Positions 1 through 53,993 of a DNA stretch of 53,993 nt are shown here, in pieces. Numbering within the stretch: the first letter of the stretch is position 1; each line of letters starts with the position of its first letter. Both the position numbers and the translations under genes were made by a program. The stretch is from Alphaproteobacteria bacterium (GTDB taxonomy: Bacteria; Pseudomonadota; Alphaproteobacteria; RF32; CAG-239), in the NCBI GenBank assembly GCA_017479985.1, contig JAFVBL010000007.1:1-53993 (forward strand), read 5' to 3'. The notes beneath the pieces are model-generated. The model did no database searches. It saw only the letters and a list, made by a program, of their open reading frames with translations, and was not told the origin of the DNA.

Positions 1-1
1 T

Positions 2-262
2 TTGACGGAAGTAATGTTGTGGCAATATTTACAGTTTTGGACAGATGCTCCTAAAGAAGATATGCTTTGGAATGGTATAGCTAAAATAACCGGTATACTG
101 ACGTTGTCGCTAAGTGTTTTATTTTTTATCCCGAGCAAGGCGGGGACAGACAAAAATCTGCGCAGTCCGCTCTTAAAGTATCCGTTTTTATACACGGCAT
201 TTTGCTGGGCTATGGCAATAGGTACTTCTCTGTGGGCAAAGTATTATTTCCTGCCGGAATAA
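2..262 (+). CDS. Small membrane protein, possibly 5'-truncated by the window edge
   Basis: An open frame runs from the window edge to a TAA at 260-262. The first possible start is a TTG at base 2 and an ATG follows at base 14, so the true start may lie outside the window. The 86 visible residues contain two hydrophobic stretches (about residues 28-44 and 60-80) separated by a short basic loop, which suggests two inner-membrane helices and a short C-terminal tail. I do not recognise the family. The frame is probably real because it is well filled and ends just before the next small gene, but function is unknown. Confidence 0.5.
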   Translation: MTEVMLWQYLQFWTDAPKEDMLWNGIAKITGILTLSLSVLFFIPSKAGTDKNLRSPLLKYPFLYTAFCWAMAIGTSLWAKYYFLPE

Positions 263-293
263 ATACGGCAATGGTCGATAATCGGAGAGCAAA

Positions 294-377
294 ATGAAGA
301 AAGATAAGTTTTGCGTTAAATATTCATTACCGGAATTATCAGAGCATTCCGAGTATTTTAATGCGCCGGAGTTATAG
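294..377 (+). CDS. Possible 27-residue small protein
   Basis: An ATG at 294 is preceded by a good Shine-Dalgarno (GGAG, 284-287, about 6 nt spacing) and opens a frame of 27 codons ending in TAG. The peptide starts MKKDKFCVKYSLPEL and ends NAPEL; it is hydrophilic with no membrane segment. It sits between the membrane protein ending at 262 and the gene starting at 485. The support is only the ribosome site and the start codon, so it may be spurious. Confidence 0.25.
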   Translation: MKKDKFCVKYSLPELSEHSEYFNAPEL

Positions 378-484
378 GATTTTAAATACTTCTCTTTAAA
401 TTCTTGCACTTTTGTTACTATTTGCTTGACAACGGGCAGCGGAGTTATTATCTTTTGAACATAATAATTATATGGAGCAGACTG

Positions 485-1090
485 ATGAAAAAAGCTGAAA
501 ATGTTAAAGAATTTGTTGAACGGGTTGATGCTGCCAAAAAGCTGAATCCTAAAGATTTATCGTCCGATCAGGATTTAAGTATTGCCATTATGAACCTGAT
601 TTCGATTGAGGAACATCTTGTGTTTTCCGGTGCCAAGACCGGCAAAAATTCGTATTATGACCTAATTAAAGATGTGCGGGAAACACGTAAAAATTTGCTG
701 CAAAAAATCATTCCGAGCTATGAGGGGGAAGTATGGTGTATCTCAAAACATTTGCTTGCAACCTCTATGCGGTTGATGGAAGTCGGCACTAAACAACAGT
801 CTCTCGGCAACAATGAAGAAGCATACAAATTGTTTAATTCGGCATACGATATGTACTGCCTGTTTTGGGGCTTAAATATGGGAATGATGGAAACAAAAGA
901 CCTGAAATGGATTGAGCCTGATGTTGAAGAACTGAAAAAAATAACAGCAAAAGCAAGCGAAGCGATGGGGACGGCAACCGTCAGCGAAGCAACAGCGAGT
1001 GTTGCGGCAGAAACGCCGGTTGAAACCGGCGGCGCTTTGGCAAAAATGAAGAGCATTGTCCGCAAGGCGGTTAATTGTTGCATTGAGTAA
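485..1090 (+). CDS. Conserved-looking hypothetical protein, 201 aa
   Basis: I place the start at ATG 485 (GGAG at 474-477) rather than at an upstream in-frame codon at 404, because the extra N-terminal residues look like translated spacer. The 201-residue product is soluble, helix-rich and charged, with a tryptophan/cysteine/methionine-rich middle (around LFWGLNMGMMETKDLKW) and an alanine/threonine-rich low-complexity stretch near residues 160-180. I do not recognise a domain. It is followed after only 4 bases by the thioredoxin-fold lipoprotein gene, so the two are probably co-transcribed. Confidence 0.7.
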   Translation: MKKAENVKEFVERVDAAKKLNPKDLSSDQDLSIAIMNLISIEEHLVFSGAKTGKNSYYDLIKDVRETRKNLLQKIIPSYEGEVWCISKHLLATSMRLMEVGTKQQSLGNNEEAYKLFNSAYDMYCLFWGLNMGMMETKDLKWIEPDVEELKKITAKASEAMGTATVSEATASVAAETPVETGGALAKMKSIVRKAVNCCIE

Positions 1091-1094
1091 AATA

Positions 1095-1454
1095 ATGATT
1101 CGTAAACTTTTTATTTGTCTGAGCATTGCCGGCGTGTTGTTTTTGTCGGCGTGTCAAAAGAAAGAAGATATTATAACTCTTTCGGAACAAGAGATATATT
1201 TCTTTTATCAGGAAGGGTGTCCGCACTGCCATACGGCAGCCGAATATATAAAAGAGAAACATCCTGAACTGAAGCTTAAGAGTTTGGATATTGCAATGCC
1301 GGGAAATCGCCGAATGTTTCAACAGGCGGCTCAGGCATATAAACTCGGTGCAAGTGTCGGGACGCCGCTGATTTGTTTCGGTAAACAGTACGTGATGGGT
1401 TGGGGACCGGATTCACCGCGAAGATTTGAGCTTTACGCCAAAAAATATAAATAA
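1095..1454 (+). CDS. Lipoprotein with a thioredoxin/glutaredoxin-like CPHC motif
   Basis: The start is ATG 1095, just past the stop of the previous gene. Residues 1-18 form a lipoprotein signal ending in the lipobox LSAC, so the mature protein is probably membrane-anchored in the periplasm. The remaining 100 residues look like a compact thioredoxin-fold domain: a strand (EIYFFYQEGCPHCHTAA), the redox motif CPHC near residue 42, and the cis-proline region VGTPLICFGKQYV. It probably exchanges thiols or disulfides in the periplasm, but the substrate is unknown. A rho-independent terminator follows. Confidence 0.75.
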   Translation: MIRKLFICLSIAGVLFLSACQKKEDIITLSEQEIYFFYQEGCPHCHTAAEYIKEKHPELKLKSLDIAMPGNRRMFQQAAQAYKLGASVGTPLICFGKQYVMGWGPDSPRRFELYAKKYK

Positions 1455-1463
1455 AAGTTTTAG

Positions 1464-1495
1464 GAGATCGATTTTTTCGGTCTCTTTATTTTTAT
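1464..1495 (+). terminator. Rho-independent terminator
   Basis: GAGATCGA, a five-T loop and TCGGTCTC form an 8-bp stem with one G-U pair, followed by TTTATTTTTA. It lies 10 bp after the thioredoxin-fold lipoprotein gene and separates it from nlpD. Confidence 0.7.
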
Positions 1496-1572
1496 ACTTT
1501 GCAAAGATGTTTTCATAGTTAAGTAAAAATAAACGATTTTTGTTTAGAATACACCTGAAAACGGAGTAAGGC

Positions 1573-2427
1573 GTGAAAAAACTCGGATATATATTGATAA
1601 TGGTTTGTTGTTTGGGCGGATGCGCCACATTGAATTGGTGGGGCGGAAGCGACAAAATAACCGTACACAAAGGGGATACATTGTATAGTATTTCCCGCAG
1701 GTACAATGTGCCGATAAAAGATTTAATCAGCGCCAACCGCTTGTCTTCACCGTATACGCTGTACGTGGGGCAAACGCTGTCTTTACCGACAAAGCAATAC
1801 CACACCGTACAGCGCGGTGAAAGTTTGTATGCCATAGCGCGTCAACACAATACCGATGTTGCCACATTGAGCAAAATCAATAACTTAAAAACGCCATATT
1901 CGCTTACAGTCGGGCAAAAGCTGATGTTGCCGACATCGGCTGCGGCAGTTTCAACGGCACGCACTTCATCGTGGTCATCTGTTCAGGCTTCGGACAATGC
2001 GCAAAACTATCGGCAGAACGCCGTTCCGACAACGCCGCCTGCGGCTCAGCGCAACACAAAATTTATGTGGCCGGTTCAGGGGACGGTTATTTCCGGATTC
2101 GGAAACCTCGGCAAAGGGCGAAAAAATGACGGTATCAATATCAAAGCCTCCCTCGGCACAACCGTTAAGGCTGCCGATGGCGGTACGGTGGCTTATGCCG
2201 GCAATGAACTCAAAGGATTCGGTAATCTGATTTTGATTAAACATAATGACGGTTGGATTACGGCGTATGCCCACAATGATAAACTTTTGGTTAAAAAAGG
2301 GCAGAAAGTTGCCCGCGGTGAAAAAATTGCTACGGTCGGACAAACCGGCAGTGTAACAACGCCGCAATTGCATTTTGAAGTCAGAACAGGCAAAAAAGCA
2401 GTCAATCCGCGTGCTTATTTGCCGTAA
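1573..2427 (+). CDS. nlpD: NlpD-like lipoprotein: two LysM repeats and a degenerate M23/LytM domain
   Basis: The frame begins with GTG at 1573 behind a GGAG-like site. Residues 1-17 are a lipoprotein signal (LGGC). Two LysM peptidoglycan-binding repeats follow (about residues 30-74 and 77-120; HKGDTLYSISRRYNV and QRGESLYAIARQHN), then a low-complexity linker and a C-terminal LytM domain (about 160-284). The zinc ligands of active M23 peptidases are not intact: the first motif reads GRKNDGINI and the last QLHFEVR instead of HLHFEVR. This matches E. coli NlpD, an inactive LytM factor that activates amidases at the division septum. Function is inferred from family and domain order. Confidence 0.87.
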   Translation: MKKLGYILIMVCCLGGCATLNWWGGSDKITVHKGDTLYSISRRYNVPIKDLISANRLSSPYTLYVGQTLSLPTKQYHTVQRGESLYAIARQHNTDVATLSKINNLKTPYSLTVGQKLMLPTSAAAVSTARTSSWSSVQASDNAQNYRQNAVPTTPPAAQRNTKFMWPVQGTVISGFGNLGKGRKNDGINIKASLGTTVKAADGGTVAYAGNELKGFGNLILIKHNDGWITAYAHNDKLLVKKGQKVARGEKIATVGQTGSVTTPQLHFEVRTGKKAVNPRAYLP

Positions 2428-2504
2428 ATGCTGATTGTGCAAAGCGCTTCGTTTATCTTGCAAATTCAAAAAATAAAGATATACTTTCAATGTCGGAGAA
2501 AATT

Positions 2505-3389
2505 ATGACGGATATCAAAGCGACGATAGAGTGGTATATGACGGCCGGTGTGGAAGATTTTTGCACCGATATGCCGTTAAACGTTTTAAAACAAACGGTA
2601 CCGGCAGCGCTTTCCGCTCAAAAGAAAGAAACACGGACGGAGTATTCTGATGCCGTTCAAAACACAGAAACGCAGTCGGAGTCTTCCGAACCGCCGGAAA
2701 CTTCGCCTTACGTTTATTATCAAATGGCGGACACAAACGACGATATTCGTCCGGCAACGACACCGTTGGCGCAAATAAACACCGAAGCGTGTCAAAATGC
2801 CCGTGAAATCTGCGCAAAAGCACAGACGTTGGATGATTTAAGGGCGATGGTTGAAAATTTTGAAGGCTGTTCACTTAAATTTTCGGCAAATTCAACTGTT
2901 TTCGGGTACGGCAATCCGCAGGCGGAAGTAATGATTGTCGGCGAAGCACCCGGCGCGGATGAAGATCGCCTGGGCGAGCCGTTTGTGGGACGAAGCGGAC
3001 ATTTACTCGATAAAATGTTGGCCTCTGTAGGTCTAAATCGTAATGATGATTGTTATATCACAAACATATTACTTTGGCGTCCGCCCGGAAATAGAACGCC
3101 GACATCGGAAGAAGTTGCCGTATGTCTGCCGTTTTTACAAAGACAAATAGAATTGATTAAGCCGAAGATTATCTTTATTTTGGGACGCAGTGCCGCCAAC
3201 GCGTTGCTGGACAATACGGATACGATTTCCGATTTGCGCGGGCATTTTATTGATTATGTTACGGAGAGCGGTTTAACCATTCCGACCTTATCCGGTTTCC
3301 ATCCGGCATATTTGTTGCGTACGGCCGCACAAAAGGCAAAATCGTGGAGCGATTTGCTGCGTTTGAAACGTAAATTAAGGGAATTATAG
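2505..3389 (+). CDS. Family 4-type uracil-DNA glycosylase
   Basis: It removes uracil from DNA as the first step of base excision repair. ATG 2505 is preferred over ATG 2490 because GGAG at 2495-2498 is 6 nt upstream of the former. Residues 1-110 are a low-complexity acidic extension; the glycosylase domain covers about 115-294. Visible motifs are GEAPGADED (146-154), [16 protein letters not shown] (192-200) and GFHPAYLL (264-271). Of the four cysteines that hold the 4Fe-4S cluster in the Thermus-type enzyme, only two align (C122 and C207); the others are F119 and W191. The extended N-terminus and these substitutions are, as I recall, usual in alphaproteobacterial homologues. Confidence 0.85.
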
Positions 3390-3467
3390 TTTTTTCAAAA
3401 AATTAAGAAAAATTAAAGAATAATAGATTATCATACAGTCAGATTTTAATACTTTGGAGCAAAAAAG

Positions 3468-4391
3468 ATGAGTATAATAAACAAAATTACGGTATCCTGT
3501 TTGGTTTTGGGTTTGGCTTTTTCAGTGGCAACAGCTGCCGGTGCACAGGTGCGCCGGCGCGTTGTTGATGGGGCTCAGGCAAACGTGAATAATGAAAATG
3601 CCGAAAATGCAAAACAAATTGAAAAAACTTCCGAAGAAGGAGCTATTATCTTCCGAATTGAGGATATTAAGCCGCTGACAAACGAAAAAACGGGACTGAT
3701 TGACAAGTGTTCGTTTATGGTGACGGTATTTAACCGTATGGATGTCGAAATTCAGGAAGCAACTTTGGACTTTTTATGGCGTGATACGATTGCCAAAAAG
3801 TATAAAATTGCCGATGACGATGTCAAGGCGGTTGCATCGCCGGAAGAGGCTATAACACTGATTACAAAAACGGTGACAATTGATAAAATCAAACCGCATC
3901 GTCAAAAAAGTTTTGCAGAAGTTGTGGAAACGGATAAGTGTTTTTTGTTGTTTGACCAGTTGGAATATCAAATCAAAAGTTGTATCGCCGAGGGTGATAA
4001 AATCGTCATTCGCAACAATCAGAAAATCGGTTCGGGAAGTTGCGGCAATCGCTTTGACTATATCAACTCTAAAAATCCGGAATATTATTCTGAGTTTAAA
4101 GATACACCGGAGAGCGTGTTGCAACAACAGGCCGAGGAAGAAAAAGAAGCTGAATTGGAAGGCGTTAATAAGGCGTACGACGGTGTTTTGGCAGTAATTG
4201 AAAAAATTGATGCCGAACTGGATAAAATTGCTAAGGTTGAAAAGCCGGAAGAAAACGCCGAAGACAATAAAAAAGATGCCGAGGCAAAAGAAAAGGAACA
4301 GCCTAAAGAAGCCGGTTACAACAACGAGTCGGACAAAAACAAAACACTTCAGACAAAGGGTTCAAAAGAGGCCGGATACAGCAATAAATAG
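3468..4391 (+). CDS. Secreted protein of unknown function with coiled-coil tail (paralogue of the next gene)
   Basis: ATG 3468 lies behind GGAG at 3456-3459. Residues 1-27 form a Sec signal peptide (cleavage near AAGAQ). A globular region (about 55-200) with five cysteines follows, containing CSFMVTVFNR, the FLW motif and KCFLLFDQLEYQIKSC. The C-terminal 100 residues are Lys/Glu/Ala-rich, predicted coiled coil, and end in two similar short blocks (KEAGYNN and KEAGYSN). Its core pattern (CS-x-x-V-x-N ... F-x-L-x-W ... CF ... C) recurs in the following gene, so the two are diverged paralogues. The family is not recognised; a periplasmic or surface role is likely. Confidence 0.75.
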   Translation: MSIINKITVSCLVLGLAFSVATAAGAQVRRRVVDGAQANVNNENAENAKQIEKTSEEGAIIFRIEDIKPLTNEKTGLIDKCSFMVTVFNRMDVEIQEATLDFLWRDTIAKKYKIADDDVKAVASPEEAITLITKTVTIDKIKPHRQKSFAEVVETDKCFLLFDQLEYQIKSCIAEGDKIVIRNNQKIGSGSCGNRFDYINSKNPEYYSEFKDTPESVLQQQAEEEKEAELEGVNKAYDGVLAVIEKIDAELDKIAKVEKPEENAEDNKKDAEAKEKEQPKEAGYNNESDKNKTLQTKGSKEAGYSNK

Positions 4392-4425
4392 GCTTTATGA
4401 CGGCAAGACGGAGAAGGATCGGTAA

Positions 4426-5085
4426 ATGCAAAAAATAATTCTGGCAATAGTTTCTGCAATGTTTGTAACCTTTGCCGCAAATGCACAGGTTTTTGAAACT
4501 GATGACGGTGAGCCGAAGATGGAGGTTTCGCCTCAGGCAAAACAGCGTCAGGAAGAAGATAAGATGCTGAAAGAGCTTGAAAAAACAGGCGAACTGCAAA
4601 AACTTCAAGAATTCTCAGATTCTCCGTTTGTTCAAGCTGAAGTTAATTTGAACGACGAAAATGAAGAGCCGGAAAAAGTTTATGATAACAGCATCGGTAA
4701 AATTATGGAGTTTAAGATAGTGAACGGCAAAGTGATATATGCCGATCCCGATGACCGTAAAATCCTGATATATACCGAAAACTTCAAAGTAGAAAGAGGT
4801 ATTGACGGTATGGCCAGATGTTCAATGCGGATTTATGTTTTGAATGACCTCAAAGAACGGATAAATACTTTTGCATTTAAACTTATTTGGCCTGAAATCA
4901 GTACGGCGATGCAGATGAAAAAAGTCAATCCGGGGGTACGCACATATAATGATATAATGTTGCTCGGCAACGGCTGTTTTTCAATGGATAAAACGCCGAC
5001 CATAGAGGTCAATCGCTGTCGCGTTAAGGGAAAAACTCAGGAGCAGTGTGCAAACGCGGTGCATTGGTTCAAGAAAGACAGATAA
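4426..5085 (+). CDS. Secreted protein of unknown function (paralogue of the preceding gene)
   Basis: ATG 4426 follows a GAAGGAT site and starts 34 bp after the preceding stop, so the two genes form an operon. Residues 1-21 are a signal peptide (cleavage after ANA, before QVF). An acidic, helical region (about 25-85) precedes a globular domain with CSMRIYVLND, FKLIW, GCFSMDK, NRCRVKGK and a final EQCAN. The spacing and cysteines echo the upstream gene. The product is 219 residues, shorter than its paralogue because it lacks the Lys/Glu-rich tail. No known domain is evident. A terminator follows at 5108. Confidence 0.75.
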   Translation: MQKIILAIVSAMFVTFAANAQVFETDDGEPKMEVSPQAKQRQEEDKMLKELEKTGELQKLQEFSDSPFVQAEVNLNDENEEPEKVYDNSIGKIMEFKIVNGKVIYADPDDRKILIYTENFKVERGIDGMARCSMRIYVLNDLKERINTFAFKLIWPEISTAMQMKKVNPGVRTYNDIMLLGNGCFSMDKTPTIEVNRCRVKGKTQEQCANAVHWFKKDR

Positions 5086-5107
5086 AGCCGGTTCAAATGT
5101 TTTTGTG

Positions 5108-5140
5108 CGCCGTTGCGGTGAGTCGTAGCGGCGATTTTTA
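5108..5140 (+). terminator. Rho-independent terminator
   Basis: CGCCGTTGCG and CGTAGCGGCG form a fully paired 10-bp stem (two G-U pairs) with a 6-nt loop, followed by ATTTTTAT. It closes the secreted-paralogue operon before the ynb-like operon. Confidence 0.8.
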
Positions 5141-5174
5141 TATGCACAAACTTGGTCTGAAGAAGATATTTTGC

Positions 5175-5203
5175 TTTACTGAAAAAAATCGGTCAGATAT
5201 AAT
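5175..5203 (+). promoter_or_regulatory. Candidate sigma-70 promoter of the ynbABC-like operon
   Basis: A TTTACT (5175-5180) and a consensus TATAAT (5198-5203) are separated by 17 bp, in the gap after the terminator and 33 bp before the first gene of the operon. The -35 box is weak; the -10 box is perfect. Confidence 0.5.
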
Positions 5204-5235
5204 ATATGCATATTATAAAAGGATAATCTGTAAAT

Positions 5236-5850
5236 ATGTTTTCGGTATATTTGCTTAAAGATAAATTTCAAACATTATTGCGACCGCTGTCCGACGGTTG
5301 TGCGACATTGGGACTGACGGCAAACTTTGTGACAATAAGCGCCTTTGTCTTATCGTGTGTCGTCGGCGGTGCGGTTTATGTATTGACGCTGCAAAATGCA
5401 CTGTGGTATTGGTTATTGCCGATAGCTTTGTTTTTGCGTATGGCGCTTAATGCAGTTGACGGAATGATGGCACGTGAACATAATCAACAATCGGCACTCG
5501 GTGCTGTTTTAAATGAACTGGGCGATATTCTCTCGGATTGTGTGATTTATGTTCCGTTTTTGTATGTTTCGGGCATTTCGGAACAGCTGATTTTAATATT
5601 TTCCATATTGACGATTGTCAGCGAAACAGTCGGTGTTATGGGTGTGCAAATCGGTGCTTCACGACGTTATGACGGTCCGATGGGAAAGAGTGACCGTGCA
5701 TTTTGGTTTGGTGTTTGGGCAGCGATTTCGGCGCATTGTACCATATCCGCAAACGTATCCGCAATCTTGACGGAAACGCTTTGCTTTCTGCTGATTTATA
5801 CAATAATCAACCGCATATATCACGCATTGAAAGAGGTGAAAAACAAATGA
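5236..5850 (+). CDS. ynbA: CDP-alcohol phosphatidyltransferase family membrane protein (YnbA-like)
   Basis: The enzyme family transfers a phosphatidyl group from CDP-diacylglycerol to an alcohol in the inner membrane. ATG 5236 has AAAGGATA upstream. The 204-residue product has about six membrane helices and the family signature DGMMAR, then G eight residues later, then NELGDILSD. Two of the canonical metal-binding aspartates (first and third) are asparagine here (NAVDG and VLNELGD). The order with a CdsA-like gene and a hydrolase/methyltransferase fusion matches E. coli ynbA-ynbB-ynbC, whose physiological product is not established. The alcohol acceptor cannot be told from sequence. The stop overlaps the next start (ATGA). 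Confidence 0.8.
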   Translation: MFSVYLLKDKFQTLLRPLSDGCATLGLTANFVTISAFVLSCVVGGAVYVLTLQNALWYWLLPIALFLRMALNAVDGMMAREHNQQSALGAVLNELGDILSDCVIYVPFLYVSGISEQLILIFSILTIVSETVGVMGVQIGASRRYDGPMGKSDRAFWFGVWAAISAHCTISANVSAILTETLCFLLIYTIINRIYHALKEVKNK

Positions 5851-6773
5851 GTTATTGGTCTCAGGGTATAAATTTTGCGGCACTGTGTTTTTGCATTTTT
5901 ACGGCAGTGCTGACGTTGTCGGTATTCGTCTGGAGCAGATACAAAAGTTCTCCGGCATTAACAATGTTTAACAAACGTATGGCATCGCTTTGGGTGTTGA
6001 TTATATTGTTTGTGACAGCTTTTGTCGGCGGTAAATTTGTTGCTTGTCTGTTTTTTGCCGCACTCAGTTTTGCGGGTTTGTTGGAATATGGCAAGATGAT
6101 TGCCGTAAAACATCGGTTTGAAACGCGGAGTATCTTGCCGTATGTTTTTGTGCCGTTGCAATATTCAGCGCTTTTTTTCGGCAGTGATTTTACTTTTTGC
6201 GCAATGATTCCGCTTTCGGTATTTGTGTTGATACCGTATGCCGGCATTTTAAATCGCCGCGCTTCGGATATCGGAATAAAATGCCTGTTTGATTATGTCG
6301 GATTGATGCTGACGGTGTATGCCTTGAGTTATATGTGCGCTTTTCTGACATTGCCGCTTTCCGATGAAACGGACGGTGCGGCATTGTTGCTTTTTGTGCT
6401 GATTCTGACTCTGATGAGCGATTTTTTTCAGGCAATATGCGGCTTTTTATGCGGCAAACATAATGTTGTACCGATGCTCAGCCCGCATAAAACGTGGGAA
6501 GGTCTGATTGGCGGCGGTTTGTTGACGGCGATTTTGTCGTGGATTGCAGGGAGGTATCTGACGCCGTTTACCGTCTTGGAACTGCTTGTATTCGGTTTTG
6601 TACTGAATTTTGCGGCTTTTTGCGGCGATATCACGGTTTCGGCAATCAAACGTTATGTCGGCGTAAAAGATAGCGGCAAACTTCTGCCGGGGCACGGTGG
6701 TTTGCTTGACAGATTTGACAGTATTATGCTGACGGCTCCGTTGCTGTTTTGGTATGTCTTGTGGATTTATTAA
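5847..6773 (+). CDS. ynbB: CdsA-like phosphatidate cytidylyltransferase (YnbB-like)
   Basis: It would make CDP-diacylglycerol or a related CDP-lipid from CTP and phosphatidate in the inner membrane. The start is the ATG overlapping the ynbA-like stop (ATGA at 5847-5850), with GAGGTG upstream. The 308-residue protein has about eight hydrophobic helices and near its C-terminus the complete CdsA signature: SPHKTWEG, then SAIKRYVGVKD, then LLPGHGGLLDRFDS. The overlap implies translational coupling, so this enzyme probably supplies the CDP-lipid used by the phosphatidyltransferase encoded just upstream. A separate housekeeping cdsA probably exists elsewhere in the genome. Confidence 0.87.
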   Translation: MSYWSQGINFAALCFCIFTAVLTLSVFVWSRYKSSPALTMFNKRMASLWVLIILFVTAFVGGKFVACLFFAALSFAGLLEYGKMIAVKHRFETRSILPYVFVPLQYSALFFGSDFTFCAMIPLSVFVLIPYAGILNRRASDIGIKCLFDYVGLMLTVYALSYMCAFLTLPLSDETDGAALLLFVLILTLMSDFFQAICGFLCGKHNVVPMLSPHKTWEGLIGGGLLTAILSWIAGRYLTPFTVLELLVFGFVLNFAAFCGDITVSAIKRYVGVKDSGKLLPGHGGLLDRFDSIMLTAPLLFWYVLWIY

Positions 6774-6789
6774 AGTTTCCGGAGGTTAT

Positions 6790-8532
6790 ATGAAAGAACG
6801 AAAATTTGAAGAATGTTATTTCAGAACATCGGATAATGTGGAATTATATTATAAACATTGGCCGGCCGTGCAAAAAACAGACAAAGCCGTTATTTTGTTT
6901 CATCGCGGACACGAACATTCGGGACGTTTGCAGCATATTGCCGATGAACTGAATCTGCCGAATGTGGCGATGTTTGCGTGGGACGCACGCGGTCACGGCC
7001 GTTCTCTGGGGGAACGCGGGTACAGTCCGAGCGTTGATCGTTCCGTTGCCGATGTGGAGGAGTTTGTGAAACATATTGCGCAAACGTATGGAATACCGGT
7101 TAAAAATATGATTGTGATTGCGCAAAGTATCGGTGCGGTTTCTGTATTGGCTTGGATTCACGACTATGCACCGGAAATTCGCGGCGTCATTGCCGCATCA
7201 CCGGCATTTGATGTTAAACTTTATGTGCCTTTTGCGCGTTCGCTGATAGCTCTGGGGCAAAAAATTATGGGTCAGTTTTATGTCAGTTCGTACGTTAAGG
7301 CACGCTTTTTGACTCACGATAAGGAACGTATTTATTCTTATAATCACGACCCGCTGATTACCAAACAGATTGCAACCAATATTCTGCTTGAATTATATGA
7401 AACGTCGGAAAGAATTGTGGCCGATGCCGCAGCAATAAAAGTACCGTTGCAGCTTTTTGTCTCCGGCAGTGATTTTGTGGTACATCAAAAAGCCGTGTAT
7501 GATTTTTATGATAAAGTCGGTTCACCGCATAAAGAAAAACATATTTTGGAAGGATTTTATCACGATACTCTCGGCGAAAAAAATCGCGCGCCGGTGATGC
7601 TGAAAATGCGGCAGTTTATCGAAAAATTATACGCCGAACCGTTATTTAAATATGACTATTCTCAAGAGGATAAAACCGGCTTTTCGGCCCAAAAGCTGAA
7701 AGAGTTGCAAGCACCGGCAAAGTGTTGTTTTAAACGCGCTTATTACGGACTTCTGACGTGGATGTTGCATCATTTCGGTTGGCTGTCCGAGGGTATGAAG
7801 TTAGGTTTGAAAGAAGGTTTTGATTCCGGTCCGTCGCTGGATTATGTGTATAATAACAAGCCGTCCGGAAAATTGTTGATAGGTAAACAGATTGATAAAA
7901 GATATCTGAACAATATCGGTTGGCGCGGTGTGCGAATACGTAAACAGCAACTTGTCGAAACGCTTTATCGCACAATTTATCTGTTGCAAGAAACCGGAAA
8001 ATCGGTGCGGATTGCGGATATTGCCGCCGGATACGGACGCTATGTTTTTGAGGCTCTGGACAAGGCAGATGGTGTGGAAAGCGTTATTTTGCGTGATTTT
8101 AATGAGGCCAATGTGGTGCGCGGGCAAAAATTGATTACCGACAAAGGTTTGGAAAATATCATTCGCTTTGAAAAAGGTGATGCTTTTGATGCGGCAAGTT
8201 TGGCAACAATAAAAAATAAGCCGAATTTGGTGATTATATCCGGTTTGTATGAGCTGTTTGCCGAAAATGACTTGTTACGTGCTTCGTTAAAGGGAGTATT
8301 CGACATAATGGAGCAGGGCGGTTATCTGATTTATACCAATCAGCCGTGGCATCCTCAGTTAGAAATTATCGCACGGGTTCTGAACAGCCATCGTCAGGGC
8401 AAAGCGTGGGCAATGCGCTGCCGTTCGCAAGCGGAAATTGATTCTCTTGCAGCCGATGCCGGTTTTGAAAAAGTATCGCAACTTTGTTCCGAAAATGCGA
8501 TTTTTACGGTTTCGGTTGCACGCAAAAAATAA
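6790..8532 (+). CDS. ynbC: Alpha/beta hydrolase fused to a class I methyltransferase (YnbC-like)
   Basis: ATG 6790 follows a strong GGAGGT site; an upstream in-frame ATG overlaps the previous gene and lacks such a site. The N-terminal half (about 1-290) is an alpha/beta hydrolase resembling monoacylglycerol lipases: DARGHGRS, a nucleophile elbow AQSIGA (Ser near 112) and a late His in GFYHDT. The C-terminal half (about 380-580) is an S-adenosylmethionine-dependent methyltransferase with motif I DIAAGYGRY near 410. This two-domain fusion is the YnbC arrangement, and the gene order agrees. Lipid acyl hydrolysis plus methylation of the headgroup or acyl chain is an inference; the substrate is unknown. 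Confidence 0.85.
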   Translation: MKERKFEECYFRTSDNVELYYKHWPAVQKTDKAVILFHRGHEHSGRLQHIADELNLPNVAMFAWDARGHGRSLGERGYSPSVDRSVADVEEFVKHIAQTYGIPVKNMIVIAQSIGAVSVLAWIHDYAPEIRGVIAASPAFDVKLYVPFARSLIALGQKIMGQFYVSSYVKARFLTHDKERIYSYNHDPLITKQIATNILLELYETSERIVADAAAIKVPLQLFVSGSDFVVHQKAVYDFYDKVGSPHKEKHILEGFYHDTLGEKNRAPVMLKMRQFIEKLYAEPLFKYDYSQEDKTGFSAQKLKELQAPAKCCFKRAYYGLLTWMLHHFGWLSEGMKLGLKEGFDSGPSLDYVYNNKPSGKLLIGKQIDKRYLNNIGWRGVRIRKQQLVETLYRTIYLLQETGKSVRIADIAAGYGRYVFEALDKADGVESVILRDFNEANVVRGQKLITDKGLENIIRFEKGDAFDAASLATIKNKPNLVIISGLYELFAENDLLRASLKGVFDIMEQGGYLIYTNQPWHPQLEIIARVLNSHRQGKAWAMRCRSQAEIDSLAADAGFEKVSQLCSENAIFTVSVARKK

Positions 8533-8546
8533 AGGAGAAAAGAACA

Positions 8547-8954
8547 ATGGCGGAAAAGACGGAAAAAATTTTGCAATCCCAGACTGCCGGTCGGGTGATT
8601 GTTGCCGTTTGCGGATTCGGTAAATGGATAGCTTTTGTTTCGGCGGTGGTTTGCGTCCTGAGTTTCTTGTCAAATTTAAAAAGTGATTTATTACGCATTA
8701 TCTTGGTCGTTGCTGTATTTTTGGCAACTCAAATTTGTGCGTGGCGCGTATATTTGGATAAATTCCTGTTTGAAATTTTATACGATAAAAATATGTCCGT
8801 ATCGCATTTTGATTTTGCGCTTTATTATTTATTCGGCCGGCAAATCAAAGACAAAACCTACGCCGAACGTTGGAACGGAACACGCTGTTTGATATATTTT
8901 GCGCTTCTCGGCTTGCTTTTGCAATGTACCTTGTTGCTTGCCGGATTGTTTTAA
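8547..8954 (+). CDS. Small membrane protein, last gene of the ynb-like operon
   Basis: ATG 8547 has AAAGGAG 8-14 bases upstream and lies 14 bp after the hydrolase/methyltransferase stop; an upstream in-frame ATG inside the previous gene is not used. The 135-residue product has three hydrophobic segments (about 36-54, 56-73 and 113-133), with a charged loop between the second and third. In E. coli the fourth gene (ynbD) encodes a phosphatase-like protein; this one shows no phosphatase motif and is not its homologue as far as I can see. It may be an accessory subunit for the lipid-modifying enzymes upstream. Confidence 0.7.
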   Translation: MAEKTEKILQSQTAGRVIVAVCGFGKWIAFVSAVVCVLSFLSNLKSDLLRIILVVAVFLATQICAWRVYLDKFLFEILYDKNMSVSHFDFALYYLFGRQIKDKTYAERWNGTRCLIYFALLGLLLQCTLLLAGLF

Positions 8955-8974
8955 GTTTTTCATAAAGAGCAGAT

Positions 8975-9013
8975 AAAAAACAATCCCGACTTATTAAAGA
9001 CGGGATTGCTTTT
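8975..9013. terminator. Bidirectional rho-independent terminator
   Basis: CAATCCCG (8981-8988) and CGGGATTG (9001-9008) form a perfect 8-bp stem. An A-run on the left gives a T-run for the minus strand (fabI) and CTTTT follows on the plus strand, so it serves both convergent operons. Confidence 0.8.
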
Positions 9014-9028
9014 AACGCTTATATCAGT

Positions 9029-9850
9029 TTAAAATTCCTGCAGAACTTCGGCACTTTCCGCAGCTTTATCTATATTAACCATAGCGATTTTGTTGTAGCC
9101 GGCATCAACGTGCACAACTTCACCCGTAACGGCGGCGCCCAAATCCGAGAGCAAGCTCAGAGCCATATTGCCGACCTGTGTTTGCGTCACATTGCATTGC
9201 AATGGTGCATTGAGCTCATTCCAACGCAAAATGGTGCGGAAATCTCCGATACCTGATGCCGCCAACGTTTTAATCGGACCGGCAGAAATCGCGTTGACAC
9301 GTACGTTTTGTTTACCCATATCCACAGCGGCATAACGTACCGATGCTTCCAAAGCGGCCTTTGCCACGCCCATAATGTTATAGTTCGGCAAAACGCGTTC
9401 GGCGCCCAAATAAGTCAATGTCACAATCGCGCCGTTTTCGTTCATAATCGGCGAAGCGCAACGGCAGGCTTCCAAAAACGAATAGCAGGAAATATGCATT
9501 GTATTTAAGAAATTGTCGAGCGTGGTATCAATGGTACGTCCGCGCAGCTGATCTTTATCGGAAAAAGCGATTGCATGCACCACAAAGTCAATTTTGCCCC
9601 ACTTTTCGCCGAGTTCCTTAAAGCAATTTTCGACCGAAGCGCTATCCGTCACATCACACTTTATCAACAACGGATTATTCAGCTGTTCTGCCAGCGGTTT
9701 TACGCGCTTTTCAAGCATTTCGTTCTGATACGAAATCGCAATTTGCGCACCGTGTTCATTCAGCGCCTGAGCAATTCCCCACGCAATAGATCTGTCATTG
9801 GCAAGTCCCATAATCAGACCTTTTTTACCCGCCATAAGTTGTTCTGCCAT
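9029..9850 (-). CDS. fabI: Enoyl-[acyl-carrier-protein] reductase (NADH), FabI
   Basis: FabI reduces the enoyl-ACP double bond in the last step of each fatty-acid elongation cycle. The 273-residue product begins at ATG 9850 with AAAGGAT upstream. It is an atypical short-chain dehydrogenase: the nucleotide-binding region reads GLANDRSIAWGIA, and the active-site residues Y147, Y157 and K164 (Y-x6-K) are present. The C-terminal GEVVHVDAGY is typical. The length equals that of classical FabI (about 262-275). It is transcribed alone, ending at a terminator shared with the ynb-like operon. Confidence 0.95.
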   Translation of the reverse strand: MAEQLMAGKKGLIMGLANDRSIAWGIAQALNEHGAQIAISYQNEMLEKRVKPLAEQLNNPLLIKCDVTDSASVENCFKELGEKWGKIDFVVHAIAFSDKDQLRGRTIDTTLDNFLNTMHISCYSFLEACRCASPIMNENGAIVTLTYLGAERVLPNYNIMGVAKAALEASVRYAAVDMGKQNVRVNAISAGPIKTLAASGIGDFRTILRWNELNAPLQCNVTQTQVGNMALSLLSDLGAAVTGEVVHVDAGYNKIAMVNIDKAAESAEVLQEF

Positions 9851-9952
9851 AGTTTTATCCTTTTTTAAGTTATTTAGTTCTATATTAAATTATGTTTGAG
9901 ATATTTATACAGAATTTATCTTATTTGTAAATCTTTTTTTGAAAGTTGTGCG

Positions 9953-10843
9953 ATGTGCAAAGGTTTTATCTCTAAAAAGCAGCGGCAAATTATATGGTTG
10001 TTTGCCAAATATTTGTTTACTCGTGTGCAAGACGCGATGATTCTCCGCTCTGCGGCAGCATTGAGTTATACGACATTGTTGGCGGTTGTGCCGTTTATGG
10101 CGGTTGTGTTGGCGGTGTTTGCGTTTTTTCCGATGTTTGCCGATATGCGCGCACAAGTACAAGATATGCTGATTCGCTATGTTATGCCGGATATGATTCA
10201 GAATGTGCAAAATTATGTGACAGAATTTATTGGTGCGGCCGGCAAACTCACCACCATCGGTTTGGGCGGTATTGCACTGACGGCAGTGTTTATGCTCTCA
10301 ACCATTGAAGACAGTTTCAATTTTATTTTTCAAATCAAGCGGCGGCGCAAAATCACCACAAAAATATACGGTTATACATTTATTATTATCGTATGCCCTT
10401 TGCTCATCGGTTCGGCACTGTATCTGAAAGGTTATTTGTTTACAATCCGCTATCTTAATCCCGAAAACATTATAGGTTATAATTTGTTTGCGGCTTATAT
10501 TCTGCCGCATTTGCCGACATTGCTGTGTTTGATGTTTGCGTATGTTTTGGTGCCAAACAAAAAAGTTTGTTACAAAAATGCGTTTTACGGTGCTTTGTTT
10601 GCCTCTGCGGCAATGTTTATTCTGCGTATCGGGTTCGGCTATTTTTTAGCTCTCAACGTAACATACAAAACAATTTACGGCGCATTGGCGGCAGTTCCGG
10701 TGTTGCTTGTTTGGATGTATCTGTGGTGGAACGTGGTGCTTTCCGGCGCCATTTTAACCGCTGCATTGGAAGACTTTAGTCATAAAAAAAGCCTCTGGCG
10801 CAAGGTTGCCGATGCTTCTTCGGGTAATTCAGAACAAACATAA
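9953..10843 (+). CDS. YihY family inner-membrane protein
   Basis: I prefer ATG 9953 over the TTG at 9896, which would add an N-terminus atypical for the family; neither start has a strong ribosome site. The 296-residue protein has about six membrane helices and the YihY family features RSAAALSYTTLLAVVPF near the N-terminus and a C-terminal VPVLLVWMYLWWNVVLSGA. The family was once annotated as ribonuclease BN, but that was a misassignment; its molecular role is unknown. It is divergent from fabI with about 100 bp between them. Confidence 0.85.
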   Translation: MCKGFISKKQRQIIWLFAKYLFTRVQDAMILRSAAALSYTTLLAVVPFMAVVLAVFAFFPMFADMRAQVQDMLIRYVMPDMIQNVQNYVTEFIGAAGKLTTIGLGGIALTAVFMLSTIEDSFNFIFQIKRRRKITTKIYGYTFIIIVCPLLIGSALYLKGYLFTIRYLNPENIIGYNLFAAYILPHLPTLLCLMFAYVLVPNKKVCYKNAFYGALFASAAMFILRIGFGYFLALNVTYKTIYGALAAVPVLLVWMYLWWNVVLSGAILTAALEDFSHKKSLWRKVADASSGNSEQT

Positions 10844-10933
10844 ATAAGGCAGTATTTTTATCAAAAACCCTGCGGAAATTTTTCGGTTGCTTTTTATTCG
10901 GCTTTTCGATACATTAAAAACGGAGAAAATGTT

Positions 10934-11329
10934 ATGAGTATCTTATCTTCTATTCCGCTGTTTTCGGTCGGAGGCAGTATTCTGGGGACGTCGGCATCGC
11001 TGTTGGCTACCGCTGCAATTTTTGCCGGCTGGGCATTGATTTTGCTTGTGTTGCACCCGCTGCACGCCACATTGTTTATTATTGCTGCATTATTTGAATA
11101 CGCCGTTATTTCGTGGTTTGGTTTCCATCTGTGGTTTAATTTTTTCAGCTTTTTTATTTGCTATATTGCGCTGTTTGTGCTGTATTCTGTGTTTTTGCGC
11201 AAACTTCTGCCGTTGCCGAAAAGCGACATTGAACATCTGATTAAACTCAGCGAACTCAAAAAAGAAGACTTGCTGACCGAAGAAGAATATAAAGCAGCCA
11301 AAAAACGTCTGCTTAAAATCAGACACTAA
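10934..11329 (+). CDS. Membrane protein with a C-terminal SHOCT domain
   Basis: ATG 10934 has CGGAG upstream. The first 95 residues are strongly hydrophobic (about three helices). The last 35 form a SHOCT domain (KLSELKKEDLLTEEEYKAAK), a short helical module commonly placed at the C-terminus of membrane or phage proteins and thought to mediate oligomerisation. Function is otherwise unknown. Its stop codon overlaps that of the convergent lipoprotein gene by 3 bp. Confidence 0.75.
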   Translation: MSILSSIPLFSVGGSILGTSASLLATAAIFAGWALILLVLHPLHATLFIIAALFEYAVISWFGFHLWFNFFSFFICYIALFVLYSVFLRKLLPLPKSDIEHLIKLSELKKEDLLTEEEYKAAKKRLLKIRH

Positions 11330-11985
11330 TCGTCGGAAATGTTGCTGTCTATCCATAGCGATTTGATAAATGCCTGCCGTTGGTCGCGTACCGGATTACA
11401 CGAAATAACACCGCTTGCATCAGCCAAACATTGCATTCCGATATCGGCACTCTGATAACTGCCGTATTTGCCGTATACATCGGCAATTTTAGGCAGCATA
11501 TCTTCAATTTCTTCGATTGTATCGGCACAAAAATATGAGTCATAGCTTGAACTTGAAGTGTTTTTGCGACCGATTTTGAGCGTAAAACAAGTTTTATCTC
11601 GGTCTGCTTTAATGGTACGATTATCGGTATAATCTGCGGTACGCCCGTCTAACCCATCGGCAAAAAGCGGAATTCCTTCAGCACTGTTTGCGTTTGAAAA
11701 ATTACGAATCCCGCCGTTTGTATCGGCTTTATAAATGGTATCCACGTCAAAAATACCGATAAAATCCGCATTTTCGGCAGAAGTAGCTGTTTTCATACCG
11801 ATTTCGCCAAACTTTTTGCTGAGCAATCGGCGAATATCTGCGGCATAAGTACTGCGCATACCGCTTCTGAAATAAATGCTTTGCCCGTGCTCCTGCGCCA
11901 GCGTATTACTTATCTTTAAGTGATACGGATCTTGCGCACACGCCGAAATCATCAAACCGGCAATAACAATCATAAGTTTTTTCAT
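11326..11985 (-). CDS. Lipoprotein of unknown function, 219 aa
   Basis: ATG 11985 has AAAGGAC upstream on the minus strand. The N-terminus is a lipoprotein signal ending ISAC (Cys near residue 16), so it is probably lipid-anchored. The mature part is a soluble alpha/beta-looking domain with a pattern of alternating basic and acidic residues, a DVDTIY segment near residue 80 and three further cysteines in the C-terminal half. It is not assigned to a family. The arrangement (lipobox, then repeated TAxxxxxAD-type segments) resembles small outer-membrane lipoproteins but gives no function. Confidence 0.7.
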   Translation of the reverse strand: MKKLMIVIAGLMISACAQDPYHLKISNTLAQEHGQSIYFRSGMRSTYAADIRRLLSKKFGEIGMKTATSAENADFIGIFDVDTIYKADTNGGIRNFSNANSAEGIPLFADGLDGRTADYTDNRTIKADRDKTCFTLKIGRKNTSSSSYDSYFCADTIEEIEDMLPKIADVYGKYGSYQSADIGMQCLADASGVISCNPVRDQRQAFIKSLWIDSNISDD

Positions 11986-12090
11986 ATTTTCTGTCCTTTG
12001 TCGTATATGTCATAAATATATCTGCTTAATTTTAATTTTTTATTGATAAAATATAAAATATATGTATTTTATCGTTCGTTGGAATAAAAA

Positions 12091-13578
12091 ATGAGTATGC
12101 CTGAAAAAAATGTTGATATTTTTGCACTGACGGATTGTCATCAGGAGGCGCGCAAATTGTGCCTTCTTTTCAGCGGTATCATAAAACGTGCGCAGACCAA
12201 CGGCAGAAATACACTGATTTGTGATTGCGGCGATTTATTTAAAGGAATTTACGACCGGGAGCTTTGTGTCGACAGCTATTTGAAGTTGCGCCGGAAATTG
12301 CCTGAGGCTAAAATTGTTGTGGCGCTCGGTAATAACGACTTTGGCTTCAACAGTGAACAGCTTAATTTTTTACAACAAACCGCCAAGCGTTTTAATCAGG
12401 CAAATATTCACGTTTTGTGCGCCAATTTGCAGGATTTGGAAACCGGTACTTGCCCGAAATGGGTTGACCCGTATATTCTGCTTGAAATCAACGGCAAAAA
12501 AATATTGCTGACGGCGTTTTGCGTCAATTATATCAAATTGCAGCGCTACGGTTTACAATTATGTGATTTGTCTGAAACACTGCAAAAACTTGCTCCGACC
12601 GTTAAATATATTGCACCGGATGCGTTTATTATTCTTAATCACGCATTGCGTACCACCAGCGCCGAACTTTGGAAAACGGCACAGCAATGCGGGATAAATG
12701 TTGATTTGATTATCGGCGGACACGAACATTCGACAGTCGAACCGAATCCGGAACAGCGCACATATTATCCGCAGGCATTCAGCCGCACAATGTTAAAGTT
12801 TGATTTGGAATTTGGCGAAAAACAAACCGAATTGGCGTTGATTGAGACAGTTTCGCAAAAAACGGAAAAACTTAATGCAATTTTTGCAAAGGCGCTTGAT
12901 GAATACGAAAATCAGGTCGGTTTAAATGTTTCGATAGCCAGAAGCACTCTGGATTTGCCGCGTTCATATTCCGATGCGTGCCCGCTCGGCAGCTTTGTCG
13001 CCGATCAGATGCGGCAGGCAGCAAAAGCCGACTTGGCAATGCTTTCCACCGGATATTTGACCCACGCGTTGCGCTATGAAAAGGACAAGATGCTGACAAT
13101 GTATAATTTGGAACGTGTTTTTTCTGCCGAAACGCCGGTGCAAACGGTTATGCTCTCGCCCAAAACACTCAAAGCCGTCTTAAATAATGCGATTCGTTTT
13201 CGCTATATGCAGATTTACGGTAACACCAGATTTTTGCAGTGTTCCTCTAATTTGGGTATTATTTGCGCACAAAATGCGGAAAATTTCGGCGAAGTCAAAC
13301 AAATTATCATTAACGGTGAACCGATATTGGACGACGACGGTAATCCTCAGCATCCCGAAGACGAATATCTGTGCGCGGTAGATCCGTTTATCGGCTCGGG
13401 TGAACTCGGGTATGATATGTTGCGTGCCGTGTCGAAAGAAACGCTGTTGAAAAATAATCGGTTGGTGCGTATAAAAGATCTGATTTTACAAGCGGTGAAA
13501 GATGCCGAACACCAATATTCGGAAGGTTTTGTTTATCCGTATACCAAAATCATCGATTTGCAGAATAAAAATCAATAA
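12091..13578 (+). CDS. UshA/5'-nucleotidase-like metallophosphoesterase, apparently cytoplasmic
   Basis: The protein has the calcineurin-like metal sites in order: TDCHQ (residues 13-17), GDLFKG (about 48), LGNNDFGF (about 80), NHA (about 184) and GGHEHS (about 209). The C-terminal half (about 280-490) is a 5'-nucleotidase-type substrate-binding domain. There is no signal peptide, unlike most UshA-type enzymes, and the typical GNHE reads GNND. It probably hydrolyses a nucleotide or related phosphoester inside the cell. ATG 12091 and ATG 12097 are both possible starts; only a weak GGA lies upstream. Confidence 0.8.
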   Translation: MSMPEKNVDIFALTDCHQEARKLCLLFSGIIKRAQTNGRNTLICDCGDLFKGIYDRELCVDSYLKLRRKLPEAKIVVALGNNDFGFNSEQLNFLQQTAKRFNQANIHVLCANLQDLETGTCPKWVDPYILLEINGKKILLTAFCVNYIKLQRYGLQLCDLSETLQKLAPTVKYIAPDAFIILNHALRTTSAELWKTAQQCGINVDLIIGGHEHSTVEPNPEQRTYYPQAFSRTMLKFDLEFGEKQTELALIETVSQKTEKLNAIFAKALDEYENQVGLNVSIARSTLDLPRSYSDACPLGSFVADQMRQAAKADLAMLSTGYLTHALRYEKDKMLTMYNLERVFSAETPVQTVMLSPKTLKAVLNNAIRFRYMQIYGNTRFLQCSSNLGIICAQNAENFGEVKQIIINGEPILDDDGNPQHPEDEYLCAVDPFIGSGELGYDMLRAVSKETLLKNNRLVRIKDLILQAVKDAEHQYSEGFVYPYTKIIDLQNKNQ

Positions 13579-13588
13579 CAAAAATATC

Positions 13589-13617
13589 TTGACAAAAAAA
13601 TGAAAGTATTGTATACA
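13589..13617 (+). promoter_or_regulatory. Near-consensus sigma-70 promoter
   Basis: TTGACA (13589-13594), a 17-bp spacer and TATACA (13612-13617) form the best promoter match in the window. Transcription would start near 13624, giving a leader of about 170 nt before the gene at 13794. Confidence 0.75.
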
Positions 13618-13750
13618 GGCTATGTATTTGAGTTATTGAGAAATTATGATGTAGCGATTCTGTTTGGGCGATTTTCGTTTGAATGATGTGGCATACGTCT
13701 TGCTTCTCCGGCTTAATACACAATGTTTTACTTAAAAGAGGGAACGGGAC

Positions 13751-13807
13751 GTGGCAAAGGACACACCCTCTATAAACAAACTCAGATTAGCGTATGGCAA
13801 AGTTTGA
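13751..13807 (+). CDS. Possible 18-residue leader peptide overlapping the next gene
   Basis: GTG 13751 has GAGGGAACGGGA upstream and opens an 18-codon frame (peptide beginning MAKDTPSINKLRL) that ends in TGA at 13805-13807, 14 nt inside the following gene but in a different frame. The downstream ATG at 13794 lacks a ribosome site, so translation of this leader could couple to it. The evidence is only positional. Confidence 0.3.
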   Translation: MAKDTPSINKLRLAYGKV

Positions 13808-14165
13808 GTTTTTTGCTGAAGACGTCAAAAAGGTGATTAACGACTTGCATCTCTACCGTTCAGGTTGGGCAAATGACATTCGCGAAGGATGGAATTGTTC
13901 AATCCCCGGAGCCAAGGAAATTGAGTACGAATTGTACGAGATTTCTGCAGTTATCATTCTCGCTTTGGATGATCGTTTGGCAGGGCGCGGATGGGACAAG
14001 ATGGCAATGTTTCTCACCAAAGACAAATTGACCCGTCTGGTGCAGTCTGAGAACTTTAAGAAGTTTGACGAAATGGGACAGTTACACCTCTGCGGAGTTG
14101 TTACCGGCGGAACCAAACATCATATTCGAGTGATGTTTGAGTGTTTGGAAGCCTTAACCGCCTGA
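13794..14165 (+). CDS. Hypothetical protein, 123 aa
   Basis: ATG 13794 is the first in-frame start after an upstream stop at 13788-13790. It has no clear Shine-Dalgarno, which fits translational coupling to the leader frame that overlaps it. The product is a compact mixed alpha/beta protein with a hydrophobic middle segment (AVIILALDDRLAGRGW) and a basic C-terminal GGTKHHIRVMFE. I do not recognise the family. It forms a single-gene transcription unit with its own strong promoter and terminator, which suggests a regulated, abundant small protein. Confidence 0.75.
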   Translation: MAKFEFFAEDVKKVINDLHLYRSGWANDIREGWNCSIPGAKEIEYELYEISAVIILALDDRLAGRGWDKMAMFLTKDKLTRLVQSENFKKFDEMGQLHLCGVVTGGTKHHIRVMFECLEALTA

Positions 14166-14174
14166 TGGAAGTAC

Positions 14175-14216
14175 AAAAAAGAGAGTAAAGGTTGATATGC
14201 CTTTGCTCTCTTTTTT
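14175..14216 (+). terminator. Rho-independent terminator
   Basis: GAGAGTAAAGG and CCTTTGCTCTC form an 11-bp stem (one G-U) flanked by an A-run and a six-T run. It lies 9 bp after the 123-residue gene. Confidence 0.85.
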
Positions 14217-14257
14217 GATATATCCGAAATTGTTGTTCAAAAAATGCGCATTTTCTG

Positions 14258-14285
14258 TTGCAAGAAGGCAAAATATGTGTATGAT
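14258..14285 (+). promoter_or_regulatory. Candidate sigma-70 promoter for the glycosyltransferase gene
   Basis: TTGCAA (14258-14263), a 16-bp spacer and TATGAT (14280-14285), followed by a GGAGA ribosome site and ATG 14308. Confidence 0.5.
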
Positions 14286-14307
14286 AGCATACTAGGAGAC
14301 TTGGTAT

Positions 14308-15078
14308 ATGGTAAAAATATCGGCGTATGTCATCACACTGAATGAAGAAAAGCGACTGGGAAAAACATTGGACGCTTTGGAACAGGTTGCCGACGAAATC
14401 GTTGTGGTCGACAGCGGAAGCATCGACAGAACAGAAGAAATTGCCCGCAGTCATTCAAAAGTGCGTTTTATGCATCACGATTGGATAAGTTATGCCAATC
14501 AGAAGAATTTTGCGCAGAATCAATGTAAATATGATTGGTTGTTGATGATTGATGCCGACGAAGTGCTTTCTGATGAGCTGATTGCCGAAATTAACGAGAT
14601 TAAGAAAGACCCGCTTTATGTGGTATATAAAATCCGTATCGGTGATATGTTCCCGGGGTTTAAACGACCGCGTCCGTTTACCAAGATGTATAACTTGGAG
14701 CGGCTGTATCATAAAGATTATGCTACAATGTATCCTGATTTGCTGACAAAAGACCGTATTGCTTTGACGGACGACGTGCGTGTCGGGCAGCTCAAAGGGT
14801 TGGTGCATCATTATTCGTATTTGACGATTGCCAATCAAATCAATAAGTTAAATCATTTTACAAATCAGGTGTTGGAAACGGCATTATCCGAAGGCAAGCA
14901 TTATTCAAGATTTCGTCTGATTACGGAATTTTTCCGCCAGTTTTTCTGCTACTACATTATTAAACGTCAATTTTTAAACGGGCGTTGGGGGCTGATTGCT
15001 TCCGTGAATTTGGCGTATTTCCGCTTTGTGAAGATTGCCAAATGGGTTGAGTGGCAAGCCACACACAATGAAAAATAA
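14308..15078 (+). CDS. Family 2 glycosyltransferase of the LOS-core type
   Basis: It transfers a sugar from a nucleotide sugar, probably onto the lipid A-core oligosaccharide at the inner face of the membrane. The 256-residue protein has the GT-A features SAYVITLNEEKRLGKTLDAL, VDSGSIDRT (about residues 35-43) and LMIDADE (about 80-86, DxD). It resembles the WaaE/KdtX group of short GT2 enzymes in length and in the C-terminal RFR/FRQFF helices. ATG 14308 follows GGAGA. It is probably a single-gene unit. Confidence 0.82.
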   Translation: MVKISAYVITLNEEKRLGKTLDALEQVADEIVVVDSGSIDRTEEIARSHSKVRFMHHDWISYANQKNFAQNQCKYDWLLMIDADEVLSDELIAEINEIKKDPLYVVYKIRIGDMFPGFKRPRPFTKMYNLERLYHKDYATMYPDLLTKDRIALTDDVRVGQLKGLVHHYSYLTIANQINKLNHFTNQVLETALSEGKHYSRFRLITEFFRQFFCYYIIKRQFLNGRWGLIASVNLAYFRFVKIAKWVEWQATHNEK

Positions 15079-15187
15079 ACGCAAGCTTACTTCGGGTATG
15101 ACACTGAAGTGCTTCACTGATGACAGTCTTTTTTATTACTCAAAAAGAAAAACAGCCATTGTCGGTTTTTGCCGGTCGGCAAGATGC

Positions 15188-15204
15188 GAAATGACTGTCA
15201 TTTC
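15188..15204. promoter_or_regulatory. 17-bp perfect inverted repeat
   Basis: GAAATGAC-T-GTCATTTC is an 8-bp perfect inverted repeat with one central base, placed between the convergent glycosyltransferase and HxlR genes. It could be an operator or a weak terminator (no clean T-run). No function is assigned. Confidence 0.3.
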
Positions 15205-15228
15205 ATATTTATTATAGTCGTACGAGAA

Positions 15229-15570
15229 TTATCCTAACGACGGCATCAGATTTTTAACGTTTTGGTTATAATAATTTTCTGCCCATTCGCGCATTGAATC
15301 CAACACCGGTTTCAAACTGTAACCGAAGTTTGTCAGTGTATATTCCACTCTCGGCGGAATTTGCGCATAAACAGTACGGATAAGAATCCCTTTTTCTTCC
15401 AAAGCGCGTAAATTTGAAGTCAAAACTTTTTGCGTAATATCGCCGAGTTCTTTTTTGATTTCACCAAAGCGCTTGGTGCCGTCCATCAGTTCTTGTATAA
15501 TCATTACTTTCCAACGGTCGCCCATTGTTTTGAGCGCCACTTCGACCAGATTCTGCGGCATTTCAATCAT
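15229..15570 (-). CDS. HxlR-family transcriptional regulator
   Basis: A winged-helix DNA-binding protein of the MarR-like HxlR family. I place the start at ATG 15570 (113 aa; GGGAG upstream) rather than at the upstream ATG 15603, whose extra residues look untypical. The visible pattern is ALKTMGDRWKVMIIQELM, then KRFGEIKKELGDITQKVLTSN (recognition helix region) and a wing containing PPRVEYTLT. The family often senses reactive carbonyls or redox compounds through a cysteine near the N-terminus; no such cysteine is visible here. Its target is unknown; the nearest candidate is its own promoter. Confidence 0.88.
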   Translation of the reverse strand: MIEMPQNLVEVALKTMGDRWKVMIIQELMDGTKRFGEIKKELGDITQKVLTSNLRALEEKGILIRTVYAQIPPRVEYTLTNFGYSLKPVLDSMREWAENYYNQNVKNLMPSLG

Positions 15571-15603
15571 TTTTTTGCTCCCAAAATATACATATACGCA
15601 CAA

Positions 15604-15632
15604 TATATATCATCATTAAGTCACAGATGCAA
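15604..15632 (-). promoter_or_regulatory. Candidate promoter of the HxlR gene
   Basis: On the minus strand TTGCAT (15632-15627), a 17-bp spacer and TATATA (15609-15604) sit about 34 bp before the start at 15570. Confidence 0.5.
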
Positions 15633-15668
15633 GTATAAATGTGAATTTTCCGCAAAAAAAGGACAATA

Positions 15669-15902
15669 CTACGGCTCTTCAAAAACAATGCGCATTTTTT
15701 TGCCGTAAAAGTTTGTAAGTTTGCGGATTGAGCCGTATTGTATAAATTTGCCGATTTCCATACCTTCAATAACATAAGCAGGTACACCTGTTTGCTTTTC
15801 TACGTGACGTATGTATAAACGCTTTTCGTCGCGCATTTTCCATAATTCGTGCCCGATTTGGCGCGTTGTTTCTCTATCTAACAGAAAACCTTTTTTGGTC
15901 AT
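15669..15902 (-). CDS. Small helix-turn-helix protein, 77 aa
   Basis: A small XRE-like protein: a helix (TRQIGHELWKMRDEKRLYIR), then VEKQTGVPAYVIEGMEIGK with the HTH-type spacing, then a short strand-rich tail. ATG 15902 is preceded by GGGAGTTCT on the minus strand. It lies downstream of a structured, terminator-ended RNA (15930-16075) that contains an exact 8-nt complement of this ribosome site. Its targets are unknown; the low sequence complexity of the match makes the exact HTH subfamily uncertain. Confidence 0.7.
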   Translation of the reverse strand: MTKKGFLLDRETTRQIGHELWKMRDEKRLYIRHVEKQTGVPAYVIEGMEIGKFIQYGSIRKLTNFYGKKMRIVFEEP

Positions 15903-15929
15903 TTTCAGAACTCCCTAATTTGTTAAATT

Positions 15930-15960
15930 AAAACAAAAACGACCACTCAAAAAGCGGTCG
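15930..15960 (-). terminator. Rho-independent terminator
   Basis: On the minus strand CGACCGC and GTGGTCG form a 7-bp stem (one G-U), followed by TTTTTGTTTT. The plus strand has no T-run, which fixes the direction. Confidence 0.75.
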
Positions 15961-16075
15961 GGAGTTCGAAACTGCGAATAATCAGTCCGATGTATTCAAT
16001 ATATTCCATCGGCTCCCCACCACGAGGAGTTTTTTATTCGTGGAGTTTCGACACTCCGCCGGCGACCTCTCGCCG
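15930..16075 (-). ncRNA. Candidate structured RNA (leader or riboswitch-like) ending at a terminator
   Basis: On the minus strand a TATAAT (16087-16082) with TTGCAA 19 bp upstream precedes an RNA that folds well by eye. In order: a hairpin GUCGGCGA-GAGG-UCGCCGGC (8 bp), a long-range stem GGAGUGUCGAAAC with GUUUCGAACUCC (12 bp, one bulge) enclosing two hairpins (CCACGA/UCGUGG and CCGAUG/CAUCGG), and a terminator (15960-15930) followed by TTTTTGTTTT. The left arm of the long stem can alternatively fold locally (GGAGU/ACUCC). No known family is recognised; it may be a free small RNA or an attenuating leader of the HTH gene at 15902. Confidence 0.55.
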
Positions 16076-16081
16076 ACAAAG

Positions 16082-16112
16082 ATTATATTAAAGCAAGTTA
16101 AAAAAATTGCAA
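16082..16112 (-). promoter_or_regulatory. Candidate promoter of the structured RNA
   Basis: On the minus strand TTGCAA (16112-16107) and consensus TATAAT (16087-16082) are 19 bp apart, in the gap downstream of yraN. Confidence 0.45.
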
Positions 16113-16119
16113 GAAAAAA

Positions 16120-16476
16120 TTATAACGTCCAAGCATTCGGAATGTGACGCAGCCGAAACGGCAGTGTAATCAGAATCGCATCAAATCGTATGTCGTAATC
16201 GGAAAATTGCGGATTATGCTTGAGAAACGATTGGGCGCCGCGCAAGATTCGCCGCTGCTGCTCCGGCATAATGGCGTAGGCGGCATTATCAAGTGTGGTG
16301 CGTTGTTTAACTTCAATAAATACCAACAGTTTGCCGCGGCGGGCAATAAAATCTATTTCACCGGCGGTTGTGCCGCGTCCGGTGATGTAATTTTGCGTGA
16401 CGATTTGAAAGCCGTGCAGACGCATATAAGTCCGCGCCAAAAATTCCGCACATTTTCCGCGTCGGTAATTATTCAT
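16120..16476 (-). CDS. yraN: YraN/UPF0102 family protein
   Basis: A 118-residue protein with the restriction-endonuclease-like core of this family: RGKCAEFLARTYMRLHGF at the N-terminus, then GEIDFIARRG, then VFIEVKQR (the E-x-K motif). The family is widespread but its cellular role is not settled. The ATG at 16476 lies 8 bp inside the end of rsmI, so the two are translationally coupled. In many Proteobacteria rsmI, an LpoA-like gene and yraN are neighbours, and here the same trio is present with the LpoA-like gene divergent. Confidence 0.9.
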   Translation of the reverse strand: MNNYRRGKCAEFLARTYMRLHGFQIVTQNYITGRGTTAGEIDFIARRGKLLVFIEVKQRTTLDNAAYAIMPEQQRRILRGAQSFLKHNPQFSDYDIRFDAILITLPFRLRHIPNAWTL

Positions 16477-17302
16477 TTTTCAACTCCAACGCCAGCGCAT
16501 AAACTTCGTTTTTATTCAACCCGTATTGTGTGCATATTTCTCTGACCGCCGTTTTGAGCGATGTTTCAGTCAGGCGTTTTTGTAAGATTTCACGCACATC
16601 TGCGATTTTAAATTCGTGCGCGGTCGGCGGCGCAATCATCAGTACAAATTCGCCGCGCGGTTCATTGTCGATAAAATGTGCCGTTACTTCGGCAAAACTT
16701 CCGACAACAACTTCTTCATACATTTTGGTCAGTTCGCGGGCAACGGCAATTTCTCGTGTGCCGAAAATTTGAGCCGCCTGTTCGAGAGTTTTTAACAAAC
16801 GCGGTGCGGTTTCATAAAAAATCAGCGTCGTATCAATATTTTTAAGCTCATTAAATAAATCGGAGCGCGCTTTATCTTTATTTGGAATAAAACCGGCAAA
16901 CATAAAACGATTCGTCGGCAGACCGGAAAGTTGTAATGCCGTAACAACGGCACACGCGCCCGGTACAGCCGTGACATAAACATTTTGTTTGCGGCATTTG
17001 CGCACCAACTTATATCCGGGGTCGGAAATAAGCGGCGAACCGGCGTCGGAAACAAGCGCGACAGCCGCACCGGAATTGATTAAATCAATCAGATTCTGTG
17101 CCTGCTTTTCTTCCGAATGGTCTTCGTATTTGATAAATTTTTTGCTTAAAGGCAGTCCCAAAAGCGAAAACAATTTTTTTGCAACCCGTGTATCTTCACA
17201 GGCAATAACCTCGGATAAGCGCAGAATTTCAAGCGCACGCGCCGAAATATCCTGAATGTTGCCGATAGGGGTGGCGATGATATATAATCCGTTTCTTAAC
17301 AT
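16469..17302 (-). CDS. rsmI: 16S rRNA 2'-O-methyltransferase RsmI
   Basis: It methylates the ribose of C1402 in 16S rRNA. The 277-residue form starts at ATG 17302; an upstream in-frame start at 17341 would add residues not expected in this family. The tetrapyrrole-methylase fold is seen in GLYIIATPIGNIQDISARAL, ACEDTR, the glycine-rich VSDAGSPLISDPGYKLV and LQLSGLPTNRFMFAGFIP. A TTAA-N7-TTAA sequence overlaps the start codon. Confidence 0.93.
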   Translation of the reverse strand: MLRNGLYIIATPIGNIQDISARALEILRLSEVIACEDTRVAKKLFSLLGLPLSKKFIKYEDHSEEKQAQNLIDLINSGAAVALVSDAGSPLISDPGYKLVRKCRKQNVYVTAVPGACAVVTALQLSGLPTNRFMFAGFIPNKDKARSDLFNELKNIDTTLIFYETAPRLLKTLEQAAQIFGTREIAVARELTKMYEEVVVGSFAEVTAHFIDNEPRGEFVLMIAPPTAHEFKIADVREILQKRLTETSLKTAVREICTQYGLNKNEVYALALELKNE

Positions 17303-17376
17303 TTTCTTAAACTTTAGCTTTACAAAAAGATTATTTGGCATTATTGGTATTATATTGTCAGATATTTTAAGGAAAA

Positions 17377-18657
17377 ATGCAAGTGTTAAAAAAAATCGGT
17401 ATCTTTTTTGTATGTGTAATGTTAAGCGGTTGTTCTTTGTGGCACAGAGATTCGGACTATGACCCGTATCGGCATTACACGGTTGATAAACAGACGGTCA
17501 ATATGACGGAGATGACGGATTATTCGCAAGTTGACTTGGGAAATGCCGGCAGTTTCAGAGTCGCTATGCTGTTGCCGTTGAGCGGAAGCGCCGGTTCTGT
17601 AGGGCAGAGTATGAAAAACGCCGCAATGATGGCAATCGGTGATATTAACAACAATAATCTGGTGGTGCAGTTTTATGATACAAAGAGTACGGGCAGCGGC
17701 GCACGTGTTGCACTTGAAAATGCACTCAACGCCGGAAGTAATATGATTTTGGGACCTCTGACAAGCGAAGAAGTTTCCGCCATCAGCACCGAGGCCAAAA
17801 ACAAAGGTGTGCCGGTTGTTTCGTTTTCAACTTCGCCGAATGTATTGCAAAGCGGCATTTATTCACTCGGACTCTTAAATGAAAATCAAATCAATCGCAT
17901 AATCAAATATGCCGCCGATAACGGTCGTTCACGCATTGCTGCCGTGTTGCCGAATAATCAAAGCGGTGAAAATATGTATCGTTCACTGTTGAAAGCCGCG
18001 CAAAACAGCGGTATTCAAGTGGTGAAAGTCGGATTTTATGCACCGACAAGTATGGATTTTACGGGGTTGGTGACGCAAATGAAGAGCGGCGGTGTCGGCT
18101 TTGATGCCTTGTTGATACCGGAAACGGGAAATCGTCTGAAAGCAATATCTTCTATGTTCAGTTATTATGATGTGGCGGCACCGGAAGTTTTGTTTATGGG
18201 GACATCGGTGTGGGATAACAGTTCTCTCGGCAAAGAAACCGAACTTTACGGGGCGGCGTATCCGGCAATGCCGTTGAAAAATAAAAACAGATTTGCCGAA
18301 AAATACAGGGATTTATTCGGTTCTTCGCCGACAGGACTGAGCGTTTTTGCATACGATGCGGTGGCTTTGGCATCGATGGTGGCGCGTCAGGGCGGCAATA
18401 TTTATGAGCAAATTCTGCGTCCGGAAGGATATACGGGTATGAGCGGCGCGTTCAGAATTTTTGCCGACGGTACCAACGAACACGGTATGGATATTCTAAA
18501 GGTCTCGTCCGGCGGTAAATATGTGGCGGAATATGCTCCGAGCCAATTTTACGGGTATCCGGCGCAAAACACCGCAGCGGGCGGATATATGCAAATGCCG
18601 CAGATTTTCGGCAAGAATGCGGCAGAATTGCAAAATATGATACCAAACGTGCAATAA
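17377..18657 (+). CDS. LpoA/YraM-like lipoprotein with a periplasmic-binding fold
   Basis: ATG 17377 follows AAGGA. A lipoprotein signal ends in LSGC (C19). The mature protein is a type I periplasmic-binding fold like the C-terminal half of E. coli LpoA: RVAMLLPLSGSAGSVGQSMKN, ILGPLTSEEV, RIAAVLPNNQSGENM and SVFAYDAVALASM. In gammaproteobacteria LpoA activates the peptidoglycan synthase PBP1A from the outer membrane; here the N-terminal TPR domain is missing (426 aa against about 680), so the family link is domain-level only. It diverges from rsmI. Confidence 0.82.
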   Translation: MQVLKKIGIFFVCVMLSGCSLWHRDSDYDPYRHYTVDKQTVNMTEMTDYSQVDLGNAGSFRVAMLLPLSGSAGSVGQSMKNAAMMAIGDINNNNLVVQFYDTKSTGSGARVALENALNAGSNMILGPLTSEEVSAISTEAKNKGVPVVSFSTSPNVLQSGIYSLGLLNENQINRIIKYAADNGRSRIAAVLPNNQSGENMYRSLLKAAQNSGIQVVKVGFYAPTSMDFTGLVTQMKSGGVGFDALLIPETGNRLKAISSMFSYYDVAAPEVLFMGTSVWDNSSLGKETELYGAAYPAMPLKNKNRFAEKYRDLFGSSPTGLSVFAYDAVALASMVARQGGNIYEQILRPEGYTGMSGAFRIFADGTNEHGMDILKVSSGGKYVAEYAPSQFYGYPAQNTAAGGYMQMPQIFGKNAAELQNMIPNVQ

Positions 18658-18716
18658 CTGATTTTTTTGCTTGCAAAAGAGCCGGTTTTGCGCATTATAA
18701 AGAAAAGTAAGTTTAT

Positions 18717-18803
18717 GAAGGGCTCGGGGTTATACCCCCGCCAACTCGGTCAGGTTCGGAAGGAAGCAGCCGTAACGGGGTCGGATAAGGTCCGAGTCCC
18801 TTC
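18717..18803 (+). ncRNA. ffs: Small bacterial signal recognition particle RNA (4.5S type)
   Basis: The RNA binds Ffh and targets membrane proteins co-translationally. It contains the conserved apical motif CAGGTTCGGAAGGAAGCAGC, a following GTAAC, and closing strands GAAGGG and CCCTTC at the ends, with CTCGG and CCGAG inside. A possible promoter (TTGCAA 18671-18676, TATAAA 18696-18701, 19-bp gap) precedes it. The dnaX gene starts 23 bp downstream, the usual ffs-dnaX-ybaB-recR neighbourhood. Confidence 0.93.
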
Positions 18804-18826
18804 GCCTCAAAAATAAAGAAGGTTAA

Positions 18827-20497
18827 ATGGCAGAAACAAACGAAAATAACCAATATGTGGCTCTGGCACGCAAATATCGTCCGCAGAATTTTGAAGATTT
18901 GCTCGGACAAGATGCGTTGGTGCAAACTTTAACCAATGCGATTAAAAACAATCGTTTGCATCACGCATATATTTTGACCGGCATCCGCGGAGTCGGGAAA
19001 ACCACAACCGCGCGTCTGATTGCCCGTGCCATTAACTGCATCGGACCGGACGGGCAGGGCGGACCGACGATTCACCCGTGCGGAGAATGTGAAACTTGTA
19101 AGGCAATCGCCGCCGACCGGCATATCGATGTTATAGAACTTGATGCGGCGTCCAAAACCGGTGTTGATGATATGCGTGAGATTTTGGACGGGATTCGCTA
19201 TAAGCCGGTCAGCGCACGTTATAAAGTTTATATTATCGACGAAGTGCATATGCTTTCAAAGAATGCGTTTAATGCACTGCTTAAAACATTGGAAGAACCG
19301 CCGGCACACGTCAAATTCATATTTGCCACCACGGAGATTCGCAAAGTTCCGGTAACAATTCTGTCGCGTTGTCAGCGTTTTGATTTGCAACGGTTAAGTA
19401 TAGAAACCCTGACAACCTTGTTTAAAAAAGTTTTGACCGCGGAAAAGGTGACGTTTGAAGAAGAAGCACTGAATATGGTGGCACGCGCGGCAGACGGTTC
19501 GGCACGTGACGGGCTTTCGATGCTTGATCAGGCAATTGTACTCGGCGACGGCAAAGTCGAATCCGAAACCGTGAAAAATATGCTCGGACTTGCCGACAGA
19601 CAACAAAGCGGCGAGCTTTACGAAAAACTTCTGAGCGGTGATATTCAGGGTGTTTTGCAAACATTGCAGACACTCTATACAAACGGTGCGACACCGATGC
19701 TGATTATGCAGGATTTGATAGAAATTACGCATTTATTGGCAAAGGTCAAAGTTATTCCAGATTTTATCAATGATGCCTCGCTTAGTGAAACCGACAGAGC
19801 TCTTTGCAAAAATTTAAGTACGGCGCCGATAAGTATTCTCTCGAAAATATGGCAAATGCTGATTAAAGGATTGAGTGAGCTTCAATATGCTGCCGTACAG
19901 ATAGATGCGCTCGAGATGATATTGATACGGATTGCCTATTCGGCGGCACTTCCTACTCCGGCAGCTTTGCTTGAGGAATTAAAAAAAAAATCCGGACTGA
20001 AGAATAACGGTACGGCAACCGCGGCCGTCGATTCGCTGGGGTCCGATTCGCAAAAGATTACGCTGGATACAACCGATGATATGCTGAAGTTAATGACGGC
20101 AAAAAAACAGCCGCTGCTAATGTATGCCGTCAAAAACGATATATCGTTCAAATCTTTTGAAAACGGCAAAATTCATATTGCGGTTTCCGAACAGGCTGAT
20201 AAAAATCTGATTTATAATCTGCGTACGTTTTTGGAAAAAGAAACGGGAAATACGTGGAAGTTTGAAATAGACTATGAGCCGCTCGGAGAAACTCTGGCAT
20301 ATATCGAATCAAAAGAACTTAACCGAAATAAGAAAAATATCTCTGAATATCCTTTGGTTAGGGCTATACTTGATGAGTTTAACGGTGCTACAATAGAAAC
20401 AATTATTCGCAAGAGTGTTCGGGAGGTACAAGACGAAGAACCGACCGAATTTGACGGCGAAGAAAATATAACGGAAACACAAGAAGATGAGGATTAA
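18827..20497 (+). CDS. dnaX: DNA polymerase III subunits gamma and tau
   Basis: This is the clamp-loader ATPase of the replicase. The 556-residue product has VALARKYRPQNFEDLLGQ, Walker A GIRGVGKTT (about 51-59), a zinc motif HPCGECETC, Walker B YIIDEVHML and sensor region FIFATTEIRKVPVTILSRCQRF. Domain III follows, and the last 150 residues are the variable tau region. ATG 18827 has AAGAAGG upstream. It is the first protein gene of an apparent dnaX-ybaB-recR operon (3 bp to ybaB). A run of ten A bases at 19980-19989 could permit frameshifting to a shorter gamma form, which is not established here. Confidence 0.95.
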   Translation: MAETNENNQYVALARKYRPQNFEDLLGQDALVQTLTNAIKNNRLHHAYILTGIRGVGKTTTARLIARAINCIGPDGQGGPTIHPCGECETCKAIAADRHIDVIELDAASKTGVDDMREILDGIRYKPVSARYKVYIIDEVHMLSKNAFNALLKTLEEPPAHVKFIFATTEIRKVPVTILSRCQRFDLQRLSIETLTTLFKKVLTAEKVTFEEEALNMVARAADGSARDGLSMLDQAIVLGDGKVESETVKNMLGLADRQQSGELYEKLLSGDIQGVLQTLQTLYTNGATPMLIMQDLIEITHLLAKVKVIPDFINDASLSETDRALCKNLSTAPISILSKIWQMLIKGLSELQYAAVQIDALEMILIRIAYSAALPTPAALLEELKKKSGLKNNGTATAAVDSLGSDSQKITLDTTDDMLKLMTAKKQPLLMYAVKNDISFKSFENGKIHIAVSEQADKNLIYNLRTFLEKETGNTWKFEIDYEPLGETLAYIESKELNRNKKNISEYPLVRAILDEFNGATIETIIRKSVREVQDEEPTEFDGEENITETQEDED

Positions 20498-20500
20498 ATA

Positions 20501-20821
20501 ATGTTAAATATTCAAGGAATTATGAAACAAGCACAACAGATGCAGCGCAAAATGCAGGAAACACAGGCAAAACTCGGTGCTCAGGAGCAGGAAGGTACTT
20601 CCGGCGGCGGTTTGGTTAAAGTTGTGTTGAACGGCAAGTCTGAAATGAAGAGCTTAAATATCGATAAATCTTTGATTAACGCCGAAGAAATCGATGTTCT
20701 TGAAGATTTGATTTTGGCCGCTTACAACGACGCTCACACAAAAGTTGATGCAATGATGGAAGAAGGTATGAAAGAAGCCACGGGCGGCGTTGGTCTGGGC
20801 GGTTTGAAACTTCCGTTTTAG
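20501..20821 (+). CDS. ybaB: YbaB/EbfC nucleoid-associated protein
   Basis: A small dimeric DNA-binding protein. The 106-residue sequence shows the family signature: IMKQAQQMQRKMQETQAKL (amphipathic helix), GGGLVKVVLNGKSEMKSL, an acidic DVLEDLILAAYNDA and a C-terminal GGVGLGGLKLPF. It starts 3 bp after the dnaX stop and precedes recR by 10 bp, the classic recombination/replication operon order. Confidence 0.94.
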   Translation: MLNIQGIMKQAQQMQRKMQETQAKLGAQEQEGTSGGGLVKVVLNGKSEMKSLNIDKSLINAEEIDVLEDLILAAYNDAHTKVDAMMEEGMKEATGGVGLGGLKLPF

Positions 20822-20831
20822 GCATTGAACG

Positions 20832-21425
20832 GTGCAGGGAAACGATATTGAAAAGCTGATAAAGATGATTGCCAAACTGCCGGCCTTGGGCGCGCGGTCA
20901 TCTCGGCGCATCGTTTTGCATTTGTTGAAAAAGAAAGAAACAGCGCTGTTGCCTCTGATAAACGCTTTGCAAGATGTGGCGGACAACATTAAAAAATGTC
21001 CGATATGCGGCAATTTCGATACCGATGAACCGTGTGCAATATGTGCCGATACGGCGCGTGAGGCGGAGTTGGTCTGCGTGGTGCAAGATGTTGCTGATTT
21101 GTGGGCGATGGAACGTGTCGGTTTATATAAAGGTCAGTATCACGTTTTGGGCGGTATTCTTTCGGCACTTGACGGTATAACGCCTGAGGACTTAAATATT
21201 GAACCTCTGTTTGCGCGTTTAAGTCAGGGTATAATCAAAGAAGTTATTCTGGCTCTGCCGGCAACAATCGACGGGCAAATCACAACGCACTATCTTTTAT
21301 CGCGCCTTAAGGAGTATCCGCTGAAAATTACAACACTTGCACAAGGTTTGCCGCTTGGCGCCGAGCTTGATTATATGGACGACGGAACGATACAGTTGGC
21401 GCTTTCCGCTCGCAAAGAAATATAA
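20832..21425 (+). CDS. recR: Recombination protein RecR
   Basis: RecR works with RecF/RecO to load RecA at single-stranded gaps. The 197-residue protein has an N-terminal HhH region (IAKLPALGARSSRRIVLHLL), a four-cysteine zinc finger (CPICGNFDTDEPCAIC, about residues 57-72) and a Toprim domain (VVQDVADLWAMERVG, HVLGGILSALDGITPEDL). The first acidic residue of the usual VVE Toprim motif is glutamine here. GTG 20832 is the only start near the expected N-terminus; its ribosome site is poor, consistent with coupling to ybaB. Confidence 0.93.
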   Translation: MQGNDIEKLIKMIAKLPALGARSSRRIVLHLLKKKETALLPLINALQDVADNIKKCPICGNFDTDEPCAICADTAREAELVCVVQDVADLWAMERVGLYKGQYHVLGGILSALDGITPEDLNIEPLFARLSQGIIKEVILALPATIDGQITTHYLLSRLKEYPLKITTLAQGLPLGAELDYMDDGTIQLALSARKEI

Positions 21426-21454
21426 AAAATCCGTCTAATGGTCATCTGCTTGTG

Positions 21455-21732
21455 TTTTTTCTCCTCGTGTACCTCTTTTGTACACGTTGTCGAAAAAGCA
21501 CGGCGCATCTGACTCATTATCCGGATTTTTTCCGCGTATATTTTTTGAGGTTAGTTTTTTCTTCTCGTGTACCTCGTATGTACACGTTGTCGAAAAAGCA
21601 CGGCGCATCTGACTCATTATCCGGATTTTTTCCGCGTATATTTTTTGAGGTTAGTTTTTTCTCCTCGTGTACCTCGTATGTACACGTCGTCGAAAAAGCA
21701 CGGCGCATCTGACTCATTATCCGGATTTTTTA
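21455..21732. repeat. 100-bp direct tandem repeat, 2.8 copies
   Basis: Three nearly identical units begin at 21455, 21555 and 21655 (period exactly 100 bp); the last is cut after 78 bp. Each carries an inverted repeat CGTGTAC-(7 nt)-GTACACG followed by a conserved CGAAAAAGCACGGCGCATC block and ATCCGGAT, then T-rich DNA. Copies differ at only a few bases. No gene is seen in this stretch (21426-21915 holds the repeat, a possible terminator and a promoter). The period is not a multiple of three, so each frame changes from copy to copy. Confidence 0.9.
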
Positions 21733-21743
21733 AAACAGTATAA

Positions 21744-21803
21744 AAAGAGACTCATTATTATGAGGAGGTTGTAGCGCAACCGACGTGATAATATCCTCTT
21801 TTG
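21744..21803 (+). terminator. Possible terminator after the repeats
   Basis: AAAAGAG and CTCTTTT bracket an internal hairpin GGTTG-TAGCG-CAACC. The middle of the stem is imperfect, so this is tentative. Confidence 0.35.
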
Positions 21804-21856
21804 CCGAGTATACTGCCGTCATCCGATAATATAGACTTTTGCTAAAATCTTTATCA

Positions 21857-21884
21857 TTGACAATTCGGCGGATTTCTTTATAGT
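21857..21884 (+). promoter_or_regulatory. Sigma-70 promoter for the glycosyltransferase genes
   Basis: TTGACA (21857-21862), a 16-bp spacer and TATAGT (21879-21884), placed 31 bp before the first glycosyltransferase start. Confidence 0.65.
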
Positions 21885-21915
21885 GTCAACAGTATCAACG
21901 GTTGGGGTATAAGGT

Positions 21916-22854
21916 ATGCCGAACACAAAAATATCGGTTATTATTCCGGTTTATAACACCGAAAAATATTTGGAACGCTGTTTGCAAAGTGTTTTGCGGC
22001 AAACGTATCCGTATATGGAAGTGCTTTGCGTCAACGACGGCTCAACCGACGGCAGTGCAGATATTTTAGCGCATTTTGCGGCGAAAGATTCGCGTCTTAA
22101 GGTTTTGACTCAAGAAAATAAAGGACAGTCGGCGGCACGCAACGCGGCACTGAAAATTGCCACGGGTGACTATGTGTTTTTTGTTGATGCCGATGATTTT
22201 ATTCATCCGCAAACTTTTGAAGTTCTGTTAAATGCGCAACAGCAATCGGGTGCGCCGGTGGTGGCAACAATACCGGTAAAGAATTATGATGCCGCGCCGA
22301 TTGATGTAACAAAATTGCAATATCGGATGCATAAAAATCCGCTTGAACATATTTTGCAAAACGAGGCTTCCGGTTCGGTGATTTGGAATAAGCTGTATAA
22401 ACGCGAATGTATACAAAACCGACCGTTTATCGAGGGAATATATTTTGAGGATTGGCCGTGGGTAACGTGTTTGTTTGCCGACATCGAAACGTATGCCGAT
22501 GTGCCGTATGCGCTGTACGGTTACAATACCGAAAATATTTCGACAATGCGCAGCAATTTCTCGGTACGCAAAATCGGCGATTATGTGACGGGTATTCGTG
22601 CGGTTAAAGCATATTTCGCGCAGCCGCAACGGCAAAATTTATGGCCGATGGTGCGCAAAATACGTATCGGCGCGTCACTTAAACACCTGATTAACGCGGT
22701 GTATCACAATCAGAACGAATGCGCGGCGCAAGATAAATTTTTATTTGAAAATCTTAAACAAATGCATAAAGAAAAATGCTTTTATTACTGCGAATTGCGC
22801 TTTAAAGTGCTTATGCGCTTAGCAAAAATCGGGTTCAGAAACAGGAGAAAATAA
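21916..22854 (+). CDS. Family 2 glycosyltransferase
   Basis: A 312-residue GT-A glycosyltransferase, probably in surface polysaccharide assembly. Motifs: VIIPVYNTEKYLERCLQSV, VNDGSTDGS (about 39-47), GQSAARNAAL and the metal-binding DADD (91-94). ATG 21916 follows GGGTATAAGG, a weak ribosome site. It overlaps the next gene by 1 bp (TAATG), so the two are coupled. Confidence 0.87.
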   Translation: MPNTKISVIIPVYNTEKYLERCLQSVLRQTYPYMEVLCVNDGSTDGSADILAHFAAKDSRLKVLTQENKGQSAARNAALKIATGDYVFFVDADDFIHPQTFEVLLNAQQQSGAPVVATIPVKNYDAAPIDVTKLQYRMHKNPLEHILQNEASGSVIWNKLYKRECIQNRPFIEGIYFEDWPWVTCLFADIETYADVPYALYGYNTENISTMRSNFSVRKIGDYVTGIRAVKAYFAQPQRQNLWPMVRKIRIGASLKHLINAVYHNQNECAAQDKFLFENLKQMHKEKCFYYCELRFKVLMRLAKIGFRNRRK

Positions 22855-25046
22855 TGACTAAAATCAGTATCATCGTTCCGGTTTACAATGTTGAAAAATA
22901 TCTCGGAAAATGTATAGAAAGCCTGATAGCACAAACAATGCACGATATTGAAATTATTTGTATCAACGATGGCTCGACCGATGATTCGTCGTTGATTTTA
23001 CAAAATTTTGCCGCAAAAGATAAGAGAATTATCATAATTGATAAAGAAAATGAGGGACCGGGTATTGCACGTAATATCGGTATTCAAAAGGCTCAAGGAG
23101 AATATATAGGCTTTGTTGATCCGGATGACTGGGTTAAAGAGGATATGTATGAAAAATTATATACTCAAGCCAAAAAATTGGATTCCGATATTGTTATCTG
23201 TGACTATGTGCGGTATGAAGATTGGAACGAAAAAATTGTGCCGCATTGTTTTTTTCAAAAGGCGGTTAAGTATATCAAAAGTGAACCGATTAATATTCCG
23301 AGCGGTGAAAATATCGACCGTGAAGTCTTATTAGATACATTGTTGATATCTCCTTGTTATTCGGTTAATCGCATATATCGCCGCACATTTTTACAACAAA
23401 ACAAAATAACGTATTCTGAACACTATTGTTATGAAGATTGTCCGTTTATATTAAAGAGTCATCTTTTGGCGCAAAAGGTTTCTTTTACGGATTATGCCGG
23501 CTATATTTATCGGTTGCGACAAGATTCTTTGGTGCGCGGCTATGCCAATAAATATATTGATTTTTGTGAAGTCGTGAAGTTGTTGGAACAAATCATTGCT
23601 ACGCAGAAGTTATCAGAAAGATTGGCTCTTAATTTACATTATTTTAGAATCATGAATATGGCATGGAGTTATATGCTTGTATCGGCAAAAGAAAAAAAAT
23701 CGCTGCTGCGACAGGCGCGCAAGTTGTTGAGTGTCAAAGAATTTGCCGAGATGAAAAAATTTTTACAAATTCGCTTTAAGGATAAATTGAAAAAATTTTT
23801 AGGTATTTTTATATCTGCTAAAAAATTGCCGCGTCATAAAGTGATTAAAATTTTAGGTCTGTCATTTAAGATAAAACGACGTTGCGGTCGGTTAGGCGCT
23901 GAACAGCATTATATTCATCAAGTACGCGAAAATTATAAAAAATATCCGAAAGACACCTATTTGCTATTTGATTGCTTGCATGATGAAACAGTGGAAGCGA
24001 TAGATGCATATTCATTATTTGAACAAATGCGAGAAATGAATATTCCGGCATATTATGTCGTGCGCAAACAAACCGCGCTTTATCAAAAACTTGTAGCGGA
24101 AAATAAATTGGATAACGTTATTGTGCTGACTTTTTCAACACGCACACATCCGAATGAATTTATGCAGAAAATAAAAGATATTTTGTTGCGCACCAAATGT
24201 ATTTTGACGTCATTCGGAGAAAATTCAGGGAATGTCGAGATGTTTTTCCGACGTTGTCCGGCGTGGAAATATATTTTTATTCAGCATGGCCCGACTTTTA
24301 TGAAAGAAAGTGTTTTGTATAATAAATATCTTTATCCGGAAAAATTCGATAAATTTCTTGTATGTTCCGATAGAGAAGAAAGGCTTTGGAAAAAATACGG
24401 ATTTCTGTCCGATAAATTGCTCAAAGTGGGATTGCCACGTTGGGACTTGTTGAAAGATTTACCTGAACCGAAAGAAAAAAGCATTTTGTTGATGTTGACT
24501 TGGCGTCATCTGAATAAAGCTGCATTTCTGGAATCTCTGTATAAAAAGAATTTGTTCAAGTTGTTGCATAATCAAAAGTTGAAAAGGTATTTGGAAAAAA
24601 ATAATATAACCGTTTATTTTGCGCCACATCATGCACTTTTAGGACTGCAAAATCTTGAATTTGATTTATCAAATGAGAAAAATATTCAGGTTTTGAGCGG
24701 AAATAATGTTTCGCAGTATATCCGTAAATGTTCATGTTTGGTAACGGATTTTTCTTCGGTGGCATTTGACTTTATGTTTCAGTATAAGCCAGTGGTTTTG
24801 TATATGCTGGATAAAGGCGATCCGCTCTTAGATCATTACGATTGGGAAGATTTAGAGAAATTTGATTATAAAAAATATATCTTGCCGGATGTGTTTTTTG
24901 ATGAAGATGCCGTTGTCAATCGACTGATTGAATATTGCGAAAATAATTTCAAAATCGATAAACGTACGCGGCAAATCTATGATTCTTTCTTTTATACAAA
25001 GAAAGATATCAGAAAACAACTGATAGAAAAATTGGAAGCACTCTAA
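22854..25046 (+). CDS. Bifunctional protein: GT2 glycosyltransferase fused to a CDP-glycerol glycerophosphotransferase-like domain
   Basis: The N-terminal third (about 1-320) is a GT-A glycosyltransferase: SIIVPVYNVEKYLGKCIESL, INDGSTDDS, GPGIARNIGIQ and PDD near 87. The C-terminal half (about 355-730) resembles TagB/TagF enzymes that polymerise glycerol phosphate from CDP-glycerol: FIQHGPTFM (about 474), FAPHHAL (about 589) and VTDFSSVAFDFM (about 629). Two-domain proteins of this kind occur in polysaccharide loci and may add a sugar and a glycerol-phosphate to one acceptor. Start ATG 22854 is coupled to the upstream gene. Confidence 0.83.
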   Translation: MTKISIIVPVYNVEKYLGKCIESLIAQTMHDIEIICINDGSTDDSSLILQNFAAKDKRIIIIDKENEGPGIARNIGIQKAQGEYIGFVDPDDWVKEDMYEKLYTQAKKLDSDIVICDYVRYEDWNEKIVPHCFFQKAVKYIKSEPINIPSGENIDREVLLDTLLISPCYSVNRIYRRTFLQQNKITYSEHYCYEDCPFILKSHLLAQKVSFTDYAGYIYRLRQDSLVRGYANKYIDFCEVVKLLEQIIATQKLSERLALNLHYFRIMNMAWSYMLVSAKEKKSLLRQARKLLSVKEFAEMKKFLQIRFKDKLKKFLGIFISAKKLPRHKVIKILGLSFKIKRRCGRLGAEQHYIHQVRENYKKYPKDTYLLFDCLHDETVEAIDAYSLFEQMREMNIPAYYVVRKQTALYQKLVAENKLDNVIVLTFSTRTHPNEFMQKIKDILLRTKCILTSFGENSGNVEMFFRRCPAWKYIFIQHGPTFMKESVLYNKYLYPEKFDKFLVCSDREERLWKKYGFLSDKLLKVGLPRWDLLKDLPEPKEKSILLMLTWRHLNKAAFLESLYKKNLFKLLHNQKLKRYLEKNNITVYFAPHHALLGLQNLEFDLSNEKNIQVLSGNNVSQYIRKCSCLVTDFSSVAFDFMFQYKPVVLYMLDKGDPLLDHYDWEDLEKFDYKKYILPDVFFDEDAVVNRLIEYCENNFKIDKRTRQIYDSFFYTKKDIRKQLIEKLEAL

Positions 25047-25138
25047 ATATGTGTTTGTGCATAACGCGGTGTTATGTTTTGAAAAAAAAGGCAGTATTGT
25101 GTAATATATATCAGATTAAAATGTAAACAGAGGGAACA

Positions 25139-26290
25139 ATGGCGGAAAATAATCAAAAACCGGTAGTGTTGCAAGTTTTACCGGAATTAAATCAGGGCGG
25201 CGTTGAACTCGGAACGATTGAAATTGCGTCCGAATTGCAGAAGCGAGGTATTGAAAATTATGTTGCGTCAGAAGGCGGACGTATGCAATATCAACTTGAG
25301 CGTATGAAAGTTAAACACTTTACACTGCCGCTTAAGACCAAAAATATTTTTAAAATGTTGGTAAATGCCAAAAAGCTCGAAAAAATCATTAAAGAAAACG
25401 GTGTGACGATTGTGCACGCGCGTTCTCGCGCACCGGCGTGGAGTGCATACTGGGCGGCAAAGCGTTGCGGTGTGCATTTTGTAACCACGTTTCACGGCAC
25501 ATACGGTTTGGGACCGCACGGCATTAAAAAGTTCTATAACCGCGTAATGACGTACGGCGAGCGCGTGATTGCCATTTCTAACCATATTAAAGAGCATATT
25601 ATCAAGAATTACGGCACGGATGCGAATAAAATCCGGCTGATTGCGCGGTGTGTCAATATGGATAATTTTAATGTTGAACATATGACGGCGGAACGAATTA
25701 TTAAGTTTTTGGAGGATAATCATCTGCCGGAAGATAAACCTTTGGTGACGCTGATTGGACGCCTGACAAACTGGAAAGGGCAAAAGTTGCTTATTGAGGC
25801 GTTGAACAAAATCAAAGATGATACCGATTTTTATTGCTTGTTAATCGGTGATGACCAAGGGCGTGTCAAATATACCGAAGAATTGCACGCGCTTATTGAA
25901 AAATACGGTATGAACGATCGATTCGCTTTTATTAAGCACACTCTTGATGTGCCGGCGGCAATGATGGTATCCGATGTTGTGCTTTCCGCCTCCATTGAAC
26001 CGGAAGCTTTCGGTCGCATTGCGATTGAAGGACAGGCAATGGGGCGCGTGGTGATTGCATCAAATATCGGCGGTTCGGTTGAAACAGTGATTGACGGCGT
26101 GACCGGTAGGCTGTTTGAAAGCGAAAATGCCGATAGTTTGGCGGCTGCGTTGAGGTGGGGATTGTCGCTTTCAACCGAGGAAAGAGAAAAAATCGGTGCG
26201 GCGGCAATAAAAAATGTAAAAGAACATTTTACAAAACAAATTATGTGTGATAAAACAATTAAGGTTTATGAAGAACTCATAAATCAATAA
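25139..26290 (+). CDS. Family 4 (group 1) glycosyltransferase
   Basis: A 383-residue GT-B enzyme. VLQVLPELNQGGVELGTI at the N-terminus is the acceptor-side loop; the C-terminal half carries LVTLIGRLTNWKGQKLLIEAL, VVLSASIEPEAFGRIAIEG (E286 to E295, the E-x7-E motif) and GGSVETVIDGVTG. ATG 25139 has AGAGGG upstream. It probably extends the same surface glycan made by the two preceding genes. It precedes thrS by 30 bp. Confidence 0.9.
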   Translation: MAENNQKPVVLQVLPELNQGGVELGTIEIASELQKRGIENYVASEGGRMQYQLERMKVKHFTLPLKTKNIFKMLVNAKKLEKIIKENGVTIVHARSRAPAWSAYWAAKRCGVHFVTTFHGTYGLGPHGIKKFYNRVMTYGERVIAISNHIKEHIIKNYGTDANKIRLIARCVNMDNFNVEHMTAERIIKFLEDNHLPEDKPLVTLIGRLTNWKGQKLLIEALNKIKDDTDFYCLLIGDDQGRVKYTEELHALIEKYGMNDRFAFIKHTLDVPAAMMVSDVVLSASIEPEAFGRIAIEGQAMGRVVIASNIGGSVETVIDGVTGRLFESENADSLAAALRWGLSLSTEEREKIGAAAIKNVKEHFTKQIMCDKTIKVYEELINQ

Positions 26291-26320
26291 CAGAAAACAA
26301 ATAGTGAAAAGGTAGATAAA

Positions 26321-28252
26321 ATGGTAAAAATCAAATTGCCTGACGGCAGTGTCTTAGAAGAAAAAGACGGGGTTTCCGGTTTGGAAATCGCGCAAAAAAT
26401 CAGTCCGGGCTTAGCGAAAGCAGCTTTGGCAGTCAAAATTGATGATAAATTACAAGATTTAACAACACCGATAACTACCGATTCCACACTCACTATTATC
26501 ACCGCCAAAGATAAGGACGGTTTACACATTTTACGACATTCTTGCGCACACATTATGGCTGAGGCCGTGCAGGAAATCTGGCCGGATACGCAGGTAACCA
26601 TCGGTCCGGCAATCGAAAACGGGTTTTATTATGATTTTGCCCGCAAAGAACCGTTTACGACCGATGATTTTGTAAAAATCGAAGAAAAAATGCACGAAAT
26701 TGTCAAGCGCGATGAGAAAATCGAACGTATTGTGATGCCGCGCAACGAAGCGATTAAGTTCTTTAAAGATAAAGGCGAACATTATAAAGTTGAAATCATC
26801 GAGGATTTACCGGAAGATGAAATTATTACTCTGTATCGTCAGGGTAATTACACTGATTTGTGCCGCGGTCCGCACGTTCCGTCCACGGCAAAAGTCGGCG
26901 ATGCGTTTAAGTTGATGAAAGTGGCAGGCGCGTATTGGCGCGGTGATTCCAACAACGAAATGTTGCAACGTCTGTATGCTACCGCGTGGGCAAACAAAAA
27001 GGATTTGGATGCTTATATCACAATGATGGAAGAAGCCGCTAAACGTGACCATCGTAAGCTCGGCAAGGAAATGGATTTATTCCACTTTGAACCGGAATAT
27101 GCACCGGGGGCAGTGTTCTGGCACGACAAAGGATTCCGTGTTTATCGTAAACTGATAGAATATATGCGCAACCGCCAAGAACATAACGGATATATTGAAA
27201 TTGAAACGCCGCGTGTTATGAATCGCGTTTTGTGGGAAACATCAGGTCACTGGGATAAGTACGGTGCGCATAACTATTCCGGAGAAATGGAAGACGGCAG
27301 TATGTTTTGCGTCAAACCGATGAACTGTCCGGGCGGCTTGCTCGTTTATAAGCAAGGTATCAAATCTTATCGTGACTTACCGCTCAGAATGGCGGAATTC
27401 GGCAAGGTTAATCGTTATGAAGCATCGGGCGCACTGATGGGATTGATGCGTGTGCGCGAGTTTACGCAAGACGATGCACACATTTTCTGCACACCGGAAC
27501 AGATGGAAGAAGAGTGCATCAGCACGATGAAACTGATTTTCGATATTTATAAAGATTTCGGTTTCGACAGTGTGAAAATTTATCTTTCGACACGTCCGGA
27601 CAGTATTTATCGTATCGGCAGTGACGAGATATGGGATTTATGCGAAAATTCGTTGGCGCACGCGCTCGAAAAACACGGTTATGCGTATGAAATCAATCCT
27701 GGAGAAGGGGCTTTCTACGGTCCGAAACTCGAATTTATTTTGAAAGATGCTATCGGCCGCGAATGGCAGTGCGGTACGATTCAGGTTGATATGAACTTGC
27801 CGGAACGCTTTGATATTTCTTATATCGGCGAAGATGGAGAAAAGCATCGTCCGGTAATGTTACACCGCGCATTGTTCGGTTCAATCGAACGTTTCTTGGG
27901 TATTCTGATTGAACATCACGCCGGTAAATTGCCGCTGTGGCTGTCGCCGTTGCCGGTGGTGATTGCACCGATTGTCAGTGAATTTGACGGTTATGCCGAA
28001 GATGTGAAAGCTGCGCTTGATAAAGTCGGAATCAGAGCAGAAACCGATTTACGCAATGAAAAAATCAACTACAAAGTGCGTGAACACTCACTTGCCAAAG
28101 TACCGGTAATTGTTGTTGTCGGCGCAAAAGAAAAGGAAAATCGCAGCGTGACGATTCGCCGTTTGGGCAGCGAAAAGCAGGAGACAATGACGCTTGATGC
28201 GTTTGTAAAACAAATGCAGGCCGAATCGCAAATGCCGCATCGCTTTGAATAA
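26321..28252 (+). CDS. thrS: Threonine-tRNA ligase
   Basis: It charges tRNA(Thr). The 643-residue protein has an N-terminal TGS domain (1-62), the editing domain (HSCAHIMAEAVQ, then YTDLCRGPHVP), the class II catalytic core with zinc ligands Cys (FCVKPMNCPGG, about 338), His (DDAHIFC, about 387) and His (LHRALFG, about 514), and a C-terminal anticodon-binding domain. The length matches bacterial ThrS. AAAGGTAG lies upstream of ATG 26321. It ends at a terminator at 28268. Confidence 0.96.
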   Translation: MVKIKLPDGSVLEEKDGVSGLEIAQKISPGLAKAALAVKIDDKLQDLTTPITTDSTLTIITAKDKDGLHILRHSCAHIMAEAVQEIWPDTQVTIGPAIENGFYYDFARKEPFTTDDFVKIEEKMHEIVKRDEKIERIVMPRNEAIKFFKDKGEHYKVEIIEDLPEDEIITLYRQGNYTDLCRGPHVPSTAKVGDAFKLMKVAGAYWRGDSNNEMLQRLYATAWANKKDLDAYITMMEEAAKRDHRKLGKEMDLFHFEPEYAPGAVFWHDKGFRVYRKLIEYMRNRQEHNGYIEIETPRVMNRVLWETSGHWDKYGAHNYSGEMEDGSMFCVKPMNCPGGLLVYKQGIKSYRDLPLRMAEFGKVNRYEASGALMGLMRVREFTQDDAHIFCTPEQMEEECISTMKLIFDIYKDFGFDSVKIYLSTRPDSIYRIGSDEIWDLCENSLAHALEKHGYAYEINPGEGAFYGPKLEFILKDAIGREWQCGTIQVDMNLPERFDISYIGEDGEKHRPVMLHRALFGSIERFLGILIEHHAGKLPLWLSPLPVVIAPIVSEFDGYAEDVKAALDKVGIRAETDLRNEKINYKVREHSLAKVPVIVVVGAKEKENRSVTIRRLGSEKQETMTLDAFVKQMQAESQMPHRFE

Positions 28253-28267
28253 GATGCCAAATTAAAT

Positions 28268-28304
28268 AAAACGGCCCGTTTGAAGAAGACGGGTCGTTTT
28301 GTTT
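28268..28304 (+). terminator. Rho-independent terminator
   Basis: AAAACGGCCCGT and ACGGGTCGTTTT form a 12-bp stem with one G-U pair and end in TTTTGTTT. It closes thrS and also faces the convergent chpT gene. Confidence 0.85.
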
Positions 28305-28324
28305 GCAAGGGTTCAAAAGTAAAT

Positions 28325-28930
28325 TCAGCCGATAATAAATGTGATTTCTTGCGCCGAAATGGTGAGTTGCATCGGCACATTGCTGCCCAATACATTTTGC
28401 AAATATAACAGCTGTGCGTATTGAGAAAGGTTATCTTTCGGCTTTTGATTCTGCAAAATCATCTGATATCCGTTAAGTTCACCTTCATTGAATTTAAAAT
28501 CTGTCACGGCGTGAACGGTTACATTGTTTTTGTTTATATCCAAACTGACGGTTCCGCCGCGAATATACACATCGGCAACAATCATCACACACAGACAGAC
28601 GAGTTTGGAAAGTTGCGGCGAGATTCCGTGTAATTCAAGATGTATCGTATGACCGCGTGTTCCGACCGTTGCCACATAATCGGCACAAAGTTTACAGAGT
28701 TCGTCATTATCCGCCGCACGTGTTTCCAAGCCGAAAGCGACTCGAAAGAATTTTTGCCGTGCATTTAATAAAAACGAAACATCGTCTAAAAGATTTTTGG
28801 TTTCTTTATCCAGAGTTCCGTCCGGTTCAACAAAGCTCAACACATTTTTGAAAGTGCCGATATTACCGATTAAATCGTGGCAAGTACGGGTTGCGACAAT
28901 TTCTGCCAATTCCGTTGTGCTCAAATTCAT
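28325..28930 (-). CDS. chpT: ChpT-like histidine phosphotransferase
   Basis: ChpT relays phosphate from the hybrid kinase CckA to the cell-cycle regulators CtrA and CpdR in Alphaproteobacteria. The 201-residue protein has the phosphoacceptor helix motif TCHDLIGNIG with H18, then a second helix and a degenerate ATPase-like C-terminal domain, as in the HPTransfase family. ATG 28930 has a good GGAG site. It is 9 bp after the secreted-protein gene upstream, so they are co-transcribed. A TTAA-N7-TTAA (CtrA-type) site lies before that operon. Confidence 0.86.
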   Translation of the reverse strand: MNLSTTELAEIVATRTCHDLIGNIGTFKNVLSFVEPDGTLDKETKNLLDDVSFLLNARQKFFRVAFGLETRAADNDELCKLCADYVATVGTRGHTIHLELHGISPQLSKLVCLCVMIVADVYIRGGTVSLDINKNNVTVHAVTDFKFNEGELNGYQMILQNQKPKDNLSQYAQLLYLQNVLGSNVPMQLTISAQEITFIIG

Positions 28931-28939
28931 TATAAACTC

Positions 28940-29830
28940 CTAAAATGTGTACGTTGCCGTGTTCATAAATTTCTGGTCTTCACGCGCCATTCGTGAATAA
29001 TCAAGTTCCAAAAGCATCGGATCATGCAAAATCAGACGTCCTGTCGCCGCTTGCAAACTCGGTTTATTTTCACCCAATCCCCAAGTTACACGGTCCGGAT
29101 TATCGGGCTTTCCGTATTTTTGATTGATTTTCTTCCAAAAGTCAAAAATTTTCAGATTGCGCAAATATTCGACCTTTGGACCGTTTCCTTTAATATTTGC
29201 AGCTTCGGTTTGATACATTACACGATACACTTTATTGCCGGTAAAATTGCTGGTCAGAAACACATCAATGTTTTCTTTGGTTTGAAAATTGCTGAAGGAA
29301 ATATGCTGCACATACTGATAATTATTTTTTTGTGCGAGTCTGACCACGCAGCCTGCCGTGCGTTCATAGCCGACAATTCCTTTGTTACGGCACTGTTCAT
29401 CATAACGCCAGCGAATAAAATTCGGAATTTCTAACTGCGCAGACGTTTTGCGATAACCGCGTTTTTGCATTGCTTCCGTAACCTGAGCCAAATCCATACG
29501 CAGCATAATTCCGGAAATATCAAAAACAGATGCATTTGAACGCTTTATTTGCGTTGCGGCATTTTCTTCTTTTTTATTAAATGCCTGAGAACCTTTTTCG
29601 CGTACCTTATCCAATAAATTGCCTGCCCACGTACCGGCGCGTTCGGCTGCAGTTTCGGATTTGTTTTCCTGCGTGGTCGGGGTATCTTTCTGAATATAAT
29701 CGGTCAGCGAAGATTCGTTGTTTGCAAGCGGGGCGGATTTATCTTCTGCGGCGGATACGGAAATTTCCGCAACTGCAAATATTCCGGATACAATTCCCAA
29801 CAAAGCATATTTATTTATTTTCAAACTCAT
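28940..29830 (-). CDS. Secreted protein of unknown function upstream of chpT
   Basis: The start is ATG 29830 (a TTG one codon upstream is less likely), with CGGAAAAT before it. Residues 1-27 are a signal peptide (IFAVAEISVSAAED). A low-complexity acidic/Thr-rich stretch (30-70) and a short basic helix follow; the last 190 residues look globular, beginning VFDISGIMLRMDLAQVTEAMQKRGY and with two cysteines (CRNKG, GCVVRL). The pattern of a short 'MDLAQ...MQKRGYR' helix resembles secreted alphaproteobacterial proteins of unknown role. No function is assigned. Confidence 0.75.
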   Translation of the reverse strand: MSLKINKYALLGIVSGIFAVAEISVSAAEDKSAPLANNESSLTDYIQKDTPTTQENKSETAAERAGTWAGNLLDKVREKGSQAFNKKEENAATQIKRSNASVFDISGIMLRMDLAQVTEAMQKRGYRKTSAQLEIPNFIRWRYDEQCRNKGIVGYERTAGCVVRLAQKNNYQYVQHISFSNFQTKENIDVFLTSNFTGNKVYRVMYQTEAANIKGNGPKVEYLRNLKIFDFWKKINQKYGKPDNPDRVTWGLGENKPSLQAATGRLILHDPMLLELDYSRMAREDQKFMNTATYTF

Positions 29831-29877
29831 CAAATTTTCCGTTTTGTCTTATATACTTACAGATTACGCTATTTGAT

Positions 29878-29892
29878 TTAAAAAAGATTTAA
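29878..29892. promoter_or_regulatory. TTAA-N7-TTAA site, possible CtrA box
   Basis: TTAA (29878-29881) and TTAA (29889-29892) are separated by exactly 7 bases in the divergent gap before the chpT operon and trmFO. This matches the spacing of the CtrA consensus, but the DNA is AT-rich and chance matches occur. Confidence 0.4.
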
Positions 29893-29954
29893 TTTTGTTG
29901 TTTACAAGTACGGAAAAAACAAATAAATTATTGCTGACAACAACAGAGGTCACA

Positions 29955-31301
29955 ATGGAAAAAATATTACATATCATCGGAGCGGGATTGGCCGGCGCGG
30001 AAGCAGCTTGGCAAGCGGCCGAACGCGGCATACAGGTAAAATTGTTTGAGATGAAACCGCAGCATTTTTCACCGGCGCATAAAAATGCGAATTTTGCTGA
30101 ATTGGTGTGTTCCAATTCGTTGCGTTCCGATGATTTTGAGCATAATGCCGTCGGTTTGATGCACGAAGAAATGCGGCGTTTCGGCTCTCTGATTATGCAA
30201 ATGGCAGATACGACAAAAGTACCGGCGGGCGGTGCATTGGCTGTAGACAGAGACGGATTTTCCGCCGCCGTCACCGCAGCATTGCGGCAGCACCCGAATA
30301 TAGAAATTATCTCCGGCGAAATTACCGCTTTCCCGAACCTTGAGGCGCCGCTGACAATTATTGCCACCGGACCTCTGACAAGCAGTGCGTTTATTGAGCA
30401 GATTCTGCAAAAAATAAATCGGCAATCTCTTTCTTTTTATGATGCAATTGCTCCGGTTGTTTATAAAGAAAGTATCAATTTTGAAAAAGCGTGGTATCAG
30501 TCGCGTTATGATAAAGGCGATAAGTTCGATTACATTAACTGTCCGATGAATAAAGAGGAATACTATGCATTTGTCGAAGCATTGACGACAGCGGAAAAAA
30601 TGCCGTTTCACGATTTTGAAGAACCGAATTATTTTGACGGTTGTCTGCCGATTGAGGTTATGGTCGAGCGGGGGCGCGACACCTTGCTGTTCGGACCGAT
30701 GAAACCGGTGGGTCTGACCAATCCGCACAGCAATGAAAAACCTTATGCCGTGGTGCAATTACGGCAGGATAACAAAGAGGATACCTTGCGCAATATTGTC
30801 GGGTTTCAAACCAAACTGAAATATGGTGAGCAGGAGCGTATTTTCCGTATGATTCCGGGGTTGGAAAATGCCGAATTTGCCCGTCTGGGAGGGATTCATA
30901 AAAACACATTTATAAACAGTCCGGTTTTGCTTGATGCGTTTTTGCGGCTCAAATCTCAGCCGAACATTATGTTTGCCGGTCAAATCAGCGGTTGCGAGGG
31001 ATATGTCGAAAGTGCAAATGTCGGAATGGTTGCCGGCTACTTTGCCGCTTGTTTGCTGAATGATAAGTTGCCGATTGTTCCGCCGCCGACAACGGCAACC
31101 GGTGCAATGCAGATGCATTTGCACGATACAACCGCAGACTATCAGCCGATGAACATAAACTTCGGACTGTTTCCGACAATTCAAGGTGAAAAAACGGCAA
31201 ACGGAAAATTCCGCAAAATCAAGGGAGCCGACCGTAAAGAAGCATATTGCCGCCGTGCGTTGGAAGATTTTGCAAAATGGCGGGAAACGACCAATGTTTG
31301 A
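29955..31301 (+). CDS. trmFO: Folate/FAD-dependent tRNA (m5U54) methyltransferase TrmFO
   Basis: TrmFO forms 5-methyluridine at position 54 of tRNA using methylenetetrahydrofolate and FADH2. ATG 29955 has AGAGGT upstream; an earlier ATG at 29895 lacks support. The 448-residue protein has the dinucleotide-binding GAGLAGAEAAW (9-19), the family block NFAELVCSNSLRSDDFEHNA and the C-terminal ANVGMVAGYFAACLL. The stop overlaps the next gene's start. Confidence 0.95.
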   Translation: MEKILHIIGAGLAGAEAAWQAAERGIQVKLFEMKPQHFSPAHKNANFAELVCSNSLRSDDFEHNAVGLMHEEMRRFGSLIMQMADTTKVPAGGALAVDRDGFSAAVTAALRQHPNIEIISGEITAFPNLEAPLTIIATGPLTSSAFIEQILQKINRQSLSFYDAIAPVVYKESINFEKAWYQSRYDKGDKFDYINCPMNKEEYYAFVEALTTAEKMPFHDFEEPNYFDGCLPIEVMVERGRDTLLFGPMKPVGLTNPHSNEKPYAVVQLRQDNKEDTLRNIVGFQTKLKYGEQERIFRMIPGLENAEFARLGGIHKNTFINSPVLLDAFLRLKSQPNIMFAGQISGCEGYVESANVGMVAGYFAACLLNDKLPIVPPPTTATGAMQMHLHDTTADYQPMNINFGLFPTIQGEKTANGKFRKIKGADRKEAYCRRALEDFAKWRETTNV

Positions 31302-32013
31302 AGATTTGCAAGTTTTGTTGAAACCGCAGCATCATCGGCTTTGGATTGATTATTGCAGCTATTTGAATATGGGGTGGCAGCGTTTTGCCGGCAATCGTTT
31401 TGATATGCAGGAAAAATTCACACAATTACGCTTATTGGAAAATGCGATTCGCCGCGATTTTCCGGTGTCTGAAAATTTGTTGGCACGATTGCAAAAACAG
31501 TTTGTTGCCGAAAATTTATCCTTATATTTATTGCTTGAACCGCTTTCATCGTGGCGTTATTTGGCTTCGGGCAAGGCACCGGATTCCGATGCGGCAATAT
31601 CGGAAATTGTTCAGCGTGCGGTTTCTCCGGCAGCGCGTTTGTTGATGGTATTGAATGACGAGAATCCGAGTACTTATCTGCCGATGACTTCGTGGTTGAC
31701 GGCAATGTTTCTGAAACAAGCAGTCACAGATAAGTCATCTTTGCTGAAAAATATGAAACGCACACCGAAACAATGGGGACGCAAATTTGACGGGTTGTTG
31801 AAAAATGCTTTTGTTTTACTCGGTATTGTACATTCCACACGCCTCAAATTTCGGATTGCGATGCTCCTGAATACAATGCGCTTAAGTGTGCGTAATATGC
31901 AAAATAATAAACAGGTGAAAACAGATTTTCTTGACCGAATAAAGATTTTTTTGTATAGTATCTACCAATTTATCACGATACGAAAGCGTAGCACAACAAA
32001 AAAAGGGATATAA
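31294..32013 (+). CDS. Unknown protein, 239 aa, coupled to trmFO
   Basis: ATG 31294 lies inside the last codons of trmFO (8-bp overlap), so translation is coupled; an upstream in-frame ATG at 31186 inside trmFO is rejected. The product is helix-rich with no signal peptide. It might be a diverged squalene/phytoene-synthase-like protein given the next gene, but no aspartate-rich motif is visible. The last 60 residues are basic. Function is unknown. Confidence 0.65.
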   Translation: MFEDLQVLLKPQHHRLWIDYCSYLNMGWQRFAGNRFDMQEKFTQLRLLENAIRRDFPVSENLLARLQKQFVAENLSLYLLLEPLSSWRYLASGKAPDSDAAISEIVQRAVSPAARLLMVLNDENPSTYLPMTSWLTAMFLKQAVTDKSSLLKNMKRTPKQWGRKFDGLLKNAFVLLGIVHSTRLKFRIAMLLNTMRLSVRNMQNNKQVKTDFLDRIKIFLYSIYQFITIRKRSTTKKGI

Positions 32014-32844
32014 ATGCACTCACTCGGAGATTTTGTCAGACACTCTCAACCGTCACTTTTTTGGTGTACGCGCGGGTTGCCGCGTGCCGGTCGGGAAGCA
32101 ATATATACCGTATTTGCTTTTTGCCGGCATTTGGACACCGTTGTGCGCTCGGCAGCAACCGCAGGGGAAAAGGTGGAGTTTCTGAACTCGTGGCGTGAGG
32201 AAATCGACAATATTTACGATAAAAAAATTCCGGCAACCAATATCGGTCGCAAGATTTATAAAAATTGTATCCGCTTTGATTTGCCGAAAGCAATGTGGTT
32301 GCAGATTTTAGACAGCGCTTTTTCAGATGCGGAAAAACCAGTCGTGGCACCGGATTCGGAGATGTTTGAAAAATATCTGACCGGTATGGCGGTTGTGCCG
32401 ATGCATTTGGCGCTGATGATTCTGACGCCGGAGCATCCGCGCGCTAATCAGGAACTGGCTAAAAATCTCGGTCGCGCCGTGTTTACAACTTTTATTCTGC
32501 GCGATATAAAAAGTGATGCCAAGCGCGGCAGGATATATTTGCCTGCCGAAATTTTGCGGGAAAATCACGTACAAATCGGAACGCCTCAAGAAATACTTGA
32601 AGATAAAAATCTGATTTATGCCCGTGCCGCCTTGGCTGAAACGACAGCCGGACACTATAAAAAAGCCGAACGCCTGCTCGGCAAAATGAATAAATCGGCA
32701 ACCAGACCGTTGCGCCTGATTATGAATATTGCGCGCAGCCTGTTTGATGAAATGAATACGCGCGGATGGGAGATTATTTCACCGAAACCGCGATTGGGAC
32801 TGCGTCGCCGTTTGAGTATTTTATACAAGACATTGTTTAAATAA
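32014..32844 (+). CDS. Squalene/phytoene synthase family protein
   Basis: The all-helical trans-isoprenyl diphosphate synthase fold condenses two prenyl diphosphates head to head. The 276-residue protein shows FWCTRGLPRAGREAIYTVFAFCRHLD early and RDIKSDAKRGRIYLP later. In the first metal motif only the first aspartate of the D-x3-D pattern survives (LDTVVR); the second motif (DIKSD) is intact. It follows the preceding gene with no gap. It could be a divergent terpene enzyme or an assembly factor of the NDUFAF6 type. Confidence 0.75.
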   Translation: MHSLGDFVRHSQPSLFWCTRGLPRAGREAIYTVFAFCRHLDTVVRSAATAGEKVEFLNSWREEIDNIYDKKIPATNIGRKIYKNCIRFDLPKAMWLQILDSAFSDAEKPVVAPDSEMFEKYLTGMAVVPMHLALMILTPEHPRANQELAKNLGRAVFTTFILRDIKSDAKRGRIYLPAEILRENHVQIGTPQEILEDKNLIYARAALAETTAGHYKKAERLLGKMNKSATRPLRLIMNIARSLFDEMNTRGWEIISPKPRLGLRRRLSILYKTLFK

Positions 32845-32903
32845 TGTTCTGTAAATACAGTTACTGTCTTTTCGAAATTTATAAAGTTAAGAGGTCGTTT
32901 TTG

Positions 32904-32949
32904 AAAAATAAAAAAGCGACTCGGAGCATTTTTCGGCTCGGGGTCGCTT
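32904..32949 (-). terminator. Rho-independent terminator for a minus-strand transcript
   Basis: AAGCGACTCGGAGC and GCTCGGGGTCGCTT form a 14-position stem (one mismatch, one G-U). The A-rich tract on its left becomes TTTTTTATTTTT on the minus strand, so it ends a transcript arriving from about 33200. Confidence 0.75.
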
Positions 32950-33038
32950 AATAAAACAGAGAATTAAATCCGTCACGCGGGGTAAATCAACCCAAGCGAT
33001 TATTCGGATTCTACGAACAACTCGGAAAGGAGAATATT

Positions 33039-33113
33039 ATGGGAACAATTCAGATATCCAATCCGTTATGCCCACCCTTGCGATGTTTTTTATACATATC
33101 GCGAGTGCGCTGA
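33039..33113 (+). CDS. Possible 24-residue small protein opposite the minus-strand small gene
   Basis: ATG 33039 has a strong AAAGGAG 5 nt upstream and opens a 24-codon frame ending in TGA (peptide MGTIQISNPLCPPLRCFLY...). It overlaps the minus-strand frame at 33050-33196. At most one of the two is likely to be a real gene. The stretch 32845-33383 otherwise holds only the terminator, this pair and a minus promoter. Confidence 0.25.
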   Translation: MGTIQISNPLCPPLRCFLYISRVR

Positions 33114-33196
33114 TATTCAGTTTGCACGCGATTCTTTTTGTGCTCTCCTTTTTGCTTTTTTGCATTTTTGGAGAAACTCTTTGTTTTGTTTGCCAT
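33050..33196 (-). CDS. Possible small, very basic protein, 48 aa
   Basis: The minus-strand frame begins ATG 33196 and encodes a Lys/Arg/His-rich 48-residue peptide (MANKTKSFSKNAKKQKGEH...). It is preceded by TTGAAT, 17 bp, TATATT on the same strand and followed by the terminator at 32904, so a transcript of about 300 nt is plausible. There is no obvious Shine-Dalgarno. The composition suggests nucleic-acid or ribosome binding, which is a guess. Confidence 0.35.
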   Translation of the reverse strand: MANKTKSFSKNAKKQKGEHKKNRVQTEYQRTRDMYKKHRKGGHNGLDI

Positions 33197-33222
33197 AATT
33201 AAAATGGATTAAAACGGTTAAT

Positions 33223-33251
33223 AATATATGTTGACGAACACAAATATTCAA
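33223..33251 (-). promoter_or_regulatory. Candidate minus-strand promoter
   Basis: TTGAAT (33251-33246) and TATATT (33228-33223) with a 17-bp spacer on the minus strand, about 27 bp before the small basic frame. Confidence 0.45.
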
Positions 33252-33383
33252 AATTGGATTTCTGTGTAACACGCAAAAATTGCTTTGTCAAGCTTGATGT
33301 CGAATATTTTTAAATATTTTTTATTCTGTGATTTACTTTTCAAATTTATGCCGTATAATAAAGCGAAAAATTAAAGGATACGT

Positions 33384-35144
33384 ATGCTGAAAAAACTTTG
33401 TGACAAATTAAAAAACACGCATTTTATACGTGACTACAGTCAAATGTGGCAATATATTCGTCCGTATTGGGGGCGTGCATTGATTGCCGTGTTGATTACT
33501 GTTCCGATTGGTGCGCTTGACGCGGTTATCGCGTGGGCGCTGAAACCGTATATGGACGTTATGATGATCGAGCAGAATACGCAAACACTGTGGATTCCGC
33601 TTGTAATTATTGCTTTTTCCGCATTACAGGGGGTTCTGACTTTTTCGGCAACGTATTGCAATAATTGGGTCGGAAACCGTATTGCCAACGATGTTAAAAT
33701 GACGTTGTTTGAAAAGTTGATGAAATTTGACGCCGGCTTTTTTGATACCAATACTTCCGGTAATATCATTATGCGTTTCAATAATGATGTTGACGCTGCG
33801 TGCAGCGGGCTTTTGAGCAATCTGAAACAGTTTTGCACGCGCTTTTTTTCTTCTGTATCATTGGTTGTTGTGCTGTTCTATAATTCGTGGAAATTGGCGT
33901 TGATTGCCGTCGTAATGCTGTTTTGTGCACTTTTTCCGCTGACACGGGTACGCCGCCGCATTAAGGATATTAACCAAGAAACACTGTTTACCAACGGCGA
34001 AGTAATGACGCATTATAATGAGGCTTACGGCGGCAATCGCATAATCAGCTCATATAATTTGTATGACTATGAATATAAGCGCTTTGACGGCACTTTGACA
34101 CGCGTATTCAAACTCGGTATGAAAATGGTGCAACGCACCGGAATGCTTTCGCCGTTTATGCATTTTGTGGTTTCGCTTGGTATTGCGCTGGTGATATGGA
34201 CAGGCAGCAGCCTGATTTTATCGCATCAAATCACACCGGGAAATTTTGTATCGTTTATTGCCGCGCTTATTCTGCTTTATAATCCGATAAAAAGTATCGG
34301 CAACAGTTTTAATAACGTGCAAGTGGCACTTATGGCGATGGAGCGTGTTTTTGAGCTTCTCGGCAATACACCGGAAATTCGCGACAGAGATGATGCCGTT
34401 GAGTTGACCGGTGTCAATAAGGGGATTGAATATAAGAATGTCGGCTTTGAATATGTGCCGAATAAGCCGGTTTTGCAGAATATCAACTTGAAAATTAAAA
34501 GAGGCGAAACAATAGCGCTTGTCGGCAATTCCGGCGGTGGAAAGTCAACTTTTGTCAGCTTGTTACCGCGTTTTTATGACGTGACGGACGGACAGATTTT
34601 AATTGACGGTCAAGATATTCGCAATTACACGTTAGAATCGCTCAGAGATAAGATTTCTGTTGTGTTTCAGGATAATTTTTTGTTTTCCGGCACAATCCGC
34701 GATAATATTTTGCTCGGCAATGAAAATGCAACGCCGGAAGAGCTTAATCACGCCGTGGAAATGGCTTTTGTGCAAGATTTTTTGAAGAACCTGCCGAAAG
34801 GTTTGGATACGGATATCGGCGAGCGCGGAACGCTTCTTTCGGGCGGACAGCGGCAACGTATAGCCATTGCCCGTGCATTTATCAAAAACGCACCGATTGT
34901 TGTTTTAGACGAGGCGACTTCGGCACTTGACAATAAATCGGAAGCCGTGGTACAAAAAGCAATAGAGAATTTGATGAAAGATCGTACGGTTATTGTGATT
35001 GCTCACCGCTTATCAACAGTTCGTCACGCCGATAAAATAGTCGTGATTAACTATGGCAAAATTGTCGAAAGCGGTACGCACGATGAGCTGGTCAATCAAC
35101 CGGACGGCATATATGCGTCACTTTATAAGGCGCAACTTAAATAG
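33384..35144 (+). CDS. msbA: MsbA-like ABC exporter (transmembrane and ATPase domains fused)
   Basis: A half-transporter of the type that flips lipid A-core across the inner membrane. The 586-residue protein has six membrane helices (about 1-320) and an ATPase with Walker A VGNSGGGKST (about 377-386), LLSGGQRQRIAIARA (about 482-496), Walker B VVLDEATSALD (about 505-515) and AHRLSTV. ATG 33384 has AAAGGAT upstream. The length matches MsbA (about 580). The exact lipid substrate is inferred. Confidence 0.88.
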   Translation: MLKKLCDKLKNTHFIRDYSQMWQYIRPYWGRALIAVLITVPIGALDAVIAWALKPYMDVMMIEQNTQTLWIPLVIIAFSALQGVLTFSATYCNNWVGNRIANDVKMTLFEKLMKFDAGFFDTNTSGNIIMRFNNDVDAACSGLLSNLKQFCTRFFSSVSLVVVLFYNSWKLALIAVVMLFCALFPLTRVRRRIKDINQETLFTNGEVMTHYNEAYGGNRIISSYNLYDYEYKRFDGTLTRVFKLGMKMVQRTGMLSPFMHFVVSLGIALVIWTGSSLILSHQITPGNFVSFIAALILLYNPIKSIGNSFNNVQVALMAMERVFELLGNTPEIRDRDDAVELTGVNKGIEYKNVGFEYVPNKPVLQNINLKIKRGETIALVGNSGGGKSTFVSLLPRFYDVTDGQILIDGQDIRNYTLESLRDKISVVFQDNFLFSGTIRDNILLGNENATPEELNHAVEMAFVQDFLKNLPKGLDTDIGERGTLLSGGQRQRIAIARAFIKNAPIVVLDEATSALDNKSEAVVQKAIENLMKDRTVIVIAHRLSTVRHADKIVVINYGKIVESGTHDELVNQPDGIYASLYKAQLK

Positions 35145-35196
35145 GACAGTTTCAAAAATATAATTAACATATATATTAACTTAAAACTTTATAATT

Positions 35197-36357
35197 ATGA
35201 ACTGGATTAAACGATTGTACTATGCGTGCAAAGTCCGATTCGGCACGTTACAGGTCAAAGAGTTGGAACAGCTTTGTGCAATTTACATTGAGTTTCAGAA
35301 CCCGCTTGAAAAAGCCTCTTGGATTAGTCTTTACGGGTGGAAAAAAGTGACACGCCGTGACAGCAAATATTTGTTGGAAAAGTATTTGCAATATCACACG
35401 GCTGACGAAGGTTTGCTGAAAGCCGATTGGCTTTTGAAAAACGAGCATATTCGTCACGCTTATTTGCACGGTTTGTGCTTGCGTCCGATTCCGCTCACCG
35501 CCGCCGAAGAAGATTGGATTCTGAACTGCGGCGAGGCGGGAGCAATGCGCTGTCTGAAATATCCGCTGAGCGAAGCGAGTGAACTCAAATTGCTTAGAAA
35601 CGGAGATTTCAAAATGATGTATAACTATGTTATCTGTCACGTTTTGAGCGCGGCCGGCGAAGCTTTTTTGGCTGCGTCGGCTTCTGACAATGCGTATCCG
35701 TATCGAGCCGCCGAATATCGCAAGATACTTAAGCGCTATTTTGAATTACGGAAAGACTTTTATCACGATAAGCTCTTTACTTCTTTTGAAGCACAATGGG
35801 CTTTGTTTGCCGATGAACGCAACAAGGAATTTATCTTTGAGGTCATTGAGCAGTGCAATATGGATGATTTCGTGTTGGAAAATGCCATTATCCGCCGTAT
35901 GGCTTGGGGAATGTCACCGGAGTATTTGATGTGGTATCTGTCGTACAGCTATGTTGCCGACAAGGATTTGATTGCCGAGTTGCTTGAAAAAGGCCTGTCC
36001 GAGCACTTGCGCGATATGATTGCCGTTTCCGAGCAACGCCGTGCCATACACGAGATTGTAAAAAACTCATTGCTGTTTTTCTCTGATGACTGGCGTGATG
36101 ACGAGCGCGAAGCATATTGTAAATTTGATCGCGAAGATGATGCCAAAAAGCGCCATTCTGATTTGGAAGAATTTTTGAGACCGCGTTTTAAAAAAGGTCT
36201 GATTTCGCCGGCAATGTCGGCTTGGGTTGCCGCACGCTGTCCCGAGCTTGCCAAAGAGGTACAGCTCAATTTGACGCGCTTTGAAGAACGGGTGTTGAGC
36301 CGAATGGCATTCATTAACCCGCTTGATTTTCATCATTGCAACGCAAACGTTTACTGA
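35197..36357 (+). CDS. Unknown protein, 386 aa, helix-rich
   Basis: The frame starts at ATG 35197 in an AT-rich leader with no Shine-Dalgarno and follows msbA by 52 bp. The product is soluble and almost entirely helical, with many charged residues and regular LEKYLQYH/LLKADWLL-like helices, suggesting a repeat (HEAT or TPR-like) scaffold. No catalytic motif is seen. It ends at a strong terminator. Confidence 0.7.
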   Translation: MNWIKRLYYACKVRFGTLQVKELEQLCAIYIEFQNPLEKASWISLYGWKKVTRRDSKYLLEKYLQYHTADEGLLKADWLLKNEHIRHAYLHGLCLRPIPLTAAEEDWILNCGEAGAMRCLKYPLSEASELKLLRNGDFKMMYNYVICHVLSAAGEAFLAASASDNAYPYRAAEYRKILKRYFELRKDFYHDKLFTSFEAQWALFADERNKEFIFEVIEQCNMDDFVLENAIIRRMAWGMSPEYLMWYLSYSYVADKDLIAELLEKGLSEHLRDMIAVSEQRRAIHEIVKNSLLFFSDDWRDDEREAYCKFDREDDAKKRHSDLEEFLRPRFKKGLISPAMSAWVAARCPELAKEVQLNLTRFEERVLSRMAFINPLDFHHCNANVY

Positions 36358-36360
36358 AGA

Positions 36361-36400
36361 AAAAAAGACGTTTCCTTAATTTTAGGGGAACGTCTTTTTT
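36361..36400. terminator. Rho-independent terminator
   Basis: AAAAAAGACGTTTCC and GGGGAACGTCTTTTTT form a stem with G-U pairs around a short loop. A-run and T-run on either side make it bidirectional, between the convergent genes at 36357 and 36533. Confidence 0.85.
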
Positions 36401-36412
36401 TGTGAATAGTTT

Positions 36413-36512
36413 TGTGCAAAATATGTTGATACAATGTAAATAAATCTGTTGAAATGTCAGTGAAATATTTGCTGAAACAATGTGTACAAATCTGTGGATA
36501 AATTGTGGACAA
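36413..36512 (-). other. Cluster of DnaA-box-like sites
   Basis: Four co-oriented matches to TTNTNCACA are read on the minus strand: TTTTGCACA (36421-36413), TTGTACACA (36489-36481), TTATCCACA (36501-36493, a perfect consensus) and TTGTCCACA (36512-36504). The last three are spaced 11-12 bp apart. The same 130-bp gap contains an imperfect 26-bp direct repeat (starts 36427 and 36473). It resembles an origin or DnaA-binding region, but no dnaA or other origin-linked gene is in the window. Confidence 0.5.
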
Positions 36513-36532
36513 GCTTATTGAAAAGCAGGGGA

Positions 36533-38104
36533 TTATTTGGTACATAAACTGTACACAACCTTGAGAGCATCGGCAGCAGATGAAGTGATTCCGCCCGCAT
36601 AACCGGCACCTTCGCCGCACGGATAAAGCCCCCTGATATTGCTCTGCATTGTTCCGTCACGCACAATTCGCACCGGCGATGAACTGCGCGTTTCCACACC
36701 GGTTAAAACGGCATCGTACGCATCATAACCGCGCAACTTTTTTGCCATTTCAGCAATTCCGGCACGCATTGCATTGGCAATTTCCGGCGGATAAAGTGCA
36801 GAAAAATCACTCCAAACAACCGTCGGTTTGTAACTCGGTTCAACATCTCCGCCGTGTGTACTTGCTTTTGTTTGCAAAAAATCGCCGACAAGCTGTGCCG
36901 GTGCGCAATAATTTTTGCCGCCCAAAACAAACGCGCGCTCTTCCAACTTGCGCTGAAAATACATACCGGCAAGCGGGTGCGGACTCGCAAAATCTTCTGT
37001 GCCGACACCGACCAAAAGTGCGGCATTGGCATTTTCCTTATTGCGCGCAAATTCGCTCATACCGTTGGTCACAACGCGTCTTTTTTCAGACGCCGCCGCA
37101 ACCACCGTGCCCCCCGGACACATACAAAACGTATATGCAGAACGCCCGTTTGGCAAATGCACCGCCAACTTATAATCCGCTGCGCCCAAATACGGATTTT
37201 GGGCCGCCGCGCCGTATTGTGCTTTGTTAATCGCAATCTGCTTATGTTCAATCCGTGCACCGACTGAAAACGGCTTTTGTGTCATATATACGCCGAAACG
37301 ATGCAACATTTCAAATGTATCGCGCGCACTGTGTCCGATGGCAAGAAACAGGCGATTCGCCGGCAATTCGTACGTTTCTTCATTGTGATAAATCTTAATT
37401 GCGACAAGTTGTGAATCTTTGATAATCAAACCGTCAAGTCTGCTGTTAAAGCGGTATTCTCCGCCGAGAGTTTCTATTTTTTTGCGGATATTACGCACTA
37501 CAATCCGCAGATTATCCGTGCCGATATGCGGCTTTGCCAAATAGAGGATTTCCGCCGGTGCACCTGCCGCATAAAGTTCGTGCATTACTTTGGTTGTGAA
37601 CGTATCTTTTTTGATTCCGCTCATCAGCTTGCCGTCAGAAAATGTGCCGGCACCGCCTTCACCGAATTGCACGTTTGTTTCGGTGTCCAATATGCCGGTT
37701 TTCCAAAATGTATCCACTTTTTTCTGCCGCGTTTCAACATCGGCGCCGCGTTCCAGTATAATCGGGCGCAGACCGGCCTCAGCCAAAGCCAAACCGGCAA
37801 ACATTCCGGCCGGTCCGCTGCCGACCACCACCGGACGCGTGCCGTTATCTTTAATTTTGAAAATCAACTTTTCTTCCGGAGATAAAACCTCAATATCTTT
37901 ATCTGTCGGAATTTGTGTTGCAATGTTGCAATCAACGCTGTACACAAAATGAACATTCTGCTTGTTACGCGCATCTATCGATTTTTTGGATATGCGAAAA
38001 TCGTGCAAATCTTTCGGTTGGCACAGCAATTTTTCGGCAGTTTCTTTTTTTAATTTTTCGATTGTGCTGTTAAGCGGTTGTTTAATATTATTGATACGCA
38101 GCAT
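36533..38104 (-). CDS. FAD-dependent dehydrogenase (COG2509-type flavoprotein)
   Basis: A large flavoprotein (523 aa) with an N-terminal accessory region, then the FAD-binding VVVGSGPAGMFAGLALAEAG (about 105-125), a NVQFGEGGAGTFSDGKL block and a C-terminal GLYPCGEGAGYAGGI. The start is ATG 38104 with GAGGAAAT upstream; an earlier ATG at 38188 adds a hydrophobic segment unlike the family. Substrate is unknown; family members are annotated as NAD(P)/FAD-dependent oxidoreductases. Confidence 0.82.
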   Translation of the reverse strand: MLRINNIKQPLNSTIEKLKKETAEKLLCQPKDLHDFRISKKSIDARNKQNVHFVYSVDCNIATQIPTDKDIEVLSPEEKLIFKIKDNGTRPVVVGSGPAGMFAGLALAEAGLRPIILERGADVETRQKKVDTFWKTGILDTETNVQFGEGGAGTFSDGKLMSGIKKDTFTTKVMHELYAAGAPAEILYLAKPHIGTDNLRIVVRNIRKKIETLGGEYRFNSRLDGLIIKDSQLVAIKIYHNEETYELPANRLFLAIGHSARDTFEMLHRFGVYMTQKPFSVGARIEHKQIAINKAQYGAAAQNPYLGAADYKLAVHLPNGRSAYTFCMCPGGTVVAAASEKRRVVTNGMSEFARNKENANAALLVGVGTEDFASPHPLAGMYFQRKLEERAFVLGGKNYCAPAQLVGDFLQTKASTHGGDVEPSYKPTVVWSDFSALYPPEIANAMRAGIAEMAKKLRGYDAYDAVLTGVETRSSSPVRIVRDGTMQSNIRGLYPCGEGAGYAGGITSSAADALKVVYSLCTK

Positions 38105-38218
38105 ATTTCCTCTCAATGCCGCAAGCATACACCTTAAAAAACAAATCCGCAACCATTCTTTAAGAAAAAGATTGATTTTATCATACATTCATATATTTTA
38201 ATTTACGAGGAAAATTAA

Positions 38219-38716
38219 ATGTCAACCTGTTTGATATTGGGAAATATATTTTCATTACTGTCGGCGGTATGTATTGCTGTATCGGTGCTTAAAAAAAATA
38301 AAAATGACTTAATTTTATGGCAAGTCATTGATGTTATATTCTGTATCTTATCAAATATAGCTTTATATACGTATGCCGCATTGACAACAAATTCGATTGC
38401 GCTTATTCGCAACATTTTGGCATATAAAAATAAACTGACCAAGCAGTTAACCTGTATTTTGCTGGTATTGTGCATTTTTGTCGGTTTATGGGCAAACAAT
38501 CGCGGTATAATCGGTTTATTTCCGATTATTGCTTCCGCAAGTTACACCGTGTGTATGTATATAACCCGAAACGAACAGCAGATGCGTTGGGCTTTAGTTT
38601 CAAATTTGGCTCTGTGGTTTGTGCACGATTTTTATGTTCAGGCATATCCTTCGGCTTTTATGGATTTGGCATTGAGTGTCTGGACCGCACTTCAGATTTA
38701 TAAGCACAGAAAATAG
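38219..38716 (+). CDS. YgjV-like membrane protein
   Basis: A 165-residue protein with five to six hydrophobic segments and the YgjV pattern: short paired helices, FPIIASASYTVCMYITRNEQQMRW and a WFVHDFYVQA block near residue 140. ATG 38219 has ACGAGG upstream. The gene ends 1 bp before the convergent membrane gene. The function of the YgjV family is not known. Confidence 0.7.
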   Translation: MSTCLILGNIFSLLSAVCIAVSVLKKNKNDLILWQVIDVIFCILSNIALYTYAALTTNSIALIRNILAYKNKLTKQLTCILLVLCIFVGLWANNRGIIGLFPIIASASYTVCMYITRNEQQMRWALVSNLALWFVHDFYVQAYPSAFMDLALSVWTALQIYKHRK

Positions 38717-39019
38717 CTATTTTTCTTCCGGCTGTTGGCGAAACATATCCCAGAGCGCGCGCCGATACATAAAAAGATTGATTAACCCGAGCGCAAACGC
38801 CAATCCGCCGAACACATACAAAAAGAAATACCAATTAAAAGTGTCGGCTGCCAACATAACATCTTGATTTTTAATGCGTAAAGCAAACAAAGCGCCGGCC
38901 GTCAGGAAAGCCGAACCGATAAACGCCGCCGTCCAAATTTTTCGTACCAAAACCCTTTTGCCGGTAACGGCGGTAATGACATAAATAAAAAGCAAAGCCG
39001 CAAAAACATAAATTTCCAT
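38717..39019 (-). CDS. Small membrane protein, 100 aa
   Basis: Three hydrophobic segments (about 4-22, 30-48 and 62-83), with a basic C-terminal tail (MYRRALWDMFRQQPEEK). ATG 39019 has a GGAG site upstream. No family is recognised. Confidence 0.7.
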   Translation of the reverse strand: MEIYVFAALLFIYVITAVTGKRVLVRKIWTAAFIGSAFLTAGALFALRIKNQDVMLAADTFNWYFFLYVFGGLAFALGLINLFMYRRALWDMFRQQPEEK

Positions 39020-39075
39020 TTTCTTCTCCTTGTTCAGAGAAAAATAATCACGGCGATGCAGATTTCAAGAATACA

Positions 39076-39104
39076 AAAACGGCCGGAAGCTGTCCGACCG
39101 TTTT
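39076..39104 (-). terminator. Rho-independent terminator
   Basis: On the minus strand AAAACGGTCGG and CCGGCCGTTTT form an 11-bp stem with one G-U, followed by TTG. It closes the lipoprotein gene ending at 39110. Confidence 0.7.
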
Positions 39105-39109
39105 GAAGA

Positions 39110-39697
39110 TTATTTCAATTCCGCCCGAATCTGTGGCGCTTCGTTATTGATTTTCTGCCGTATTTTTATCATAGCGCTTTTCATATTCTCTGCCGCAACT
39201 TTACGCCACGCAGCATCGGCAGCATAGCCCCAATACAACGCAACATATTCCGTATCAGATACACTTTCTGTATAGCGCCGGATAACATCTCTGCGTTTAT
39301 TTAGAATCAGCACTTCGATTTCTAGTTTTTGGTCAAAATAATTTGCAGGCAAACCGATTAAAGGCGGTAAATTAAAAAGAAACGGAGAAATGCGGCAAAG
39401 CTTGCACATTGTTACACCCTCAAAATTGATTCGCATCGTTATAATGCCTTTTTTCTTGCCGGTCTGCTCCATAATATTTTCACGCACTTCTTTGGTGAAA
39501 ATATTAACGGCATCGGCAACGCGTATATCCTTCCTTTCATTATATACTGCACGAATACTCGCATAATCCGGCTTTATTTCCAAAATCGGTAATAAACGAT
39601 TGTTCGGTTGAATGGTCGGATTTAAGTCATCATAGCTCAGCAGTCGGCACGAAGATAAAAACAACAATCCGATAACAAGCGCAACAAATTTCCGCAT
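39110..39697 (-). CDS. Lipoprotein of unknown function, 195 aa
   Basis: A lipoprotein signal ends in LSSC (C17). The mature part is soluble, with two further cysteines (MCKLCRISP, residues about 99-107), a hydrophobic LFNLPPLIGLPANYF segment and a C-terminal amphipathic helix. ATG 39697 follows an AAAGGAAC-type site. It lies between recA and the small membrane gene on the same strand but with its own terminator. No domain is recognised. Confidence 0.72.
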   Translation of the reverse strand: MRKFVALVIGLLFLSSCRLLSYDDLNPTIQPNNRLLPILEIKPDYASIRAVYNERKDIRVADAVNIFTKEVRENIMEQTGKKKGIITMRINFEGVTMCKLCRISPFLFNLPPLIGLPANYFDQKLEIEVLILNKRRDVIRRYTESVSDTEYVALYWGYAADAAWRKVAAENMKSAMIKIRQKINNEAPQIRAELK

Positions 39698-39735
39698 TGT
39701 TCGTTCCTTTAAGTCTTATGGGAAAACGAAGACAC

Positions 39736-40767
39736 TCAGTCTTCGTCACCCATCGGCTCGTTTTCATCACCAATCATTTCTGTTGTCAAGTGACCGGCAT
39801 CGGCACGAATTTTCTTTTCTATTTCATCGGCAATCTGCGGATTCTGCTTTAAGAAATTCTTGGCATTTTCGCGTCCCTGACCGATTTTATCGCCGTTATA
39901 GGAGAACCACGCCCCCGATTTTTCGACAATCCCCGATTTTACACCCAAATCAATGAGTTCTCCGGTTTTGGAGATTCCCTCGCCGTACATAATATCAAAG
40001 TCAACTGTTTTGAACGGCGGCGCCACTTTGTTTTTAACAATCTTGACGCGGGTTTGTGAACCGATGACGTCATCTTTGTCCTTAATCGCACCGATTCGGC
40101 GAATGTCAATACGTACCGAAGCATAGAATTTGAGGGCATTACCGCCGGTTGTTGTTTCCGGATTGCCGAACATAACACCGATTTTCATACGGATTTGGTT
40201 AATAAAGATAATCAGTGTATTTGAGCGTGCCACGGTTGCCGTTAATTTACGTAAAGCCTGACTCATCAAGCGGGCCTGTAAGCCCATATGCGAATCACCC
40301 ATTTCGCCTTCCAATTCAGCCTTTGGAACAAGGGCGGCCACCGAATCGACCACCATTACATCAATGGCGCCGGAACGCACCAATGTATCGGCAATTTCAA
40401 GCGCCTGTTCACCGGAATCCGGTTGTGATACCAACAGATTCTCTACATCTACGCCGATTTTTTTTGCATACGACGGGTCAAGCGCGTGCTCGGCATCAAT
40501 AAAGGCACACGTACCGCCGGTTTTTTGTGCTTGTGCAATTACACTCAGAGCCAATGTAGTTTTACCGGAGCTTTCCGGACCGTAAATTTCAATAATACGT
40601 CCCTTCGGCATACCGCCGATACCAAGCGCAATATCTATCCCCAAAGAGCCTGTGGAAATTGCTTCAATATCAATATTCGTATTTTGCCCCAAACGCATAA
40701 TCGAACCTTTACCGAAGGCTTTTTCGATTTGGCTTAAGGCGGCGTCCAACGCTTTATCTTTTTCCAT
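39736..40767 (-). CDS. recA: Recombinase RecA
   Basis: RecA forms filaments on single-stranded DNA, catalyses strand exchange and triggers LexA cleavage. The 343-residue protein has Walker A GPESSGKT (63-70), the core [19 protein letters not shown], the L2-region [12 protein letters not shown] and an acidic C-terminus ([11 protein letters not shown]). ATG 40767 has GGGGAAAT upstream. A GTTC-N7-GTTC SOS box lies about 95 bp upstream. Confidence 0.97.
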
Positions 40768-40860
40768 ATTATTTCCCCAAAAAGTTTATCTGTTTCTTTT
40801 ATGGCGTATTCTTTGCAAAAACTCAAACAAAGAATACATTTATCCGCTGAAATGTATATT

Positions 40861-40875
40861 GTTCTATTTTTGTTC
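40861..40875. promoter_or_regulatory. Alphaproteobacterial-type SOS box (LexA site)
   Basis: GTTC (40861-40864), 7 bases and GTTC (40872-40875), the direct-repeat consensus bound by LexA in Alphaproteobacteria, in the divergent gap between recA and the HD-domain gene at 40976. Confidence 0.75.
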
Positions 40876-40975
40876 TTATTTCAAGATTTATTTTACAAGT
40901 TGTGAATAAATCGTTAAACTTTTTGTGATTTTTTTGCAATATGCTACAACAAACAGAAAATTGAGGAGAGAAAAT

Positions 40976-41788
40976 ATGCTTAAATCAGCAATGGAACTGC
41001 TTTATTTGCAATATCGGCAATGTATGGAAGTTGTGAAAAACGACAAATTTTACAGTTATTATGCTGAAGAAAAAATCCGCCATTCGTTACAGGTTGCCGG
41101 TGCCGGTAACTATTTGGTGCGGCACATTGAGTGGCTGAAAAATAAATCTGCAGAATACGTTGAAATGGTGTGCACAGCCGTTTTGTTACACGATGTTTGC
41201 CGTTTTTCCGAAATTGTCAAGCTGTATCACAATGTCAGTCAGTATGATCACGGTGTTGCAGCGTATGAGTTTTTGAGGCACACGCCGTTGTTTGATGATA
41301 TCCGAATCCGTTTGCCGATTAAGCATCACGGGCATTTGATTGAAGCTCTTTATGCCGATTCCGAATATCAAAGTTTGTCCGATGACTTACGCGATGAGGT
41401 GCAAAAAATTTGTTTTATTGTGCGTGATGCCGATAAAATTGCCAACTTTAATATGGTAACGCACGAACCGTATTTTCTGCCGTTGTTTATGGATATCGAC
41501 CGTGAATTGACCGCTGAAGATTTGGCAATATCCGACCACGTATGGCAAACCGCATTTGAGGAAAACACCGTACCTTACCCGTTTCATACTGTCGGTGATC
41601 GCGTTACCTCATTTTTATCGTGGTATATGGATATCAACTATCGTGCGGCACTTGATTATTGCGATAAGCTCGGTGTAACCGACTTAATGTTTGCAATGTA
41701 CGATAAGTATTGCGGCGATACGGCTTTTAAGCAAAAATATGTACCGTTTGTGAAAAATTATTTGCAAACACACGATTTTATAAAGTGA
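40976..41788 (+). CDS. HD-domain metal-dependent phosphohydrolase
   Basis: The 270-residue protein has the HD motifs: RHSLQVAGAGNYL, then VLLHDVCRF (HD), KHHGHLIE and RDADKIANF. ATG 40976 has GAGGAGAG upstream; an earlier in-frame ATG is not preferred. It would hydrolyse a nucleotide or phosphoester in the cytoplasm; the substrate is unknown. It shares the divergent gap with recA and may be influenced by the SOS box. Confidence 0.82.
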   Translation: MLKSAMELLYLQYRQCMEVVKNDKFYSYYAEEKIRHSLQVAGAGNYLVRHIEWLKNKSAEYVEMVCTAVLLHDVCRFSEIVKLYHNVSQYDHGVAAYEFLRHTPLFDDIRIRLPIKHHGHLIEALYADSEYQSLSDDLRDEVQKICFIVRDADKIANFNMVTHEPYFLPLFMDIDRELTAEDLAISDHVWQTAFEENTVPYPFHTVGDRVTSFLSWYMDINYRAALDYCDKLGVTDLMFAMYDKYCGDTAFKQKYVPFVKNYLQTHDFIK

Positions 41789-41816
41789 TTCTTTACTTTT
41801 TTATCTGTCAAAGATA

Positions 41817-41845
41817 TTGACAAATTCTGCTTGCGGGGTTATATC
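41817..41845 (+). promoter_or_regulatory. Sigma-70 promoter of the YfbR-like gene
   Basis: TTGACA (41817-41822), a 17-bp spacer and TATATC (41840-41845). The leader then begins with a 16-nt block (41855-41870) that recurs in the nag insertion. Confidence 0.65.
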
Positions 41846-41874
41846 GCAAGTAGAAACATCAATTATTTAGAATT

Positions 41875-42420
41875 ATGAAGAAAAAGCAGATTTTGAATTT
41901 AGCCCGTATTTTGGGCAGTATGAAACAGGTAAAACGTACGGGATGGATCAGGCGCAGAGTCATCAATCCCGAAAGCGATGCCGAACATTCTTACAGCTTG
42001 GCAATGCTCGTGATGTTGTTTGCACCGGCAAACCTCGATAAATTGAAGTGTTTGCAGCTTGCGCTTATTCACGATTTGCCGGAAATTTACTGCGGGGATA
42101 TCACCCCGGGTGAATTGGATCTCGCAAAGAAAGCCGAGTTGGAAAAAAATGCAATGGCGATGGTTGTTCGTGATTTGGATTTACCGCAGTTGCAGGAGTT
42201 GTTTGATGAGTATGAGAATCATACAACGCCGGAAGCGCAATTTGTATGGGTAATGGATAGGCTCGACAATGTGTTTACGGCGCGTATGTATCAGAATACA
42301 CTGCGGATTCAACTTGTTCAGGAGTTTGCGGACAGTGCCTTTGAACGTTTGTATTATCTTAAAGATGCCGAATTACGTGCCGAGCTTGATAAAGTTCTTG
42401 CCGTATTGGCGCAAAGGTGA
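41875..42420 (+). CDS. HD-domain 5'-nucleotidase of the YfbR type
   Basis: A 181-residue HD-domain protein: RRVINPESDAEHSYSLAMLVM, ALIHDLPEIYCGDITPGE (HD with the E/D cluster) and WVMDRLDN. YfbR-type enzymes dephosphorylate deoxynucleoside 5'-monophosphates. ATG 41875 lacks a Shine-Dalgarno; the AT-rich leader ends ...TTAGAATTATG. A terminator at 42453 makes it a one-gene unit. Confidence 0.82.
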   Translation: MKKKQILNLARILGSMKQVKRTGWIRRRVINPESDAEHSYSLAMLVMLFAPANLDKLKCLQLALIHDLPEIYCGDITPGELDLAKKAELEKNAMAMVVRDLDLPQLQELFDEYENHTTPEAQFVWVMDRLDNVFTARMYQNTLRIQLVQEFADSAFERLYYLKDAELRAELDKVLAVLAQR

Positions 42421-42452
42421 GTGTTCCGGTATCTGCACGTATCAGTCAAAGC

Positions 42453-42484
42453 AAAACCCCGACGGCACATCTCGTCGGGGTTTT
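42453..42484 (+). terminator. Rho-independent terminator
   Basis: AAAACCCCGACG and CGTCGGGGTTTT form a perfect 12-bp stem with an 8-nt loop, and a T-run ends the stem. Confidence 0.9.
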
Positions 42485-42658
42485 GGGTGATAAACATATC
42501 GGATAAACAATAATCAGGTCATACCTTGAAACAAAGGCTGACTTTATAAGAATTGGAAATACCCGTGACTATTACATCATAAAATAATCATAACAGAATA
42601 TATGCATAAAAACGAAAATTTAACCAAAAACGTTTATTATGGCAATAAGGAGAAAAAG

Positions 42659-43576
42659 ATGCGTTTTTTGACGGCGGAAGAATTTGACGATTTGGATTTT
42701 GTGCGGCAGGTGATTACAAATACCGGTATTATGGTACGTTCATTCGAGCGTCTGCCCGGCGGTGTACGTTCGGCGGCGTATGCGGCGGATAATCTGGTGG
42801 TGCGGTTTCCGAAAGCCGAAGTTATTTGGCGCACAATGCAGCGTGAAAAAAAGGTAATTGACGCACTGATGCCTCATTTGGAAAACAAAGTGCCGAATAA
42901 AGTACATAAAATCGAGTTGATAGAAGAAGAATATCCGTTTTCGGTTTCCAAAAGATTTACGGGTAAAATATGCGACAACCGCGGGGAGGGTGAGCACACC
43001 ACGGATTATGCCGCATTAACCTTACAACAACAGGAAAATCTCGCACGGCAAATAGCAAAATTTTTTGCCGCGCTGCATTCTTTTGATTATGAAACGGCGG
43101 ATATTCCGTCGGTTGATGCAGATATTGTGTCGGCAATGGAAAGTTGGAATGTATCCAAACGTCGAGATTTTGATGCGGATAAGGTGCGGGCGGCTCTGTT
43201 GCAACACAGTGCCGAAAAGATTGATTTAAATACTTATAAAGACGAAGATAATGAGGTTGCGGAAGCACTTTGCCACAACGATTTGAGCGGCAGTAATATG
43301 CTGATTGAGCCAGAGGAATACAACGTTCTGAACGGAGTGATAGATTTCGGCAACGCGCGGGTTATACCTGTTGCGGAGGAGTTTTTTCCGCTGTATAAAA
43401 TCAACCGGAAATTGGCACTGGATACATTGAAAATATATAACAAAATCGTGACTTATCCATTGTCTCAAAAACAGATCGACGGTCTGGCGTTACGCTATAT
43501 CGGTTACGGCCTGACTCGTTGCACCGACAATGTGCCTAATACGTACTTAATGCGTTTGTTAAAGATGTTTGATTAA
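42659..43576 (+). CDS. APH-fold phosphotransferase (aminoglycoside/choline kinase-like)
   Basis: A 305-residue kinase with the catalytic loop LCHNDLSGSN (H-N-D-x4-N) and the metal-binding GVIDFGNA. The N-terminal lobe carries AYAADNLVVRFPK with the ATP-binding lysine. ATG 42659 has AAGGAG upstream; an earlier in-frame ATG lacks a site. The substrate (sugar, choline or antibiotic) cannot be told; no drug-resistance claim is made. Confidence 0.78.
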   Translation: MRFLTAEEFDDLDFVRQVITNTGIMVRSFERLPGGVRSAAYAADNLVVRFPKAEVIWRTMQREKKVIDALMPHLENKVPNKVHKIELIEEEYPFSVSKRFTGKICDNRGEGEHTTDYAALTLQQQENLARQIAKFFAALHSFDYETADIPSVDADIVSAMESWNVSKRRDFDADKVRAALLQHSAEKIDLNTYKDEDNEVAEALCHNDLSGSNMLIEPEEYNVLNGVIDFGNARVIPVAEEFFPLYKINRKLALDTLKIYNKIVTYPLSQKQIDGLALRYIGYGLTRCTDNVPNTYLMRLLKMFD

Positions 43577-43692
43577 GCCGGAAATTACGGCTCATTTATC
43601 TTGTTTAAATATTTATTTTATACGGGCAGAAGCAATATTCATTTTTGCAGAAATTTTATCTTTTCCCGTGCGTTTCGGCTTCACTTTACCTT

Positions 43693-45693
43693 TTAGCGGA
43701 GATTCATTTTTTGCTGTCTCGTTACGTTTGATTTTGGAATGGATGCAGAACGTTTTTCCTGAAACATTTCTTGTTTTTCTTTTCGGAAGAGCGGACTTTT
43801 TTCGATTTCTTCATATGGCAAAGATTCGAAAGCGTGCGGGACATACAGAACGTTTATATCTGAACTGACTTGCGAACATTCCGGAAGATATTTCAAAGAA
43901 GTAATCTGATTTTTATGGCACGAAAAAATTCCACCGACCACTCGCGGTGCCCCTTTGAGCGAGGTCAGGTGATTGTGATCGCAGAAAAAACTGCTACCGA
44001 CCTTTTCTGGAGCTCCTTCTAAAGAATTCAGTTGGTTGTTCTGGCACCCAAAGTCTTCGACGACTGCTTTCGGTGCACCTTTGAGCGAGGTTAGTTGATT
44101 GTCACTGCAATAAAAACTGCTACCGACCTTTTTCGGTGCTCCTTCTAAAGAATTCAGTCGGTTGTTGTTGCACGAAAAAATTCCACCGACCACTCGCGGT
44201 GCGCCTTTAAGCGAAGTCAATTGATTGTCTTGGCAACAAAAACTTCCACCGACCTCTTCCGGCGCACCTTCTAAAGAAGTCAGCTGATTACCGTAGCACT
44301 CAAAGTTTTCGCCGACTATTTGCGGTGCACCTTCTAAGGAGATTAAATTGATATGACAACACCAGAAAGATCTGCCGACTCTTTTAGGCCCTCCCTTCAA
44401 GGAGAACAGATAATTGTCCGTGCAATCAAAATCTCTGCCGACTGTTTGCGGTGCACCTTTGAGTGAGGTTAGTGGATTATTGCGACAAAAAAAGTCACCG
44501 TTAACTTCCTGAGGTGCGCCTTCCAAAGATATCAATTTATTTTTGCTGCAAAAGACAGAACCGCCGACTGCTTTCGGTGCGCCCTTAAGTGAAGTCAGTT
44601 GATTGTTTTCACAATGAAAATCCCCTTCAATAATAACATCAGATAAATCCGGCAATTCTGTCAGATTTCTATCGGATAAATACAAATTGCCTTTAACGAC
44701 AAATTTTTTCGGCAGGTGCAACACATCATAATATTTGCCTTCTTGTTTAATCAGTCCGAGGTTCTTTTTATCTCCGACTAGTTCAAAATCCTGTGCCTTT
44801 ACAAACTCTTGCGCATACGGCCGATATTTTTCAACCGGTGCGTTATTGCCCTTGCCTTTGCACTGGTGTATTTCCTCTGCGCCGGTTTCTTGGTTGACAC
44901 ACACCTCAAATGTGGCGTGCGGCATACCGTCGGCATCACGCAGAGAATAGATTTTGGTTGTGCCTTTTGCCACATCTTCATCATATCCGCCTCTGCCCAC
45001 GCAATGTCCCATATATTCGCTTTCGTAATCGAGTGCTTCCGGCGTGGTCAGCCGAACAATTTCCATACCGTCCGTCAGTTTCATTACACGCTCAGTACCG
45101 GCAAGGGAGGCCTTATACATTTGCTCATCGCGTTGTCTTAATTCTGCTTTTTGCGCCATAATATCGTGCCATTTTTGTGCTTCAGACAGCGTTTTGGCAA
45201 ATGTATCATAGGCTTCCTGCGTTTTTAAATAGTCAATCCGCAATTTCGGCGCAATTTCTTCTTTACCCTTCGCTTTTGTATCTTTCACGCGCGCCAAAGT
45301 TTTGTTAACATAATTTTCTGCCGCGGAATAAAGATAATCGCGTATCATACCGATATTTTCTGTCAAATGCGGCGGTATTTTTTCTGCTTTAAAACGATGA
45401 ATCGGCTTATTTTCGGCCAAACAGCGCTCCGCCCACGCCGGCAAATTCGGTTCATCTGACGTAACCGGTGTTAAAAATTCGCGGTGTTCAGGCAAATCTT
45501 CTGCCAAATGACTGCGCAGACGGTGTTTGCACCATTGCAACAGCATCGAACGCACAATTGCATCTTTGTTTTGTTCGACAAACGCCGTACTTTTGAAATC
45601 TCCCGATTTAAAAGTTTCCATTTCTTGCCCGTGATATACAATATCGGCAAGGTAGTTGTTCAAATCTTTTTCATTCAGCAAATTTACCGGCAT
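43693..45693 (-). CDS. PcfJ-like protein with about twelve 21-residue repeats
   Basis: ATG 45693 has AAGGAGAT upstream. The 666-residue protein has an N-terminal helical region and a PcfJ-like domain (GHCVGRGGYDEDVAKGTTKI, near residue 233), a family common in phage and plasmid regions. Residues about 358-600 hold about twelve tandem 21-residue repeats with a shared core (FxCxxNxLxSLxGAPxxVG). The repeats are probably a leucine-rich, solenoid-like module. No transposase or phage gene is near. A mobile-element origin is inferred. Confidence 0.8.
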   Translation of the reverse strand: MPVNLLNEKDLNNYLADIVYHGQEMETFKSGDFKSTAFVEQNKDAIVRSMLLQWCKHRLRSHLAEDLPEHREFLTPVTSDEPNLPAWAERCLAENKPIHRFKAEKIPPHLTENIGMIRDYLYSAAENYVNKTLARVKDTKAKGKEEIAPKLRIDYLKTQEAYDTFAKTLSEAQKWHDIMAQKAELRQRDEQMYKASLAGTERVMKLTDGMEIVRLTTPEALDYESEYMGHCVGRGGYDEDVAKGTTKIYSLRDADGMPHATFEVCVNQETGAEEIHQCKGKGNNAPVEKYRPYAQEFVKAQDFELVGDKKNLGLIKQEGKYYDVLHLPKKFVVKGNLYLSDRNLTELPDLSDVIIEGDFHCENNQLTSLKGAPKAVGGSVFCSKNKLISLEGAPQEVNGDFFCRNNPLTSLKGAPQTVGRDFDCTDNYLFSLKGGPKRVGRSFWCCHINLISLEGAPQIVGENFECYGNQLTSLEGAPEEVGGSFCCQDNQLTSLKGAPRVVGGIFSCNNNRLNSLEGAPKKVGSSFYCSDNQLTSLKGAPKAVVEDFGCQNNQLNSLEGAPEKVGSSFFCDHNHLTSLKGAPRVVGGIFSCHKNQITSLKYLPECSQVSSDINVLYVPHAFESLPYEEIEKSPLFRKEKQEMFQEKRSASIPKSNVTRQQKMNLR

Positions 45694-45761
45694 AAATATC
45701 TCCTTCAGCGAATTTTATGCATTCATCATACGCTTTTGCCATATTTTTATCAATATGTTTT

Positions 45762-46553
45762 CTAAAAATTATTCTTTTCAATCTCTAAAAAATAGTCAAT
45801 CGTTGCTTGTTCAAGTGCCGAGGCGGCGTCGCGATCGCACAAAATAATGCCGTGCGGGTGGCGTTGCAAGACCGAAAGCGTGCAAACGTGGCTGATACCG
45901 CCCTCAATCGCTTGTTTAAGAGCCGGTGCTTTATTGGCCCCGGTCGCCAGAATCATTACTTCCTGAGCATCTGTAATCGTACCGACCCCGACAGTCAAGG
46001 CCTGTATCGGAACCTTGGAAATATCGCCGTCAAAAAAGCGCGAATTGGCCTTAATTGTGCTGTCAGTCAGCGTTTTAATCCGTGTCCGTGATTCAAGCGA
46101 CGAAAACGGCTCATTAAAGGCAATATGACCGTCTTCTCCCACACCGCCGATAAACAAATGTACGCCGCCGATGTCTTTGATTGTCTGCTCATAATTACGG
46201 CATTCTTTGGCATAATCCTTGGTCATACCGTCAAGAATGTGAATATTTTTATGTTGAATATCGATATGATTAAAAAAGTTTTCAAACATAAAATAATGAT
46301 AACTTTGCGGATGTGTCGGTTCCAAACCGAGATATTCGTCCATATTGAACGTGACAACATTTTCAAACGAAACTTTGCCGGCTTTATGGAGCTTAATCAA
46401 TTCGGCATACATTCCGAGCGGTGTTGAGCCCGTCGGAAGCCCAAGAACAAAAGGCTTTTTCGCACTCGGGCGGAAATGATTGATTTTATAGACCACATAT
46501 TGCGCCGCCCACTCGGCAACGGTTTGTTTATCTTGTTTGATAATCACACGCAT
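45762..46553 (-). CDS. nagB: Glucosamine-6-phosphate deaminase
   Basis: NagB converts glucosamine-6-phosphate to fructose-6-phosphate and ammonia, the second step of N-acetylglucosamine use. The 263-residue protein has [25 protein letters not shown] and [17 protein letters not shown], all family hallmarks. Its first 34 bp exist a second time at 47291-47324, next to nagA, on the far side of an inserted gene; nagA and nagB were evidently adjacent before. Confidence 0.95.
46520..46553. repeat. 34-bp direct repeat, copy in nagB
   Basis: The copy covers codons 1-11 of nagB plus one base and is identical to 47291-47324. The flanking bases differ on both sides, so the repeat boundaries are exact. 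Confidence 0.9.
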
Positions 46554-46628
46554 CGTACTAATCCTTAATGTCTAAGTTATTGTAATGCTTATCATTAAAA
46601 ACCGCAAATGTAAATCCAAAAATATTTA

Positions 46629-46656
46629 TTGACTTCTTTATTTTTTTATCTATAAT
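46629..46656 (+). promoter_or_regulatory. Sigma-70 promoter of the inserted gene
   Basis: TTGACT (46629-46634), 16 bp, TATAAT (46651-46656), followed 9 nt later by the 16-nt block AACATCAATTATTTAG. Confidence 0.65.
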
Positions 46657-46710
46657 TATGTTAGTAACATCAATTATTTAGGTATTGTTTAATTTCTAAA
46701 ATTTCAATTT

Positions 46711-47250
46711 ATGAAAAAAATTCTTTTGTTAACAACAATTCTTTTAACAACAATTTTTTGTTGTATGTGTTTGGCTGTGAATGCGGGCGAAACATTTCGT
46801 TACACAGATTACGGCGGCTGTACTCTGGTGACCAAGCATTCAACCTATTGGTTGGGAGGGGAGTCAACCAGTTATGGTCTGTTAAAGAATGGTGTTGAAG
46901 TTTTACCACCGGATTGCGATGTGTGGTATGATGCTGAGTTGCGTATACTGACTTTCAGACGATGTGTAGAAGTTATCAGTAGCAAGTACCAACTCTTACT
47001 CTATTCGGCAGACAGTGGTAAATGTTTGTATTCGGGTTATTATTATGCAGAAAACAATGGTCACCATATGCCTTATGTCACTTTTGAAAATAGTGGAAAA
47101 TACAGAAATGCGATTGTGCATTATTACAACTTACGCTATGGGGACAGGCAAGGAAATGCCCGAAAGACCATTGGTAGTTTTTTCAGAAAAGACGGCAAGT
47201 TATATCAAGTTATGGAAAAACAGGTTAAATATGAAGCTCCCGTAGAATAG
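46711..47250 (+). CDS. Secreted protein of unknown function inserted between nagA and nagB
   Basis: The 179-residue protein has a signal peptide (about 1-25; two cysteines inside it) and a mature domain rich in Tyr, Gly and Cys (four cysteines), with a YDAELRILTFRRC core. ATG 46711 has no Shine-Dalgarno and lies in very AT-rich DNA. The gene faces opposite to nagA and nagB, which flank it as interrupted partners. I recognise no family. Base and start-signal use unlike the neighbours suggest horizontal gain. Confidence 0.75.
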   Translation: MKKILLLTTILLTTIFCCMCLAVNAGETFRYTDYGGCTLVTKHSTYWLGGESTSYGLLKNGVEVLPPDCDVWYDAELRILTFRRCVEVISSKYQLLLYSADSGKCLYSGYYYAENNGHHMPYVTFENSGKYRNAIVHYYNLRYGDRQGNARKTIGSFFRKDGKLYQVMEKQVKYEAPVE

Positions 47251-47266
47251 TTTCTTTATCAAAACT

Positions 47267-47300
47267 CCGCTTAAGGTCGACTACTTTAGGCGGTTTGTTT
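47267..47300 (+). terminator. Rho-independent terminator of the inserted gene
   Basis: CCGCTTAAGG and CTTTAGGCGG form a 10-bp stem (two G-U) with a 7-nt loop, followed by TTTGTTT. The right arm overlaps the start of the second copy of the 34-bp repeat. Confidence 0.7.
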
Positions 47301-47324
47301 ATCTTGTTTGATAATCACACGCAT
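47286..47324 (-). pseudogene. nagB: Remnant of the original nagB start
   Basis: On the minus strand, ATG 47324 opens [12 protein letters not shown] and then a TAA at the insertion junction. Eleven of the twelve residues are those of intact nagB. The ATG lies inside the end of nagA (10-bp overlap), showing that nagA and nagB once overlapped. Confidence 0.75.
47291..47324. repeat. 34-bp direct repeat, copy beside nagA
   Basis: This is identical to 46520-46553. Together the two copies flank a 737-bp segment with the inserted gene. Confidence 0.9.
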
Positions 47325-48496
47325 ATTTGTTTTCCTTTTTGATAAATCTTTCCTTGAATCATTGTATATAACACATTGAGTTTTTCGCTTAAAATCGTAA
47401 TATCGGCATCATACCCCGGTGCAATCAGTCCTAAATGTTCTTGTTTCATAATTCGTGCCGGATTGGTTGAGGCCATATGCACCGCCTGTTCCAAATTGAA
47501 ACCGTACGAAACGATATTACGCACACTGTCAAGCATTGTCAGAGCCGAGCCGGCAATGGCATTATCGGACTTGCGATAAAAACATTCGTCGAGATAAACT
47601 TCTTCACCGTTGGCAATCAGCGGTTTGTTTTTTTGTTTGGTCGGTTTGAGTGCATCGGTAACGAGTACAACTTTATCAAGAGATTTGCAGGTCAGTAGAA
47701 ATTTGATGATTTCCGGATTGATATGAATGCCGTCGGCAATAATTTCGCACGAAAGCTCGGGGTGAATAAACACCGCACCGACCGTACCGGGGTCGCGATG
47801 ATGCATACGGCTCATTGCATTAAACAGATGTGTAACGTGCATAATTCGCGCCTGCATAGCCTCAATCATCTGCTTATAAGTGGCATTGGTATGACCGGCC
47901 TGTAAAACAATGCCCTTAGAAAGACAATAAAGCGCCAGTTCACGCATATTTTTCAACTCCGGCGCAACCGTCATATTGATAATGTGGCCTTCGGAAGCCT
48001 CCCAAAACGCGTCCATCAGATTTAAATCGACCGCACTGATGCTGTCGGGTGACTGCACTCCCAAACGGTCAGGTGAAATAAACGGACCTTCGAGATGCAA
48101 ACCCAAAATGCGTGCGCCTTTTTCGTGTCCCATTGCCTCGGCAATCGCGCGAATACCTTTAAGCATTTGCTGCTTGTTGCCGGAATACAGTGTCGGAATA
48201 AAAGAAGTAACGCCGTATTGCATCAAACCTTCGGACATCTTCAGAATAGATTTATCCGAACAATCTTCCGTACCGTATCCGCCGAAACCGTGAATATGCG
48301 TATCCATAAATCCGGGAACAATATTTGCTCCTCTGGCATCAATAAAATATGTATCTGCCTTAAATGATTTTTTTGCAAAACGTTCTTCGTTGAATACGTC
48401 GATAATTTTATTCTGCTTAATCCAAACTGCACAGTTTTGCATACGTGTATAGCCGTTAAACACCGTTGCATTATGAATACAAATACCGGCAACCAT
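47315..48496 (-). CDS. nagA: N-acetylglucosamine-6-phosphate deacetylase
   Basis: NagA removes the acetyl group from GlcNAc-6-P to feed NagB. The 393-residue amidohydrolase has the metal site FMDTHIHGFGGYGTEDCS, LHLEGPFISP, AGHTNAT, THLFNAMS and VLVTDALKPT. ATG 48496 has AAAGGAG upstream and a promoter at 48528-48556. The stop lies inside the second copy of the 34-bp repeat. Confidence 0.95.
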   Translation of the reverse strand: MVAGICIHNATVFNGYTRMQNCAVWIKQNKIIDVFNEERFAKKSFKADTYFIDARGANIVPGFMDTHIHGFGGYGTEDCSDKSILKMSEGLMQYGVTSFIPTLYSGNKQQMLKGIRAIAEAMGHEKGARILGLHLEGPFISPDRLGVQSPDSISAVDLNLMDAFWEASEGHIINMTVAPELKNMRELALYCLSKGIVLQAGHTNATYKQMIEAMQARIMHVTHLFNAMSRMHHRDPGTVGAVFIHPELSCEIIADGIHINPEIIKFLLTCKSLDKVVLVTDALKPTKQKNKPLIANGEEVYLDECFYRKSDNAIAGSALTMLDSVRNIVSYGFNLEQAVHMASTNPARIMKQEHLGLIAPGYDADITILSEKLNVLYTMIQGKIYQKGKQICV

Positions 48497-48527
48497 AACT
48501 TGCTCCTTTGTTTATGTCTTCAGGCGC

Positions 48528-48556
48528 ATCATAAATCACAACTTTTTTCGGTGCAA
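48528..48556 (-). promoter_or_regulatory. Promoter of nagA
   Basis: On the minus strand TTGCAC (48556-48551), 17 bp, TATGAT (48533-48528), 32 bp before the nagA start. Confidence 0.6.
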
Positions 48557-48569
48557 GTTATTTTTTAAT

Positions 48570-48610
48570 AAAAAGAAGGGAATCCGCCTCAGGCAAGTTC
48601 CCTTCTTTTT
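48570..48610. terminator. Rho-independent terminator (bidirectional)
   Basis: AAAAAGAAGGGAA and TTCCCTTCTTTTT form a 13-bp stem around a 15-nt loop. It ends the nag side and the minus-strand gene entering from the left. Confidence 0.8.
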
Positions 48611-48621
48611 ATAATCACAAT

Positions 48622-48999
48622 TCAGAGGCTCTGAAAAAATTTGATAACCGGCACAACCAAAAACACACCAAACAGTGCGCAAATAACCGAGCAAGTCACA
48701 CCGATTAACCAATCAAAGGTCATAAATGCTCCGAAGCACGCACAAGCGCTCATACAGAAATAGGTTATGACCACGCCGGAATAATTTCCCATTGCGCCTG
48801 CATCGGTTTCTTTATAGCCCCAATCAAAGTAGAGCAGGGTAGACAGACCGGAAAACGCGATAACGCCGAAAATGTAGCTGATCGGTGTAAACCCGAAGAG
48901 GGCATAAACGGCATATCCGATGGCCAGAGCAACAAAAAGCCCCGACGGAGAAAGCCACAGAATGTTGTACTTTCTCAAAAATGCAATAATACTTCTCAT
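48622..48999 (-). CDS. Small four-helix membrane protein
   Basis: The 125-residue protein has about four hydrophobic segments with three cysteines in CMSACACFGAFM. I start it at ATG 48999; an earlier TTG at 49023 is less likely. No Shine-Dalgarno is obvious. No family is recognised. Confidence 0.65.
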   Translation of the reverse strand: MRSIIAFLRKYNILWLSPSGLFVALAIGYAVYALFGFTPISYIFGVIAFSGLSTLLYFDWGYKETDAGAMGNYSGVVITYFCMSACACFGAFMTFDWLIGVTCSVICALFGVFLVVPVIKFFQSL

Positions 49000-49065
49000 A
49001 CGCAAAATGATTTGATTTTGCAATTTTTATAGCATACGAAAAAATATTTGTCAAATTTAATTTAA

Positions 49066-49899
49066 TCAAAAAATCAGATGCGTCAGTAAACCGCCGATAA
49101 TGCCGCAAGCATATAGTATGGCGGCAATACGGAAGTTTTCTTTGAAACGGCGATTGACACGGAATAAAACCAGAAGTCCCACACCGCCGCTGACAAGCGA
49201 ACCGCTCATCAAGGTACCGAGCGGAATAAAATCGTCCATATATAATTGCGTCAAAATAACCGATGCGGAGCAATTAGGTATCAAGCCGATAATACCGCCG
49301 AGAAGTTCGCCAATCAACGGTATTTGCATATAATTTGTGACGGCGGAAATATTTAAATAGCTCATCGCATAATTTAAAATCAGCGTAAACGCAAAAATAA
49401 AAGCCGTAATCCGCACTGAATGATATAAAGCCGGTTTAATAACGGAATCTTCACAATGGCAATTTTCGTTTTCACACAATTCTTCGATATTGACTTTCGG
49501 CCGCGGGCGATATTTGCGCCACACAAAACCGACCGCATACCCGAATACGATACCGCACATAATTTTATAAACAACGATTTGTGTAATCAAAAGCGATGGT
49601 ACGGTGCCGGAAATCATAATCGGCAACATTTCATCGGAAGTGGAAAGAAAAATCGCAAGCAAGGTGCCGATACCGATAACACGTGCGGCATAAAAGTTTG
49701 CCGCCACCACAGAGAATCCGCACTGTGGCAATGCGCCGCACAAACTCCCGACAAGCGGACCGCTCCAACCGGCTTTTTTTATGATTTCGGTTGTTTTTTC
49801 CGCTGTTTTATGCTCCATATATTCCAAACACAAATATGTTACAAGCAAAAACGGAAACAGCTTGAGATTATCAATCAATGTGTCAATTAGAATATCCAT
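49066..49899 (-). CDS. Putative manganese/arsenic-type exporter (ArsP_2-like)
   Basis: A 277-residue membrane protein with about eight helices. The two homologous halves each carry a Pro-Asn/Gln-Cys motif: GALPQCGFSVVAANFYAA and GLIPNCSASVILTQLYM, as in the family annotated as putative manganese transporter or ArsP_2. A Cys/His-rich loop (CENENCHCED) lies between. ATG 49899 has AAAGGG upstream; an earlier in-frame ATG at 49932 lies upstream of the likely TSS. Substrate is inferred from family name only. Confidence 0.78.
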   Translation of the reverse strand: MDILIDTLIDNLKLFPFLLVTYLCLEYMEHKTAEKTTEIIKKAGWSGPLVGSLCGALPQCGFSVVAANFYAARVIGIGTLLAIFLSTSDEMLPIMISGTVPSLLITQIVVYKIMCGIVFGYAVGFVWRKYRPRPKVNIEELCENENCHCEDSVIKPALYHSVRITAFIFAFTLILNYAMSYLNISAVTNYMQIPLIGELLGGIIGLIPNCSASVILTQLYMDDFIPLGTLMSGSLVSGGVGLLVLFRVNRRFKENFRIAAILYACGIIGGLLTHLIF

Positions 49900-49930
49900 T
49901 CTGACCCTTTGGATTTTGCAATTTTTCAGC

Positions 49931-49958
49931 ATTATAGCGGCAAGTTTTGTAATGTCAA
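49931..49958 (-). promoter_or_regulatory. Consensus promoter of the exporter gene
   Basis: On the minus strand TTGACA (49958-49953), 16 bp, TATAAT (49936-49931), 32 bp before ATG 49899. Confidence 0.75.
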
Positions 49959-50022
49959 GACGGCGTTTTCGCTCGTCGGCAAATTTTTACAGAATAAAAC
50001 TTGCACACCCTTTTAATAAAAC

Positions 50023-50050
50023 TTGATTTTTTGAGATTGTGTGCTATAAA
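50023..50050 (+). promoter_or_regulatory. Candidate promoter of nifJ
   Basis: TTGATT (50023-50028), 16 bp, TATAAA (50045-50050). The leader of about 90 nt is AT-rich and shows no known riboswitch. Confidence 0.5.
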
Positions 50051-50150
50051 TGCGCCAGAAACATTTTTTGTTTACTGCAGTATTTTGTGTAATATATTTG
50101 TATTTTCAATATGTTATACTTTTGAAAAACTAACTTATAAGGATATATAA

Positions 50151-53100
50151 ATGTCAGATGTTAAAATGAAAATGATGGACGCAAACGAAGCCTGTGCCTC
50201 GGTGGCGCATCGTATGAACGAAGTCTGCGTCATTTACCCGATTACACCGTCATCTCCGATGGGGGAATGGGCTGATGCGTGGTCTGCCGCAAAACAAAAG
50301 AATATTTGGGGTGTAACGCCGGATATTCAGGAAATGCAATCCGAAGCCGGTGCCGCCGGTGCTTGTCACGGCTCTCTGCAAGCCGGTGCGCTCACCACAA
50401 CATTTACGGCATCGCAAGGTTTGCTCTTGATGATTCCGAATATGTATAAGATTGCCGGTGAGCTGATGCCGTTTGTAATGCACGTTGCGGCACGTTCGCT
50501 TGCTTATCACGCATTGTCGATTTACGGTGACCACTCCGATGTGATGGGTTGCCGTCAGACAGGTTTTGCAATGCTTTGTTCAAACTCGGTGCAGGAAGCC
50601 GGTGATATGGCAGCGATTGCGCAAACCTCTACTTTGCGTTCACGCGTACCGTTTATGCACTTTTTTGACGGTTTCCGCACTTCACACGAAATCAAAAAGG
50701 TTAAGTTGCTGTCCGATGATGATTTGAAAGCAATGCTTGACGGTGTCAATTACAAGTTCAATGCCGAACACGCTTTGCGTCCGGAAAATCCGGTTGTTCG
50801 CGGTACGGCGCAAAATCCTGATGTGTTCTTCCAAGGTCGTGAAGCGGCAAACCCGTATTATGCCAAAGTTGAAGGTATTGTTCAGGAAGAAATGGATAAG
50901 TTTGCAAAAATCACCGGTCGTCAGTATCACGTTGTGGATTATGTCGGTGCGCCTGATGCCGAAAACGTTGTTGTTGTGATGGGGTCGGGTGCCGAAACGG
51001 TTGAAGAAGCTATTGAATATCTCAATGCCCACGGTGCAAAACTCGGCGTTTTGAAAGTTCATTTATACCGTCCGTTCCCAACGGAATCTTTCTTAAAAGC
51101 CCTGCCGAAGACGGCAAAAGTTGTTTCTGTTTTGGATAGAACAAAAGAGGCCGGTGCTTTGGGTGAACCATTGTATCTTGATGTGGTCACGGCTTTGTCG
51201 CAAGCATACAGCAACGGCAAAATCGCTGCTTTGCCGAAAATCTACGGCGGTCGTTACGGCTTGTCTTCCAAAGAGTTTACGCCGGCAATGGCTAAGGCTG
51301 TGTTTGACAACGCCGTTTCAAATGCGCCGCTTAACGGCTTTACGGTCGGTATTGAAGATGATTTGACACACAAATCTTTGGCATACGATGCATCATTTGA
51401 TGTTGAGCCGAATGATGTGGTCAGAGCCGTATTCTTCGGTTTGGGCGCGGACGGAACGGTCGGTGCCAATAAGAACTCAATTAAGATTATTGCCGAAGAT
51501 GCCGGCAAATACGGTCAGGGTTACTTTGTTTATGACTCGCGCAAATCCGGTTCTATGACAACTTCGCACCTGCGTTTTTCGGATAATCCGATTCGTTCGG
51601 CTTATTTGATTAACAAGGCTGATTTTGTGGCTTGTCACCAATTCCAATTTATGAAGAAGGTTGATATTCTGCATATTGCCAAAGACGGCGCAACATTCCT
51701 CTTGAATGCACCGTATAAAGCAGAAGAAGTTTGGGATCAGCTGCCGATTGAAGTGCAAGAACAAATCTTGGCAAAGCACTTGAAGTTCTATACGATTAAC
51801 GCGGTGGAAGTTGCACGTGCAACCGGTATGGGGCAACGCATCAATACCGTGATGCAGACGTGTTTCTTTGCAATTTCAAATATTTTGCCGAAAGATGAGG
51901 CTATTGCACAAATCAAAGCCGCAATTAAAAAGACATATTCAAAGAAGGGTGATGCCGTTGTTCAAAAGAACTATGCGGCAGTTGACGCTTCTTTGGAACA
52001 TATGTTTGAGGTTAAGTATCCTGATCACGTTACGTCGACATTCCATCGTTTGGCGCCGGTTCCGGCAAATGCACCTGAATTTGTTCAGGGTTTGACAGCA
52101 AAATTGATTGCCGATAAAGGTGACAGCATTAAAACATCTGAGTTGCAGGAAGTTGTTGACGGTACTTGGCCGACAGCTACCACGCAATTTGAAAAGCGCT
52201 GTATTGCCACCGAAGTTCCGGTATGGGATCCGAATACTTGTATTCAATGCGGCAAATGCTCGATTGTCTGCCCGCACGGCGTTATCAGAATGAAAGTTGC
52301 GGACGATGCTCAGCTTGCAAGCGCTCCTGCAACCCTGAAACACGCAGAGTATAAAGGTAAGGAATTTGCCGGTAAACAATTTATTTTGCAAATTTCACCG
52401 GAAGATTGCACCGGTTGCGGCGTATGCGTCACGGCTTGCCCGGCGAAGAACAAAGAAAATCCGGAATTGCACGCCATCAATATGGAACATATCGAAAATC
52501 ATCTTGATACGGAAAAGGCTAACTGGAAGTTCTTTGAAACTCTGCCGTATGTAAAACGTACCGATGTGGTTAAAAATATGCCGAAAACAACACAGCTTAT
52601 TCAGCCGTTGTTTGAATATTCGGGAGCTTGTGCAGGCTGCGGTGAAACACCGTATATCAAGTTGCTGACCCAATTGTTCGGTGACCGTATGGTTATTGCC
52701 AATGCAACCGGTTGTTCTTCGATTTATTCGGGTAATTTGCCGACAACACCGTATTGCAAAGATGAAAAAGGCCACGGTCCGGCTTGGGCAAACTCTTTGT
52801 TTGAAGATAATGCCGAATTCGGTCTTGGTATGAGAATATCCATCGACCACGGTACGGCAATGGCAAAATCTTTGCTTGAAGGTTTGAAAAATCAACTCGG
52901 TGATATCGCCGACAAGATTCTGAATAATCCGCAGAGCAATGATATTGAAATTGACGCACAGCGTGACAATGTTGCCGCTTTGCGTGCAAAATTGGCTGCA
53001 ATAAACAGTGACGAAGCTAAGCATTTGAACGAAGTTGCCGATTATTTGATTAAGAAATCCGTATGGATTATCGGCGGTGACGGTTGGGCATACGATATTG

Positions 53101-53699
53101 GTTTCGGCGGCGTTGATCACGCTATTGCCAGCGGCCGTAACGTCAATATTTTGGTGGTTGATACCGGCGTATATTCCAACACCGGCGGTCAGCAATCTAA
53201 GGCAACTCCGATGGGGGCATCAGCAAAATTCGCCACAGCAGGTAAAGAATTGCCAAAGAAAGATTTGGGTATGATTGCTATGTCTTACGGCAATGTCTAT
53301 GTGGCTCAGGTTGCAATGGGCGCCAACGATATGCAGGTGATTAAAGCAATGAACGAAGCAGAAGCTTATGATGGTCCGTCTATCATTATCGCTTATTGTC
53401 CGTGCATTAACCAAGGCTTGAATATGGCTGACGGCTTAGGTCACCAAAAGAATGCGGTTGAAACCGGTTCTTGGCCGCTTTATCGCTACAATCCGGATAA
53501 CACAAAGGCAGGTAATGCTCCTCTGACTTTGGATTCCAAAGCGCCGAGCAAGCCGTTGGCTGACTTTATGGCCAGCGAAACCCGCTTCCAAGTTGTCAAT
53601 AAGGCAAATCCGGAACGCTATAATATGCTCTTGAACAAAGCTCAGGCTAATGTTGATGAAAAACGCGCATTGCTTGAACATTTGGCTCAATATAAATAA
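50151..53699 (+). CDS. nifJ: Pyruvate:ferredoxin (flavodoxin) oxidoreductase
   Basis: A single-chain, thiamine-diphosphate- and iron-sulfur enzyme that oxidises pyruvate to acetyl-CoA and CO2, reducing ferredoxin. Of 1182 residues, the N-terminal part holds the pyruvate-binding domains (YPITPSSPMGEWAD), then come two 4Fe-4S motifs, CIQCGKCSIVCP (about 695) and CTGCGVCVTACP (about 753), a proximal-cluster CAGCGETP (about 826) and the TPP region GGDGWAYDIGFGG (about 974) with NTGGQQSKATPMGA. ATG 50151 has AAGGATAT upstream. It is oxygen-sensitive in most organisms, so it indicates an anaerobic lifestyle. Confidence 0.96.
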   Translation: MSDVKMKMMDANEACASVAHRMNEVCVIYPITPSSPMGEWADAWSAAKQKNIWGVTPDIQEMQSEAGAAGACHGSLQAGALTTTFTASQGLLLMIPNMYKIAGELMPFVMHVAARSLAYHALSIYGDHSDVMGCRQTGFAMLCSNSVQEAGDMAAIAQTSTLRSRVPFMHFFDGFRTSHEIKKVKLLSDDDLKAMLDGVNYKFNAEHALRPENPVVRGTAQNPDVFFQGREAANPYYAKVEGIVQEEMDKFAKITGRQYHVVDYVGAPDAENVVVVMGSGAETVEEAIEYLNAHGAKLGVLKVHLYRPFPTESFLKALPKTAKVVSVLDRTKEAGALGEPLYLDVVTALSQAYSNGKIAALPKIYGGRYGLSSKEFTPAMAKAVFDNAVSNAPLNGFTVGIEDDLTHKSLAYDASFDVEPNDVVRAVFFGLGADGTVGANKNSIKIIAEDAGKYGQGYFVYDSRKSGSMTTSHLRFSDNPIRSAYLINKADFVACHQFQFMKKVDILHIAKDGATFLLNAPYKAEEVWDQLPIEVQEQILAKHLKFYTINAVEVARATGMGQRINTVMQTCFFAISNILPKDEAIAQIKAAIKKTYSKKGDAVVQKNYAAVDASLEHMFEVKYPDHVTSTFHRLAPVPANAPEFVQGLTAKLIADKGDSIKTSELQEVVDGTWPTATTQFEKRCIATEVPVWDPNTCIQCGKCSIVCPHGVIRMKVADDAQLASAPATLKHAEYKGKEFAGKQFILQISPEDCTGCGVCVTACPAKNKENPELHAINMEHIENHLDTEKANWKFFETLPYVKRTDVVKNMPKTTQLIQPLFEYSGACAGCGETPYIKLLTQLFGDRMVIANATGCSSIYSGNLPTTPYCKDEKGHGPAWANSLFEDNAEFGLGMRISIDHGTAMAKSLLEGLKNQLGDIADKILNNPQSNDIEIDAQRDNVAALRAKLAAINSDEAKHLNEVADYLIKKSVWIIGGDGWAYDIGFGGVDHAIASGRNVNILVVDTGVYSNTGGQQSKATPMGASAKFATAGKELPKKDLGMIAMSYGNVYVAQVAMGANDMQVIKAMNEAEAYDGPSIIIAYCPCINQGLNMADGLGHQKNAVETGSWPLYRYNPDNTKAGNAPLTLDSKAPSKPLADFMASETRFQVVNKANPERYNMLLNKAQANVDEKRALLEHLAQYK

Positions 53700-53720
53700 A
53701 AGCCCATAGCGTATTTTCAT

Positions 53721-53779
53721 AAAGAAGGATTTTCTTGAGTATCTTTTGGTAAGATATATCGGGAAAATCCTTCTTTTTT
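53721..53779 (+). terminator. Rho-independent terminator of nifJ
   Basis: AAAGAAGGATTTTC and GAAAATCCTTCTTT form a 14-bp stem with a 28-nt loop, followed by a T-run. Confidence 0.8.
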
Positions 53780-53950
53780 GTATTTTACCAAAGATAAAAC
53801 GTCGTCCAACGGCAAAATTATGACAGATTTTCCGGTAGGTCTATTTTGATACTGACCGAGTTCAGAAACAAATGAGACTCGCAAGAGGATAAAAAGTTGC
53901 AAGACTTTTGCAGAAGAGATACAAAGCAATCACTTCTAAAAGAGGACAAG

Positions 53951-53993
53951 ATGCAACAAAAATACGAGATATATAACTTACAAAAGAAAGTAA
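53951..53993 (+). CDS. Start of another gene, cut by the window end
   Basis: ATG 53951 has AGAGGAC upstream and opens a frame (MQQKYEIYNLQKK) that runs off the window. Only 14 codons are visible, so its identity is unknown. Confidence 0.4.
   Translation, partial: MQQKYEIYNLQKKV

Follow-up and report, generated by a model that had tools for sequence, protein, structure and literature searches.

How can two overlapping genes of an operon come apart with neither of them being lost? The question is raised by the nagA/nagB pair in a 53,993-nucleotide stretch of an uncultured alphaproteobacterial genome (GenBank assembly GCA_017479985.1, contig JAFVBL010000007.1), hereafter the window. The two genes, both of which match curated NCBIfam models well above cut-off, are parted there by a segment that carries a single gene, here called ins, and the first bases of nagB are present a second time at the end of nagA. 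A sequence-only reading of the window had proposed that an insertion separated the pair and duplicated the start of nagB. We report here what comparison with relatives adds to that proposal, which other placements of ins are similarly marked, and how the competing explanations fare.

The duplicated junction

The repeated bases run from the A of the nagB ATG, on the minus strand, to one base into codon 12, and thus comprise codons 1-11 plus one base. As the sequence-only reading had it, they are present exactly twice, as a 34-bp exact direct repeat whose copies have the same orientation and a spacing of 771 bp (Table 1). The end of nagA reads ATGCGTGTGA, with its stop codon inside the right copy and the same 10-bp overlap that is kept in relatives. 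The 737 bp between the copies hold, as also anticipated, a promoter-like site, an ORF for a secreted-type protein and a terminator that makes use of the junction.

Table 1. Features of the nagA/nagB region, in window coordinates
Feature	Position	Strand	Remarks
nagB, glucosamine-6-phosphate deaminase	45762..46553	-	intact
Left repeat copy	46520..46553	-	nagB codons 1-11 plus one base; opens intact nagB
Inserted unit	46554..47290		737 bp; absent from the junction in 14 overlap-bearing genus genomes; once in window genome
nagB-proximal part of insert, leader for nagB	46557..46614	-	weakly similar to G001/G024 nagB leader
Promoter-like site of ins	46629..46656	+	TTGACT-16-TATAAT, 11/12 consensus bases
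ins	46711..47250	+	179-aa ORF; start signal-peptide-like (judged by eye)
ins terminator hairpin	47267..47293	+	11 pairs; nagB supplies the last 3 bases and the T-rich tail (47294-47303)
Right repeat copy	47291..47324	-	remnant of old nagA/nagB junction; holds nagA stop and old nagB ATG
nagA, N-acetylglucosamine-6-phosphate deacetylase	47315..48496	-	intact, 393 aa

The background of such repeats was assessed in 360,075 bases of the window genome (20 stretches, the window and one 6-kb stretch), where exact direct repeats of at least 22 bp at a spacing of 150-20,000 bp were collected and their classes judged by sequence and spacing. All others were tandem or coding repeats, dispersed repeat elements, or the two ends of one 4.7-kb contig, and chance is excluded as the origin of the 34-bp repeat.

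Empty sites in relatives and the age of the event

The junction was surveyed in the 23 genomes of the genus that have a nagA match, the window genome included. nagA and nagB overlap in 14 of them, by 10 bp in 11 genomes and by 13 bp in 3; one more genome has the genes 5 bp apart, the window genome has the insert, and for the other 7 no nagB lies in the stretch read (G001, G024, G007 and G020; G021, at a contig end; G010 and G004, with a partial nagA). Since close relatives keep the 10- or 13-bp overlap without the insert, an insertion split the pair. An overlap free of the insert had been named beforehand as proof of insertion, and it is seen in these 14 genomes; the predicted length of 10 bp held for the 11 but not for the 3. 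The outcome that would have spoken against insertion, with arrangement and duplicate common to all relatives, is contradicted by the same 14 bare overlaps.

Where nagB lies elsewhere on the same contig, its distance from nagA is ~4.2 kb in G001, ~3.5 kb in G024 and ~61 kb in G007, and reading by eye found no nagB remnant at the nagA ends of G001, G024, G007 and G020. A nagB remnant in G021 was not counted: the end of its contig C85 (L083:3604-3755) runs ~20 bp into nagB and then for ~130 bp into foreign-looking sequence, probably as a chimeric contig end, and nagB (from codon 14) opens another contig.

By nagA, the two genomes closest to the window genome are G005 and G022, both overlap-bearing, with which it groups in the nagA tree (support 87/89). 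In the nifJ tree it shares a clade with G005/G022 and G001/G003/G024, which of these groups is nearer not being resolved, and the nagB tree leaves its placement unsettled.

The two window copies are identical at 34 of 34 sites, and zero differences bound their divergence at ~8.4% or less (95% bound). This is under half of the divergence of nagB from that of G005, the two genes having 81.0% DNA identity overall and 27 of the 34 repeated bases in common. Because the copies are identical and nagB is ~19% different from its nearest relatives, the event is younger than the split from known relatives. Past the nagA stop codon there is no evident reason for conservation of the right copy, except that ins draws its terminator tail from the T-rich strand.

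The inserted unit

Promoter-like sites in the region are not above chance (5 found, 4.4 expected), and terminator-like sites number 2 against 0.7 expected. The ins gene, which is transcribed against nagA, would now end on a T-tract supplied by nagB. For its part, nagB has presumably lost translational coupling to nagA and would depend on the leader inside the insert, which includes an AAGGA ribosome-binding-like site. The similarity of this leader to that of nagB in G001 and G024 is equalled by 3 of 5000 shuffles for the last 70 bases and by 5 of 2000 for 150 bases.

With the window ins protein, Pfam gave nothing above cut-off and NCBIfam, PHROGs and PADLOC gave nothing at all, and no restriction-modification match was found for it in these four collections. 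Its homologs gave weak matches or none (four tested in Pfam, two in PHROGs), and comparison with PDB profiles yielded weak, non-specific matches only (best E 0.035). An ins search of further genome contigs gave no match; the nagA search there gave four contigs.

The absence of a transposase and of terminal inverted repeats, noted from the start, was borne out. The unit has one gene only, which lacks a family match; it holds no transposase, and no recombinase was found in it. The best inverted repeat at the ends of the 737-bp insert is equalled by 87 of 1000 shuffles, and no pair of at least 14 bases joins the ends. With the 34-bp copies included, the outer ends do resemble each other somewhat in inverted orientation (a match equalled by 3 of 1000 shuffles), which we think is probably a small palindrome (TTATC-6-GATAA) inside nagB itself.

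Three other origins for parts of the arrangement were considered and dismissed. That a promoter was captured from the genome's second nagB was set aside as the upstream regions are unlike by eye. Derivation of ins from the trxB locus, where it lies in G001, was dropped as other sequence is present there in G000 (the window genome), G024, G003, G022 and G026, just 154 bases upstream being seen in G005 and 239 in G016. A dispersed terminator repeat as the cause was discarded, the strict hairpin pattern occurring once in 379,219 genome bases, at ins itself.

The ins family and a second duplicated target

Relatives of ins are found in 10 of the 153 genomes of its taxonomic family, its own genome included. 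Four of them, the window gene (G000:C36), G001:C44, G003:C55 and G028:C52, form a clade (support 87/96) whose members wander: they occupy four places with no common neighbour ORFs within ~6.5 kb. In six genomes (G000, G001, G003, G005, G024 and G026) the members of a second clade lie next to the same ~876-aa gene, and this clade looks vertically inherited.

Flanking direct repeats were scanned in 16 placements, drawn from 17 rows of the family by leaving out the weakest (G145, E 8e-4); 12 of the 16 entered the neighbour comparison and 13 the tree. Duplication of host target was seen in 2 placements (the window and G003:C55), repeats due to tandem ins copies in 3 (G111 and G117), and no flanking repeat scoring above 12 in the other 11. 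The control consisted of 401 ORFs, ins included, from samples of G000 and G003, each of at least 110 aa and at most 3000 bases and at least 450 bases from the end of its stretch. Flanking repeats scoring at least 28 were found around ins and around three ORFs of one G003 stretch (C19) beside a tRNA-Thr gene, which were kept in the control count. With the four tandem placements of G111 and G117 set aside, duplication is modestly enriched around ins (2/12 against 3/400, p 0.007), and without the discovery case the figures are 1/11 and 3/400 (p 0.10). The repeat-separated genes of G003:C19 were not accepted as extra cases: they lie beside tRNA-Thr, a similar boundary adjoins the same tRNA (by eye) in G001, G022, G024 and G026, and we read the place as a probable integration hotspot.

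The second case, in G003, has the order 116-aa gene, terminator, ins, terminator, ~330 bp with dispersed repeat-like sequence, and 127-aa gene. G022 provides the site free of ins, with a single terminator between the 116-aa and 127-aa genes and a short extra ORF-like stretch ahead of that terminator. The two G003 terminator copies are identical to each other at 39 of 41 positions and each to the G022 terminator at 38 of 41, and downstream of ins the host sequence resumes with 114/118 identity to G022. Because its two copies differ, the G003 case is not an echo of assembly. In both cases the duplication is clearly longer than usual transposon duplications, as had been claimed for nagB (34/34 bp there, 39/41 bp in G003). 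The window and G003 units have no common end sequence, and the ends of the G003 unit are likewise without an inverted repeat beyond chance. The duplicated target in G003 is itself a terminator, and an exchange between terminators could be an alternative cause there. The prediction that other inserts with duplications of 30-40 bp would reveal a class of mobile element thus yielded one more case, an ins homolog, which suggests that the ins duplications form a class and falls short of proving it.

Origin of the insertion

The explanation that we consider probable is a recent insertion with long target duplication, in which a unit of promoter, ins and terminator entered the overlapping nagA/nagB junction after the split from known relatives. 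It builds on parts that are established, namely the empty sites, the exact duplication, the recent date, the contents of the unit and the G003 homolog with its ~40-bp target duplication. Each side of the unit received the 34 bp of target with which nagB begins, so that both nagA and nagB stayed whole. The unit would have no recombinase of its own and would have been captured illegitimately. A staggered break might have been filled in, by which the 34 bp were made again, or a polymerase might have switched templates after nagB base 34, read through the unit and then returned to where nagB begins; either route would produce identical copies. The anchor may have been a few identical bases where the ins terminator ends (CCG by an A/T tract), the host sequence being AAACAAACCG. 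The right junction does lie at that end, the last bases of the stem running directly into nagB, and in G001:C44 the terminator, whose stem is homologous, goes on with an A and a T-run. Against capture stand two properties of the left edge, which coincides exactly with the nagB ATG and is followed by ~60 bp resembling the nagB leader of G001/G024; blind target duplication predicts neither.

More tentatively, and with well below even likelihood, the unit of the four-member ins clade may be a wanderer among gut Alphaproteobacteria: self-sufficient with promoter, one gene and terminator, it would move between species and sites without its own recombinase, make 34-40 bp of target anew on landing and use its terminator as the anchor. 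If true, insertion with long target duplication would extend beyond restriction-modification genes, with this unit as an example.

The leader-like left edge would be accounted for if the segment had been imported from a relative in which accessory genes had already split nagB off. One exchange would then have used homology where nagB begins and the other microhomology in the ins terminator, and the repeat would be a by-product of their positions. Such an import might have resembled homology-facilitated illegitimate recombination or the single-crossover integration of a circle. It would fit the split pairs of G001 and G024, in which a convergent gene and a similar hairpin come right after nagA (AAAGAAACCGCCT; AAACAAACCGCCT at the window junction), and the leader similarity over ~60 bp (3/5000 shuffles as good). 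It would also fit the homologs of three genes of the G001 gap (450-aa, 81-aa and carrier-protein-like) that lie upstream of the ins homolog on its G003 contig, and the start of the repeat exactly at the ATG, where homology between split and unsplit nagB would begin. However, apart from that of the window, no ins placement found adjoins nagB, and nagB is without a mosaic tract. A DNA search of 27 genus genomes with the 157 bp on the nagB side gave nothing convincing among the matches listed (best other 29 bases at 93%, AT-rich), and the leader similarity is weak and was noticed post hoc. We therefore hold import to be rather unlikely.

The similar lengths of the two duplications (34 and ~40 bp), flanking insertions of homologous units, might point to a non-autonomous element moved in trans by an enzyme that makes staggered cuts 34-40 bp apart. 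This route is improbable here, given that neither unit ends in inverted repeats beyond chance, that the two lengths do differ, and that the terminator is the unit's own in one case and the host's in the other.

Descent from a common ancestor with G001 and G024, which likewise have a split pair, a convergent gene behind nagA and a comparable leader of nagB, is very improbable, the remnant being 34/34 identical to nagB, the gene after nagA in G001/G024 being a different one with no nagB remnant there (by eye), and nagA grouping the window genome with the overlap-bearing G005/G022, a placement that nifJ and nagB do not settle. A misjoin at the 34-bp repeat is conceivable in a draft of 43 contigs that is 83% complete, the more so as the G021 contig breaks off ~20 bp inside nagB, with foreign-looking sequence at its end, but we give it hardly any credence: the sides of the right junction share just 3-6 contiguous bases (judged from homologous terminators), too few for an assembler to join, ins belongs to a family present in this taxonomic family, and the parallel G003 copies differ (39/41) and are thus not one sequence used twice.

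Relation to known systems

Insertion with long target duplication was reportedly described in H. pylori by Nobusato and coworkers in 2000, and to our knowledge its mechanism is still open. Later papers trace it to the comparison of two H. pylori genomes and describe a frequent association with restriction-modification genes (PMC1643837; PMC4978471; PMC3031569). The likeness is close: a gene absent elsewhere is flanked by a long direct duplication, of variable length, that is single in the other genome. Empty sites of this kind are present in 14/23 genus genomes for nagA/nagB and in G022 for the G003 case. The difference lies in the gene and the host, here a secreted-type protein in uncultured Alphaproteobacteria in place of the frequent restriction-modification genes. 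We file ins at nagA/nagB as a new instance of insertion with long target duplication, in a different gene class and a different bacterial group; searches of an open-access library found no report of such an insertion for ins or for the nagA/nagB place. The case is unusually clean: the gene overlap gives the empty site with single-base precision, the two copies are without a mismatch, and a mark of the same kind accompanies a homologous gene elsewhere. It lets one ask if ordinary genes move by a terminator-anchored route without recombinase, and it bears on how an operon of overlapping genes can split with neither gene lost.

The minimal mobile element is said to have been proposed for Neisseria by Saunders and Snyder in 2002. 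The definition given in a later source has incorporation occur solely by homologous recombination and does not mention target duplication (PMC3898611). The nagA/nagB place is similar in that it holds different cassettes (none, ins, or sets of 3.5-4.2 kb), but it differs in that the flanks of the ins insert carry a target duplication. Simple flank exchange would probably not produce a 34-bp duplication.

Homology-facilitated illegitimate recombination combines a homologous anchor with a join of a few bases, which would fit both junctions if the segment was imported; here, in contrast, no donor is known (PMC6382021). Some single genes that have moved in Arabidopsis are flanked by direct repeats of more than 30 bp, the repeat often being present at the empty orthologous site (PMC2869330); that case differs as one from a eukaryote with another repair context. 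An insertion sequence or its non-autonomous derivative would have terminal inverted repeats, which the ins unit lacks. An integron cassette would have an attC site and be inserted by an integrase; the hairpin seen at ins is a terminator, and its stem reaches as far as the junction with host sequence.

Accessory genes and other repeats

Accessory genes fill the nagA-nagB gaps of G001 (L075:3608-7290) and G024 (L079:8093-11264), and genes of the 202-aa and 450-aa types are common to both. The G001 genes of 450 aa, 81 aa and 98 aa, the last carrier-protein-like, have homologs on the ins-bearing G003 contig (L154), and the nagA-adjoining 202-aa gene has none there.

At the tRNA-Thr place of G003:C19 (L210:1-5000; tRNA by ARAGORN), accessory genes are parted by near-identical hairpin sequences that have a recurring AAGTCCGATA...TATCGGACTT block and lie next to the tRNA-end sequence TGGTGCCGCTGA, and the place looks like a hotspot of integration with repeated attachment-like sites. 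A similar tRNA-Thr place (tRNA by eye) lies upstream of a ~700-aa gene in L222, L223, L224 and L225.

Dispersed repeat elements of the form CCCTCCAAACCG...GGTTTGGTC were seen in G000 and G003 (L152:626 and 11792; L149:8622 and 19463; L005 at ~2080-2370), one of them directly behind the second ins terminator of G003, apparently with a duplicated T-tract. Contig G000:C13 (L146, 4674 bp) begins and ends with the same 133 bases, a pattern that a circular replicon or element ~4.5 kb in size would give.

Elsewhere in the window, positions 43693-45693 encode a 666-aa protein with about ten 63-bp (21-aa) repeats of leucine-rich type and an N-terminal HCVG...Y motif; its N-terminal part presumably resembles PcfJ-like proteins. 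Positions 21454-21753 hold three head-to-tail units of 100 bp with TGTACA motifs, and similar units in L145 (~9329-9663) and L150 (~316-530) point to a family of tandem repeats with members at several sites of the genome.
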